NCBI GenBank assembly: GCA_030428615.1
Contig: JAUIDN010000017.1
Span: forward strand, 1 to 64,000
Source: Alphaproteobacteria bacterium
Lineage (GTDB): Bacteria > Pseudomonadota > Alphaproteobacteria > Sphingomonadales > Emcibacteraceae
Length of the DNA: 64,000 nucleotides
Direction of reading: 5' to 3'
Shown: positions 1 through 64,000 of the stretch, piece after piece
How positions within the stretch are numbered: position 1 is the first letter of the stretch
How the letters are laid out: every line of letters starts with the position of its first letter
Translations under genes and position numbers: made by a program
The notes under the pieces: generated by a model
Told to the model about the DNA's origin: nothing
Databases searched by the model: none
Seen by the model: the letters and a program-made list of their open reading frames with translations, nothing else

Positions 1-1064
1 TTCCCCTCAAGGAAAGCATAAACAGCAACTTCATTCGAAGCGTTGAGGATAGTAGGCGCACTTCCACCATTTTGCAACACTTCTCGTGTAATATTAAGCG
101 AAGGAAAATGTGCCCGATCGGGTTTAATGAAATCCAGTGAACCGATTTCGGTAAGGTCCAGCTTTTTTGAAGGCGTACTCATTCGTTCGGGCCACCCAAG
201 CGCATAAGATATCGGCGTTCTCATATCCGGCGTTCCCAGTTGCGCAAGAACCGAGCCGTCTATATAGGAAACCATACTATGAATAATTGATTGCGGATGA
301 ATAACAATGTCGAGCTGATCCCTGTCTATTGGAAATAGATAATAGGCTTCTATAAGCTCCAATCCCTTATTCATCATGGTTGCACTATCGACAGAAATCT
401 TCGCTCCCATCGACCAGTTGGGATGTCTTACGGCTTGTTCCGGCGTTATTGAAGCCATCAAATCAACATCCAGATTCCAAAAAGGTCCACCGGATGCTGT
501 TAACGTAATTTTCTCAACAGCTTCCGGTTTTTCAAAGTCAAAAATTTGAAAAATCGCATTATGCTCTGAATCGACCGGTAAGATCGTCGCACCGTATTCC
601 CGAACCTGGTCCATCATAAAATCGCCCGCACACACAAGACACTCTTTGTTCGCCAGCGCAATTGTTGCCCCCCTTCGAACCGCAGTGAGAGTTGGTTTAA
701 GGCCCGCGGCACCGACAATTGATGACATGACCCAATCTGCCGGCATGTCCGCTGCTTCATCCAGACCGTTAGCACCCGCAGCAACCATAATATTTGTTCC
801 CGCCAACGCACTTTGTAGATCAAATAACAATCTCTCGTCAGCAATAACCGCCATTTCCGCATTAAATTGAATAGCTTGGTTTGCCAGCTTATCCACATTT
901 TCATATGCGGTCAGCGCTTTTATCGAGTAATCTTGAGGGTCACGGGATATAAGATCAAGTGTATTGCAACCGATTGAGCCTGTCGAACCAAGAATCGTTA
1001 CCGTCTTCTTTGTTTCAGCTTTCGCCAATTTCAGGTTATCTATTTCTGATACATTTATATTCAT
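1..1064 (-). CDS. dxr: 1-deoxy-D-xylulose 5-phosphate reductoisomerase, 3' part cut by window edge
   Basis: Manual minus-strand translation from ATG at 1064: MNINVSEIDNLKLAKAETKKTVTILGSTGSIGCNTLDLI..., ...LANKECLVCAGDFMMDQ..., ...SEHNAIFQ..., ...TASGGPFWN.... Open to window start, so absent from ORF track. Confidence 0.95.
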   Translation of the reverse strand, partial: MNINVSEIDNLKLAKAETKKTVTILGSTGSIGCNTLDLISRDPQDYSIKALTAYENVDKLANQAIQFNAEMAVIADERLLFDLQSALAGTNIMVAAGANGLDEAADMPADWVMSSIVGAAGLKPTLTAVRRGATIALANKECLVCAGDFMMDQVREYGATILPVDSEHNAIFQIFDFEKPEAVEKITLTASGGPFWNLDVDLMASITPEQAVRHPNWSMGAKISVDSATMMNKGLELIEAYYLFPIDRDQLDIVIHPQSIIHSMVSYIDGSVLAQLGTPDMRTPISYALGWPERMSTPSKKLDLTEIGSLDFIKPDRAHFPSLNITREVLQNGGSAPTILNASNEVAVYAFLEG

Positions 1065-1077
1065 TTCAACAACTTTT

Positions 1078-1920
1078 TTAATTACCCGACGTTAACGCAT
1101 ACGAAATGACAAGAACAGCCGGTGCAACAAATAAAACACCGTCCACGCGATCCATAACGCCACCATGCCCCGGAATGATCGCCCCAGAATCTTTAACGTT
1201 AAAGTTTCTTTTTACTGCTGATTCCGCAAGATCTCCAACCTGACTTAGCAACGCCAATAAACCACTCAATAAAAGCAGAATTGTGTCATTTTCGAATAAC
1301 GCGTAAATTTCGTCATTAAAAAAATAGGCATATAGGCCACTGAAAATCATTGCTGTAATCGTGCCTCCGATTAGACCTGACCATGTTTTATTCGGACTTA
1401 TTTTCGGTGACATTTTTGGTCCACCAATGTTTTTGCCAGCAAAATATGCACCTGTATCCATCGACCAAATTAAAATCATCATCCATAAAACAACAATACC
1501 GCCGTGATTTTCATTAATGAGTAAAAATGATGCCGATGGCACGAGCGCATAAAGAAATCCAACAAGCGCCCAAATTATTTTTGCCTTAATCATATATGCC
1601 GCAGCAATAATTGATGCAACGCTGCATGCAAGTGACAACCATAAATACGGACTGCCCCAATTTACGGACAACAACAAAAGCAATGCGCATATAACCTCAA
1701 CCACCACCAAAACAGACAACGTTTTTCCCTCAATAATGCCGTTCCATTCCGACAGGATAAGTACCGTTAGCAGGCTTACGAGTATAAAATAGGCGAGACC
1801 CCCGTTTAAAATCACATAAATTGCAATGGGAAGCATAACCAGTGCTGACAGAACACGCGTCAAAAGATTGTTTTTCTTAAGGTCTGGCGCCATATCGCCT
1901 GTCTCGTCTGTAATATTCAT
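1078..1920 (-). CDS. cdsA: Phosphatidate cytidylyltransferase; listed ORF start (2031) probably too long, internal Met at 1929, 1920 or 1893
   Basis: Multi-TM protein with SPNKTWSGLIGG and C-terminal KDSGAIIPGHGGVMDRVDGVLF signature; follows uppS. Confidence 0.93.
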   Translation of the reverse strand: MNITDETGDMAPDLKKNNLLTRVLSALVMLPIAIYVILNGGLAYFILVSLLTVLILSEWNGIIEGKTLSVLVVVEVICALLLLLSVNWGSPYLWLSLACSVASIIAAAYMIKAKIIWALVGFLYALVPSASFLLINENHGGIVVLWMMILIWSMDTGAYFAGKNIGGPKMSPKISPNKTWSGLIGGTITAMIFSGLYAYFFNDEIYALFENDTILLLLSGLLALLSQVGDLAESAVKRNFNVKDSGAIIPGHGGVMDRVDGVLFVAPAVLVISYALTSGN

Positions 1921-2629
1921 CAATGGCATTACATAGGCTTTCCTTTGTAAAATCAGGCCACAACACATCCTGAAATACAAATTCGGCGTATGCTGCCTGC
2001 CAAAGCATGAAGTTACTAAGGCGCTTCTCACCGCTTGTACGTATTATTAAATCCGGTTCTGGCATGTCATTGGTATAAAGGTTTTCAGAAAATATTTTTC
2101 CGTTTATTTCTTCAACCGCCAGGTTTCCGTCCTTTACCTTTTTTGCTATATTTCTTGCCGCATTGACGATTTCCTCCTGACCACCATAATTCAGCGCCAG
2201 CGTCAATCGAAGTTTGGTATTATCACGTGTTCTATCTTCTGCCTCATCAATCAGTGCAATTATGTTCTTACTTAACCGCTCCCGGCTGCCTATAAAATTG
2301 ATTCGGATATTTTGTTTATGCAATTCCTCTATCTCTTTGGTGAGATAGATTTTCAAAAGCCCCATTAAATCGTTTACTTCTTCAACAGGGCGGTTCCAAT
2401 TTTCCGATGAAAAAGCGTAGAGGGTAAGAAAATCTACATCAAGGTCGGCACATTTTTCGACGATGGCGCGTACCGCGTCCGCTCCCTTCTTGTGCCCGGC
2501 AAATTTTGGAAGTCGACGGGATTTGGCCCAACGACCATTCCCATCCATAATGATAGCAATGTGCTTCAGGCGATTTCTGGCCTGATCGTCTTGACTCGCA
2601 GCCTTATTACCTTCCCTAACCAGCAACAT
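1877..2629 (-). CDS. uppS: Isoprenyl transferase (undecaprenyl diphosphate synthase)
   Basis: HIAIIMDGNGRWAKSRRLPKFAGHKKGADAVR and YAFSSENWNRP motifs. Confidence 0.95.
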   Translation of the reverse strand: MLLVREGNKAASQDDQARNRLKHIAIIMDGNGRWAKSRRLPKFAGHKKGADAVRAIVEKCADLDVDFLTLYAFSSENWNRPVEEVNDLMGLLKIYLTKEIEELHKQNIRINFIGSRERLSKNIIALIDEAEDRTRDNTKLRLTLALNYGGQEEIVNAARNIAKKVKDGNLAVEEINGKIFSENLYTNDMPEPDLIIRTSGEKRLSNFMLWQAAYAEFVFQDVLWPDFTKESLCNAIDEYYRRDRRYGARP

Positions 2630-2634
2630 TAAAT

Positions 2635-3195
2635 TTATACCTGCATAATCTCGGCTTCTTTCGCAGCCGTCACCTCATCAATTGACTTAATCATCGTATC
2701 CGTCAGTTCCTGTATATCGTCAGCAAGATTCTTTTGCTCGTCCTGACTGATATTTCCTTCTTTTTCCATATGCTTTATGGTTTCCATCCCGTCACGACGG
2801 ACATTTCTAACCGCTACTTTTGACTGTTCAGAATAATTTTTAGCAAGTTTAGTAAGTTCAATACGGCGTTCCTCATTAAGCTCCGGAATAGGAATCCGCA
2901 GGGTATCACCATCAACGACAGGATTTAAACCAATTCCAGAGTTTCGAATAGCTTTTTCAACCGATGAAACCAACCCTTTATCCCATACATGTACGCTTAT
3001 TAACCTTGGCTCCGGCGTTGAAACAGTACCAACCTGATTTATCGGCATTTGAGCGCCATAAGCATCAACGACAACGGGATCAAGCAAATTAACAGATGCC
3101 CGCCCGGTTCGAAGCCCTTTAAATTCACTTTTTAAATTTTCAACCGCCCCATTCATACGGCGTTTTATATCTGCGAGACTCAGTTCAGATGACAT
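2635..3195 (-). CDS. frr: Ribosome recycling factor
   Basis: [44 protein letters not shown] motifs; 186 aa. Confidence 0.97.
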
Positions 3196-3264
3196 GTTAT
3201 CACTCCTGATTTCTTGTTTTTATACTGTATAAAGCATTGCCCCAAGATTAACAAAGATGAAACC

Positions 3265-3984
3265 TCAATCACAAATCTTTGTATGCGGGCCATGCCCTTG
3301 TAAAACATTGGCAAAATTGCCATGTTCGTGGATCGAAAACACCAATATTGGAATATTATTCTCACGAGCAAGCGATATTGCCGACGCATCCATAACCTTC
3401 AGGTCATTTTTAAGTACATCCATATAACTTAAAGTATCATATTTTACGGCTTGCGGGTCAAGTTTTGGATCAGCATTATAAACGCCATCCACCTGAGTCC
3501 CCTTAAGGATCGCATCGCAATTCATTTCAGCGGCCCTGAGCGCCGCAGCACTGTCCGTTGTGAAGAACGGATTGCCCGTTCCTGCCGCAAAGACGACGAC
3601 ACGCCCTTTTTCCATATGCCTTATTGCCTTACGTCGGATGTAAGGTTCGCAAACTGATGCTATTGGGAATGCGGACTGGACCCGTGTATCAATCCCTATA
3701 TTTTCCAATGCATTTTGCATAGCCAGACTGTTCATAACTGTTGCAAGCATTCCCATATGATCGGCGGACGTTCTATCGAAACCACTTGCAACGCCCGTCA
3801 TTCCACGAAAAATATTGCCCGCACCAACGACAAGGCACACCTGAATACCCATTTCCACAACCGTTTTTATTTCTTCAGCAACTCTTTTAACAACATCCGG
3901 GGATATACCATAATCCTGTTCACCCATCAGAGCTTCACCAGACAATTTTAAAAGTACTCGTTTATACTGAAGTTCATTTGACAT
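3265..3984 (-). CDS. pyrH: Uridylate kinase
   Basis: [35 protein letters not shown] motifs. Confidence 0.97.
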
Positions 3985-4074
3985 TAATATTCTCTCCTGA
4001 ATTTACGGTATGTACTTTGCGCCAGCTTTTTCCATATGTCCATTAAGTTTTTGAACTTTTCAGACGCCATATAG

Positions 4075-4131
4075 ACTTCGGGCCCAAATACGGATACTTA
4101 AACATAAATATCCATATCTGAGCCCGAAAGT
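4075..4131. other. Long imperfect stem-loop between tsf and pyrH
   Basis: ACTTCGGGCCCAAATACGGATA and TATCCATATCTGAGCCCGAAAGT arms pair with few mismatches around a ~12-nt loop; no T-tract follows on the minus strand. Confidence 0.6.
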
Positions 4132-4139
4132 AAATTTAT

Positions 4140-5069
4140 CTAGCTGCTTACAGCGGCGGCAACTTCTGCAGCAAAGTCATCTGCTTCTTTTTCAATACCT
4201 TCGCCGAGTTCCAGTCTCACATATCCTGCAAGTTTAATATCTGTACCCGCGTCTTTTGCAGCGTTTTCAATCACTTTTTTGATTTTCGTCTCGCCATCAA
4301 TTACAAATGTCTGCTCGACAAAAACCACTTCCTGATAAAATTTATTCATACGGCCAACAATCATTTTTTCAATGATGTTATCCGGTTTTCCGCTTTCACG
4401 TGCCTGTTCAATGAGAACCGCTTTTTCACGCTCAACCGCTTCAGGAGAAAGTTCCTCCACCGTCATTGATTGTGGGTTGGTGGCAGCAACGTGCATCGCA
4501 AGCTGCTTGCCAAGCGCTTCAAGCAATCCCGCATCAGCGTCTGATTCGAGCGCGACGAGCACAGCCAGCTTCCCAAGTCCGGGCGCCGCAGCATTATGGA
4601 TATAAGTCGATACAACACCATTTGAAACAGAGAGTCCCTCAGAGCGGCGGAAGTTCATGTTTTCACCAATTGTACCAACGGCTTCCGTTATTTCTTCTTC
4701 GACGCTGTGTGAGGTTCCGGGATAGGTTGCCGCTTTCGTGGCTTCATAGTCACCACCATTTGCAAGGGCAACTTCAGCAACGCCTTTCACAAGAGACTGA
4801 AATTGTTCATTGCGAGCAACAAAATCCGTTTCCGAGTTTACTTCAACTGCAACGGCTGATGCACCATTTGACGCAACAGCAACAAGTCCCTCTGCCGCGA
4901 CGCGACCAGATTTTTTCTCCGCTTTCGCGATACCTTTCTGGCGAAGCCAGTCAATTGCAGCTTCAATATCGCCGTCAGTTTCACCAAGAGCCTTTTTGCA
5001 ATCCATCATACCTGCGCCGGATTTATCACGCAGTTCCTTAACAAGAGCGGCAGTAATTTGAGCCATCAT
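4140..5069 (-). CDS. tsf: Elongation factor Ts
   Basis: [24 protein letters not shown]..., [16 protein letters not shown] motifs. Confidence 0.97.
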
Positions 5070-5093
5070 TCTATCCTTGTTTAAAATTCAATA

Positions 5094-5963
5094 TTATGAA
5101 GATTTTTCTTCTGTTTTCTCTTCGGCTGGTGCTTCTTCAGCAACAGCTTCTTCCTTTTTCTCTTCCTCAGCAGGCGCTTCTTCAGCCTTCACCTCTTCTT
5201 CGGCGGCGACTTCTGCCACAGGAATTTCTTCAACCGGTGCTTCCTGCTCACCAAGATCAACGCCATGTGAGGTTAATTCCTGCTGGATACCTTCAAGTAC
5301 CGCATCCGCAATCAGATTGCAGTAAAGATCAATTGCACGTGTTGCGTCATCATTTCCAGGAATAGGGAAATCAATATCGTCCGGGCTACAGTTTGTATCC
5401 AGAATAGCGACAACCGGTATACCCAGCTTCTTCGCTTCTGCGATTGCGAGTTCTTCTTTGTTTGTATCAATCACAAAAATAGCGCTTGGAATACCGCCCA
5501 TTTCCTTGATACCGCCAAGTGAACGTTCAAGTTTATCGCGTTCGCGTGTCATTTGAAGCGTTTCTTTCTTGGTCAAGCCCGCCAGATCGCCTGAAAGGCT
5601 CTCATCAAGCACATTAAGCCGTTTGATAGAATTGGAAATAGTTTCCCAGTTCGTAAGCATTCCACCTAACCAGCGATGGTTCACGTAATATTGACCACAA
5701 CGCTTCGCTGCTTCGGCAATGGGCCCAGAAGCCTGACGTTTCGTTCCAACGAACAACACACGTCCACCTGCTGCTGTCACGTCCCTAACCTGTTCGAGAG
5801 CACGGTGAAGAAGCGGCACAGTAATAGAAAGATTGATGATATGAACTTTGTTACGTACACCAAAGATATAATCACCCATGCGTGGGTTCCAACGATGTTT
5901 TTGATGTCCAAAGTGAACGCCAGCTTCCAACAGCTCGCGCATAGTAAATGTAGGCATAGCCAT
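5094..5963 (-). CDS. rpsB: 30S ribosomal protein S2 with acidic Ala/Glu/Lys-rich C-terminal extension; start at [21 protein letters not shown] (5963)
   Basis: [35 protein letters not shown]; listed ORF start 6062 is an in-frame upstream extension into the leader. Confidence 0.96.
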
Positions 5964-6076
5964 AATAAAATTCCTTTTCCGGTTAATCCTCTGCGGGTTC
6001 TGAGTTCCGAAGAACACCGGTGTGTCGATCCCAGTATGTAGGGGACTAACAAACACCCGCATGTGAAAGTAAGCGC

Positions 6077-6105
6077 GTAATACACTTTGAAGACGCTGAT
6101 TTCAA
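6077..6105 (-). promoter_or_regulatory. Candidate sigma70-type promoter for rpsB
   Basis: Minus strand TTGAAA (6105-6100), 17-nt spacer, TATTAC (6082-6077). Confidence 0.5.
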
Positions 6106-6132
6106 GGCTTTTTTGCAAAAAGTTTTACTTTT

Positions 6133-6873
6133 TTACCTAGGATTACCCTTAACACCCGGATGAATATTTTCCTGATCAATTTCACCATATCCGGCAGCAG
6201 GGTCAATTACCCTTTTTCCACCGACTATTTTTGGCTCTACGGTCATAATTTTCCGTCGCTTTGCGAAGTCCACCGCTTCATCAACCGAATTCGCCTGACC
6301 AAGTAATTTTAAATTCATTATGGTGGGAAACATCAGGATTTCTTTGTTTTCTCTAATAAAATCAAGTGGTTCGGCCCATTTTATATCTACAATTTCGTGA
6401 TCATCGGGAACCGCTATCTGATTTTCAGGGGCCCGAGCAAGAAAAAAACGCGTGTCATATCTTTTGGGAAATATGCGGGGCGTGATCCAGCGGGCGAAGG
6501 GGATTACATAATCTACAAATTTTTCCACACCATTATTGGCGATTAAGTCGGTAACCGTTATTTCATTGCTGATAAGAGCATCGAGATGCGGGTTTATCAA
6601 ATGTGGATCACCGATCATCAACTGTGATTCTTCAAACACTTCACGAACAGCCGTCACAATGAGTTTGCTATATCCGTCTGGAAAACCAGGAACACGTACT
6701 TTATTTTTCAGATCTTCGGGGTCAACCTTGCCACCGGGGAATACATAGGTTCCACCTGCGAAATCAATATCATCATGGCGGCGCACCATAAGAACTTCAA
6801 GCTTTCCGGTATTGCTATTATCCCGAATGACAAGAATTGAGGCTGAATCGATTAGATCGGAATTCGTGATCAT
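6133..6873 (-). CDS. NUDIX hydrolase (Nudix box with insertion, NUDT19-like layout)
   Basis: GGTYVFPGGKVDPED ... AVREVFEESQLM; abuts dnaE stop. Confidence 0.85.
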   Translation of the reverse strand: MITNSDLIDSASILVIRDNSNTGKLEVLMVRRHDDIDFAGGTYVFPGGKVDPEDLKNKVRVPGFPDGYSKLIVTAVREVFEESQLMIGDPHLINPHLDALISNEITVTDLIANNGVEKFVDYVIPFARWITPRIFPKRYDTRFFLARAPENQIAVPDDHEIVDIKWAEPLDFIRENKEILMFPTIMNLKLLGQANSVDEAVDFAKRRKIMTVEPKIVGGKRVIDPAAGYGEIDQENIHPGVKGNPR

Positions 6874-9800
6874 TTAAATTTCTTTTGCTTCGATAACGCC
6901 TTTTAGGGACGCGACCGCATTTCTAATCGCCGGAGAAATTTTATAACGTTCCCTGAGTTCAATATCGACATCACAATTAGGAAATTCATCATGTTTGATA
7001 TTCATTTTGAAAGTAACACGACCACGGCCATTTCTATGATCTTTGAGAATTTCATGAATCGCATCAAGGTTATTGTTATCGTTCAAATATATATCCAGGC
7101 CGGTTCCTGTTCTTTGAGCGACCTGATCAATTGTTTCAAGCCCCTGCGCTGTTATTCTGAGCGCTCCGTCGTCCGAGCGACGAACTTCCGCATTGATAAT
7201 AACAGAATTACCACTCGCCAGAACCTCATCTTTAGCATCAAGAAGTTCGGAGAATAGGGTAACTTCATAACCACCATATGCATCCGACAAACTTAAGAAT
7301 GCATAAGGGTTCCCGCGTTTTGATTTCATACGGCGAATGGCTTGTATCGTGCCAGCCAGTTTGATCACCCCACCTTTTCCGATTGCCCGTTCTTCAATTT
7401 CTGTGCTTGGCACAACCTTCTGACGTTCGAGTACGCTGCTATAAGCATCAAGCGGATGTGCTGAAAGATAAAACCCAACCGCTTCCTGTTCACACTTCAA
7501 CCGCTCAATCAAATCCCATTCATTTATATCTGGCAATATGATTGCATTTTCTTCTACCTGATCACCAAAAAGGCTTACCTGATTTGAATTACGCTCCTGC
7601 GTCGCCAGATTCATTTCCCGAAGCATCATTTCAACCACTGCATACAGCTGCGCACGGTTGGGGTTAATGCTGTCAAATGCCCCTGCTTTAATCAGGTTTT
7701 CGAGCGCTCTTTTGTTAATTTGGCGTGTATCAACCCGGTTACAGAAATCATCAATGTCTCTGAAGTCACCATTTGCTGTACGTTCATCAACCAGCGACCT
7801 CATGGCCGCCACACCAACATTTTTTAATCCGGCAAGCCCGTACCGAACCCCTCGTAACTTACCATCACTTAAAGCACCACCAATATTATCTTCATCTTTT
7901 TCGCCTTCGATGACTTCGGCAGAAAATTCGACCTGTGATTTGTTTATATCGGGTGGTAAAATTGGAATATTCAGATTATTAAGTTCTTGTTTAAAAATGT
8001 GAAGCTTGTCCGTATTGGTCAGGTCAAGCGTCATGATCGCTGCCATAAATTCAGCGGTATAATTCGCTTTCAGAAAGGCCGTATGATAAGAAACGAGTGC
8101 ATATGCAGCTGCATGACTTTTGTTAAAGCCATAACCAGCGAATTTAGCCACCTGATCAAAAATACCGGCGGCCTGCTTCGGATCAACACCCTTTTTATCT
8201 GCACCCTCCTGAAACCGTGCGCGCTGCGCATCCATTTCAGATGCAATCTTTTTACCCATCGCGCGTCTCAAAATATCCGCGTCACCAAGTGTGTAATCCG
8301 CGAGAATTTGCGCTATCTGCATTACCTGTTCCTGATAAATGATCACGCCATAGGTTTCAGTAAGAATTTCTTCGAGCAGTGGATGGAGATAATCCGGATC
8401 TTCTTCACCGTGTTTACAGGCGATATAACGGGGGATATTATCCATTGGACCCGGACGGTAGAGCGCGACCACCGCAATGATGTCTTCAAACATGTCCGGC
8501 TTAAGGTTCATAAGAACGCTTTGCATCCCGCTACTCTCCAACTGGAATACACCAACCGTATTGCCGCTGCACATAAGATCGAAAGAGGGTTTGTCATCAA
8601 GAGGTACATTTTCAATATCAATTTCGACATTCCGCTCTTTAATGTTTTCCACTGCTTTTTTGAGAACCGTAAGTGTCTTCAAACCAAGGAAGTCGAACTT
8701 CACCAACCCTGCCTGCTCAACATATTTCATATTATATTGCGTAACCGGCATGTCCGATCGCGGATCGCGGTATAGAGGCACCAGTTGTTCGAGAGGTCTA
8801 TCACCGATAACAACGCCCGCGGCATGTGTTGAAGCGTGACGGAATAATCCCTCCAATTGAAGCGCAATATTTATAAGCCGCTCCGTGCCGGGATCACCTT
8901 TAATTTCCTCACGCAGCCTTTTTTCGCCTTCAATCGCTTCCGATAGCGTAACCGGATTTGCCGGATTACTTGGAATCATTTTGGAAAGACGGTCGACTTG
9001 CCCGTATGGCATTTGCAGCACACGCCCGACGTCTCGGACCACGGCCCTCGCCTGCAATTTTCCGAAGGTGATGATTTGTGCCACCTGATCATGGCCATAT
9101 TTCTCCTGGACATACCTAATGACCTGTTCCCGCTTATCCTGGCAGAAATCGATATCAAAGTCAGGCATGGAAATACGTTCCGGATTTAAGAAGCGTTCGA
9201 AAAGAAGTCCAAATTTGAGTGGGTCCAGATCTGTGATCTTAAGCGCCCAGGCGACAACGGAGCCTGCACCTGACCCCCTGCCCGGACCAACAGGAATGTC
9301 ATGATCTTTTGACCATTGTATAAAATCAGCAACGATAAGAAAATAACCGGGAAACCCCATCTTAATGATTATGTCGAGTTCATATTCAAGGCGGTCAATA
9401 TAGGGCTTGCCCAGCTCAAGCCGCTTTTCTGCATCCGTTTCACCACCAAATACATGCTTAACAAGACGCTCTTCCAATCCTTCCGTTGATACCTTTCGCA
9501 GGCTGTCCGCTTCGTTCATACTTTCATCAATGGTAAAATTAGGCAGGATCGGATCAATTATCGGTACCTTGAAAGCGCAGCGGCGCGCGATCACAACCGT
9601 GTTTGTGATCGCTTCCGGAATATCGTCAAACAATTCGGCCATTTCCTTCGCCGATTTGAAGTAATTTTCCGGTGTTTCCTTCCGACGATCCGTTTGTTCC
9701 ACATAATTTCCACCGGCAATACAAAGCAGCGCATCATGAGCCTCATACATCTTACGCTTTGTAAAAAATACCTGATTAGTCGCAACAAGTGGAATATCAT

Positions 9801-10398
9801 ATTTATAGGCATAATCGATAAAAGTGCCTTCAAGCTCGTGTTCTACTGTGAGCCCATGACGGGAAATTTCCATATAGAGCCGATCGGCAAAAATACTTTT
9901 TAAATAACAAAGACATTCTTCTGCCTTCTCGTTTTCGCCGTCCTGCAGGTATTTTCCTACCGGACCATTAAATCCGCCGGTAAGGCAAATGACATCACCC
10001 GTGTAACCATCCAGTTCTTCAATGGAAATTTGTGGTGTTTCCGATGGCTCCGATTCAAGGTGGGCTTTGCTGACCAGAACCATCAAATTTTTATATCCGA
10101 TCTCCGTTTGAGCAAGCAGGACCAGCCAGCCCGGTTCCGGCTGTCTGTGATTCAGGTTATCCTCCGCCTTCTGATGTCGGATCGCCAGCGTACAGCCGAT
10201 AATTGGCTGAATGCCCTTCGCGGGAAGGTTTATGGAAACATCAAGCGCGCCAAACATATTATTGGTATCGGTAATCGCCACCGCAGGCATTCTGTTGCCA
10301 ATGCATTGCTTTATAATGTCATTGGTTTTCATCGCGCCTTCAGCCAAGGAATAGGCGGAATGCAGTCTCAGGTGGATGAATTGATTTTCGTCTGGCAT
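6874..10398 (-). CDS. dnaE: DNA polymerase III alpha subunit
   Basis: FIHLRLHSAYSLAEGAM N-term PHP domain; GPGRGSGAGSVVAW; PDFDIDFCQDKREQVI; GYGFNKSHAAAYALVSY; 1174 aa. Confidence 0.97.
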   Translation of the reverse strand: MPDENQFIHLRLHSAYSLAEGAMKTNDIIKQCIGNRMPAVAITDTNNMFGALDVSINLPAKGIQPIIGCTLAIRHQKAEDNLNHRQPEPGWLVLLAQTEIGYKNLMVLVSKAHLESEPSETPQISIEELDGYTGDVICLTGGFNGPVGKYLQDGENEKAEECLCYLKSIFADRLYMEISRHGLTVEHELEGTFIDYAYKYDIPLVATNQVFFTKRKMYEAHDALLCIAGGNYVEQTDRRKETPENYFKSAKEMAELFDDIPEAITNTVVIARRCAFKVPIIDPILPNFTIDESMNEADSLRKVSTEGLEERLVKHVFGGETDAEKRLELGKPYIDRLEYELDIIIKMGFPGYFLIVADFIQWSKDHDIPVGPGRGSGAGSVVAWALKITDLDPLKFGLLFERFLNPERISMPDFDIDFCQDKREQVIRYVQEKYGHDQVAQIITFGKLQARAVVRDVGRVLQMPYGQVDRLSKMIPSNPANPVTLSEAIEGEKRLREEIKGDPGTERLINIALQLEGLFRHASTHAAGVVIGDRPLEQLVPLYRDPRSDMPVTQYNMKYVEQAGLVKFDFLGLKTLTVLKKAVENIKERNVEIDIENVPLDDKPSFDLMCSGNTVGVFQLESSGMQSVLMNLKPDMFEDIIAVVALYRPGPMDNIPRYIACKHGEEDPDYLHPLLEEILTETYGVIIYQEQVMQIAQILADYTLGDADILRRAMGKKIASEMDAQRARFQEGADKKGVDPKQAAGIFDQVAKFAGYGFNKSHAAAYALVSYHTAFLKANYTAEFMAAIMTLDLTNTDKLHIFKQELNNLNIPILPPDINKSQVEFSAEVIEGEKDEDNIGGALSDGKLRGVRYGLAGLKNVGVAAMRSLVDERTANGDFRDIDDFCNRVDTRQINKRALENLIKAGAFDSINPNRAQLYAVVEMMLREMNLATQERNSNQVSLFGDQVEENAIILPDINEWDLIERLKCEQEAVGFYLSAHPLDAYSSVLERQKVVPSTEIEERAIGKGGVIKLAGTIQAIRRMKSKRGNPYAFLSLSDAYGGYEVTLFSELLDAKDEVLASGNSVIINAEVRRSDDGALRITAQGLETIDQVAQRTGTGLDIYLNDNNNLDAIHEILKDHRNGRGRVTFKMNIKHDEFPNCDVDIELRERYKISPAIRNAVASLKGVIEAKEI

Positions 10399-10418
10399 AA
10401 AAGTCTTTATCTAGTGAA

Positions 10419-10820
10419 TCACATCATGCTCAATATTAGTACGACCACCGTAAATTCAGCAACACATTGTGTGGCATAGATCAAAAATAATTTAAGTGAG
10501 CGACCCTCAAATGCGTAGGAAAGGCCGATTTGCGCCGATGTAATCCCAACAGCCGTAATAACCCCGACCGCAATGGCAGATCGCAAATCAAGCGCCATAA
10601 TCTGAAGAATCACTGCAAACGAAAAGCTAACGAGTAAACATGTGCCAAAACCAATGATCATGGCATCTCTTGGGCTTCCCAGGTCTTCAGCTTTAAGGCC
10701 GCATTCTTTTAGCCACTGTTCTCCAAAGAGCATTTTTGAAAACCACAAGCCGCCAACCATAAATTTGGCCACCGCCGCAAGCAAGATCGCGATAAAATTC
10801 AAATTTCCAATATCCAGCAT
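10419..10820 (-). CDS. Small membrane protein, DUF1761-like
   Basis: 133 aa, four predicted TM segments, KFMVGGLWFSKMLFGEQW; family assignment from memory. Confidence 0.6.
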   Translation of the reverse strand: MLDIGNLNFIAILLAAVAKFMVGGLWFSKMLFGEQWLKECGLKAEDLGSPRDAMIIGFGTCLLVSFSFAVILQIMALDLRSAIAVGVITAVGITSAQIGLSYAFEGRSLKLFLIYATQCVAEFTVVVLILSMM

Positions 10821-10932
10821 GTATTCCCCTTTCTTTCTATTTCCCCGTTTTACTGTCGTTTACGAATTAGGCCATTATGCACTTTTTTGTTAAAATAGGC
10901 CAGCAGGGTAAATATATCTGGAGACCAGAAGA

Positions 10933-11613
10933 TCAGATGCTGTTTTCAATCACGCCGTCTTTGATCGTTATGATGCGGTCCATTCTTTGTGCCAGCTTGT
11001 TATTATGCGTGGCGATTAGTGCAGATATTCCTTCTTCCTTGGATAGCGAAAGAAGGATATCCATAACCCCATTACCGGTATTTTCATCAAGGTTACCGGT
11101 TGGTTCATCCGCCAAAATCAGGCGCGGCCTGTTCGCAAGCGCACGGGCAATAGCAACACGTTGCTGTTCACCCCCGGAAAGTTCGGAGGGCCTGTGTGTC
11201 AATCTTTCGGAAAGCCCCATTTTATTGAGCAATTCTTCCGCCCGTTCTTTGGCGTCACGTTTTGAAATTCCCGCAATCAGTTGCGGAATGATCACGTTAT
11301 CCAGTGCGCTGAATTCGGGTAGAAGGTTATGAAACTGGTATACAAACCCAATTTCAAGCCGACGAATTTTTGTCCGTTTTATATCATTTAAAACATCAGT
11401 GGGTATGCCGGATATGATAACATCGCCCTGATCCGACCTTTCGAGAAGTCCCATAATATGCAGCAAAGTCGACTTTCCGGCCCCGGAGGCGCCGACAAGA
11501 GCAACGACCTCCCCGTTTGTGATGCTTAAATTAATCCCTTTTAAAATCTCAAGGTGATGGTCACCCTGATAAAAGCTTTTATAAATATTCTTCAGCTCAA
11601 TTATATTACTCAT
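10933..11613 (-). CDS. lolD: Lipoprotein-releasing ABC transporter ATP-binding protein
   Basis: Walker [33 protein letters not shown]; overlaps LolC/E gene. Confidence 0.92.
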
Positions 11614-12862
11614 ACTTCAATGCCTTTACAGGATCCGTATTCGCGGCACGTAACGCTGGAAATATCGTCGCCAGAAGTGAAAGAGTTAACGCAACAATTG
11701 TTACCGCGATGACTTCTGCGTTATCCACTTTTGACGGAATCTCACTAATGAAGCGGGTCTCAGCATCCCAAATGGTTGCACCGGTCATCGCTTCGATTAA
11801 ATCCGCAACCCATTGAAGATGATTGGCAAGATATATACCGCCAATGACCCCAAGGAATGTACCTAAAATACCAATGCTAGAGCCAATAATAAAAAATATC
11901 CGTGTGATTGATGACCGGGATGCGCCCATCGTTCGAAGCACGGCTATATCGCGGGTTTTGCTTTTTACCAACATTATCATCGTCGAAATCACGTTAAATA
12001 CAGCCACCAGAATGATGAGCGACAGGATAATGAACATTGCATTTCGTTCAATCTGAAGCGCATTGAAAAATGCCTGGTTTAATTGCTGCCAATCGATGAT
12101 ACGGCCTGATAATCCGGCATCAACAATACGTTGTGACAGCTCAGGATATGTGGCGCCTACCATATCGGCGTGCGTTAAGGTAACCTCCAACGCCCCGACC
12201 TGTTCACCATATTGGAAATAAACCTGCGCCTGATCAAGCGGTATAAAAAAGTAATTGGAATCGTAATTATATTCACCGACTTCAAAAATAGCGATCACTG
12301 TAAACTGCTGTATGCGCGGCACAGTACCGAATGCGGTGATCCTGCCGCGCGGAGACATAAGGGTCAGATCGCTACCAACCTCAAGGCCATATCTTTCGGC
12401 AAGCCGCTGCCCGATGACAATATCATTTTCACCGTCACCGAATTTATCAAGGCTCCCTGTAACAATATTCGATGAAACCAGTTTCTGTGTTCTCAGGTCT
12501 TCCGGTTTTATGCCACGAACAAGCGCGAATGTGCCATTTTCACCCATCATCGCCAGCGCCTGTCCTTCTAGTATCGGTCTTACCCGCACGACATTCTGCA
12601 CGGTGCTTAGTTTTGCTGCGGCCTCATCATAATTTTCCATCTTCCCACCAAAGGGCTGATAGAGAACATGGCCGTTAAAACCGATCACTTTTCCAAGGAG
12701 TTCTTCACGAAACCCGCCCATCACAGACATAGTGACGATAAGCGCCCCCACACCAAGAAATATACCGAAAAGAGAAAATAATGCGATGACTGTAACAAAG
12801 CCATCATGCCCCTTAATACTTAAATATTTAAGCGCTACCTTCCACTCGTAGTTTCTGAACAT
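11606..12862 (-). CDS. Lipoprotein-releasing ABC transporter permease (LolC/LolE family)
   Basis: KVALKYLSIKGHDGFVTVIALFSLFGIFLGVGALI, VKSKTRDIAVLRTMGAS; C-terminal FtsX domain. Confidence 0.92.
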   Translation of the reverse strand: MFRNYEWKVALKYLSIKGHDGFVTVIALFSLFGIFLGVGALIVTMSVMGGFREELLGKVIGFNGHVLYQPFGGKMENYDEAAAKLSTVQNVVRVRPILEGQALAMMGENGTFALVRGIKPEDLRTQKLVSSNIVTGSLDKFGDGENDIVIGQRLAERYGLEVGSDLTLMSPRGRITAFGTVPRIQQFTVIAIFEVGEYNYDSNYFFIPLDQAQVYFQYGEQVGALEVTLTHADMVGATYPELSQRIVDAGLSGRIIDWQQLNQAFFNALQIERNAMFIILSLIILVAVFNVISTMIMLVKSKTRDIAVLRTMGASRSSITRIFFIIGSSIGILGTFLGVIGGIYLANHLQWVADLIEAMTGATIWDAETRFISEIPSKVDNAEVIAVTIVALTLSLLATIFPALRAANTDPVKALKYE

Positions 12863-12865
12863 ATA

Positions 12866-14167
12866 TTATCCTAATTTTTCGAGAAGGTCTTCTTCCGAAA
12901 GCTCTACCCGCTCACCTGTGCGGCGGTTTTTCAGTTCGTAGACACCTTTATCCAACCCTTTTGGCCCCACGACAACCTGCCATGGCAAACCGATCAAATC
13001 CATATCAGCGAACTTGGCACCTGCGCCCGCGTCACGGTCATCATAAAGAACCTCTATGCCCAGATTTTGCATTTTTTCATATAGTGCATCACAAGCAGCC
13101 GTGCAATTTTCATCCTTAAAGCGAAGATTAATAATACCTACCTTGTAAGGAGCAACCGATTCCGGCCATATGATGCCATTTTCATCATGATTTGCTTCAA
13201 TGAGTGCGCCGACAAGTCGGGAAACCCCGATGCCGTATGAGCCCATTTCAACAGTAACCTCATTCCCATCAGGACCAGCGACCTTCGCGCCCATGCTTTC
13301 TGAATATTTGGTGCCAAAATAAAATATGTGCCCGACCTCTATGCCCTTCGCCGTTTTTAAATTTTCCGGTGCTACGGGGCAATTTTCAGCATCATGCTTT
13401 TCTTCTTCCATCGCATAATAGCTTTGCAATTTTGAGACCGTTTCGTCGTCAATATCACCGGTAAGGTCATCAAGGTCGAAACTTTCGATTTCCTTGTCAT
13501 AGTAAAGTGTGCTTTCACCTGTATCAGCAAGAATTTGAAATTCGTGGCTAAGATCACCACCGATTGCCCCCGCGTCCGCGCGAACCGGGATCGCGATCAG
13601 CCCAAGACGCGCAAAAGTTCGTAGATAGGCAACATACATTTTATTGTAGGATTCTTTTGCGCCTTCAAAATCGAGATCAAATGAATAATTATCTTTCATG
13701 AGAAATTCCCGACCCCGCATGATACCGAAACGCGGGCGAACCTCATCACGAAATTTCCACTGAATATGATAAAGATTAAGCGGCAAGTCCTTATAGCTTT
13801 TTATACTGTTTTTAAACAGGTCCGTAATCATTTCCTCATTGGTGGGACCATAGAGCATTTCGCGCTCATGCCTGTCGGTGATGCGCAGCATCTCCTTGCC
13901 ATAGGCATCATAACGGCCGCTTTGCTGCCAAAGTTCGGCTGGCTGAATAGTTGGCATCAATAGTTCTATCGCACCTGCACGGTTTTGTTCCTCGCGGACA
14001 ATATCAGCAATCTTATTCATTACCCGAAGTCCGGTCGGCAACCATATATAAATCCCTGCACTGGATTGCCGGATCATTCCGGAGCGAAGCATCAGCCGAT
14101 GAGAGACGATTTGCGCCTCAGACGGGTTTTCCTTGATGGTCGGGATAAAATGTTTAGAAAGACGCAT
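12866..14167 (-). CDS. proS: Prolyl-tRNA synthetase, short form
   Basis: [49 protein letters not shown]; 433 aa, lacks room for the INS editing domain. Confidence 0.95.
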
Positions 14168-14239
14168 AATAGACCTTGAAAGAAGTATGAATTAAAAATT
14201 GATATAGATGCTTTATAGCAAAGGTGGGGTTAACTGCAA

Positions 14240-14728
14240 TTACCTTTTAAAGATGGGTCGTCTTTTTCTGCTTCTTTCATCACTGCAAAGGAGATAAATG
14301 CTGTTTCTTTGGCTGTTTTTAAGGGAAGTTCCGTTCCATAGCACATCGCCGTCTTTTACCGTTACCCGTCCAAGGATAATCTTTCCTTCCTGTGCATTGT
14401 CAATGCCATATTTCTGTGCGATTTCATTATCCTTCAGGGCATCATGGGTCATGTAGAAAGAGTATCCATTCTCGCCAATAAGCAAACCATTGGTGTTTTC
14501 AACTTCTGCCGGAACGGTCGGCTTCCCCCGAACATCAACGTCAGGTTTATAGTTAACGTCATCATCAGGAATATGTTGCTCAAGCAATAAACAATCCTCT
14601 GGTGTGACAATAACAATGCGTTCGACATTGTCACTTTCCTGCGAAAACGACACAATGCCCGGCCAAAAAAAACCGAGTAAAATCAAAACTGTTAGCATAC
14701 CGCGCATCATTTTTTCTCCTGTATCCAT
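14240..14728 (-). CDS. Secreted hypothetical protein
   Basis: N-terminal signal peptide (MMRGMLTVLILLGFFWPGIVSFSQ); no recognised family. Confidence 0.6.
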   Translation of the reverse strand: MDTGEKMMRGMLTVLILLGFFWPGIVSFSQESDNVERIVIVTPEDCLLLEQHIPDDDVNYKPDVDVRGKPTVPAEVENTNGLLIGENGYSFYMTHDALKDNEIAQKYGIDNAQEGKIILGRVTVKDGDVLWNGTSLKNSQRNSIYLLCSDERSRKRRPIFKR

Positions 14729-14814
14729 TGTACGTGATATTGTACCGTAAGATCAAGTTGTGGCAAAAATACAACAAGTTACAAAAATATTACAATTTTA
14801 TACACTTTTTGAGT

Positions 14815-14965
14815 GACAGTCAGAGCGCTCATGGTTAAATTTGTTTCCGTAAGTGAGACCCAAGTTTGGGAGTGAGGAAACTCTTAATTATAAAAAAATA
14901 ATGATTTTGGTCAAAAATCACTACACCAAAAAAGAAGAGCAAGGTATTTACCTTGCTTTTTTTGT
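14815..14965 (+). ncRNA. Candidate intergenic small RNA with three hairpins and intrinsic terminator
   Basis: Hairpins GTTTCC...GGAAAC (14843-14881, with internal CCCAA/TTGGG), TGATTTT/AAAATCA (14902-14920), AGCAAGGTA/TACCTTGCT (14938-14957) followed by a T tract; no plus-strand protein gene upstream. Confidence 0.4.
14938..14963 (+). terminator. Intrinsic terminator, possibly bidirectional
   Basis: AGCAAGGTATTTACCTTGCT followed by TTTTTT; on the minus strand followed by CTTCTTTTTT. Confidence 0.7.
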
Positions 14966-14988
14966 GTCAAAAAAATATTTTAAATCAA

Positions 14989-15231
14989 TCACTTAATGTG
15001 AACAAGATCAAAATAATCAACAAGGGACACGATGATCATAAATATCACAGTGATTATCGTTGTTATGACCATTTTCTTCTTGATGTTTGCATGAATAGGC
15101 GACCCGACTTCGATACCGTCCTTGGTCTCCTCATCAGTTTCGCTGTGGGTGGTGACACCAACCGGTAAAACCATAAACAGAAAAAGCCACCAGGAAACAA
15201 AAAAAGTAATACTATATCCAATGAAATTCAT
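14989..15231 (-). CDS. Small membrane protein, DUF1467-like
   Basis: 80 aa, two TM helices, FVSWWLFLFMVLPVGVTTHSETDEETKDGIEVGSPIHANIKKK; conserved location beside mce/proS in alphaproteobacteria. Confidence 0.7.
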   Translation of the reverse strand: MNFIGYSITFFVSWWLFLFMVLPVGVTTHSETDEETKDGIEVGSPIHANIKKKMVITTIITVIFMIIVSLVDYFDLVHIK

Positions 15232-15241
15232 CTTAAACCTT

Positions 15242-15646
15242 CTATATCTGCTCTAGCTCAATAAGCGTACCGCAAAAATCCTTGGGGTGGAGAAACAGAA
15301 CGGGCTTGCCGTGTGCGCCGGGTTTTGGTTCGCTCGTTCCCAATATTCTCATACCTTTTTTTAAAAGATCGTCGCGGGCTTTAAAAATATCCTTAACTTC
15401 ATAACACAAATGATGAATGCCGCCAGAGGCATTTTTATTTAAATACGACATTATCGGAGAATTATTTCCCAATGGATGAAGAAGTTCAATTTTTGTATTA
15501 TCGAGCGTCACAAAAGAAACTGTCACACCATGTTCCGGCAAATCAACAGGCTCGCTGACATCAGCGCCAAGAACATCGCGGTATAATTCAATTGCCGCCT
15601 CCAGGTCATGAACAGCAATCGCAACATGATTTAATCTTTCTATCAT
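15242..15646 (-). CDS. mce: Methylmalonyl-CoA epimerase (VOC family)
   Basis: LNHVAIAVHDLEAAIELYRDVLGA..., GIHHLCYEV, GKPVLFLHPKDFCGTLIEL. Confidence 0.92.
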   Translation of the reverse strand: MIERLNHVAIAVHDLEAAIELYRDVLGADVSEPVDLPEHGVTVSFVTLDNTKIELLHPLGNNSPIMSYLNKNASGGIHHLCYEVKDIFKARDDLLKKGMRILGTSEPKPGAHGKPVLFLHPKDFCGTLIELEQI

Positions 15647-17310
15647 TTATCCGTAATCCTGCTTATTTTTACCGTCGTCACCGGTCCGGTTTCCTTACCT
15701 GTATAATTTTTTGCAGCTTTTCTTGCCGCTGTTCTAATGATTTCCTTCATAACATCGTCATCACACAAATGTTTTCTGGAAGCATGCTCTATTGCAATAT
15801 GGATTTTATCATCAATCTCCTTTTCCAGAGTGTTATTTTGTTCTTCCGGCAACCCGATGCAGGTTATTTCTATTGGCGCCATCAAAATCCCAAGATTATC
15901 GAATATAACGTGGATTACCAACGCGCCGTTAAACAAAACACGCCTGCGTTCGATGATCGCCATATCATCATCATCAATAATCATCGCTCCATCAAGCGCC
16001 AGACGTCCGCTCGGCACTTCGTTTATAATTCCAATATTTTCGGGAGCAAGTTTCACCACCGCACCGTTTCTTGGTATGATTGTTTTTTTTATGCCAAGTT
16101 CCTGTGCGAATTCGGCCTGCTTTTGCAAATGTTTTGGCTCCCCATGCGTTGGGACAACGATTTCCGGCCTTATCCATTCATACATTTGTTTTAATTCTTC
16201 CTGACCAGGATGGCCGGACACATGAACAAAAGCATCTTTTTCTGTAATAATTTCCGCCGATTTTTCGACCAGCAAATTTTGTGCCCGCATAATTGTGAGT
16301 TCATTACCCGGGATAATTTTTGATGAAAAGACGACTGTATCGCCCTTGGCAATATGGATGTGTTTATTATTATCCAGAATAACACGCATCAGCGCCGCAC
16401 GTGCTTCGCCCTGACAACCAGTGCATACATAAAGAATTTTATGACGGGGGATGTGCGATGCGTCCTCTTCGTCAAGAATTGGTGGAAAGTCATTCAGGTA
16501 GCCGGTTTCCTTTGCGGCTTCCACGTTCCTTTTCATGGACCTACCGATCAGACACAGATGCCTGCCGGTTTCGGTTGCAACTTTCGCCAGTGTCCGTACA
16601 CGTGCGACATTTGAAGAAAATGTCGTACAGAAGATAGCCCCCTCCTTATCACGGAGAAGATCAATAAGGCTTTTTTGTACATCCAGTTCAGAACCGGAGG
16701 ATTTTTTATTGAAAACATTTGTACTGTCACAGACAATTGCCAGCACGCCTTCATCACCAATTTCCTTCAGGCGTTTTATATCTGTCGCCTCACCGACAAT
16801 CGGCGCCGGGTCAATTTTCCAGTCACCCGTATGAAAAATGGTTCCAAGCGGTGTTTTTATGTTAAGCGCGTTTGGTTCGGGTATTGAATGGGTTAATGTG
16901 ACATATTCGATGTCAAAATCGCCAAGGTTAAACCGCCCGCCCAAACCGATCTCATGCACGACCGCCTGATCAATCAACCCAGCATCACTAAGTTTTGATT
17001 TCAGGATAGTCGCAGTGAATGGCGTTGCGTAAATAGGACATTTAAAGCGTGGCCAAAGATGAGCAACCGCGCCAATATGATCTTCATGCGCGTGAGTCAG
17101 AACCAACCCCAACAATTCATCCCTAATACCATCCACAAAATCCACATTGGGCATGATAAGATCAATTCCTGGCAGGTAGTCGTCTGCAAAACTGATGCCG
17201 CAATCAACCATAATCCATTGATTATCATAGCAATACAGATTGAGGTTCATTCCGATTTCACCGGAACCACCCAGAGGAAGGAATATAAGCTGTTTAAAAT
17301 CCTGCCCCAT
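15643..17310 (-). CDS. rnj: Ribonuclease J
   Basis: LGGSGEIGMN, LTHAHEDHIGAV, HTGDWKID, HVSGHPGQEELKQM; 555 aa. Confidence 0.95.
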   Translation of the reverse strand: MGQDFKQLIFLPLGGSGEIGMNLNLYCYDNQWIMVDCGISFADDYLPGIDLIMPNVDFVDGIRDELLGLVLTHAHEDHIGAVAHLWPRFKCPIYATPFTATILKSKLSDAGLIDQAVVHEIGLGGRFNLGDFDIEYVTLTHSIPEPNALNIKTPLGTIFHTGDWKIDPAPIVGEATDIKRLKEIGDEGVLAIVCDSTNVFNKKSSGSELDVQKSLIDLLRDKEGAIFCTTFSSNVARVRTLAKVATETGRHLCLIGRSMKRNVEAAKETGYLNDFPPILDEEDASHIPRHKILYVCTGCQGEARAALMRVILDNNKHIHIAKGDTVVFSSKIIPGNELTIMRAQNLLVEKSAEIITEKDAFVHVSGHPGQEELKQMYEWIRPEIVVPTHGEPKHLQKQAEFAQELGIKKTIIPRNGAVVKLAPENIGIINEVPSGRLALDGAMIIDDDDMAIIERRRVLFNGALVIHVIFDNLGILMAPIEITCIGLPEEQNNTLEKEIDDKIHIAIEHASRKHLCDDDVMKEIIRTAARKAAKNYTGKETGPVTTVKISRITDK

Positions 17311-18086
17311 CAGCGCTTTTCAGTATTAGCGGTATAAATTTCAAACAGACCGTAGGTGGTAAGTTCCTGATCCACATATTCAATAACATCAGATGCTTCA
17401 CTAAATAATGGGGCAAGACCACCGGTGGCCAGTACCTTCATGGGAACGCCGAATTCACTTGTAATACGCTCAACCATACCTTCAATCATCGAAAGATAAC
17501 CATAAAAAATGCCGGATTGAATAGCGGAAATAGTGCTATTACCAATCACCTTTTCCGGTTTTTCAACCGCAACCCTTGGCAATTTTGCCGCCGCCATGCT
17601 CAATGCTTCAACCGAAAGGTTGACGCCTGGCGAAATAACACCGCCAAAATAATCACCATTTTCATCAATGACATCGAATGTCGTCGCGGTCCCAAAATCA
17701 ATAATAACCATTGGACCGCCATACCGCTTATGCGCAGCAACGGCATTTACCAGACGGTCTGCGCCAACCTCGGCCGGGTTAGGCAGTTTTATTTTGACAT
17801 CAAGCTTAACATTGTCTTCACCAACCACCAGAGCTTCACATTTAAAATATCGTCTGCACAATAGCTGAAGCGGAAATAAAGTCTGGGGAACTACAGTCGC
17901 GATTATGGCGCCATCTATGACGGATGCGTCAAGATCCTCAAAATTCAGAAGTTGCGACAACCAGACCATATATTCATCGGCCGTTCGGCTGTTAGCGCTG
18001 GATATACGCCATTTGTGAATGATTTTATTTTCATCATGTAGTGCAAATACAACATTGGTATTGCCGGCATCAATCGCGAGTAGCAT
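17310..18086 (-). CDS. coaX: Type III pantothenate kinase
   Basis: MLLAIDAGNTNVVFALHD, GADRLVNAVAAHKRYGGPMVIIDFGTATTFDV. Confidence 0.96.
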   Translation of the reverse strand: MLLAIDAGNTNVVFALHDENKIIHKWRISSANSRTADEYMVWLSQLLNFEDLDASVIDGAIIATVVPQTLFPLQLLCRRYFKCEALVVGEDNVKLDVKIKLPNPAEVGADRLVNAVAAHKRYGGPMVIIDFGTATTFDVIDENGDYFGGVISPGVNLSVEALSMAAAKLPRVAVEKPEKVIGNSTISAIQSGIFYGYLSMIEGMVERITSEFGVPMKVLATGGLAPLFSEASDVIEYVDQELTTYGLFEIYTANTEKR

Positions 18087-18101
18087 TTAATTTTCACTTT
18101 C

Positions 18102-18860
18102 CTAATTGGTGAAAAAGACATCACCAGAATGAATAAGCTTTGTTTCACCATCCGTATCCAACATTAGCGCGCCAGTGGCGTCAAGGTCAATAAATCGTCC
18201 CACCAATTGCTTATTTGGCAATCTTACCGTTATTAATTCCCCCAATCCCTTACAGTGATCAAGCCATGCTTTTCTGATCACCGAAAACCCCTGTTTCTGC
18301 CATATTGAAACCCACTCAGACATTTTTTGTGCCAATATGGAGAAAACATCAATATGGCTGAAATTATCATTTGCCTGTTCGTTTAAATGTGTCGTCGCAT
18401 ATATTGTCAAATCGGGGTTTTGTTCAACATTTATACCCACACCGATGATAATATAATTCTTACTTTTCCTGTCGGAACGATAACTTTCAAGCAGGATACC
18501 GCATATTTTCATCCCTGACACCAAAACATCATTGGGCCATTTGCATTTAACATCTTCAGAATTTATAAATGAAGCTATCGTATCCCGTACCGCAAGCGCG
18601 GCGACAAAAGAAAGCTGAGATGACTTTTGAATATCACCGTCCGTTTCCTGAATAAGGGAGCAATACAAATTTCCAGGTTTTGAAACCCACTCGCGCCCCC
18701 CACGACCGCGACCACCGGTCTGTTCGCTCGCCGTAATCCATAAACCACTCATCGCACCCGCTTCAATTTTCCTGATAGCTTCCTTATTGGTGCTGTCTAT
18801 CGACAAAAAAGCCTGATGATCAAAACCATCAGGCAATTTAATTTTTGTTAGATCATCCAT
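18102..18860 (-). CDS. birA: Biotin--[acetyl-CoA-carboxylase] ligase; start at MDDLTKIKL (18860)
   Basis: SIDSTNKEA, ASEQTGGRGRGGREWVSKPGNLY, KWPNDVLVSGMKICGILLES. Confidence 0.93.
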   Translation of the reverse strand: MDDLTKIKLPDGFDHQAFLSIDSTNKEAIRKIEAGAMSGLWITASEQTGGRGRGGREWVSKPGNLYCSLIQETDGDIQKSSQLSFVAALAVRDTIASFINSEDVKCKWPNDVLVSGMKICGILLESYRSDRKSKNYIIIGVGINVEQNPDLTIYATTHLNEQANDNFSHIDVFSILAQKMSEWVSIWQKQGFSVIRKAWLDHCKGLGELITVRLPNKQLVGRFIDLDATGALMLDTDGETKLIHSGDVFFTN

Positions 18861-18864
18861 TACG

Positions 18865-20328
18865 TTACTTTTGCGACAACCCTTGCGCGGCCGCCGTTGC
18901 ACCGTCAAGCACGGGGCTTGAGATTTGTGGCACAATAAATGCCAGAACGAGCACTGCAGACAAGGTTGCGATGATCTTCATTGGGAATGATTTTTGCGCG
19001 ACGAACTCCTCTACCGGTTCATCGAAATACATTATTTTAACAATGCGGATATAGTAATAGGCACCAACCACACTGGCCAGAACCGCTATCGTTGCCAGTG
19101 TGAAATAACCAGCATTGACGATCGGAATAATGACATACCATTTCGCGAAGAAACCGGCGAGCGGTGGAACACCAGCGAGTGAAAACATAAAGATGCTTAT
19201 TGCGAGAGCCAGCGCCGGGTGGTTTCGCCCAAGCCCGGAAAGTTCCTTGATATCTTCGACCATGCCTTCTTCCTTGCGGCGCATGCACATAATGCAGACG
19301 AACATACCGACATTCATCACAAGATAAATTGCCATATAAATCATCACACCACGAAGCCCTTCGGCATTTCCGGCGATAAGACCGAGAAGTGCAAAACCAA
19401 CATGACCAATGGAACTATAAGCCATCAGACGCTTGATGTTGCTTTGCATGATCGCTGCGAACGATCCCAATATCATTGACGCGACGGACATAAATATCAC
19501 GACCTGACCCCAGGAAGCGCTCATTTCACCGAATGGTACATAAAGCGTGCGGGACAGTAGCGCAAGCGCCGCAACCTTTGGAGCAACAGCAAAAAATGCC
19601 GTGACCGGCGTTTGCGAGCCTTCATAGACATCAGGTGTCCACATGTGAAAGGGAACGGCGGAAACCTTAAATGCCAAACCGGCAAGCACAAATACAAGCC
19701 CGACAATAGCACCGACCGGCGCACCGCCCTCACCCATATTTGATACAGCCATCGAAATGGCGGAGAAATTTGTGCTTCCAATGAAACCATACACAAGCGA
19801 ACAGCCATAAAGCAGAATTCCCGATGAAAGTGCACCGAGGACAAAATATTTAAGTCCCGCTTCCGTTGACCGTTCGCTGTCACGTTTGAAAGCCGCGAGC
19901 ACGTATAGCGCCAGGCTCTGAAGCTCAATCCCCATATAAAGCGTCATCAGATCATTCGCACTGACCATAACCATCATACCAAGGGTCGAAAGAACCATGA
20001 GCACAGGAAATTCAAACCTGTCGTCGCCTTCCAGTCTGAAAAATTCGCGGCTCATGATCACGGCAAGCGTCGCAGCGACCAACACCAGAATTTTCATGAA
20101 ATTTGTAAATTTATCCGCGACAAACATATTGTTAAATGTATAGGTTACGTCGCCCGTACCCGCAACGGTAAGAAAAAGCGCCACAACAAGGAAAATAGCA
20201 GAAAGCCAGCTTACAAGATTAACGCTGTCCTTCTTGAAAACGCCAATCATCAGCAGCGCCATCGCGCCAATCCCGAGGAAGATTTCACCGTAAGCAACTG
20301 CAAGATTAGGGAATATTTCGTTCATCAT
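18865..20328 (-). CDS. nuoN: NADH-quinone oxidoreductase subunit N
   Basis: SANDLMTLYMGIELQSLALYVLAAF; AFFAVAPKVAAL; position in nuo cluster. Confidence 0.97.
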   Translation of the reverse strand: MMNEIFPNLAVAYGEIFLGIGAMALLMIGVFKKDSVNLVSWLSAIFLVVALFLTVAGTGDVTYTFNNMFVADKFTNFMKILVLVAATLAVIMSREFFRLEGDDRFEFPVLMVLSTLGMMVMVSANDLMTLYMGIELQSLALYVLAAFKRDSERSTEAGLKYFVLGALSSGILLYGCSLVYGFIGSTNFSAISMAVSNMGEGGAPVGAIVGLVFVLAGLAFKVSAVPFHMWTPDVYEGSQTPVTAFFAVAPKVAALALLSRTLYVPFGEMSASWGQVVIFMSVASMILGSFAAIMQSNIKRLMAYSSIGHVGFALLGLIAGNAEGLRGVMIYMAIYLVMNVGMFVCIMCMRRKEEGMVEDIKELSGLGRNHPALALAISIFMFSLAGVPPLAGFFAKWYVIIPIVNAGYFTLATIAVLASVVGAYYYIRIVKIMYFDEPVEEFVAQKSFPMKIIATLSAVLVLAFIVPQISSPVLDGATAAAQGLSQK

Positions 20329-20335
20329 GTCTCTC

Positions 20336-21853
20336 CTAATTTCCAGTTACTGTTTCAAGAGCAGCATGGTATGTCGCCATTGAGGCTTCATGCTGCGTGA
20401 CAAGGTTATCAACTGATACATGTATAAAATCCATAAATGTCGAAGGATAAACCCCCATCCACAATGTCAGTATTATCAGCGGCGCAAAGATCAGAATTTC
20501 GCGTTTTTCAAGATCAAGAAATGCTTTCAGATCATCCTTGGTGAGTTCTCCGAACATAACCCGGCGATAAAGAAAAAGCATATAAGCCGCGCCGAGAATG
20601 ACCCCGGTCAGCGCAAAGAAGGTGGTCCAGGTGCTAACTTTGAAGATACCGACAAGCACCAGCACTTCACCCACGAAGTTCGCTGTGCCCGGAAGCCCGA
20701 CAGACGCCATCGTAAAAAACATGAACACAAGCGCATATCGCGGCATAATGTTTACAAGGCCTCCGTAACGGTCGATATCCCGTGTGTGAAGACGGTCATA
20801 AACAACACCGACACACAGGAAGAGAGCGGAAGCAACAAATCCATGCGCAAGCATAACAATGATTGATCCTTCAATCCCCTGAATGTTAAACGCAAAAATA
20901 CCGATCGTGACGAACCCCATATGGGCCACAGATGAATAAGCAATCAGCTTTTTCATATCTGTCTGACGAAGTGCCACCAGCGAAGTGTAAATAATCGCGA
21001 TGCAGCTCAGAAGATAGATGAGCCAGGCAAGTTCCTCAGATGCGACAGGGAACATTGGCAGTGAGAAACGCAGGAAGCCATACCCCCCCATTTTCAGCAA
21101 AATACCGGCCAGAATCACGGACCCCGCCGTTGGCGCCTGAACGTGGGCATCGGGTAACCAGGTGTGAACCGGCCACATGGGCATTTTTACAGCGAAAGAG
21201 GCAAAAAATGCGAGGAACAGCCACATCTGCGCATGGGGATCAAAGTCATAGTTCATCAGGTCCGGAATATATGTCGTTCCCGCCTGCCCATACATATAGA
21301 GCATCGCCACAAGCATCAACACCGACCCAAGCAATGTATATAAAAACAGTTTATAAGCGGCATAAACACGGTTATCACCGCCCCACACCCCGATAATCAG
21401 GAACATGGGAATAAGACCTGCCTCAAAGAACACATAGAAAAGAACAAGGTCAAGTGTACAGAACACACCAATCATGAAAGTTTCCAGAAGCAGGAAGGCA
21501 ATCATATATTCTTTGACCCGCGTCTTAATGGTGTTCCAACCACACAGGATACATATCGGCATGATAAAGGTCGTAAGCAGAACAAATAAAACGGATATAC
21601 CATCAATACCCATATTATATTTGATCCCGCCGCCAAGCCACTCAGCATCTTCATGGAACTGAAAGCCCGCAGTTGTTTTATCGAAACTGAACCAAAGAAC
21701 GAGCGAGAACAGGAAGGTTGCAACCGTTGTCAGTAATGCCGCATTTCGCGCATTGCGTTCGACAATTTCCTTTTCACCATTGATGCTTAGAATGATTAAG
21801 ACACCAAGCAATGGTAAAAATGTGATCGCTGATAATAGTGGGAAATTTTCCAT
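20336..21853 (-). CDS. nuoM: NADH-quinone oxidoreductase subunit M; start at [12 protein letters not shown] (21853)
   Basis: [57 protein letters not shown]. Confidence 0.97.
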
Positions 21854-21854
21854 C

Positions 21855-23786
21855 TTACTGCCCTCCCAACACAAACCAGCTTACAAAGGCTGAAAGACCA
21901 ATCAGCATTGCAAAAGCGTAATGATACAAGTACCCAGTTTGAAGCGCTTTGAATTTTTCAGCAACCCTGACCACGGCGGCAGATACGCCATCCGGGCCGT
22001 AACGATCAATGATGTTTTCATCGCCGCGCTTCCAGAAAATATAACCAAGCTTCATGGCGGATTTTACAAACAAAATGTCGTAAATCTCATCAAAGTACCA
22101 TTTGTTAAAGCTCAGTGCGTGTGCAAAACGGAATGTCGCCACGAACCGTCCTGGCATTGACGGTTCTTTTATATAGAAATACCACGCTGTTACAAACCCG
22201 ACCACCATCGCAATAAACGGAGACGCAACTACCCACGTTGGTACATGGTGCGCCGCTTCCATAACATTTTCGCCCGCAAGGAACAATGATTCGGCCCAGA
22301 AATCTTCGTAATGATCGCCAATAAAGTAGCCGCTGAATACATATCCGGCGACTACCGCACCAAGCGCCAGAACATAAAGCGGAATAAGCATAACCTGCGG
22401 GCTTTCGTGAACGTGATCCTGAACTTCCTTGCTTGCGCGACTTTCACCAAAGAAAGTCATAAAGACGAGCCGCCATGAATAGAAGGATGTCATAAGCGCT
22501 GCGGCAACACCAAGTCCGAACGCATAACTGCCGACACCCGTGTGAGCGGCATAAGCCGCTTCAATAATCATGTCTTTTGAATAATACCCCGCGAAAAAAG
22601 GAAAGCCTGTCAGCGCGAGCGTCCCGATAGTCATCATCCAGAATGTCACGGGAATCTTTGTTCTCAAACCACCCATATTACGCATATCCTGCTCATCCGA
22701 GCTTGCATGGATTACCGAACCTGATCCCAGGAATAAAAGCGCCTTAAAAAATGCGTGTGTGAAAAGATGAAATATCGCGGCGCCGTACGCCCCGACGCCA
22801 AGCGCAAAGAACATATAACCAAGCTGCGAGCAGGTCGAATAGGCAATAACACGCTTGATATCAAACTGTGACATGCCAACCGTTGCTGCAAAAAACGCTG
22901 TTGACGCACCAATGATACACACGACTTCAAGGGCTGCTGGCGCATATTCAAATAATGGCGAACAGCGTGCAACCATGAATACACCAGCCGTTACCATTGT
23001 CGCCGCATGGATAAGTGCAGATACCGGGGTCGGACCTTCCATCGCGTCCGGAAGCCATGTGTGAAGCCCGAGCTGCGCAGATTTACCCATTGCACCAATA
23101 AACAGCAAAATACAAATTGTTGTCAGCAAATCCAACTCCATACCGATGAAATGGATCGATTGATCGGCATAGGATGTGACGTCGGAAAATACCACAGAAA
23201 AATCGGCACTGCCAAAGGTCATAAAGATCGCGAAAATACCCAGCGCAAAACCAAAATCACCAACACGGTTTACAACAAACGCTTTAATCGCCGCCGCACA
23301 GGCGCTTGGTTTTTTATACCAAAAACCAATCAACAGATAGGACGCAAGGCCCACGCCTTCCCAGCCAAAGAACATCTGAACAAAATTATTCGATGTAATC
23401 AGCATCAGCATCGCGAAGGTGAAAAGCGATAAATAAGACATGAAACGTGGAATATGCGGATCGTGGCTCATATATCCGACACTATAAATATGCACAAGAC
23501 AGGAAACAGTATTCACAACCACAAGCATTACAGCGGTAAGTGTATCAATCTGGAACGCCCAGTTGACATTAAAATCCCCAGATACAATCCAGCTTAAGAC
23601 CTGCACATTAAGGGCATGGTCACCCGGTGCAAGCGCGATTTGAAAGAAAGCCACCCATGATAATACTGCCGATATAATTAATGCGCCACATGTTACCACC
23701 TGTGCACCACGATCACCGATCTGTCGGCCAAAAAGTCCGGCGATCAGCGACGCAACGAGAGGCAGGAAGACAATAGTCTGATACAT
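21855..23786 (-). CDS. nuoL: NADH-quinone oxidoreductase subunit L
   Basis: [55 protein letters not shown]. Confidence 0.97.
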
Positions 23787-23793
23787 TTTATTA

Positions 23794-24102
23794 TTATCCC
23801 TTCATCAGATGAATGTCTTCAACCGCAATTGATCCCCTGTTTCGGAAATAAACCACCAGAATGGCTAAACCGATCGAGGCCTCTGCGGCTGCAACAGTTA
23901 ATATAAGCATGGTAAATACCTGCCCGACCAAATCACCCATATAAGATGAGAAGGCGACAAGGTTAATATTCACCGATAATAAAATAAGTTCCACAGAAAG
24001 CAGAATGATAATCACATTCTTTCTGTTAAGGAAGATACCAAAAACACCCAGCGTAAAGAGCATGGCTGCTACGGTAAGATAGTGTTCAATTCCAATTTCC
24101 AT
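23794..24102 (-). CDS. nuoK: NADH-quinone oxidoreductase subunit K
   Basis: [43 protein letters not shown]. Confidence 0.97.
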
Positions 24103-24114
24103 TATCTCTTCCTC

Positions 24115-24726
24115 TTAAATTCCTGATCCCGGTTTAACATCGACCGCTTCGTAGGCATCAGAACGACGCCGGCGAACCTGATCACCGATATTTTGTTTCT
24201 TCACACCGTCACGTTTTCTGTGCGTCAGCACGATTGCGCCGATCATCGCAACCAGCAGAATTAACCCTGCTAGCTGAAACAGGAATATATAGTCTGTATA
24301 TAAAACGCGCCCGATTGCATCCGTGTTGGTTACTTCGCTCGCTGGCGGTGTTGCTGTTGTCATTGCCGTTGCAATACCGTCTGTCATGGTCCAGCCACCA
24401 GCGATGATGACCATTTCCGCCAAAAGAATAAATCCGATCAATAGACCAATAGGCAAATAATCCTGAACCCCTTTTCGAAGTTCTGTGAAATTTATGTCAA
24501 GCATCATCACAACGAAAAGGAACATAACCGCGACGGCCCCCACATACACGATCACCAAAATCATCGCCACGAATTCAGCGCCCAGAAGGACAAAAAGACC
24601 CGCCGCGTTAAAAAATGCCAAGATCAGGAACAGGACAGAATGAACAGGATTTTTGCTAAAAACCACCATTATTGCCGATCCCACCAGAATGGTGGCGAAT
24701 ATGTAAAAAGTTATAGCTGTTACCAT
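24115..24726 (-). CDS. nuoJ: NADH-quinone oxidoreductase subunit J
   Basis: KNPVHSVLFLILAFFNAAGLFVLLGAEFVAMILVIVYVGAVAVMFLFVVMM. Confidence 0.97.
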   Translation of the reverse strand: MVTAITFYIFATILVGSAIMVVFSKNPVHSVLFLILAFFNAAGLFVLLGAEFVAMILVIVYVGAVAVMFLFVVMMLDINFTELRKGVQDYLPIGLLIGFILLAEMVIIAGGWTMTDGIATAMTTATPPASEVTNTDAIGRVLYTDYIFLFQLAGLILLVAMIGAIVLTHRKRDGVKKQNIGDQVRRRRSDAYEAVDVKPGSGI

Positions 24727-24738
24727 TTCCTTTTCCCT

Positions 24739-25227
24739 TTATCGATACGGTGCATCAAGCTCGATGTTAAGCGCAAGCTGGCTTTCCCAACGATCCCCGT
24801 TATCGAGAAGTTTTTCCTTATCATATAGAAGTTCTTCGCGTGTTTCGGTCGAATATTCAAAATTTGGCCCTTCGACGATTGCTTCCACCGGACAGGCTTC
24901 CTGGCAAAAGCCGCAGTAGATACATTTGGTCATGTCAATATCGTAGCGTGTCGTGCGGCGTGAGCCGTCTTCTTTTATGTCAGCTTCAATCGTAATCGCC
25001 TGTGCGGGACAAATTGCCTCACAAAGTTTACAGGCGATGCAGCGTTCTTCACCATTCTCATAGCGGCGCAATGCGTGCTCCCCTCGAAATCGGGGACTAA
25101 GAGGGCCCTTCTCATGAGGGTAATTTATCGTCACTTTCTTTTTGAAAAAATATTTCAGCGTCAGTGCCATCCCTTTAACAAATTCAGTTAAGAAGATTGT
25201 TCGCGCTGCATGATCTAAAACTGCCAT
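24739..25227 (-). CDS. nuoI: NADH-quinone oxidoreductase subunit I
   Basis: Two 4Fe-4S motifs [16 protein letters not shown] and [16 protein letters not shown]. Confidence 0.97.
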
Positions 25228-25238
25228 AATTTAATCTC

Positions 25239-26300
25239 CTAACTTGCTAATCTGCCAAAAAATACGAGGTAACCCGATGTTAAAACTACCCACACCAATG
25301 ATATTGGTAGAAACACCTTCCAACCAAGACGCATTAGCTGGTCATAGCGATAACGTGGCACCGTCATTTTGACCCAGGCAAAACAGAAGAAAAAGAAGAA
25401 CATCTTCGTAAATAACCAGATCACACCAGGAACGGCATAAAGTGGCTCCCAATCAAACGGCGGTAACCATCCTCCGAAAAACAGAATACTCATCATTCCG
25501 CACATCAGGATGATATTGGCATATTCGCCCAAATAAAAGAGCGCCATCGACATAGACGAATATTCAATCTGGAAACCCGCAACGATTTCTTCTTCCGCTT
25601 CCGGAAGGTCAAACGGGGTTCGGTTTGTTTCTGCGAGGGCGGATATAAAAAAGATGATAAACATCGGGAACAGGCCGGAAAAGAAATAACCGTTTACGCC
25701 AAACAATACATTTTTCTGCGCCAACACAACATCTGTCAAATTCAGCGACCCCACGCACATCAGCACACAGACAAGCACGAATCCGATGGATACTTCGTAT
25801 GACACCATCTGTGCGGCGCTACGCATGGCCCCAAGGAACGCATAGCGCGAATTTGACGCCCATCCGGCAATGATAATGCCGTAGACTGCCAACGATGACA
25901 CCGCGAAAAGATAAAGAATGCCGACGTTGAGGTCGGAAATGACGACCCCTTCACCAAACGGAATAACCGCCCATCCGACAAGCCCGAAAATAAGGCTTAG
26001 TGCGGGCGCCAGAAGGAACAAAAACTTGTTCGCCCCTGCGGGAATAATGGTTTCTTTTAAAAACACTTTTAATCCGTCCGCAAATGATTGCAACAAGCCA
26101 AACGGCCCGACAATATTTGGCCCTTTGCGCAGATGGATCGCGGCCCAAACCTTGCGATCAACCCATACAATCATCGCAACAGCAAGCAATACAGGAAGAA
26201 CAACAACTAAAATATTTAAAATTGTGCCAAATGTCAGCAACGCCCAGTCGTCCAGTCTATAGCCAAACCAGCCTACGAATATGTCTAGATACTTACCCAT
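25239..26300 (-). CDS. nuoH: NADH-quinone oxidoreductase subunit H
   Basis: [60 protein letters not shown]. Confidence 0.97.
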
Positions 26301-28353
26301 CGGTTCCTGTTGCTCCCTCTGACTGATTGGTTCCGTTCATGGCAGCCCGGCATTCGTCCATTGTTTCTGAGGAACGCGCGATCGGATTTGTTCCATAAAA
26401 ATCTGTTATCGCTAACTTAAAGCCGTCCTTGGAGACCTTACCGGCAACGCCAAAATCCGCCCATTCTGCGTTCGGTTTCTGGTCTATGATCGCAAATTGC
26501 GGATAATCATTTGCCATTGATGCGCGAAGTTCCGCAATGTTATCGAATGGAAGCGATTGTCCAAGCACCTCGGATAATGCACGGAATATGGTCCAGTCCT
26601 CTCGCGCCTCACCGGGACCGAAGATGGCCCGCTGCGCCGTTTGAACGCGGCCCTCCGTATTCAGATACGTGGCCGGTTTTTCAGTATAAGCAACACCCGG
26701 CAATACCACATCCGCGTGTCTCACCCCCTCGTCGCCATGGCTACCCTGATAGATTACGAATGCTTTTTTGAGACGGCTTGTATCAAATTCATCCGCGCCG
26801 AGGTTATAGACAACCTTGATGTCACCACTTTCTGCGCCGCTTAGAATACCTTCAATTCCGGCGTCAGTAACCAGTCCCATATCAAGGGCCGCAACGCGGC
26901 TTGCCGCTGTGTGAAGAACATTAAATCCGTTCCATTCATCAGTCACCAAGCCATATTTTTCAGCAATATCATGCGCCAATTTGAGGATTACCAAACTATC
27001 GTCACGGTTTAAAGCCCCCTGACCAAGAATAAGCATTGGTTTTTCGGCGCTTTTAAGTACTTCAGCAAATTCATTCTTACCATCAAGAATATCCTGAAGA
27101 ATGGTCGCACTATCACCAAGCTGCTCAATTTTATAGGTAATATCAACTTCGGGTCCCACATTTGCAACTTTGCACTGACGTGTCAGCCAACGTTGACGTA
27201 GCCTCGCGTTAAGAACAGGACTTTCAAGACGCGGATTTGATCCAATAAGTAAACACGCATCTGCTTCGTCAATTCCGGTAACGCCGGAATTAAACAGATA
27301 ACCACTGCGGTGTTTTGCCCCTATTTTTGATCCGTCCTGACGACATTCAACCGAACCGCCGAGTGATTTAAGAAGGGTGTTCATAGCGTACATGCTTTCA
27401 GCATCGCATAAATCACCAACGATCCCTGCAATCTGTTTACCATCAAGCCCTTTAAGCTTCTTGGCGATCACTTCAAATGCCTTGGCCCATGTGGCCTGTT
27501 GCAGCTTGCCGTCTTTTTTTACATAGGGTCGGTCAAGTCTGTTTTTCGCCAGGCCGTCGACCGCATGCCGGGTTTTATCAGAAATCCATTCCTCATTTAC
27601 TTCTTCATGGATTCTCGGAAGTGCCCGCATAACAGCACGACCCCGGCTGTCAATTCGAATATTGGAGCCGAGCGCATCGTGCACATCAATGGTTTCCGTG
27701 TTCTTTAATTCCCATGGTCGGGCTTTAAACGTATACGGCTTTGATGTCAGCGCGCCTACGGGACAAAGATCAACTACATTACCCGAGAGTTCAGACGCAA
27801 ATGCCTGTTCCTTATATGTAGTGATTTGCATATTTTCACCGCGTCCAATTGCGCCAAGTGACGGCACACCCGCCACTTCGTCCGCAAAGCGCACGCAACG
27901 CGTACAGTGGATGCAGCGTGTCATGATGGTGCGAATAAGCGGCCCCATGTATTTTTCTTCTACAATGCGACGCTTTTCTTTATAGCGGCTCGCCCCCTCA
28001 CCGTACGCCACGGACTGGTCCTGCAAATCACATTCACCGCCCTGATCGCAAACTGGACAGTCAAGCGGATGATTTATAAGAAGAAATTCCATTACACCTT
28101 CGCGGAATTTCTTTACTTTTTCCGTGTTGGTTTTAACTTCCATACCGTCTCCGGCGGGAAGTGCACATGACGCAGCGGGCTTTGGAGGGCCGGGTGAAAC
28201 CTCAACCAGACACATGCGGCAGTTTCCGGCAATGGACAGGCGCTCATGATAGCAAAAGCGCGGAATTTCGATACCAGCCTGTTCGGCCGCCTGCAGAACC
28301 GTCGTCCCTGGCTCCACTTCCACTTCAATTCCGTCTATTGTAAGAGTTGGCAT
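26293..28353 (-). CDS. nuoG: NADH-quinone oxidoreductase subunit G; start at [13 protein letters not shown] (28353)
   Basis: 2Fe-2S/4Fe-4S N-terminal module [33 protein letters not shown]. Confidence 0.97.
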
Positions 28354-28366
28354 ATCTTTTATTCTC

Positions 28367-29647
28367 CTACGCTGCGTGTGTTTTCTTATATTCAAGAATG
28401 CGGCGCTCAACTTCCGGTCGAAAGTGGCGCATCAACCCTTGAATTGGCCATGCTGCAGCGTCCCCGAGCGCACAAATCGTGTGCCCTTCGATCTGCTTTG
28501 TTACTTCAAGCAACGTATCAATTTCTTCGATTTCCGCTTCACCGGTAGTAAGACGCTCCATCACGCGCCACATCCAACCCGTACCTTCGCGACACGGCGT
28601 ACACTGACCACAGCTTTCGTGCTTGTAAAAAGCTGAAAGGCGCGTAATCGCCCGGACAATATCGGTTGACTTATCCATCACAATTACGGCTGCCGTGCCA
28701 AGGCCAGTGCCTTCTGCGCGAAGACTGTCAAAATCCATCAACACCTCATCACAAACTGACTTAGGAATCAAATGAACGGACGAGCCACCCGGAATGATAG
28801 CGAGAAGGTTATCCCAACCACCGCGGACACCGCCAGCATGCTTTTCGATCAGCTCTTTAAGCGGTATTCCCATTTCTTCTTCGACATTGCAGGGCTTATT
28901 CACATGGCCCGAAATACAGAATAGTTTGGTCCCGGTATTGTTTTCACGGCCAAGTCCCGCGAACCATGCTCCACCGCGACGCAGGATCGTCGGCACTACA
29001 GCGATCGATTCGACATTATTCACCGTTGTCGGGCATCCAAACACGCCAACATTAGCAGGAAACGGAGGTTTAAGGCGCGGCTGACCTTTCTTACCTTCCA
29101 GACTTTCGATAAGCGCTGTTTCCTCGCCGCAGATATAAGCACCTGCACCGCGGTGTACGTAAACATCGAATTCATAACCGCTACCACAGGCATTTTTACC
29201 AAGAAGTCCTTGGGCATAAGCTTCTTCAATGGCTTGCTCAAGCACCTTGGCCTCATGAACAAATTCGCCGCGAATATAAATATAGGCCGCAATGGCGCGC
29301 ATCGCAAAGCCCGCTATCAAACACCCTTCAATCAGCTTATGCGGGTCATGACGCATGATTTCACGGTCTTTACAGGTGCCGGGCTCGCCTTCATCAGCGT
29401 TGACCACAAGATAACTTGGGCGTCCATCCGATTCTTTGGGCATAAATGACCACTTGAGGCCGGTGGGAAATCCTGCACCGCCACGGCCCCGCAGGCCGCT
29501 TTCCTTCATTTCGTCAATAATACTGTCCTGGCCGCGAGCCATAATATCTTTGGTACCGTCCCAATCACCACGTTTTTTTGCCGCATCAAGAAACGGGCTT
29601 TCAAAACCATAGAGATTGGTAAAAATTCTGTCTTTATCGCTTAACAT
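28367..29647 (-). CDS. nuoF: NADH-quinone oxidoreductase subunit F
   Basis: [54 protein letters not shown]. Confidence 0.97.
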
Positions 29648-30270
29648 TATTTTTCTCTCCCAAACTCTGCATCGGCCGGGGCCATATCTTTAAGGGTTGT
29701 CGGTCCACCCAGCGGGCATGATTTGAAGCGACCATTTTGTGGACCCGGATTTGGCGTCTTCCCGGCTTTAAGCGTTTTTATAAACGCGCGGGTGCTATCC
29801 TCATCAAGGTCTTCATAATATTCTTCTGCATAGGCGATCACAGGTGCATTGACACAGGCACCTGCACATTCCACCTCAAGAAGTGTAAATTCACCATCAC
29901 TAGTGGTTTCCCCAAATCCAATGCCAAGTTCATCTTTACACGCCTTTACCACATCATCAGATCCGCGCAGCCAGCACGGCGTTGTTGTGCAGACCTCAAT
30001 CACCTTTTTACCAACAGGTTTCAGATTATACATGCTGTAAAAGGTTGCAACTTCGTGAACACGGATATATGGCATTTCAAGCAAATCAGCGATATATTCC
30101 ATCACCGGAACACTGACCCATCCATTATTCTGTTCCTGGGCGCGATGCAAAAATGGCATTACGCAGCTTTCCTTGCGGTTTTCTGGATATTTTGCCAACT
30201 GTGTTTTAGTCCATTCCAGATTTTTCCGGTTGAACTCGAACTTATCAGCATCTTTGACATTCACACTCAT
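29647..30270 (-). CDS. nuoE: NADH-quinone oxidoreductase subunit E
   Basis: [46 protein letters not shown]. Confidence 0.97.
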
Positions 30271-31445
30271 CGGTCAATTTCTCCGAACACTATATCAAAC
30301 GAACCAATCATCGCCGGAATATCCGCAAGCATATAGCCCTTGGCAACATGCCCCATGGCGCTTAGATGCGCGTATCCCGGCGCACGGATGTGACAACGAT
30401 ATGGTTTATTCGTTCCATCAGAAACAAGATAGACACCAAATTCACCTTTTGGCGCTTCTACCGCTACATAAACCTCACCTTCCGGCACTTTAAAGCCTTC
30501 GGTATAAAGTTTAAAATGGTGGATTAATGCTTCCATGGACGATTTAATTTCCGCACGTGGTGGCGGTGTTACTTTACGGTCAACGGATGAAACCGGACCC
30601 TCCGGCATTTTTTCAATACATTGACGCATTATCTTAACGGATTGATACATTTCCTCTATACGAAGAATGTATCGGTCATAACAGTCGCCGTTTTTACCGA
30701 CCATGACATCAAATTCAAGTTCATTATAAACTTCATACGGCTCTGCCCGGCGTAAATCCCATGGGATATCGCATCCCCGCACCATCGCCCCGGTAAAACC
30801 AAGGGCAAATGCCTCATCAGCGGTTACTTTACCAATATCAACATTACGCTGCTTGAAGATGCGGTTTTCCACAACCAGGCTTTCCATATCGGCAAGAACT
30901 TTCGGGAACGTATCACAAAATTCAAGAATTCTCTTATCCAGGCCAGCGGGCATATCCTGATGAACACCACCCGGGCGGAAATAATTCGCATGAAGACGCG
31001 CCCCACACACCGCCTCGTAAAATTCCATTAGAATTTCGCGCTGTTCAAACCCCCAAAGCATCGGCGTTAGCGCACCAACGTCAGTGGCATGCGAACAAAT
31101 ATTCATCAAATGGTTCAGGATACGGCCAATTTCACTGAATAAAACACGGATATACTGTCCGCGCTTAGGCACTTCGATATCCATCAGTTTCTCAATTGCC
31201 AGACAGAAGGCATGTTCCTGGTTCATTGGAGCCACGTAATCAAGTCTGTCAAAATAAGGGATTGCCTGTAGATAGGTTTTATGTTCTATCAGCTTTTCCG
31301 TGCCGCGATGAAGAAGTCCCACATGGGGATCAGCACGTTCGACGACTTCACCATCAAGTTCCAGAATAAGGCGAAGCACACCATGTGCCGCAGGATGTTG
31401 CGGTCCAAAGTTCACATTAAAATTTTTAATATCGACTTCAGCCAT
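30267..31445 (-). CDS. nuoD: NADH-quinone oxidoreductase subunit D
   Basis: [46 protein letters not shown]-terminus. Confidence 0.98.
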
Positions 31446-31447
31446 CC

Positions 31448-32077
31448 CTAACCCTCTTTACCTTCTTCTTTTTCATCTGCCTTTTCATCACCGGGAAGAA
31501 TATATTTTGCACCTTCCCAGGGGCTCATGAAATCGAATGTACGAAATTCCTGCGCCAGTTTCACTGGCTCATAAACAACACGCTTCTCTTCTTCGCTGTA
31601 ACGCACTTCAACATAACCCGTAAGGGGAAAGTCCTTACGCAGGGGATGACCCTGAAAACCATAATCACTCAGAAGACGCCTCAGGTCGGGGTGACCATCA
31701 AACATCACACCATACATATCCCAGGTTTCGCGCTCATACCAGTCGGCGGAAGGAAACACATTGACCACAGACGGCACCGTTGTCTCTGCATCGGTCGTGA
31801 CCTTTACCCGGACCCGTTGATTGTGATGCATGCTAAGGAGATGATATACCACTTCAAAACGTTCCTCACGTTCCGGATAGTCAACACCGCAAACATCGGT
31901 AAGCTGGACAAATTTACAATTCGCGTCATCACGCAAAAACATCATAACTTTTACGATCTGTTCGCGGCGTACATTCAACGTAAGTTCATTAAATGCCACC
32001 TTATAGCCAATAACGTCATCGCCATTTTTGCTTTTGATATGCTCGCCAAGATCCATTAAGGCTTCATCGGAACTCAT
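31448..32077 (-). CDS. nuoC: NADH-quinone oxidoreductase subunit C
   Basis: [62 protein letters not shown]. Confidence 0.97.
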
Positions 32078-32088
32078 TTAATTTTCTC

Positions 32089-32685
32089 CTAGCGCTCAAA
32101 AGTTATCGTACGGCGAATTTTTTTCTGAAGCTGAAGAATTCCATAAAGGAGCGCTTCTGCGGTCGGCGGACAACCCGGCACATAGACATCGACAGGAACG
32201 ATCCGGTCACAGCCCCGGACCACTGAATACGAATAGTGATAATAACCCCCACCATTGGCGCAGGATCCCATCGAAATTACGTAGCGCGGCTCCGGCATCT
32301 GGTCATATACCTTTCGCATAGCAGGTGCCATCTTATTGGTAAGTGTCCCGGCAACAATCATAACATCTGAATGCCGGGGGCTGCCGCGTGGTGCGAAGCC
32401 ATATCTTTCCACATCATACCGCGACATCGATGTATGCATCATTTCAACAGCGCAACAGGCAAGGCCAAATGTCATCCACCAAAGCGACCCCGTGCGCGCC
32501 CAGGCAATAATGTCTTCTATTGATGTGACCACAAATCCTTTATCGGCCAGATCATCCTGTATGGATTTAAAGTATGCATCCTGTTCCATTGCCGTCATTT
32601 CTGACTGCATTGCGGGAGACGACATATCCCCACCAGCCTGATCAGGTGTATTCTCTACTCCCATTCCAGCGCTCCTTTTTTCCAT
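32089..32685 (-). CDS. nuoB: NADH-quinone oxidoreductase subunit B
   Basis: [64 protein letters not shown]. Confidence 0.98.
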
Positions 32686-33020
32686 TCATAGATAAAGCCG
32701 ACTGTGAGAACACCCAAAAATATCATCATCGATACAAAGCCGAACATGCCAATATTTCCCAAAGCAATTGCCCATGGAAACAGAAATGCGACCTCCAGGT
32801 CGAAAATAATGAACAGGATAGCAACCAGATAGAACCTTACATCAAACTGCTTTCTCATATCGGTGAACGCTTCAAAACCACATTCATAGGCTGACAATTT
32901 TTCAGCATCCGGTTTTTGCTTCACAACTAAAATTGGCAGCAATACGAATATAGCCGCCATAATAATAGCAATAATAAAGAAAACCAAAATCGGAAGATAT
33001 TCGAGCAGCAATTCGTTCAT
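32655..33020 (-). CDS. nuoA: NADH-quinone oxidoreductase subunit A; start at MNELLLEYL (33020)
   Basis: [42 protein letters not shown]. Confidence 0.97.
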
Positions 33021-33332
33021 TAGCGCCCCACCCTTCAAGTTATAAAGTTTTGACAGTCCTCATCAAAAAGCCAGGAATACTGTCTTTTAACATCCAAGCT
33101 TTAAATTTGATATTGCTGCCCCATAATCCAAACATACATTTAATTACAAAGAAGCAAATTCCCTAGTCCCGTTAATAGCCGCTAGTGACAAAAAATTCCA
33201 CAAGTTTTTTTACAAAAAAAGGCTTTTTCTGAATTCGGATTGCGTGAAAAATATGTTTAACACCAAATGCATCGGCGACCGAAATCAGAATAACTCTGAA
33301 AGAAGAATTAAGGGGGAAACCATTTTAAAAAA

Positions 33333-33409
33333 TGGCGAGAGTGACGGGACTCGAACCCGCGACCTCTGGCGTGACAGGCCAGCGCTCTAACCAACTGAGC
33401 TACACCCCC
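33333..33409 (-). tRNA. tRNA-Asp (GTC), CCA encoded
   Basis: Reverse complement GGGGGTGTAGCTCAGTTGGTTAGAGCGCTGGCCTGTCACGCCAG...GCGGGTTCGAGTCCCGTCACTCTCGCCA folds as cloverleaf; loop CTGTCAC. Confidence 0.97.
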
Positions 33410-33527
33410 TAAATATGCGCACCTGATGTAGGGGATTTCCACCATCAAGTCAAGCCGCTTTTTTGTTTTATCGATCAATCGAATCGCTACTTAAGCCATT
33501 GTAGCGCCTTGTCTATTTTTTCATGAA

Positions 33528-33603
<76 letters not shown>

Positions 33604-33681
33604 CTGAATTCATAAAAATTACACTTCTATTACGAAGTGTGGGTGCATATCTACAGATAAGTTGCAAGTATGTAAAGTAAT

Positions 33682-33720
33682 AAAAAAGCGGTTGGTAAAA
33701 AAAATACCAACCGCTTTTTT
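33682..33720 (-). terminator. Strong intrinsic terminator after the HU-family gene
   Basis: AAAAAAGCGGTTGGTA-(A7)-TACCAACCGCTTTTTT, 16-bp perfect stem with A/T flanks. Confidence 0.9.
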
Positions 33721-33735
33721 GAAATTTATTAATAA

Positions 33736-34011
33736 TTACTTATTAACAGCGTCTTTAAGAGCTTTACCAGCTTTAAACTTAGGCTGTTTGGAAGCTGGGA
33801 TTTGAATTTTCTCACCAGTGCGCGGGTTACGGCCCTCGGAAGCTGCACGTTGTGCAACACTGAAAGTACCAAAACCAACTAGACGAACTTCATCGCCGCC
33901 AGCAAGAGTTCCCATAATTGTGTTAAAAACACCGTCTACAGCTTGTGCTGCATCTGCTTTAGAAAGACCTGCTGCTTCAGCTACGTTGTTTACTAGTTCA
34001 TTTTTGTTCAT
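33736..34011 (-). CDS. hupB: HU family DNA-binding protein
   Basis: [29 protein letters not shown]..., GFGTFSV..[35 protein letters not shown]. Confidence 0.96.
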
Positions 34012-34084
34012 TATCTTCCCCTTAATATAAAGATATAATAATTGAGATTAACTTCTTCATCTGATGTGATCGAAAGTTGAAGGC

Positions 34085-34113
34085 ATATTAGACATACATT
34101 TGGATTTCGTCAA
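34085..34113 (-). promoter_or_regulatory. Candidate sigma70-type promoter for the HU-family gene
   Basis: Minus strand TTGACG (34113-34108), 17-nt spacer, TAATAT (34090-34085). Confidence 0.65.
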
Positions 34114-34190
34114 AGGGAAAACCTTACAAATCTGCGGTTTTTTTAAAGAAAGTTTACTTGACATTGAAACAAAAAACTTTTTTCGCATAA

Positions 34191-34223
34191 AAAAACACTC
34201 TTTCTATCCGAAAGAGTGTTTTT
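34191..34223 (-). terminator. Intrinsic terminator downstream of lon
   Basis: AAAAACACTCTTTC-TATCC-GAAAGAGTGTTTTT, 14-bp stem. Confidence 0.85.
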
Positions 34224-34283
34224 GTAGTCTAAATATACAACTTTATGGTCAGAAAACCGCCCCATTCTGAAGCACAATTTCGC

Positions 34284-36677
34284 TTAATGATGAAAATGAT
34301 CTTTATAATTGGAATCACTTTCACTTCTACTAATCGCTGCGATTCCCTCTATCTCATCTTCGGCAAGCGGAATAAGCGGCGCAGCCAAAGCATTCTCAAG
34401 CACTTGATCAACTTTTGTCATTGGGACAATTTCAAGTCCTTTTTTGACATTATCAGGAATCTCCACAAGGTCTTTTTCATTTTCGATTGGAATAAGAACT
34501 TTCTTGATACCGCTGCGATGCGCTGCAAGCAGTTTTTCTTTCAAACCTCCGATCGGCATGACTTTCCCACGCAAACTGATTTCACCGGTCATTGCAACGT
34601 CATGACGAACAGGTATACCAGTAAGAACCGAAACCAGAGACGTAATCATCGCTACACCCGCTGACGGTCCGTCTTTTGGCGTCGCGCCTTCCGGCACGTG
34701 AATGTGAATATCCTTGGTTTCAAATGCATTCGGCTGAATACCAAATTCAGGCGCTTTTGAGCGCACGTAACTTAGTGCCGCTTTGATTGATTCCTGCATC
34801 ACATCACCGAGCTTGCCGGTAATGGTCACTTTACCCTTACCACGTGAAACGATCGCTTCTATGGAGAGAATTACGCCGCCAACTTCGGTCCAGGCAAGAC
34901 CCGTGGTAATACCGATCATATCCTGGTCATCGACTTCACCGAAACGGTGTTTTCTAATACCGGCATATTTCTCAAGGTTTTTAACGGTAACCGTCACTTT
35001 CTTCTTCTTACTGGTGACAATTTCCTTGGTAGCCTTACGAATAAGGTTGGCAATCTCACGTTCAAGACTCCGCACACCCGCCTCACGCGTATAATAACGG
35101 ATCAAATCACGAAGCGCGTGATCAGATATCGACCATTCCTCGGGTTTTAATCCATGGTCTTCCACCTGTTTCTTGATCAAATGCCTTTTTGCGATTTCCA
35201 CTTTTTCATCTTCCGTGTAACCGGAAAGACGAATTATTTCCATACGGTCAAGAAGCGGTCCCGGCATATCGAGTGTATTTGCCGTTGTAATGAACATAAC
35301 ATCGGAAAGGTCATAATCCACTTCAAGATAGTGATCATTAAACTTGCTGTTCTGTTCCGGATCCAAAACCTCTAGCAGAGCAGATGACGGGTCACCACGG
35401 AAATCGGAACCCATTTTGTCAATTTCATCAAGAAGAAACATCGGGTTACTTGATCCCGCCTTTTTCATGCTTTGAATAACTTTTCCCGGCATTGAACCGA
35501 TATAAGTTCTTCTGTGACCACGGATTTCAGCTTCGTCGCGAACACCACCAACCGAAAAGCGAACATATTCGCGTCCAGTTGCCCGGGCAATCGATTTTCC
35601 AAGCGATGTTTTACCAACACCCGGCGGTCCAACAAGACAAAGAATTGGCCCCTTGATCTTCTGCGTACGTGATTGCACAGCAAGATATTCAAGAATACGT
35701 TCTTTTACCTTGTTCAAGCCGTAATGGTCTTCATTTAAGATTCTTTCCGCTTCTACAACATCATTTTTGACCGCCCGCTTTTTGTTCCACGGAATTGTAA
35801 GTATCCAGTCAAGGTAGTTTCTCACCACCGCTGATTCAGCAGACATCGGGCTCATTGATTTTAATTTTTTCAGTTCCGCAGTCGCTTTTTCTCTGGCTTC
35901 CTTGGAAAGACGAGTTTTTTTGATTTTTGCCTCAATCTCTGAGACTTCGTCTTTGCCCTCTTCGCCTTCACCCAGCTCTTTCTGAATGGCTTTTAGCTGC
36001 TCATTCAAATAATATTCTTTCTGGGTTTTTTCCATTTGGCTTTTGACACGGCGGCGGATTTTCTTTTCTACCTGCATCACGCCAATTTCACTTTCCATCA
36101 AGGAATAGATTTTTTCCAGACGGTCGGCAATATCATCATTTTCAAGAAGTTCCTGCTTGTCAGAGATTTTTAGCGAAAGATGCGACGCAACAACATCCGA
36201 CAGCTTGCCTTCATCTTCTATTTCACGTGTCGATTCAAGAACTTCAACAGGGATTTTCTTGTTGAGTTTTACATACTGGTTAAATTTACCAATGACGGAA
36301 CGGCTCAATGCTTCTAGTTCCTCAACAGGTGTTTCTTTAGCGAGAACCTCTTCTGTTTTCGCTTCAAAATATTCCTGTGTATCAACAAATTCAGTAATTT
36401 TAATACGTTCAACACCTTCAACCAGAACCTTTACGGTCCCGTCGGGTAATTTTAGCAACTGAAGAACGCTCGCAAGTGTTCCTGTGCGGTATATATCATC
36501 GACACCGGGATCATCAAGATTAGCGTCTTTTTGCGCGACAAGAAGAATCTTTTTTTCTGAATCCATAACTTGTTCAAGCGCTTTGACAGATTTTTCCCGC
36601 CCCACGAATAACGGTACAATCATATGTGGAAATACGACTATGTCTCTAAGGGGCAGTACTGGATAAATTTTGCTCAT
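34284..36677 (-). CDS. lon: ATP-dependent protease Lon
   Basis: [26 protein letters not shown], catalytic [11 protein letters not shown]; 797 aa. Confidence 0.98.
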
Positions 36678-36773
36678 AGGGCATCCAAATTTTAATTAAA
36701 CTAACTTACTTGTACCAGATTTAATGCGCCGCTATGGCGAATTCAAGACCCAAGGCGATTTTTAAAAAAAGAA

Positions 36774-38042
36774 TTAGGCGCCAGCGCCGGCTTCATCTTT
36801 CTTATTATCGGCATATATGTAAAGTGGTTGGGCATTTCCACCCACAACTTCCGCATTAATGACAACTTCCTGGACCCCTTCGAGCGAAGGAAGCTCAAAC
36901 ATTGTATCAAGCAAAATATCTTCCATAATAGAACGTAAACCACGAGCACCGGTTTTGCGCATAATCGCTCGCTTGGCAATCGCGAGAAGAGCATCCTCCG
37001 TGAAACGAAGCTCTACATCTTCCATTGCGAAAAGACGTTGATACTGTTTAACAAGGGCATTTTTTGGCAGGCTGAGGATTTGAACAAGTGCTTCCTCATC
37101 AAGATCAGTGAGTGTTGCAAGAACCGGCAAACGCCCAATAAATTCTGGGATCAAACCAAATTTAACCAAATCCTCCGGCTCCGCCTGCAAAAGAAGTTCC
37201 CCAACGGAATGCTCATCCTCGCTGGTTACATTGGCACCGAATCCTATTGATTTTCCTTCATTGCGATTGGCGATCAATTTATCGAGCCCCGCAAACGCAC
37301 CCCCACATATAAATAATATATTAGTTGTGTCGACTTGCAGGAATTCCTGTTGCGGATGCTTTCGTCCACCTTGCGGCGGAACACTTGCAACGGTTCCTTC
37401 CATAATTTTTAGAAGGGCCTGTTGAACCCCTTCACCGGATACATCACGCGTGATTGACGGGTTATCTGATTTCCGGCTGATTTTATCAACTTCATCAATG
37501 TAAACAATACCGCGCTGCGCCCGTTCAACATTATAATCCGAAGCCTGTAACAGCTTTAGAATAATATTTTCGACATCTTCACCGACATAGCCGGCTTCCG
37601 TAAGCGCCGTCGCATCAGCCATCGTAAAGGGAACATCAAGGATACGGGCCAACGTTTGTGCAAGCAGTGTTTTACCGCAACCGGTCGGACCCACAAGAAG
37701 AATGTTTGATTTGGAAAGTTCAATTTCATCGTTATTGGCTGAATGGTGCAAGCGTTTATAATGATTGTGAACCGCTACTGACAGAACCTTTTTAGCAAGT
37801 TCCTGCCCAATCACGTAATCTTCAAGTACTTTCAGTATTTCCGCTGGCGACGGCACCCCTGAATCAGATTTGGAAACTGTTGTCTGGCTTTCTTCACGGA
37901 TAATATCCATGCAAAGCTCAACACATTCATCACAGATAAAGACTGTCGGCCCCGCAATCAGCTTTTTTACCTCATGTTGGCTTTTACCGCAGAATGAACA
38001 AAAAAGAGTGCTTTTTGAATCGCCAGATTTTGATTTAGACAT
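36774..38042 (-). CDS. clpX: ClpXP protease ATP-binding subunit ClpX
   Basis: Zinc finger CSFCGKSQ...[44 protein letters not shown]. Confidence 0.98.
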
Positions 38043-38199
38043 ATGGTCAAATTTCCTAAAATTTATTCTTTAATATACGCCAACAGATACTCCAACTTAA
38101 AATATTCAGGAGAAATATCAATATTAAAAATATTTATACTGCAAAATGTGGAAACAATTAATTAACAAGCATAAAAAATTTTATTTTTTAGACAAAACA

Positions 38200-38832
38200 T
38201 TATTTACTGTCGTCCGCTGATTCCGGACGCTTTTCGTAAATTTCGTCTATCAAACCAAATTTTTTCGCATCATCCGGTGCCATAAAATTATCGCGGTCCA
38301 TTGCTTTTTCAATCTCTGCCAATTTTTGTCCGGTGTGTTTGACATATATCTGATTGAGGCGTTTTCTAAGGCTTAATATTTCCTTTGCCTGAATTTCGAT
38401 ATCTGCTGCTTGTCCCTGTGCACCGCCGGAAGGCTGATGAATCATTATGCGACTGTTTGGAAGCGAGTAACGTTGTCCGGGTTCACCAGCAGCCAACAAA
38501 AGTGAGCCCATAGAACATGCCTGACCGATACAAATCGTCGTCACTTTTGGGCGAATATATTGCATGGTATCATATATTCCCAACCCCGACGTCACGATGC
38601 CGCCTGGAGAATTGATATAAAAAGCAATATCTTTTTTGGGGTTTTCCGCTTCAAGAAAAAGGAGCTGCGCGGTAATCAGCGCTGAAACATTATCGTTCAC
38701 CTGCCCTGTAAGGAAAATGATCCTTTCCTTCAGAAGCCGTGAAAAAATATCAAATGAACGCTCTCCTCTACTTGTCTGCTCAACAACCATGGGAACAAGG
38801 TTATTCATTGTAGTATCGACGATATCGTTCAT
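38200..38832 (-). CDS. clpP: ATP-dependent Clp protease proteolytic subunit
   Basis: [48 protein letters not shown]. Confidence 0.98.
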
Positions 38833-38906
38833 TTAAGCTTCCTTTATTAAATTAATTATTTATTTGAGTGCCACATTAAAATGAAACTGTCATTAAATTA
38901 TTAATT

Positions 38907-40448
38907 TTATTTCTTTTTGTCAGCTTTTTTTGCAGCAGTTTTCTTTGGTGCTGCTTTTTTTGCAGCTGGCTTTTTCGCGGGAGCCTTTTTTTCCGCTGCT
39001 TTCTTCGGAGCCGCTTTCTTCACGGGCTCTTTTTTTGCTGCCGTTTTTTTAGCTGCCGTTTTTTTAGCTGCTGGCTTCTTCTTTTTCTTTGCTGGTGCGT
39101 CATCATCTTCAGCTTCGATGATCTTTATCATCTCGTCCGAAGTTACTTTTTTCTCTGTAAGAGTCGCAAGTTCAAGAATAAAATCGACGACCTTCTCTTC
39201 ATAGAGAGGCGCCTTTATTTGCGCCATTGCATTTGCGTCTTTCTGGAAATACTCAAATACCTGCTTCTCCTGACCCGGATATTTGCGGGCCTCTGCGGAA
39301 ATTGCCCGGGTTACTTCATCCTGACCAACCTGAATATCGTTTTTATTACCTATTTCGGACAGAAGAAGGCCAAGTCGAACACGGCGCAACGCAATATCCT
39401 TATATTCTTCCTTTTCCTCATCAGATGGTTCTTCAACATCTTCAGGTTTTGCTTCCGGATTTTCAGCTAGCAACTGACGATGTCCATCCATCATAATTTG
39501 TTGCATGATTTGCTGGTTTTCCATTTCCAGCATATTTTCAGGCACGTCAAAATCCACGAGCTCAGCCAAGGCGTCCAGCAAACCGCGTTTGGTATGTGTG
39601 CGGCTAATTTCGGCATGCTCATTTTCGATCTGGCCTTTTACCGCGTCTTTAAGACCGTCAAGGTCGGCTAGCCCCAAACGTTTTGCCAATTCATCATCGA
39701 TTTTTACATCCGCAGGTTTTTGCACTTCCTGTACGGTCACTTTAAAGGTAGCTTCCTTCCCGGCCAGATTCTCGACGTGATATTGTTCAGGGAAAGTTAC
39801 TTTAACATCTTTTTTATCGCCCGCCTTTACGCCGACGAGCTGTTCTTCAAAACCGGGGATAAATGTGTTTGACCCAAGAACAAGCTGGTGCCCTTCTGCC
39901 GCACCGCCGTCAAATTCTTCGCCGTCCACTGATCCTACATAATCGATCAAAACTGCGTCGCCATCTGCGGCTTTATAGGTTTTTGGCGCCTTTTTGTAAT
40001 CCTTCTGACCAGATGCGATATTTTTAATCGCATCATCAATCTGCTTTTTGTCAACTTTAACCACAAGCTTTTCAAGCTTGATTTTTCCAAGGTCCGGAAC
40101 TTCGAATTCAGGCACAACTTCAAGTTCCATTGAATAAACAAGGTCTGCACCATCATCAAATGAGACAACCTCGATTTTCGGTTGCGTGGCTGGACGATCG
40201 CCTTTTTCTTCAAGCACTTTCGCCGATGTTTCATTAATGGTTTCTTCAAGGATTTTACCAAGAAGGTTTTTACCATGTAGCTTCTTAAGAAGTGATAAAG
40301 GGGCTTTACCAGGACGGAAACCAGGCATTCTTACTGTTTTTTGTGCTTCCAAGATCTCTGCATCAACTTTTGCATCAATATCAGCGGCACTAATGACCAC
40401 CTCATATATGCGCTTAAGACCTTTGTTTTCTTTATCAGTAATCTTCAT
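38907..40448 (-). CDS. tig: Trigger factor with Lys/Ala/Pro-rich C-terminal tail
   Basis: VRMPGFRPGKAPLSLLKKLHGKNLL, DYVGSVDGEEFDGGAAEGHQLVLGSNTFIPGFEEQLVG; tail PAKKKKKPAAKKTAAKKTAAKKEPVKKAAPKKAAEKKAPAKKPAAKKAAPKKTAAKKADKKK. Confidence 0.96.
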   Translation of the reverse strand: MKITDKENKGLKRIYEVVISAADIDAKVDAEILEAQKTVRMPGFRPGKAPLSLLKKLHGKNLLGKILEETINETSAKVLEEKGDRPATQPKIEVVSFDDGADLVYSMELEVVPEFEVPDLGKIKLEKLVVKVDKKQIDDAIKNIASGQKDYKKAPKTYKAADGDAVLIDYVGSVDGEEFDGGAAEGHQLVLGSNTFIPGFEEQLVGVKAGDKKDVKVTFPEQYHVENLAGKEATFKVTVQEVQKPADVKIDDELAKRLGLADLDGLKDAVKGQIENEHAEISRTHTKRGLLDALAELVDFDVPENMLEMENQQIMQQIMMDGHRQLLAENPEAKPEDVEEPSDEEKEEYKDIALRRVRLGLLLSEIGNKNDIQVGQDEVTRAISAEARKYPGQEKQVFEYFQKDANAMAQIKAPLYEEKVVDFILELATLTEKKVTSDEMIKIIEAEDDDAPAKKKKKPAAKKTAAKKTAAKKEPVKKAAPKKAAEKKAPAKKPAAKKAAPKKTAAKKADKKK

Positions 40449-40526
40449 GGATCAGCCGTTCTAATAATTAAAGGGACCTTGCAATTACTCACAAAGTCCG
40501 TGGTACCTGTTATTGCTGTGAATTTT

Positions 40527-40612
40527 TGGTGCGGGTGGAGGGACTTGAACCCCCACGTCCAGAGGACACTAGAACCTAAATCTAGCGCGTCTACCAATTT
40601 CGCCACACCCGC
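40527..40612 (-). tRNA. tRNA-Leu (TAG), CCA encoded
   Basis: Reverse complement GCGGGTGTGGCGAAATTGGTAGACGCGCTAGATTTAGGTTCTAGTGTCC...GTGGGGGTTCAAGTCCCTCCACCCGCACCA; long variable arm; loop TTTAGGT. Confidence 0.96.
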
Positions 40613-40733
40613 TTAAACGTCACCAAAAACGTCACAATTGCGTGTTGAAACGCATTTATAGCCATTTAAAAATAAAACGCCACAGAAAAATTCATATTTT
40701 TGTAAAAAAAATTACTTAACCGCCTTTAAGCTT

Positions 40734-42233
40734 TCAAGCCATTTGTTTTATGCGCTTTAGCACCCGCGGGATCAGCTTTGGTAGATCTTCGGAAATGAGG
40801 CCAGCACCAAATTCCAGCGCACATTCACCGTGAATCCAAACGGAGGCACAGGCCGCATCAAAAGAATCCATTTTTTGGGCAAGCAACCCGCATATCATTC
40901 CCGCCAACACGTCACCGGACCCCGCAGTTGCAAGTGTCGCTGGCGCATTATCAGAAATTGCGACCCTCCCATCAGGCGCGGCGACCACGGTATCCGCTCC
41001 CTTATATATAACAATGGCACCTGACAACTTTGCTGCATTTCGGGCCGCTGTAATTTTATCAAGCTTCATTAAGTACGGGAAGATTCGGGCAAATTCACCT
41101 GCATGCGGAGTAAGAACACACTTCCCCTTTTTGCGGGCATTAATGGCTTCAAATAACTCAAGCGGTCCATCCTCAAAAACACTTAATGCATCCGCATCAA
41201 GCACGGCATTTTTACCCGCATTCAAAATATTCAGCACCGCTTCCCTGGTATCCTGATTGATCCCTGCCGCCGGTCCTATACACCAGCTATTCAGTCTTTG
41301 ATCCTGCAGATCCGAAACCAATTGATCACGCCGCCTGATCATCACCGCCGTAAGATGCGAAGCGTGAGTCTGAAGCGCATCTTGCGGGCTGCTGATACTG
41401 AGGAGTCCCGCACCAACACGCAATGCCGCAACCGCCGCGAGCCTACTTGCGCCCGTGTGTATCATATCACCGCTAACGACTACCGCATGACCACGATCAT
41501 ATTTGTGACTATCGCTTTCAGGAAACGGCATAGAATTTCGCCAGTTCACCGCCCTGTTAAGATATATATCCGGTTCCACCTGCTCTATCACACGATCTGA
41601 AATCCCGATATCCGCGACAATAACATTACCACAACATCTCTTGCCCGGATAAAGCAAATGAGCGGGCTTCTGCCGGCAAAAAGTAACCGTTCTGTCCGCC
41701 TTGAAAGCAATTCCCAAAACTTCACCGGTATCACCTTTTATCCCGCTGGGAATATCCACTGCAACTCTGTATGCGTCTGCTCCATTCGCTTTTTCGATTA
41801 CGTCTTTGACATTTCCCGATATTTCCTTGGAGAGACCAGTACCGAAAATGGCATCGACTATCAAATCCTGATGATCTATAAGGTCGGGATCAAACGGTTT
41901 CGTCTGACCGTCCCATAATGTTGCCATATGATAAGCATCGCCCTGAAGTTTATCAATTTCACCTAAAAGTGCGACTTCAACCTGCCAGCCATATTCTTTT
42001 AAGTGACGCGCAATAACAAAACCATCCCCGCCATTATTACCCGGCCCACAGAGTATGAGCGCATTTGTCCCCTGGAAATTTGCAGTAATTTCACGAACAA
42101 CACTTAAGCCCGCCTCTTCCATAAGATCGGCGCCGCTTTTCCCGCGTTTCTTTAATTCGGCGATCGTAATCTGGTCCGCCGCCGCCATCTGCGCGACGGA
42201 TAAAACGCTATTCTTGGTGTCCCTATTATTCAT
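40734..42233 (-). CDS. nnr: Bifunctional NAD(P)H-hydrate epimerase / ADP-dependent dehydratase
   Basis: N-term LILCGPGNNGGDGFVIARHL, C-term LTPHAGEFARI, YKGADTVVAAPDGR, ATAGSGDVLAGMICGLLAQ. Confidence 0.93.
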   Translation of the reverse strand: MNNRDTKNSVLSVAQMAAADQITIAELKKRGKSGADLMEEAGLSVVREITANFQGTNALILCGPGNNGGDGFVIARHLKEYGWQVEVALLGEIDKLQGDAYHMATLWDGQTKPFDPDLIDHQDLIVDAIFGTGLSKEISGNVKDVIEKANGADAYRVAVDIPSGIKGDTGEVLGIAFKADRTVTFCRQKPAHLLYPGKRCCGNVIVADIGISDRVIEQVEPDIYLNRAVNWRNSMPFPESDSHKYDRGHAVVVSGDMIHTGASRLAAVAALRVGAGLLSISSPQDALQTHASHLTAVMIRRRDQLVSDLQDQRLNSWCIGPAAGINQDTREAVLNILNAGKNAVLDADALSVFEDGPLELFEAINARKKGKCVLTPHAGEFARIFPYLMKLDKITAARNAAKLSGAIVIYKGADTVVAAPDGRVAISDNAPATLATAGSGDVLAGMICGLLAQKMDSFDAACASVWIHGECALEFGAGLISEDLPKLIPRVLKRIKQMA

Positions 42234-42328
42234 AATGTATCATCTGTTATGCGCTTTTATTATAACTTTAATTACGCTTTATTATAATTATCAATAATTT
42301 TAGTGGATCATGCAGGGGATGTATATGA

Positions 42329-42362
42329 GAAAAATGGGGCGAGTGACCGGATTTGAACCGGC
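42329..42362. repeat. 34-bp direct repeat, distal copy: tRNA-His 3' fragment (putative att site)
   Basis: GAAAAATGGGGCGAGTGACCGGATTTGAACCGGC, identical to 45728-45761; reverse complement contains the tRNA-His T-arm, acceptor 3' strand and CCA. Confidence 0.95.
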
Positions 42363-42448
42363 CATACTAACCCATCCATATTAAACGGCACCGATTTGGT
42401 TGGAGCGAAGCGAAAGATTTATTTTGAGCACCACTTTTACAAAATTAT

Positions 42449-42964
42449 TTATTTGTTCTTTATCATTTCAGAGGCAACTTCCCTAATTGCCTCTATGTAA
42501 CTCACATAACCTGTACAACGGCATAAATTCGACCCAACATATCCCTCAATTAAATTGTCAAGCTGTTCTTTGGTTATCGGCTTTTTTCTGATTTGATCCA
42601 GCATCGCCTCTGCAGCCATTAAGAAACCCGGCGCGCAATAACCGCATTGAAAAGAAAAATGCTCTAAAAAAGCCTTTTGCAAAGCCGCCAACTTTTGTTC
42701 TGTACCCAAGCTTTCAACCGTATAAACGTTAAAACCACTTAATTCAAACAACCTCGTTAGACAAGACAGCGTTGTTCCTAATGAATTACTATCCGGGGCG
42801 CGGGTCGCGACCGTACAAGATCTGCACACACCAATCCCACAACTAAATTTCGTTCCAGTTAAATTTTGGTGCTCATGAAGATAATCTATTAAAGTCATAT
42901 CACCATCAGATGCTTCAACTTTAACCACCTGATCATTTATCTTAAATTCGATTACGTCAGTCAC
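42449..42964 (-). CDS. (2Fe-2S)-binding small subunit of xanthine dehydrogenase-family hydroxylase (isoquinoline 1-oxidoreductase alpha-like)
   Basis: FSCGIGVCRSCTV and CGYCAPGFLMAAEAML...CRCTGYVSYIEAIR; 171 aa. Confidence 0.92.
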   Translation of the reverse strand: MTDVIEFKINDQVVKVEASDGDMTLIDYLHEHQNLTGTKFSCGIGVCRSCTVATRAPDSNSLGTTLSCLTRLFELSGFNVYTVESLGTEQKLAALQKAFLEHFSFQCGYCAPGFLMAAEAMLDQIRKKPITKEQLDNLIEGYVGSNLCRCTGYVSYIEAIREVASEMIKNK

Positions 42965-45663
42965 GATAGAGCCTCTTTTATATCATCTTCTGTTATAGGT
43001 AATTTAGAAAACCTGTGTCCGGACGTAGCGGCCGATAATGCATTTAAAATAGCTGGAGCGATGGGACACAATACCGCTTCCGCTATTCCTCTCGCACTTT
43101 CCTCTCCTTCCGGTGCTTCGAGTACAATCAAATTCTGTTTTTTTGGAATGTCACTTAAGCCTGGGATACGGTACTGATCTAAATTCCATGTACCATTCCC
43201 TGGTCCGTCATTAGTATTCAGGCAATCTTCGAAAAAGACATAACCAATTGACATGGCAACCCCACCTTCAGATTGTCCTTTAACAATCTCTGGGCATAAT
43301 TGCTTACCTGCACTCAATACTGAAATACAATGTTCTATCTGCACCTGACGAGTTTTTGGATTAACACTTACGGCAATTAACGCACCACAAGGCGCAAACC
43401 TACTACGCTTATAGCGGTCCGCTTTGCGCGGTGGATAAGTAATATTACTCCTTAAAATCGGCGTTAGGTCCGTTTTTCTATTTCCCATTGCAACATAATC
43501 CAATGGCAAATTTACCTCATAATCGGTGAATTTATAATCCGCTCTTGTAAATTCTGATACAAAGGATGCATGAACACTCGCAATATTGGGAAGTCTCTCT
43601 TCAAAAATTGTTTTTACGATTACACTCCAACTCAAATCTTCGTAATCTTTCAGCGTTAATTTACCATCGCGCCATACTATTTCATTATAATCAGGTTGTG
43701 TTTGCCAAATCTTTGCTGCCGCAGGCAAAATAGTCTGTAATAAAAGGGCCAAACCAGCCTGCTCAACCACATGAAATTGATGAAATGCTGCCAAACATGC
43801 GGATGAGGAACCTGAATCATGCGATACATATTTTGAATTTTCATCATCGTCAGCCCAACCAAACTTTGTGAGAGCACGCGTAACAATATTTGATATTTCC
43901 CGGTACGACGTCGTTAAATCCAGCTGGTCAAAAAATGCAACTTCACCCATATTGATATCCGAAGCATTTCTTCCCAAATATTTTGCGGGTGCCAATCCAA
44001 GCGCTGTTGCTGCACCATTCCCCATATCAATATAGGGAGTATGAACTACTATCTGACCATTTTTTTTAATTTCAACACCACCATACATACCGTCACCTTC
44101 AGTCCCGTATGCACGATTTGTCAAAGCAAGTCCTACGCCATAGTTTAAACCATCTTCTTCAAATATTTTTTGCTTAGCGAGCCTATTTTGCCAAAGCGGT
44201 TGTTTTTCAAGCTCATCCAAAATGGATGTTAGCTGCAACTCCTGATGAACGGGTGCACCCGTAATGGTCTTACTATTTTTATCAAGTAAATTTCGGCGTC
44301 TGATTTCGAATGGATCAATTTTTAAATCTATTGCTGCTTCATCAAGTAAGGTTTCAATGGCCATAAATGCTTGTGGTCCGCCAAACCCGCGTTGCGAACC
44401 ACCAATCAAATCCGGTGTATCCACCGCTTTGGCATAGGAAATCGCCTTACTAATATCATAACTGTTGCTCGAACTTATGGCAGAAAGTTGCGCCACATAG
44501 GGGCTAAGATTTCGGCGTCCACCGCCGTTCATAATAAATTCGCTTTTCAAGGCTTTAATGATACCATCGTTATCAAGGGCTATTTGCTCCTTAAAGTTGG
44601 TTTCGTGACGCTTAAGACCAACCTGAAACTGCTCATATCTGTCATGAACCCAGCGCAATGGCCCATCTGCATATGCTGCACATAAACCCAAATATTTAGG
44701 AAAATATGAATCATCACGCCCTCCGAAACCACCACCAGGGTAGCAGGCCATAAGATCAACATGTGATAATTTAAAAGAACAGTTTTCATGCCCAAATATA
44801 TCTGCAATTTTCCACATGTCACCAGCAGGCGATTGTGTTCCAAGGACGAGTCTCAATTCCCCATCATCTTTATTGAACCACGCTAAGCCTGATTCTGGCT
44901 CCATAAATACGGGATCCGTCGTTTGACTTTTAAACTCTCTTTCGAAGAGGTTCCAGTCACTCTCATCAATAGCTTTTTCTATATTATCAGCAATCACCGG
45001 ATACAGATTATCATAGTCGTCGTTATTGTTAACGTAATCAAATCCGCTTTCGTCATCGCGGATGTAGGCGGAAGACGGGCTATACATCTTGGGATCCGGT
45101 CTTTTAACCACTTTACCATACTCAATAACCTGTTGGTTGAATTGCAGTATGATTTTGGCCTTACGATATACATCGAAATTTTCAAATATTAGCATGGCAA
45201 TCGGTTGGCCGAAATAATCTGCAGTATTACCAAGTTTTACAAAAAACGGTTTAATCATCCCGCCCGCAAGATCAATATTATCACGCGCAATTACTTCTGA
45301 ATCAATTACAACCATCGGACTCAATTCCGGCGGCAAGACAGATAAATCATAGCTTGTAATTACCTGATTATTGCGATCTGCCCGGATTGGATAAAGATAT
45401 CTTTCAGTATTCGGCCAGCCGTCAATGTCACGGGCGCGATAATCCCGCGCGAAAATTTTTTTTCCCAAAACTTTTGCCATTCCGTCAATACGCCAGTTGG
45501 CTTTACCGGGGATGGGAGCCCACGCCGGATGGGTGCTATCGCGGGAATTTTCTGATGCTGAGAGAATGTTGACAGACAATCCCTTAAAACTAAGGGTTAC
45601 AACGGTACCACAGGCCAACGTTTTTATAAAGTTTCGCCGATTTATATTTAAATCACTTTCCAT
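42961..45663 (-). CDS. Molybdopterin-binding large subunit of xanthine dehydrogenase-family hydroxylase (isoquinoline 1-oxidoreductase beta-like), Tat-type N-terminus
   Basis: INRRNFIKTLACGTVVTLSF Tat-like signal; GGGFGGRDDS; GGSQRGFGGPQAF; C-terminal ARGIAEAVLCPIAPAILNALSAATG-like region with the conserved Glu; 900 aa. Confidence 0.9.
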   Translation of the reverse strand: MESDLNINRRNFIKTLACGTVVTLSFKGLSVNILSASENSRDSTHPAWAPIPGKANWRIDGMAKVLGKKIFARDYRARDIDGWPNTERYLYPIRADRNNQVITSYDLSVLPPELSPMVVIDSEVIARDNIDLAGGMIKPFFVKLGNTADYFGQPIAMLIFENFDVYRKAKIILQFNQQVIEYGKVVKRPDPKMYSPSSAYIRDDESGFDYVNNNDDYDNLYPVIADNIEKAIDESDWNLFEREFKSQTTDPVFMEPESGLAWFNKDDGELRLVLGTQSPAGDMWKIADIFGHENCSFKLSHVDLMACYPGGGFGGRDDSYFPKYLGLCAAYADGPLRWVHDRYEQFQVGLKRHETNFKEQIALDNDGIIKALKSEFIMNGGGRRNLSPYVAQLSAISSSNSYDISKAISYAKAVDTPDLIGGSQRGFGGPQAFMAIETLLDEAAIDLKIDPFEIRRRNLLDKNSKTITGAPVHQELQLTSILDELEKQPLWQNRLAKQKIFEEDGLNYGVGLALTNRAYGTEGDGMYGGVEIKKNGQIVVHTPYIDMGNGAATALGLAPAKYLGRNASDINMGEVAFFDQLDLTTSYREISNIVTRALTKFGWADDDENSKYVSHDSGSSSACLAAFHQFHVVEQAGLALLLQTILPAAAKIWQTQPDYNEIVWRDGKLTLKDYEDLSWSVIVKTIFEERLPNIASVHASFVSEFTRADYKFTDYEVNLPLDYVAMGNRKTDLTPILRSNITYPPRKADRYKRSRFAPCGALIAVSVNPKTRQVQIEHCISVLSAGKQLCPEIVKGQSEGGVAMSIGYVFFEDCLNTNDGPGNGTWNLDQYRIPGLSDIPKKQNLIVLEAPEGEESARGIAEAVLCPIAPAILNALSAATSGHRFSKLPITEDDIKEALS

Positions 45664-45727
45664 TTTTTCTCATCCCCATTTTTCGAAATTCAACATACTC
45701 GGAGAGTTCTTAAATTTCGCTTAAATT

Positions 45728-45761
45728 GAAAAATGGGGCGAGTGACCGGATTTGAACCGGC
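45728..45761. repeat. 34-bp direct repeat, proximal copy overlapping tRNA-His 3' end
   Basis: Identical to 42329-42362. Confidence 0.95.
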
Positions 45762-45811
45762 GACATCCAGAATCACAATCTGGCGCTCTAACCTACTGAG
45801 CTACACCCGCC
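45734..45811 (-). tRNA. tRNA-His (GTG) with encoded G-1 and CCA
   Basis: Reverse complement GGCGGGTGTAGCTCAGTAGGTTAGAGCGCCAGATTGTGATTCTGGATGTCGCCGGTTCAAATCCGGTCACTCGCCCCA; loop TTGTGAT; G-1:C73. Confidence 0.97.
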
Positions 45812-45840
45812 ACAAGAAAGACTTTCTTGAAAGTGAAGTC

Positions 45841-45869
45841 CTTTTAAGGATTCAATCGAATGGCGTCAA
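45841..45869 (-). promoter_or_regulatory. Candidate promoter for tRNA-His (and possibly the downstream island operon)
   Basis: Minus strand TTGACG (45869-45864), 17-nt spacer, TAAAAG (45846-45841). Confidence 0.5.
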
Positions 45870-45928
45870 GTAGGATAATGACTATTTTTGTTTTGTTCAA
45901 TCGATAGCTATCCAATGATCGTTTTTTT

Positions 45929-45957
45929 AATCACTGCCTATTTTATAGGCAATGATT
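45929..45957. promoter_or_regulatory. 29-bp inverted repeat upstream of glnB (candidate activator/enhancer site)
   Basis: AATCA-C-TGCCTAT-TTT-ATAGGCA-A-TGATT; only the central C/A position breaks symmetry. Confidence 0.5.
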
Positions 45958-46036
45958 GATTTAAAATTAGCCATTCAGCATATCCAAAATTCTCCCACCG
46001 CACAAAAAAACGCTAAATACGGCCATTTGCCCAATT

Positions 46037-46052
46037 TGGCATGGAACATGCT
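46037..46052 (+). promoter_or_regulatory. Candidate sigma54 (RpoN) promoter for glnB-glnA
   Basis: TGGCATGGAACATGCT vs consensus TGGCAYRNNNNYTGCW; GG and GC elements correctly spaced; 45 nt before the glnB ATG. Confidence 0.6.
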
Positions 46053-46076
46053 AATAAAGGGGAAACGAAAATATAA

Positions 46077-46436
<360 letters not shown>

Positions 46437-46479
46437 CTCTAAACAACCACTACTAACTTAAAGAAAAATAGGAAAAAAA

Positions 46480-47889
46480 ATGTCAGACGTAAAAAAAGTT
46501 TTAGACCTTATTAAGGACGAAGATATCGAATATGTGGATCTTCGTTTCACAGATCCAAAAGGTAAGATGTTCCATCTTAGCATGTGTGCCGACGTGGTGG
46601 ATGAAGACATGTTTGAAGAAGGTGTGATGTTTGATGGATCATCGGTTTCCGGCTGGAAATCCATTGATCAGTCTGACATGATCCTCAAGCTTGACCCCTC
46701 CACTGTTATTCTTGATCCGTTTTACGACCAGCCTACGCTCGCTATATTCTGTTCTATTGTTGAGCCAGCGACGGGAGAAGGTTACGGTCGTGACCCACGT
46801 TCAACTGCCGAGCGCGCCGAAGCATATCTGAAATTTACTGGCATTGGTGACACCGCCTATTTTGGTCCTGAGCCAGAATTTTTTATGTTTGATGATGTTA
46901 AATACAACGTTGACTATGCGAGCGCGGGTTTTTCACTTGATGACGCACAAACCCCAATGAATTCTGCGGCGCACAACGAAGGCGGCAATAAAGGTCACCG
47001 CGCCGGCATTACCGGAAACTATTTTGCGATGGAACCTTATGACCGCTGCCAGGACATCCGCAGCGAAATGGTTACGCTGATGAAAGAATGCGGCCTTCCA
47101 ATGGATAAACATCATCAGGAAGTAGCACCGTCACAACATGAATTAGGCCTTACCTTCGGTACGTTGCTACAAACCGCAGAACGCGTACAACTATATAAAT
47201 ATATCACCCATCAAGTTGCACGCGCATACGGCAAAACAGCGACATTTATGCCAAAACCGATTGCCCAGGACAACGGTTCAGGAATGCACGTTCACATGTC
47301 GATCTGGAAAGACGGAAAACCGCTTTTCGCAGGAAACAGCTATGCTGACCTTTCTGAAACATGCCTATACTATATTGGGGGCATCATCAAACACGCAAAG
47401 GCAATCAACGCGTTTACAAACCCATCGACCAACAGCTACAAACGTTTGGTGCCCGGTTTTGAAGCGCCGGTACTTCTGGCTTATTCCGCGCGCAACCGTT
47501 CAGCGTCATGTCGAATTCCCTACGCAGCAAGTCCAAACGGCAAACGGGTTGAAGTCCGCTTCCCCGACCCTACGGCAAATCCGTATCTCGCTTTTTCTGC
47601 CTTAATGATGGCGGGGCTTGATGGAATTGAGAATAAAATTCATCCTGGTGATGCGATGGATAAAGACCTTTACGCGCTACCGCCAGAAGAATTAAGCCAG
47701 GTTCCACGTGTTGCCGCGTCACTTGCTGAAGCGCTGGAAGCACTGGATGCTGACCGCGAATTTTTGAAAAAAGGTGACGTATTCAGCGATGATCAGATCG
47801 ACGCCTACATCGAACTGAAACGGAAGGACATTCAAAAACTGGATATGAACCCTCATCCTGTTGAATTTGAAATGTATTTTTCTTCCTGA
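46480..47889 (+). CDS. glnA: Glutamine synthetase type I
   Basis: [31 protein letters not shown], adenylylation-type NLYALPPEE-like [11 protein letters not shown]; 469 aa. Confidence 0.98.
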
Positions 47890-47914
47890 TATCAGCAAAA
47901 TTTACAACGAAAGC

Positions 47915-47941
47915 AAAACCCGCGTCATTGACGCGGGTTTT
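47915..47941 (+). terminator. Intrinsic terminator downstream of glnA
   Basis: AAAACCCGCGTC-ATT-GACGCGGGTTTT. Confidence 0.85.
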
Positions 47942-48035
47942 CTTAGTTTCGGCGATAAAAACGGTATTAACCTTTAATAAATGGTTGCCAGATAATAATA
48001 TGTTAATTTTTTAGTGCCGAAAATAAGTAGAAAAT

Positions 48036-48593
48036 TTGTACCTAATGAATAGTCAGGATACCCAATATAAAAAGTATCAGAAGCTCGTGGCGGGTAAAAA
48101 TATCAACCCGCAGACTTTGTTGGCGACAGATTATCTGAACCATTTTAACGAAATTCACATGCTTATTGACATGATTGCTGAAATGCCTGATTGTTTGGAA
48201 GATGTTTTGAATTGGCGGATTCTATCCTACCAGGAACATTTCCGGCAAAGTGTCTTTCTGGACAAGGAACTGGCAATTGAAGCCTATAATTTCTCCCCTG
48301 ACAGATATAAAATGCCATTCGAAAAATGTGTCAACAACATGAATAAATTGCTTACAGACACTATTTCCCAGGCAGAATCTGCTATCATAAGTGATGATAT
48401 TGACGCTGTTCATATTTTAGTAGAAAACTACTCTCCCAGAATGGAAAAGCTGATCGAAAAATGCTCGGGAATCATAAACAGCAAGGAAATCACCTCCCAA
48501 CAAAATGTCATTGATGACTACTTTGAAGATGATCATGATAATAGCGATACGAGCGCGATAGATCAAAACGCTGTAGACGACCTTTTTGATTAA
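48036..48593 (+). CDS. Conserved-looking alpha-helical hypothetical protein with two C-terminal CheZ/FliM-like motifs
   Basis: 185 aa; C-terminus SQQNVIDDYFEDDHDNSDTSAIDQNAVDDLFD; no domain recognised in the N-terminal body. Confidence 0.75.
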   Translation: MYLMNSQDTQYKKYQKLVAGKNINPQTLLATDYLNHFNEIHMLIDMIAEMPDCLEDVLNWRILSYQEHFRQSVFLDKELAIEAYNFSPDRYKMPFEKCVNNMNKLLTDTISQAESAIISDDIDAVHILVENYSPRMEKLIEKCSGIINSKEITSQQNVIDDYFEDDHDNSDTSAIDQNAVDDLFD

Positions 48594-48697
48594 GTGGAAT
48601 AGGCAGAATAATCAAATAGTGCAATTCATCGCATCCAAAATAGTTTCTGTCGCAAATTAATTTCAATCTACCAATTTATATTATACATAATAATCAG

Positions 48698-48784
48698 ATA
48701 CTTAATTAATAGACAAATATATAAAACGCCTGATGTTTACACCTAAAACATTTTTATGTTTACATATATAACATAATTAAGTAT
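48698..48784. promoter_or_regulatory. Operator-like region: two tandem 19-bp palindromic sites enclosed by an 11-bp inverted repeat
   Basis: ATGTTTACACCTAAAACAT (48733-48751) and ATGTTTACATATATAACAT (48756-48774), 16/19 identical; ATACTTAATTA (48698-48708) and TAATTAAGTAT (48774-48784). Confidence 0.5.
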
Positions 48785-48940
48785 TTATCTGAGTAAATAG
48801 TCGAGCAGGGTCTAGTATAAATTATGGAAATCTGGTTATTGAAAAATGAAAAAAAATCATTAAATCCATACCATTAGAAGAACCGTATACCATATAGCCA
48901 CCTAAATGAATAATAACCGTAATAAAAGAATAGCCACGTT

Positions 48941-50011
48941 ATGAATAAATCATATAGAACAGCACTTTTAATCGTCGTCGGTATTGGATTGATACTGATA
49001 TCAGGAATATTTTTTCCGTCTGAAGACAACGAAGCCGCTTCCGCGGCCATTGCGCCCGCTTCCGAAAAAACATTAATGACGGTTAAAGTGATTAATGCAC
49101 AGGCCGAACCTTATACAAAGGACATTATCCTTAGAGGGCACACTGAGGCATTAAGAACCGTGAGTCTTAAAAGCCAGGTAAAAGGGCGGATCGCGTCCCT
49201 TCCCATTGAAAAAGGTGTGCGTGTCAAAAAAGGTGACGCTATTTGTTACATTGATGTGGAAGACCGCGAAGCAACCTATAAAGAAGCACTGGCTTTGGTG
49301 GATCAACGCGAGCTTGAATTCGCAGCATCGGAAAAACTGTTCGCACAGGGACATCGCTCCGAAACACAACATTCGGCTGCGAAATCAGCGCTTGAGGCGG
49401 CCGTTGCCCGGTCATTGAGAACGAAAGTTGACCTTGATAATACCGTTATCCGCGCACCGTTTGATGGCGTTGTAAACGACCGTTTGGTGGAAGTCGGTGA
49501 TTATATGAAAGAAGGTGAAGTCTGCGCCCTTATCATGGAAGAAGACCCGTTTCTTGTTGTTGCCGATATATCCGAAAATGATATTGCTCAGGTTAAAGTA
49601 GGTGATCATGCTTATGCCAATCTGCAAAATGGACAGAAACTGGAAGGAAATATCCGGTACATATCTTCAATTGCTGATGTGAATACCCGTACCTTCAGAA
49701 TAGAACTTGAGGTGGCCAACCCGGATAAAAATATCCTTGATGGGATCACCGCGGAGCTTGTTATTCAATCGGCAGAAGTCATGGCCCAAAGAATGTCCCC
49801 AGCAACACTTGTACTTAACGACGCTGGCCTTGTTGGCGTGAGAACCGTTGACAATGATAACATGGTTCACTTTAACGAAGTGGAAGTCATCGGCAATCAT
49901 GAAACCGGGGTTTGGGTCACCGGAATTGATAATAATTCCAAAATTATCACAGAGGGTCATGAATTTGTAAAAGCGGGTGTGCCTGTTAAAGCCGTGCTGG
50001 CATCTAACTAA
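48941..50011 (+). CDS. RND efflux periplasmic adaptor subunit
   Basis: Single N-terminal TM, KSQVKGRIASLPIEKGVRVKKGDAICYID, VIRAPFDGVVNDRLVEVGDYM. Confidence 0.92.
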   Translation: MNKSYRTALLIVVGIGLILISGIFFPSEDNEAASAAIAPASEKTLMTVKVINAQAEPYTKDIILRGHTEALRTVSLKSQVKGRIASLPIEKGVRVKKGDAICYIDVEDREATYKEALALVDQRELEFAASEKLFAQGHRSETQHSAAKSALEAAVARSLRTKVDLDNTVIRAPFDGVVNDRLVEVGDYMKEGEVCALIMEEDPFLVVADISENDIAQVKVGDHAYANLQNGQKLEGNIRYISSIADVNTRTFRIELEVANPDKNILDGITAELVIQSAEVMAQRMSPATLVLNDAGLVGVRTVDNDNMVHFNEVEVIGNHETGVWVTGIDNNSKIITEGHEFVKAGVPVKAVLASN

Positions 50012-50023
50012 AGGGATCGAGCC

Positions 50024-53000
50024 ATGAATGCAATTATCAGTACCGCTATTGACCATTACAGGGTTGTTTTATTGTGCCTCGCACTCATATTTGGTGGCGG
50101 TACGGTTGCGTATATTACTACCCCCAAAGAATCGTCACCCGACATCACAATCCCGACAATTTATGTCAGTCTTGTTCATGACGGTATTTCCCCGGAAGAT
50201 TCAGCGCGTCTGTTGGTTAAACCTCTGGAAACCACCCTTCGAACAATTGAAGGCATCAAGATACTTCGCGGTATCGGCCGCGAAGGCGGCGCCAGCGTGA
50301 TCATTGAATTTAATGCGGGAATTGATCCTGATCTGGCTCTTCTTGATGTGAGAGAGCAAGTCGACAAAGCGCGCTCTGAATTTCCTGATGAAACAAAAGA
50401 GCCGACAATTACAGAGATCAATCTCAGTGAATTTCCGATTGTCAATGTCGTGCTCTACGGAAATGCCCCGGAACGCGTTATATACCAGATAGCGAGACGG
50501 TTAAGAGACGACCTTGAATCAGTCCCGAGTATATTAAAAGCGGATGTTACGGGCGACCGTGAAGACCTGCTTGAAATCATTATTGATCCTTCAAAGCTCG
50601 AAAGTTACCAGCTTTCCTATGCGGAGCTCGCGAATGTCATAGCGGTAAATAACCGACTCATTGCCGCGGGCTCGCTTGATAACGGCAACGGTCGTTTTTC
50701 CGTTAAAGTCCCGGGTATTTTTGAAACGGCTCAGGATGTGTATGACATTCCACTAAAAATTTCCGGCACAAGCATTGTAACAATTTCAGATGTTGCAACG
50801 ATCCGCAAGACATTCAAAGACCCTGTTAGCTACGCACGCTTTAACGGTCAGCCTGCTGTCTCGCTTGGCGTAAGCAAACGAACCGGTGAGAATATCATTG
50901 AGACAGACGCCATCATCAAAGAAATCGTCAGAAGATCTGCGGAGCAATGGCCGGAAGGCGTCAACTACGACTTTGTTGGTGAAGCGTCCGAGCAGGTTGA
51001 GGATTCCGTATCCAGTCTGCAAAATAGTATTATTTCTGCGATCCTGCTTGTTTCGATTGCGATGATTGTTGCACTCGGTGAACGTACGGCTTTCCTTGTC
51101 GCTGTTTCAATTCCCGGTTCATTTCTGCTTTCCATCTTTCTGATGAACATGATGGGCATGAGTATCAATCAGGTTGTGATGTTTGGACTAATCCTTTCTG
51201 TTGGGTTGTTGGTTGATGGCGCCATTGTGGTTACAGAATATGCTGACCGGAAAATGCAGGAAGGTTTTGATAAAAAAGAAGCCTATAAACTGGCCGCGCA
51301 GCGGATGGCATGGCCTATTCTTGCTTCCACCGCGACGACACTCGCAGCATTCCTGCCACTTCTTTTCTGGCCGGGAATTCCGGGTGAATTTATGGGCTAT
51401 TTACCGCTGACCCTTATTTTTACGCTTTCGTCGTCTTTTTTAATGGCACTTATATTTATGCCTACTCTTGGAAGCATAATTGGTAAGAAAGCAGCATTTG
51501 CAGGTGAAAACGTTTCTCATATGGCCGGTGATGGTAAATTTGATCCTGAGAAGCTTGTCGGGTTCACAGGGTCTTACGTGCGGCTGGTTGATAAACTAAT
51601 CCGTCATCCGTTTAGGTTCTGCGGAGCGATCTTTGCGATCATCTTAGCTATTTTTATCGCCTTCGGCATGTCTGGCACACCCGTGCAGTTTTTCCCGGAA
51701 ATGGAACCGGAAAATATTCAGGTCAATGTGCATGCCCGTGGAAACCTATCCCTTGATGAGAGAGATTACCTGGTTCGTCAGGTCGCCGACGCGATCAGTG
51801 ACAATCCGAATATTGAAAACTTCCAGTCTACAACAACCGCACTTAGTAATAGCGCACAAGACAAAGCGGAGGATGTAATCGGCACTTTATTTGTCAACTT
51901 TATCGATTGGGATAAACGCGATAAAAAAGTAGACGATATAATTACCGATTTTCGTATCGCGACCGAAAATATACCCGGCATTATCGTCGAGGTCGTCACG
52001 CCCGCACAAGGCCCGGTCCAGGGTAAAGATATACAGATGGAATTCAAAGCGGACAGTGCAGATATAATGCTTCCGATCATAACAGCAATTTATAATCATA
52101 TGGAAAACGAAGTCGATGGCCTTACGGACCTTGAAAATACACTTCCATTACCAGGCATACAATGGGAGCTGGAAGTTGACAGGGCACTAGCTGGTTTCTT
52201 CGGTACAGACATCGCCAACGTCGGAAGCGTCATCCAGCTTGTGACCAATGGAATCAAAGTTGGCGAATACCGACCCGACGACGCAGATGACGAAGTAGAC
52301 ATACGTGTCCGTTTCCCGGAACAGTACCGTAATATTACGCAACTTGACGAAGTACGTGTGCAAACACGTGATGGTCTTGTGCCCATTGGAAATTTTGTAA
52401 AAAGGGTCGCAAAACAGAAAATCAGTACTGTTGAACGGATTGACACGAAAACGGCCTACAAGATTAGGGCAAATGTTGTTGATATTACACAACGGACAAA
52501 TATCTCCAATGCAATTGGAAGATGGATTGCTGAACAGGATTTTGACCCGCGTGTTGAAATTAAATTCGCCGGTACCGATGAAGAGCAACAGGAATCACAA
52601 GCCTTTCTTTCAAAGGCATTTGCGATGGCTTTATTTCTGATGGCACTTATTTTGGTGACACAGTTTAACAGTTTTTATCATTCCGGTCTGATATTACTCG
52701 CCGTGCTGCTTTCTACGGCTGGTGTACTTCTTGGCATATTAATCACTGGACGGACTTTCCAGACCATTATGACGGGTGTTGGCATTATTTCGCTCGCAGG
52801 TATTGTTGTGAATAACAATATCGTCTTGATTGATACCTATGCCCGCCTGAAGGAATCCGGTATGGATGCTTATGAAGCAATCACACAGACAGTGGCGCAA
52901 AGACTTCGCCCCGTGATGCTTACCACGATAACAACCGTGGTCGGGCTTCTTCCGATGGTATTTATGGTCAATATCGATTTTGCAAATCGTAGCGTTGATA

Positions 53001-53191
53001 TTGGTGACCCGTCCGGGTCGTTCTGGGTTGATCTCGCAATCGCGGTATCATTCGGCCTTCTGTTTGCAACAGTGCTTACACTGCTGTTAACACCATGTCT
53101 GCTGGCGGCGCGGGTAAAGCTTTCAAAAAAATATCGTGAATCGAACCTGAAGCCACTTGCGAGCGTCACTACGCCGCAAGCGGCCGAATAA
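50024..53191 (+). CDS. RND efflux permease (AcrB/MexF-like)
   Basis: 1055 aa, TPKESSPDITIPTIYV, GLILSVGLLVDGAIVVTEYADRKM, GIISLAGIVVNNNIVLIDTY, RPVMLTTITTVVGLLPM. Confidence 0.95.
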   Translation: MNAIISTAIDHYRVVLLCLALIFGGGTVAYITTPKESSPDITIPTIYVSLVHDGISPEDSARLLVKPLETTLRTIEGIKILRGIGREGGASVIIEFNAGIDPDLALLDVREQVDKARSEFPDETKEPTITEINLSEFPIVNVVLYGNAPERVIYQIARRLRDDLESVPSILKADVTGDREDLLEIIIDPSKLESYQLSYAELANVIAVNNRLIAAGSLDNGNGRFSVKVPGIFETAQDVYDIPLKISGTSIVTISDVATIRKTFKDPVSYARFNGQPAVSLGVSKRTGENIIETDAIIKEIVRRSAEQWPEGVNYDFVGEASEQVEDSVSSLQNSIISAILLVSIAMIVALGERTAFLVAVSIPGSFLLSIFLMNMMGMSINQVVMFGLILSVGLLVDGAIVVTEYADRKMQEGFDKKEAYKLAAQRMAWPILASTATTLAAFLPLLFWPGIPGEFMGYLPLTLIFTLSSSFLMALIFMPTLGSIIGKKAAFAGENVSHMAGDGKFDPEKLVGFTGSYVRLVDKLIRHPFRFCGAIFAIILAIFIAFGMSGTPVQFFPEMEPENIQVNVHARGNLSLDERDYLVRQVADAISDNPNIENFQSTTTALSNSAQDKAEDVIGTLFVNFIDWDKRDKKVDDIITDFRIATENIPGIIVEVVTPAQGPVQGKDIQMEFKADSADIMLPIITAIYNHMENEVDGLTDLENTLPLPGIQWELEVDRALAGFFGTDIANVGSVIQLVTNGIKVGEYRPDDADDEVDIRVRFPEQYRNITQLDEVRVQTRDGLVPIGNFVKRVAKQKISTVERIDTKTAYKIRANVVDITQRTNISNAIGRWIAEQDFDPRVEIKFAGTDEEQQESQAFLSKAFAMALFLMALILVTQFNSFYHSGLILLAVLLSTAGVLLGILITGRTFQTIMTGVGIISLAGIVVNNNIVLIDTYARLKESGMDAYEAITQTVAQRLRPVMLTTITTVVGLLPMVFMVNIDFANRSVDIGDPSGSFWVDLAIAVSFGLLFATVLTLLLTPCLLAARVKLSKKYRESNLKPLASVTTPQAAE

Positions 53192-53193
53192 AT

Positions 53194-53937
53194 CTAATCT
53201 TTTTGACGATACGCAAATAAAGCAATTGTCGGAATGGAAATAACATATATCATTCCGACAACCGACATCGTCATCCACAGATCAGTGATTAATAATGAGG
53301 CGAGCACCGCAATCCCAAGTAAAACAAACATCACATGTTCTTTATGAATTTTCAGGCTTTTAAGGGAAAAAGTCGGAATACGGCTTACAGTAAGGACACA
53401 AAGAACAGCCATATAGGCGCTACAAATTTTCGGGTCTGTCAAAAACGGTAACTTAAATTCAAAGGATAAAATCATTGGCCACACCGCCAGTGCCGCTGAT
53501 GCGGGAGCCGGAATACCGGTATAATATCCCGCCTTGACTTCGGCGCCAAGTTCGTCATCTTTCATCACTGTGTTAAACCGCGCCAGCCGAAGCGCCATAC
53601 ATATTGCAAAGACGAGAGACATCAACCAGCCGATCCCCCTGATATCACTAAGCACCCACATATACATGATCAATGCAGGTGCAACACCGAAACTGATTAC
53701 ATCTGACAAACTGTCAAGCTCGGCACCAAAACGGCTGGTTCCTTTTAAAAGCCGGGCGACACTTCCATCCAATCCGTCGAACACGCCCGCCACAAGTATC
53801 GCTGTTACGGCAGATTCCCATTGTCCAAGATAAGCGAACCGAACACCAAACATACCCGCGCATAGCGCCAGTACGGTGATGACGTTCGGTGCCAGACTTC
53901 TGACCGGGATATGGAAACGAGCTTTCTTTTGTGTCAT
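53194..53937 (-). CDS. pssA: CDP-diacylglycerol--serine O-phosphatidyltransferase
   Basis: FDGLDGSVARLLKGTSRFGAELDSLSDVISFGVAPAL (CDP-alcohol phosphatidyltransferase motif). Confidence 0.94.
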   Translation of the reverse strand: MTQKKARFHIPVRSLAPNVITVLALCAGMFGVRFAYLGQWESAVTAILVAGVFDGLDGSVARLLKGTSRFGAELDSLSDVISFGVAPALIMYMWVLSDIRGIGWLMSLVFAICMALRLARFNTVMKDDELGAEVKAGYYTGIPAPASAALAVWPMILSFEFKLPFLTDPKICSAYMAVLCVLTVSRIPTFSLKSLKIHKEHVMFVLLGIAVLASLLITDLWMTMSVVGMIYVISIPTIALFAYRQKD

Positions 53938-53942
53938 TCTTA

Positions 53943-54638
53943 TTACCTGATTTCACCGTCCCGTTGTTTTTCGCGACCCTTTTCGCTGGCTATCACCGTC
54001 TCACCTGCAATGGCGGTCTGGCCCACGGCAACCAGCGAATTTATACCGACAGGCAGATAAACATCAACGCGACTGCCAAAACGTATCAAACCAAACCGTT
54101 CACCCGCCTTCATTTCCTTACCATCTTCCGCCCAGCATAAAATACGCCTCGCCACAAGACCTGCAATTTGCACAAAGGCGATATCGTTGCCAGATTCAGT
54201 TTCCATTAATATGGCATGTCTTTCATTGTCCTGAGACGCTTTCTCGAGGGAGGCATTAAGATACTTCCCCGGTGTATAAGCTTGCCGGATAACTTTACCG
54301 TCAACAGGAACACGGTTCACATGAACATCAAAGACATTCATAAAAATGCTGACACGAATACGTTCTTCATTACCCATATCAAGTTCGGCGGGCGGCACAG
54401 ACTTTTTTACCGATTGAACAACACCATCCGCGGGCGCAATAATCAACCCTTCTTTCTGTGGTGTAACCCTATCAGGATCACGGAAAAAGTAAGCGCACCA
54501 AAGCGTCAAAATAATTCCTATGGGAACCAGAAAATCAAGCCCCATAAGCATCATAAGAAAGGTGGCAACGGCAAAAACGCCAATATATTTAAAACCTTCC
54601 TTATGGATAGGAACGAATACGGAAAGAATTGTTTCCAT
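53943..54638 (-). CDS. psd: Phosphatidylserine decarboxylase (short proenzyme)
   Basis: FFRDPDRVTPQKEGLIIAPADGVV, NVFDVHVNRVPVDGKV, RFGSRVDVYLP (G-S cleavage site). Confidence 0.94.
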   Translation of the reverse strand: METILSVFVPIHKEGFKYIGVFAVATFLMMLMGLDFLVPIGIILTLWCAYFFRDPDRVTPQKEGLIIAPADGVVQSVKKSVPPAELDMGNEERIRVSIFMNVFDVHVNRVPVDGKVIRQAYTPGKYLNASLEKASQDNERHAILMETESGNDIAFVQIAGLVARRILCWAEDGKEMKAGERFGLIRFGSRVDVYLPVGINSLVAVGQTAIAGETVIASEKGREKQRDGEIR

Positions 54639-54687
54639 TTTTTATGTCCTCAGTCAAAAATTAGTTAGTTAACTTAATCGATAATCA

Positions 54688-56580
54688 TTAAGGTTCTGTT
54701 ATGCAAGCATTCTCGTCATTTTTTTCCAGTTCAATGAGTTTTTGCTGTACTTCGTCGAGCTGCTGTTGTTTCTGCCACATTTGATAATAAAGACCTTTTT
54801 CTTCAATAAGTTTCTTGTGATTTCCCCGCTCTACAATTTCACCGTTATCAAGTACGAGTATTTCATGTACATTGATAATGGTCGAAAGACGGTGTGCAAT
54901 TATAATTGCTGTGCGTTGCTCGGAAATTCTTTCAAGTGATTCCTGTATATCGCGCTCAGTATGACTATCCAGTGCCGATGTTGCTTCATCCAGCAATAAA
55001 ATAGATGGATTTTTTAAAATTGTCCGGGCGATAGCGACACGCTGTTTTTCACCACCAGACAGTTTTAGCCCCCTTTCGCCTACTTCGGTTTCATACCCAT
55101 CCGGTAAGTTCATTATAAAGTCGTGAATTTTCGCAAGTTTCGCGGCTTCATAAATTTCCGAGTCAGTTGCATCATGCTTCCCATAAGAAATATTATATTT
55201 GATGCTATCATTAAAAAGAACTGTATCCTGCGGCACAACGCCTATTTCGCGCCTTAGACTGTGTTGTTTGACGTGGCGAATATCCTGACCATCGATTTTC
55301 ACGCTACCTGCGGAAATATCATAGAAACGAAATAAGATTCGCGAAATTGTCGACTTTCCTGCGCCGCTGGAGCCAACGATCGCAGTCTTCGTACCTCCTT
55401 TTACGGTAAAGGATAAGTTTTTCAGAATATTTCTATCATCGTTATAATGAAAACAGACATTGTCAAATTCGATGGTTCCGTTTGCGACCTTTAAGTCTTC
55501 TGCGTCGGCGCTGTCTTTTATTTCCGGGTTCTTCGCAATCAGCATGAACATTTTTTCCATGTCTACAAGCGCCTGTTTGATCTCCCGATAAACGAATCCC
55601 AAAAAGTTAAGCGGGATATATATCTGAATGAGCAAAGAATTGATCAGAACAAATTCACCGATGGTGAACTGTCCGTCTGCAACACCCTTTGCCCCCATAA
55701 GAAGCACCGCGACAAGCCCACCTGATATAATAAACCCCTGCCCCACATTGAGCAGTGTCAAAGAAAGCTGGCTTCGGACCGCCGCTTCGGCATAATTCTT
55801 TAAAGATCTGTCATAGCGTTTCGCCTCATGATGCTCGCTGGTAAAATATTTGACCGTTTCGAAATTGATCAGGCTATCGATCGCGCGACCATTCGCCCTG
55901 GTATCCTGCTTATTCATTTCGCGCCTATATTTCAGCCGCCATTCGGTCACTGAAATGGTGAAATAAATGTAGCTGCTCAGGCAAATAAACGTTATGAGCG
56001 CGTACATGAACCCGAATTTTATCCAGAAGATGCTTGAGATAATAGCGATCTCAAGAATAGTCGGGATTATATTAAAGAGCATAAACCGGAGAAGGAAATC
56101 TATCCCTCTGGTCGCGCGTTCAATAACGCGGCTAAGTCCCCCGGTCCTTCGTTCCAGATGAAATCTAAGCGACAATAAATGTAAATGCCTGAAAGTGTTA
56201 AGAGCGATATTTCTCAGGGCATTTTGCCCTACCTTTACAAAAATTGCGTCCCTTATTTCACCAAATGCCTGCGTTAAAACGCGGGCTGTGCCGTACCCGA
56301 TAATCAAGCCAACCGGAACAGATACCGCGATCATCGTGGCATCCGGCTTTTCATTCCCGGTTAAAATATCTACTGCATCAGCAAACAGAAATGGCACATA
56401 CACACCAAGCACTTTCGCCATGACCAAAAATGACATTGCGAGAACCACACGGATTTTTAAATCCGTCCTGCCTTCCGGCCACAGATAACGCCAGAGTTCC
56501 TTTACAGTTTCAAAATGGTTTTCGGCATTCTCATTATCTTCAAGCTCTTTTTCTTTTTCCTGTGGCTCATCACTGGCCAT
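54688..56580 (-). CDS. ABC transporter ATP-binding/permease, Atm1/HMT1-like
   Basis: GLSRVIERATRGIDFLLRFMLFNIIPTILEI, INFETVKYFTSEHHEAKRYDRSL, GSSGAGKSTISRILFRFYD, LSGGEKQRVAIARTIL. Confidence 0.93.
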   Translation of the reverse strand: MASDEPQEKEKELEDNENAENHFETVKELWRYLWPEGRTDLKIRVVLAMSFLVMAKVLGVYVPFLFADAVDILTGNEKPDATMIAVSVPVGLIIGYGTARVLTQAFGEIRDAIFVKVGQNALRNIALNTFRHLHLLSLRFHLERRTGGLSRVIERATRGIDFLLRFMLFNIIPTILEIAIISSIFWIKFGFMYALITFICLSSYIYFTISVTEWRLKYRREMNKQDTRANGRAIDSLINFETVKYFTSEHHEAKRYDRSLKNYAEAAVRSQLSLTLLNVGQGFIISGGLVAVLLMGAKGVADGQFTIGEFVLINSLLIQIYIPLNFLGFVYREIKQALVDMEKMFMLIAKNPEIKDSADAEDLKVANGTIEFDNVCFHYNDDRNILKNLSFTVKGGTKTAIVGSSGAGKSTISRILFRFYDISAGSVKIDGQDIRHVKQHSLRREIGVVPQDTVLFNDSIKYNISYGKHDATDSEIYEAAKLAKIHDFIMNLPDGYETEVGERGLKLSGGEKQRVAIARTILKNPSILLLDEATSALDSHTERDIQESLERISEQRTAIIIAHRLSTIINVHEILVLDNGEIVERGNHKKLIEEKGLYYQMWQKQQQLDEVQQKLIELEKNDENACITEP

Positions 56581-56764
56581 GCATAATACCCTTTATAAAA
56601 ATATCTCTAAAAATAAGTAATATATTCCAATTCGATGGCATTTTTTACATATTATTAATAACAATTCCATACTATCAGATTTATAGAAAATTGATGGTTT
56701 TTTTTAATTTTTCCAATTGCTCCCATCGCACAAAAAGAACTCGCTAAGGATTAATAATTTTAAA

Positions 56765-57097
56765 ATGTATGGATTAGAACAGAAAACGGCGGAGATAGCC
56801 GAAAATGATATTAATCACGACTATCTTCTGCCACTCAACTACAGTTTTAAGGCCAGAAATCTAGAATTCGATTGTAACGTCTCAAAGCGTGATAATAATG
56901 GCCTAATCATCATTAATATAACGACTAATCTTGGTTATCTTCCCTATAGTTCAGAAAATGGTGCAAAGCGCGAAGAAATCCTGAAAGCATTTGGCCCTTT
57001 AATAGCGAGGGGAAAAATCACTATCGATCATCACTGTAATTTGACGATGCCGCTAAATACCGCAACCGATACCGAGCTCACAGTGCAAAAATGTTAA
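56765..57097 (+). CDS. Hypothetical protein; may be truncated by a frameshift (see findings)
   Basis: ORF from ATG 56765: MYGLEQKTAEIAENDINHDYLLPLNYSFKARNLEFDCNVSKRDNNG...ELTVQKC*. Confidence 0.6.
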   Translation: MYGLEQKTAEIAENDINHDYLLPLNYSFKARNLEFDCNVSKRDNNGLIIINITTNLGYLPYSSENGAKREEILKAFGPLIARGKITIDHHCNLTMPLNTATDTELTVQKC

Positions 57098-57204
57098 TAG
57101 ACACAATTCTTTATACGTTACTTGATGAACGGGAAACAATTGATCTTATCGCCACGGTAATGGCAAACACTCCCGAAAAACCACAGAAAGCAAAGCAAGC
57201 TTAA
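57091..57204 (+). CDS. Possible coupled microprotein or -1/+1 continuation of 56765 ORF
   Basis: ATG overlaps the upstream stop (ATGTTAA); 37 codons MLIDTILYTLLDERETIDLIATVMANTPEKPQKAKQA, ending just before the convergent LysM gene. Confidence 0.4.
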   Translation: MLIDTILYTLLDERETIDLIATVMANTPEKPQKAKQA

Positions 57205-57207
57205 ATT

Positions 57208-58263
57208 TTATTGCATATTTTCAAGCGGCAGGTTCAGTTTCTGTCCCGGAAAAATAAGGTTGGGATCCATAATGCTATCCGTATTTGCACCGAAGATAAC
57301 AGTGTAATGAAAGCCGGAACCATACAGTTTTCTGGCAATATGCCAAAGACTGTTTCCGGGTTTAACGATAACATCACCCGTTGCACGGTCCTTATCAAGT
57401 TCAACAAATGGTGTAAATGGCTGAGAAATACGTACTTCAACATTTCCATCGTCAAGCAACTGATCAAGCCTGATCACATGTTCCTGCGCCGATATATTCT
57501 GGCTAATTTCATAATTCCAGGCCCCATTGTCATCAGAAACTGCATCCCCCACAAATTCATTATCAAGATAAATTCTTACTTTTGCACCGACCGTCGCGCT
57601 ACCATTGATGACAGTTTTACCATTATCCGTGTAATCCAAGGCATCAAGAGAAAGTCCCTTCGTCGCAGTGGCCACGTTAATCCCATCGGGTCTTTGTAAC
57701 ACGCGGCTGGGCCCATTACCACTTCGTGGGCTTAAAATTGCTACAACACCATCAGTGTCATCGTTATTAAAGTCCACGTCATTACGTTCCGGAACAGCAA
57801 CGATTACAATATCACTGGAAGCAATTTCAAAATCACCCTGGGTCTTTGAAACAATACTGAGTTCCGTTGGACCGGTAGGCAGGGGTTCATCAAATAGAAG
57901 AACCCATTCACCATTTCTGTCCGCGATCGCGGAACCGATCTGCTGATCTTTGGCGTAGATGGCCACATCACTGTTCGGTTCGGCACGTCCCGCAATCACA
58001 CCGGTGCCATTTCTACTAATTCGTACGACATCAAATGTAGGCACGGTTACGGCTGGAGCGGCGGAAGGGGATGTATTTTCGAACGACACCGCAGGTGCCT
58101 CATCAGAAACCAGTGGTTCAGAAACAATATCCGTTCGTGTACCGTCATCGGCGAAAAAAATCACCCATATAACAGCACTTATCGCGACAATGGCGAGCAA
58201 TGAAAGACTAAATTTTAATCCGGAGCTTTGTCTGTTGTTTTGACGGTTCAAATAATCACTCAA
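57208..58263 (-). CDS. LysM peptidoglycan-binding protein with Ig-like repeats and N-terminal membrane anchor
   Basis: GNSLWHIARKLYGSGFHYTVIFGANTDSIMDPNLIFPGQKLNLP; LLAIVAISAVIWVIFFA anchor. Confidence 0.88.
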   Translation of the reverse strand: MSDYLNRQNNRQSSGLKFSLSLLAIVAISAVIWVIFFADDGTRTDIVSEPLVSDEAPAVSFENTSPSAAPAVTVPTFDVVRISRNGTGVIAGRAEPNSDVAIYAKDQQIGSAIADRNGEWVLLFDEPLPTGPTELSIVSKTQGDFEIASSDIVIVAVPERNDVDFNNDDTDGVVAILSPRSGNGPSRVLQRPDGINVATATKGLSLDALDYTDNGKTVINGSATVGAKVRIYLDNEFVGDAVSDDNGAWNYEISQNISAQEHVIRLDQLLDDGNVEVRISQPFTPFVELDKDRATGDVIVKPGNSLWHIARKLYGSGFHYTVIFGANTDSIMDPNLIFPGQKLNLPLENMQ

Positions 58264-58484
58264 AATCTTCTACCCGACTTCATAAAATTGAAGCATTTCC
58301 ACGTTATCGTTACCATTTATATAGTCTTTAACCATATAAATAACTAGTATGTTTTTTACCAATCGTTTTATTCTGATAAAAATAACCCTCACAATTTCGG
58401 TTTTAGAAATAAAATTTGTCAAATATGTGGCTAATTAATAAGATGTGAAAAATTAAATTAAATGCTGAAATAGTTAGATAAAAA

Positions 58485-59069
58485 ATGGCAAAAATTAATT
58501 CGCTCTGTATTTATTGCGGTTCGCGCCCCGGTAAAAAAGAAAATTTTCAAAAGCTCGCACGAGCGGTCGGTCAAATGATGGCTGCGGAGAAAATAAAACT
58601 TGTCTATGGTGGTGGCAATGTTGGACTTATGGGGATTGTAGCAACGAGTGTTATGGAACACGGCGGTGCCGTTCACGGTATTATCCCAGGCCATCTTGAT
58701 GAAACGGAAAAATCACACGATAAAATCAGCCAACTGACCATTGTCGATAATATGCACCAGCGTAAGAGAATGATGTTTGACCGTTCAGATGCCTTCCTGA
58801 TACTGCCCGGAAGTATAGGCACATTGGACGAAACAATCGAGGTGATTACATGGCGCCAGTTGAAACTGCATGATAAACCGATCGTGATTCTGAATTACGA
58901 GAATTATTGGGATCCTTTGTTGAATTTATTAAACAATATTGTCGAACATGAATTCACCACCCCAAAAACAATGGAGCATTTTCACATCGTTAATTCACCG
59001 GAGGAGGTGCTCCCCCTTCTGGAAAGTCTTCCCGAGCCCGAAATTGACCCGAAAAATACGCTTTTTTAG
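58485..59069 (+). CDS. LOG family protein (TIGR00730-type)
   Basis: SLCIYCGSRPG, VYGGGNVGLMGIVA, RKRMMFDRSDAFLILPGSIGTLDETIEVITWRQL. Confidence 0.92.
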   Translation: MAKINSLCIYCGSRPGKKENFQKLARAVGQMMAAEKIKLVYGGGNVGLMGIVATSVMEHGGAVHGIIPGHLDETEKSHDKISQLTIVDNMHQRKRMMFDRSDAFLILPGSIGTLDETIEVITWRQLKLHDKPIVILNYENYWDPLLNLLNNIVEHEFTTPKTMEHFHIVNSPEEVLPLLESLPEPEIDPKNTLF

Positions 59070-59192
59070 CAGAAATATGCACTTCTGGTCTTCCATGTTC
59101 TGGGTTCTAATGATAGGTTGCGCCCGAATATAGTTGATTTATCGAATATCAAATGCTGAACTATGGCAAATAACTAAACTTAAAGGACTAAC

Positions 59193-60407
59193 ATGGCAAA
59201 GATTAAAGTAGATAATCCCGTCGTCGAGCTTGACGGCGACGAAATGACACGCATCATATGGGCTTGGATTAAGGAACGTCTGATCCATCCGTATCTTGAT
59301 ATTGATCTTCATTATTACGACCTTGGCATTATGAAACGTGATGAAACGGACGACCAGATAACGATTGACGCAGCACACGCAATTCAGAAACATGGCGTTG
59401 GCGTTAAATGCGCTACAATCACACCTGACGAACAACGCGTTGAAGAATTTGGTCTAAAAAAAATGTGGCGCTCGCCAAACGGTACGATCCGAAATATCCT
59501 TGGTGGTACCGTTTTCCGTAGCCCTATAATCTGCTCTAATGTTCCGCGTCTGGTCCCGGGATGGACCGACCCTATCGTAATTGGCCGTCATGCGTTTGGT
59601 GATCAATACCGCGCAACAGATTTCAGAGTACCCGGCGCCGGAAAGCTTACCATTAAATTTGAACCGGACGATGGCGACGATGTTATCGAACATGAGGTTT
59701 TCCAATTCAATAGCAGTGGCGTGGCAATGGCCATGTATAACCTTGACGACAGCATTCGTGATTTCGCGAGGGCAAGCATGAATTATGGCCTTGATGTCGG
59801 ATGGCCTGTGTACCTTTCTACTAAAAATACAATCCTGAAAGCTTATGATGGACGTTTTAAGGATTTGTTCGAAGAAATATTTCAAAGCGAATTCGCGGAT
59901 AAATTTAAAGCAGCGGGTATCACTTATGAGCATCGCCTGATTGATGATATGGTCGCGTGTGCGATGAAATGGAATGGTAAATTCGTATGGGCATGTAAAA
60001 ACTATGATGGTGATGTGCAGTCGGACACTGTGGCGCAGGGATTCGGGTCACTTGGCCTTATGTCATCACGCTTAATGACACCAGACGGGAAAATCGTTGA
60101 ATCAGAAGCAGCACACGGAACAGTGACCCGTCACTACCGTCTGCATCAGGCCGGTGAGGAAACTTCAACGAACCCGATCGCGTCAATCTATGCGTGGACA
60201 GGCGGCTTAAGACACCGTGCGAATTTGGACGGCAACGACAGGCTGAGAAAATTTGCCGACGCGCTTGACAAGGTTTGTGTCCAAACCGTTGAGCAAGGCG
60301 ACATGACCAAAGATTTAGCGCTTCTTGTTGGACCGGAACAGCATTGGCTGACATCGAAACAGTTTTTTGATAAAATTGACGAAAATCTTCAAAAAGAAAT
60401 GGGCTAG
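59193..60407 (+). CDS. icd: Isocitrate dehydrogenase (NADP+)
   Basis: [84 protein letters not shown]. Confidence 0.97.
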
Positions 60408-60426
60408 TCACGAATTAGTAAAAATA

Positions 60427-60457
60427 AAAAAGGCGGGCTAAATGCCCGCCTTTTTTA
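60427..60457. terminator. Bidirectional intrinsic terminator between icd and the K+ channel gene
   Basis: AAAAAAGGCGGGC-TAAAT-GCCCGCCTTTTTT. Confidence 0.9.
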
Positions 60458-60467
60458 TTTCTCATAT

Positions 60468-61658
60468 TTATAAGTCAAGTTCTTCCACTTCAGTCTGGCC
60501 AAAATCTTCTTTGCTGACTCTTGCATATGTTTCATCTATTCTGTCTTTAAGGCTTGGATAATGATCAAGGAGGTGATGGAAATCGGCCGCTTCCAGCACC
60601 AGCAACTGCGCCTTTGACGCCACCACATAGTTCGCGTGAAATGTTGTTCTTTCCATCAGCGATTTTGCACCAAAAAACGCACCTTTTTTAAGATATATTT
60701 CCCCCTCCTCGTCGCGTCGGCGAACTGAACCCGAAACAATCAGAAAAAGTTTATCCGCCCGTTCCCCTTCATACGCAATTAACTTTCCGCTTTCAGCGAC
60801 CTGAGACCTAAGCCGTTTGGCAATGGTATTAATCAGGTTTGCATCAAGGCCGTTGAACAACGGCACGTTAGCCACCAGTCCCCAACGGATTACAAAATCA
60901 CGGCGGTGAATTTCATTTGCAAACCCGGACGCAACAATACCAATGGGAAGCGCATAGACACCAACCCCCATGATCATGATAGCCGCGCCAAATATTTTCC
61001 CCCACGTGGTGACTGGCACAACATCGCCGTAGCCAATGGTGGTGAGTGTCGCGAATGCCCACCACATGGCGCTTGGGATGCTTCCAAATGCTTCAGGCTG
61101 GGCGACCCGTTCCAGATAATACATGACACTTGAAGAAAAAAGCGCCAGACCAAGCATAATGATCAGTGTTGCAATCAGAGCGCGGCGTTCAGCAAGAAAC
61201 ACCTTTCCAAGTGAAGACAAAGCCGGTGAATAACGCATAAGCTTGAACAATCTTAAAAACCGGAAAAGACGTAGGAACCGCAAATCAAAACCAAAGAAAG
61301 AAAACACTATGGTTGGTGCAATTGCAATGAAATCAATGACCATGAGTGGTGAAAATATAAATCGGGACCTGAAATTCGCTTTTCCTCCTGCGTCGGGATC
61401 AGGTCTATATTCCACACAGGTCCATATGCGCAGCATATATTCGACGGTAAAGATCGAAAGGGAAACGATTTCGAAATATAAAAATTCATGTGAATATTTC
61501 TGGCCAATAGGTCCGACCGTTTCAAGGGCAACGGCACAAACATTCAATAAAATCAAAATGATCATAAAAGCGTCAAACGATCTGCCAACCAGATGACCAC
61601 CTGCACCAATTTCAATAATTTCAAAAATGTGCCTTCTTAAACTTTTTTCTGCCGCCAT
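60468..61658 (-). CDS. Voltage-gated-like ion channel with C-terminal cyclic nucleotide-binding domain
   Basis: S4-like RFLRLFRFLRLFKLMRYSP; selectivity filter TLTTIGYGDVVP; CNB domain KLIAYEGERADKLFLIVSGSVRRRDE. Confidence 0.9.
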   Translation of the reverse strand: MAAEKSLRRHIFEIIEIGAGGHLVGRSFDAFMIILILLNVCAVALETVGPIGQKYSHEFLYFEIVSLSIFTVEYMLRIWTCVEYRPDPDAGGKANFRSRFIFSPLMVIDFIAIAPTIVFSFFGFDLRFLRLFRFLRLFKLMRYSPALSSLGKVFLAERRALIATLIIMLGLALFSSSVMYYLERVAQPEAFGSIPSAMWWAFATLTTIGYGDVVPVTTWGKIFGAAIMIMGVGVYALPIGIVASGFANEIHRRDFVIRWGLVANVPLFNGLDANLINTIAKRLRSQVAESGKLIAYEGERADKLFLIVSGSVRRRDEEGEIYLKKGAFFGAKSLMERTTFHANYVVASKAQLLVLEAADFHHLLDHYPSLKDRIDETYARVSKEDFGQTEVEELDL

Positions 61659-61684
61659 ATGATTATTCCATAATTCGGAACCAG

Positions 61685-64000
61685 TTAACCTAATTCACCC
61701 TCTATCGCCTTTAATGCTTCACCTGCTTTTCCCCCATCAGGACCGCCAGCTTGTGCCATATCTGGGCGACCGCCACCACCCTTCCCACCAACTGCCGCGG
61801 CGCCAACCTTAACGAGTTCAACAGCGCTTATCTTATCCTTAAGATCATCTGTAACCGCAGTAAGAACGGCAGCTTTACCATCATTTACCGCGATAAAGGC
61901 AATCACCCCTGAGCCAACACGTTTCTTTGCTTCGTCAGCGAGCCCGCGAAGCTCCTTGGCGGGTATTCCTTCCAGCACCTGACCGATAAATTGAATGCCA
62001 CCAATTTCTTTCAATTCACCACCTGATGACGATTTACCCCCACCGCTTAAAGCGAGTTTTTTTTGCAGATCGGCAATTTCTTTTTCCATCGCTTTGCGCT
62101 CCGCGACCAGAGATTTAAGCCTAGCCGGAAGCTCGCTTGCGGTTGTTTTTAATGCAAGGGCCGCATCGGTCAGATAATGTTCATGGTCGGCAGAATAATT
62201 GGCTGCAGCTTGTCCTGTCAGAACTTCAAGGCGCCGGACACCCGCCGACACTGCGCTTTCTGAAACTATTTTGAAATAACCGATATCGCCGGTTCTTCTG
62301 ACATGGGTTCCGCCACAAAGTTCTATTGAATAATCATCGCCATTTTCTTTTTTCCCCATGGCAACGACACGAACCTCGTCACCATATTTTTCGCCAAATA
62401 AAGCCATCGCACCAGCTTCTATTGCTTCTTCAGGTGTCATAAGTCGTGTTGTGACCTCGGTATTTTGGCGGACTATTCGGTTTACTTCATCTTCAACGGC
62501 TTTTATTTCCTGGTCCGTGAGTGCCTTTGAATGACTGATATCAAACCTCATCTTGTCAGCGGCTACGAGGGAGCCCTTCTGTGACAGGTGTTCGCCCAGA
62601 TGATTACGAAGCGCCGCATGCAGAATATGAGTTACAGAATGATTAGCCCGAACTTTATTTCTGTTTTCGACATCAATAGCCATGTGACAAACATCGTCTA
62701 CCGAAAGTGTGCCCTCAACAACAGTTCCGATATGCACGTGAAGTGTACCCAGTTTTTTCTGGGTGTCACTGATTTCAACCTTGGCGCCACTATCCGTTGT
62801 AAAATAACCGATGTCCCCCACCTGGCCACCACTTTCTGCATAAAACGGTGTTTGATTAGTAAGAATTGATACTTCTTCACCCGTCCCGGCCTTGTCAACA
62901 ACACTATCACCGACGACAATCTGGATGATTTTACCTTCTGCGCGCGTTGTGCTGTATCCCACAAATTCGGTTGCGCCAAACTGCTCCTGCGCTTCAAACC
63001 AGACTGTTTCTGTTGCCGATGATCCGGACCCCTTCCACGCGGCACGCGCTTCCGCTTTTTGTTTTTCCATAGCGGCGTTAAATCCGCCCTCATCAACGGT
63101 CAGATGTTTTGCCCTCAAAGCATCCTGTGTCAGATCAAGTGGAAACCCATAAGTATCATAAAGTTTGAAAGCAACCTCACCGTTTAGGACACCACCTTCC
63201 TTCATTGACGAGATTTCCTCATCCAAAAGACGCATACCCCGGTCCAAAGTTTTACGAAATCTTTTTTCCTCAAGAAGCAATGTTTCGGCAACCATAGCTT
63301 CGGCCCTTACAAGTTCCGGGAATGCCTGCCCCATCTCCGCTACAAGGGCGGGCACAAGACGGTGCATTAGTGGGTCTTTACACCCGATCATTTGCGCATG
63401 ACGCATGGCCCGCCGCATGATACGGCGGAGCACGTATCCTCTGCCCTCATTCGAAGGCATAACGCCATCGGCAATAAGAAATGATGTGGAGCGCAAATGG
63501 TCCGCTATCACTCTATGCGAGGTATTGTGATCGCCGTAAGGCTCGACGCCACTTTGTTCTGCTGACGCTTCAATCAGGTTTTTAAACAAGTCCGTTTCAT
63601 AATTATCGTTTGTTCCCTGTAGCACCGCAGCCATGCGTTCAAGTCCCATTCCCGTATCAATCGAAGGCTTTGGAAGGTCCACCCGTGACCCATCATCCAT
63701 TTGTTCAAATTGCATAAAAACAAGATTCCATATTTCAACGAACCTGTCGCCATCTTCTTCGGGGCTACCCGGTGGTCCGCCCCAAATATGATCGCCGTGA
63801 TCATAAAATATCTCTGAACACGGGCCGCACGGTCCTGTATTTCCCATCGACCAGAAATTGTCGGATGTTGCAATACGGATAATTTTTTCTTCCGGCAGAC
63901 CGCTGATTTTTTTCCAATGATTAAATGCAACATCGTCATCATGATAAACCGTGACCAGCAATCTGTTTTTATCAATACCATATATTTTGGTGATGAGTTC
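61685..64000 (-). CDS. alaS: Alanyl-tRNA synthetase, 5' part cut by window edge
   Basis: [65 protein letters not shown]; frame stays open to 64000 ([23 protein letters not shown]). Confidence 0.97.

Follow-up and report, generated by a model that had tools for sequence, protein, structure and literature searches.

A molybdenum hydroxylase gene pair between two copies of a tRNA-His 3' end: a probable tRNA islet without its own integrase

A 3.4-kb segment in the genome of an alphaproteobacterium from the Emcibacteraceae (G000) is very probably an islet that was placed at the 3' end of a tRNA-His gene by site-specific recombination. The combination of an intact tRNA with a displaced copy of its 3' end is the hallmark of integrase-mediated insertion at tRNA genes. 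This reading, put forward in the original prediction, is supported by a perfect direct repeat, the canonical orientation of its two copies, the occurrence of relatives without the gene pair at the site, and the ancestral-like character of the outer flank. On these features, the islet is most plausibly a cis-mobilizable-type element, flanked by att sites and inserted by a recombinase, but lacking an integrase of its own.

The repeat pair, the target tRNA and the cargo

Within the window (the whole 64-kb stretch of DNA analysed), the sequence GAAAAATGGGGCGAGTGACCGGATTTGAACCGGC occurs twice, at 42329-42362 and at 45728-45761, and the two copies differ by 0 mismatches; the count expected by chance for a 34-bp repeat, as estimated from shuffled sequence, is 0.00. 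A third copy is absent from the window at up to three mismatches, and the 23-nt core of the repeat has, at up to two mismatches, no site beyond these two in the whole 3.39-Mb assembly. In each copy, 28 nt correspond to the tRNA (T-arm, 3' acceptor strand, and CCA) and 6 nt to its 3' flank (TTTTTC). The edges of the repeat are sharp: the in-register alignment contains 34 identical positions, followed by background similarity outside both ends. The copies are separated by 3,365 bp, and the unit from repeat to repeat spans 3,399 bp.

The proximal copy (45728..45761), the putative tRNA-side att, corresponds to the 3' end and flank of the presumed target gene, an intact tRNA-His(gtg) on the minus strand (45734..45810; ARAGORN; 70 bits with the Rfam tRNA model). 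The distal copy (42329..42362), the putative distal att, is an orphan tRNA-His 3' fragment. ARAGORN reports one tRNA-His(gtg) only, and a search of 42000-46100 with Rfam gives no further tRNA even at a cut-off of E=1. Together with the alignment, these results bear out the predicted distinction between an orphan left copy and a right copy that ends an intact gene, and the coordinates, orientation and gene calls given for the bracketed 3.4 kb are all correct. The islet is thus oriented in the way typical of tRNA-integrated islands: an intact tRNA closes one end, and the opposite end carries a direct repeat of that tRNA's 3' terminus.

The cargo consists of two genes on the minus strand. The first (42961..45663) encodes the molybdopterin-binding subunit, a 900-aa member of the xanthine dehydrogenase / IorB-like family with a Tat-signal-like sequence (NRRNFIK), and the second (42449..42964) encodes a [2Fe-2S] subunit (171 aa). 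Membership in the xanthine dehydrogenase family of molybdenum hydroxylases is indicated by the Pfam domains MoCoBD_1/MoCoBD_2 and a GGGFGGR motif, read from the translation, in the large subunit, and by Fer2 and Fer2_2 in the small one. The ORFs share 4 bp, and the space between the repeats contains no further plausible gene; approximately 64-70 bp separate the tRNA end from the first gene and approximately 86 bp the last gene from the distal copy. Pfam and the ORF list therefore agree with the earlier description of two overlapping genes for a two-subunit enzyme as the sole content of the segment. The products fit no named NCBIfam equivalog (xanthine dehydrogenase, CO dehydrogenase, PaoABC), scoring far under the cut-offs, and their nearest solved structures belong to several enzymes (quinoline 2-oxidoreductase, aldehyde oxidoreductase, and 4-hydroxybenzoyl-CoA reductase). 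The GC3 of the large-subunit gene is the lowest among the 38 genes of the window. As an orthologue from the same genus (in G004) has an equally low GC3, though it lies outside any tRNA site, composition tells little about the time at which the islet arrived, and its value as proof of a recent arrival is weakened.

A long hairpin is present at the inner end of the islet (45666..45740, minus strand), where CCCCATTTTTC, comprising the tRNA end and flank, pairs with GAAAAATGGGG inside the islet. The arm within the islet is an inverted 11-bp copy located 44 nt inside the inner edge, and the structure covers the stretch just ahead of the molybdopterin-binding gene. Its folding energy is -24 to -28.5 kcal/mol (z -4.4 for RNA, and -3.9 and -3.1 for the two DNA strands), and a fold of this stability is reached by about 2% of random windows. 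The hairpin is absent in the relatives. It may represent a terminator-like or translation-masking structure, a part of a recombinase site, or a product of chance.

The site and the gene pair in related genomes

The usual gene order in the genus is glnA-glnB, tRNA-His, a variable interval, nnr, tRNA-Leu, tig, clpP, and clpX. The comparison of nnr-to-glnB intervals that had been proposed in search of an empty site yielded nine sites from the same genus, though not the same species, in which glnB adjoins a single tRNA-His and the gene pair is absent. Among 55 order-level genomes containing the tRNA-His 3' end, two copies occur in G000 only, and no tRNA-His 3' fragment above background was found downstream of tRNA-His in the relatives.

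The interval between tRNA-His and nnr carries a gene for a lipoprotein with a beta-lactamase fold in G001, G006, and G008, the same type of gene plus a 173-aa ORF in G013, an ORF of 181-187 aa in G007 and G011, and, over 4 kb, a serine hydrolase, a membrane protein, and a beta-lactamase-fold gene in G009. In G005, the contig stops before tRNA-His, and nnr is preceded by the two genes that G013 also has; nnr is absent from G002, and the contigs of G003 and G004 end ~170-210 nt past tRNA-His. None of these genus relatives has the molybdenum pair between tRNA-His and nnr. As the pair is missing from this site in the relatives and found elsewhere in G004, and as the contents of the interval differ, these comparisons mark the pair as an accessory trait of the genus and the interval as a variable spot. 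The initial view of an otherwise housekeeping neighbourhood is consequently half right, since the gene content from tRNA-His to nnr varies across the genus. The beta-lactamase-fold gene lies upstream of nnr in six relatives and is missing in G000; this counts against the insertion reading in that an extra event, a loss, must be assumed.

An entry at the tRNA gene implies that the original 3' flank of tRNA-His should now lie outside the distal copy. The start of this outer flank (42234..42328) resembles the tRNA-His 3' flank of the relatives (TATACAT): for the first 18 nt past CCA, resemblance to ten genus relatives gave p 0.006 against random window sequence and 0.008 against shuffles, and TATACA(T) is found at equal distance in G001, G006, and G008. 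The inner flank does not resemble the relatives' flank in the same tests (p 0.25 and 0.61). The test draws on 12 informative nt, with the signal confined to the first 18 nt and a 60-nt alignment uninformative; this short signal gives the flank evidence moderate weight. With moderate confidence, the outer flank of the distal copy can be taken to be what lay downstream in the target site before the insertion, and rejoining the sequence at the repeat would restore the ancestral flank, likewise with moderate strength.

Only one further true orthologue of the pair was found among 14 same-genus genomes. It belongs to G004, shares 62% identity, and occupies an unrelated locus on a separate contig, with a TetR regulator on one side, a GDSL lipase on the other, and no tRNA. 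That the pair was inherited vertically at the tRNA-His site, which had been named as grounds for abandoning the insertion, is therefore rejected: the pair is absent from that site in the relatives, and the only genus orthologue sits elsewhere. In the tree, the sequences from G000 and G004 cluster with full support, with Burkholderia adjacent. The closest homologues found beyond the genus are encoded on Burkholderia plasmids (45%), in three alphaproteobacteria (G269, G358, and G314; 38-43% over the full length), and on a Salipiger plasmid (38%); plasmid homologues with 30-46% identity come from Burkholderia, Salipiger, Rhizobium, Methylocella, and Tistrella. No tRNA lies within 5-6 kb of the plasmid homologues at the two loci opened. 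The pair was not found on viral contigs, and phage records yielded partial matches of ~21-25% identity only.

In all five outside loci opened (L160-L164), an additional gene, whose product has two CxxCH haem motifs, comes after that for the small subunit; neither of two examples scanned has a Pfam match. This cytochrome-like gene is missing beside the pair in G000 and G004 and occurs nowhere in the 14 genus genomes, while the same query does recover relatives in the five outside loci. Its absence indicates that the electron acceptor in G000 and G004 must differ.

The proposed insertion and its agent

Under this reading, recombination between the chromosomal tRNA gene and a donor bearing a tRNA-His 3' end would have rebuilt the intact tRNA towards glnB and left the displaced 3' end as an orphan towards nnr. 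The enzyme class behind the insertion is most likely a tyrosine integrase; class and order of events are both inferred. A serine enzyme may also have acted, given the three serine recombinases of 546-552 aa encoded in G000 and the use of such an enzyme by the ssrA islands of Dehalococcoides (PMC3146451). The three genes are located at C17:5801, C39:5015, and C25:77508, two of them at 6-9 kb downstream of a tRNA gene (tRNA-Met and tRNA-Val).

The segment itself contains two cargo genes and no integrase, and none of the 11 Phage_integrase and 3 Resolvase matches in the genome falls on this contig, in line with the predicted lack of any integrase or mobility gene. An integrase with a tRNA-His att was found neither in G000 nor beside tRNA-His in the relatives. 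The islet could therefore have lost its recombinase by decay from a larger integrase-bearing element, as a CIME-type remnant, or could have depended on an integrase supplied in trans.

The first of these routes, in which a larger tRNA-His island was deleted down to two useful genes and is now fixed and immobile, is somewhat probable. It accords with the variability of the site within the genus, with the little room left between genes and repeats, where an integrase would normally sit, and with the usual description of CIMEs as decayed elements (PMC5704250). However, deletions from two sides would have had to halt just before both att copies, which are still 100% identical.

The second route, by which a minimal unit was delivered as such and its att sites were recombined in trans by a phage or island integrase, is possible but rather unlikely. 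The tight fit of the genes between the att copies and the perfect repeats suit such a unit, and 15 ssrA islands of Dehalococcoides likewise have no integration module (PMC3146451). A potential source of the enzyme is illustrated by L165, a viral contig of 17 kb in which a tRNA-His 3' fragment is identical at 27/28 positions to the tRNA part of the repeat and a complete tRNA is absent; a 465-aa tyrosine integrase lies ~160 bp from the fragment and adjoins lysozyme and terminase genes. The scan of viral contigs returned 0 matches to the exact 28 nt and 1 match, this contig, to a degenerate version. The arrangement (L165:1247-2834) is attP-like and belongs to an uncultured phage. The position of the fragment beside a tyrosine integrase suggests that phages targeting this tRNA-His end probably exist, and it also speaks for the insertion reading as a whole. 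Against a minimal unit, neither a second copy nor a helper was found in the genome, a transfer gene is lacking, and a search of 61 related genomes, run without a positive control, gave no counterpart of the viral integrase.

Other islands in G000 were surveyed in the regions downstream of 31 tRNAs, ~18 kb each where contigs allowed. A tRNA-Arg(ccg) island (C1:51420-129264) has its 3' fragment 78 kb off and an integrase beside the tRNA; in a tRNA-Phe island (C25:45341-91560), the fragment is 46 kb off and the integrase is at the far end; in a tRNA-Leu(caa) island (C32:41575-57470), a 17-nt fragment lies 16 kb off with integrases between. These islands have the same anatomy as the islet and thereby favour the insertion reading. 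A second tRNA-Phe 3' fragment, at C12:1641 in the region C12:1-1700, adjoins another integrase. The repeats at tRNA-Arg and tRNA-Phe begin in the anticodon loop and the tRNA-His repeat at the T-arm, so the integrases of these two islands are not obvious helpers.

A bolder version of delivery in trans, an integron-cassette-like minimal unit moved between tRNA sites by resident phage or island integrases, with the hairpin aiding recombination or coupling transcription of tRNA-His and cargo, is improbable. Insertion could also be dispensed with if the left copy stemmed from a duplicated and since decayed tRNA-His, and ordinary recombination had brought in the genes. Although tRNA genes can duplicate, this explanation is very improbable: the remaining 49 nt of the tRNA are untraceable beside the left copy, yet its 34 nt are perfect, and no relative has a second copy. 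The decayed gene, which the original prediction had set against its own reading, is rejected, as Rfam and the in-register alignment show no tRNA around the left copy, tRNA-like sequence stops after 28 nt, and the outer flank looks ancestral. Least credible of all is an assembly artefact fusing two loci at a short common sequence: the assembly does comprise 41 contigs, but the 125 bp shared by the ends of C12 and C24 suggest a k-mer far above 34 bp, for which the repeat would not be misleading, and nnr, tRNA-Leu, trigger factor, and glnB-glnA are ordered as in the relatives. The shared 125 bp contain a tRNA-Met and look like an assembly fork at a repeat.

Relation to known mobile elements

The insertion of the islet at the tRNA-His 3' end by site-specific recombination would make it a very small, clean tRNA islet with a clear cargo, in which an operon-sized metabolic trait lies between two att copies without a mobility gene. 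Such units are missed by island finders that rely on integrases. If its ends still recombine, the islet would constitute a compact test object for the movement of cargo on borrowed integrases.

The kind of event is already known. Elements of this type are named CIMEs and treated mostly as decayed (PMC5704250); like them, the islet has neither integration nor transfer genes and is flanked by att-like repeats where a tRNA ends. Unlike them, it is solitary rather than in tandem with an ICE or IME. Its 100% identical repeats are putative attL and attR sites. The tRNA-Arg(ccg) and tRNA-Phe islands of the same genome share the intact tRNA and the distal 3' fragment with the islet but are 46-78 kb in size, carry integrases, and have repeats that start from the anticodon loop. 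In the additive fGI of Ca. Methylopumilus (PMC10872708), tRNA 3'-end repeats also surround metabolic cargo; there, the last 20 bp of tRNA-Lys recur, whereas the islet comprises one unit only. The ssrA islands of Dehalococcoides without integration modules (PMC3146451) provide the closest precedent, with an intact RNA gene, a short 3' repeat, no integrase, and redox enzyme cargo. They differ in the target (tmRNA rather than tRNA-His), in the repeat (20 bp versus 34 bp), and in forming a tandem array with integrase-bearing neighbours, where the islet is a single unit.
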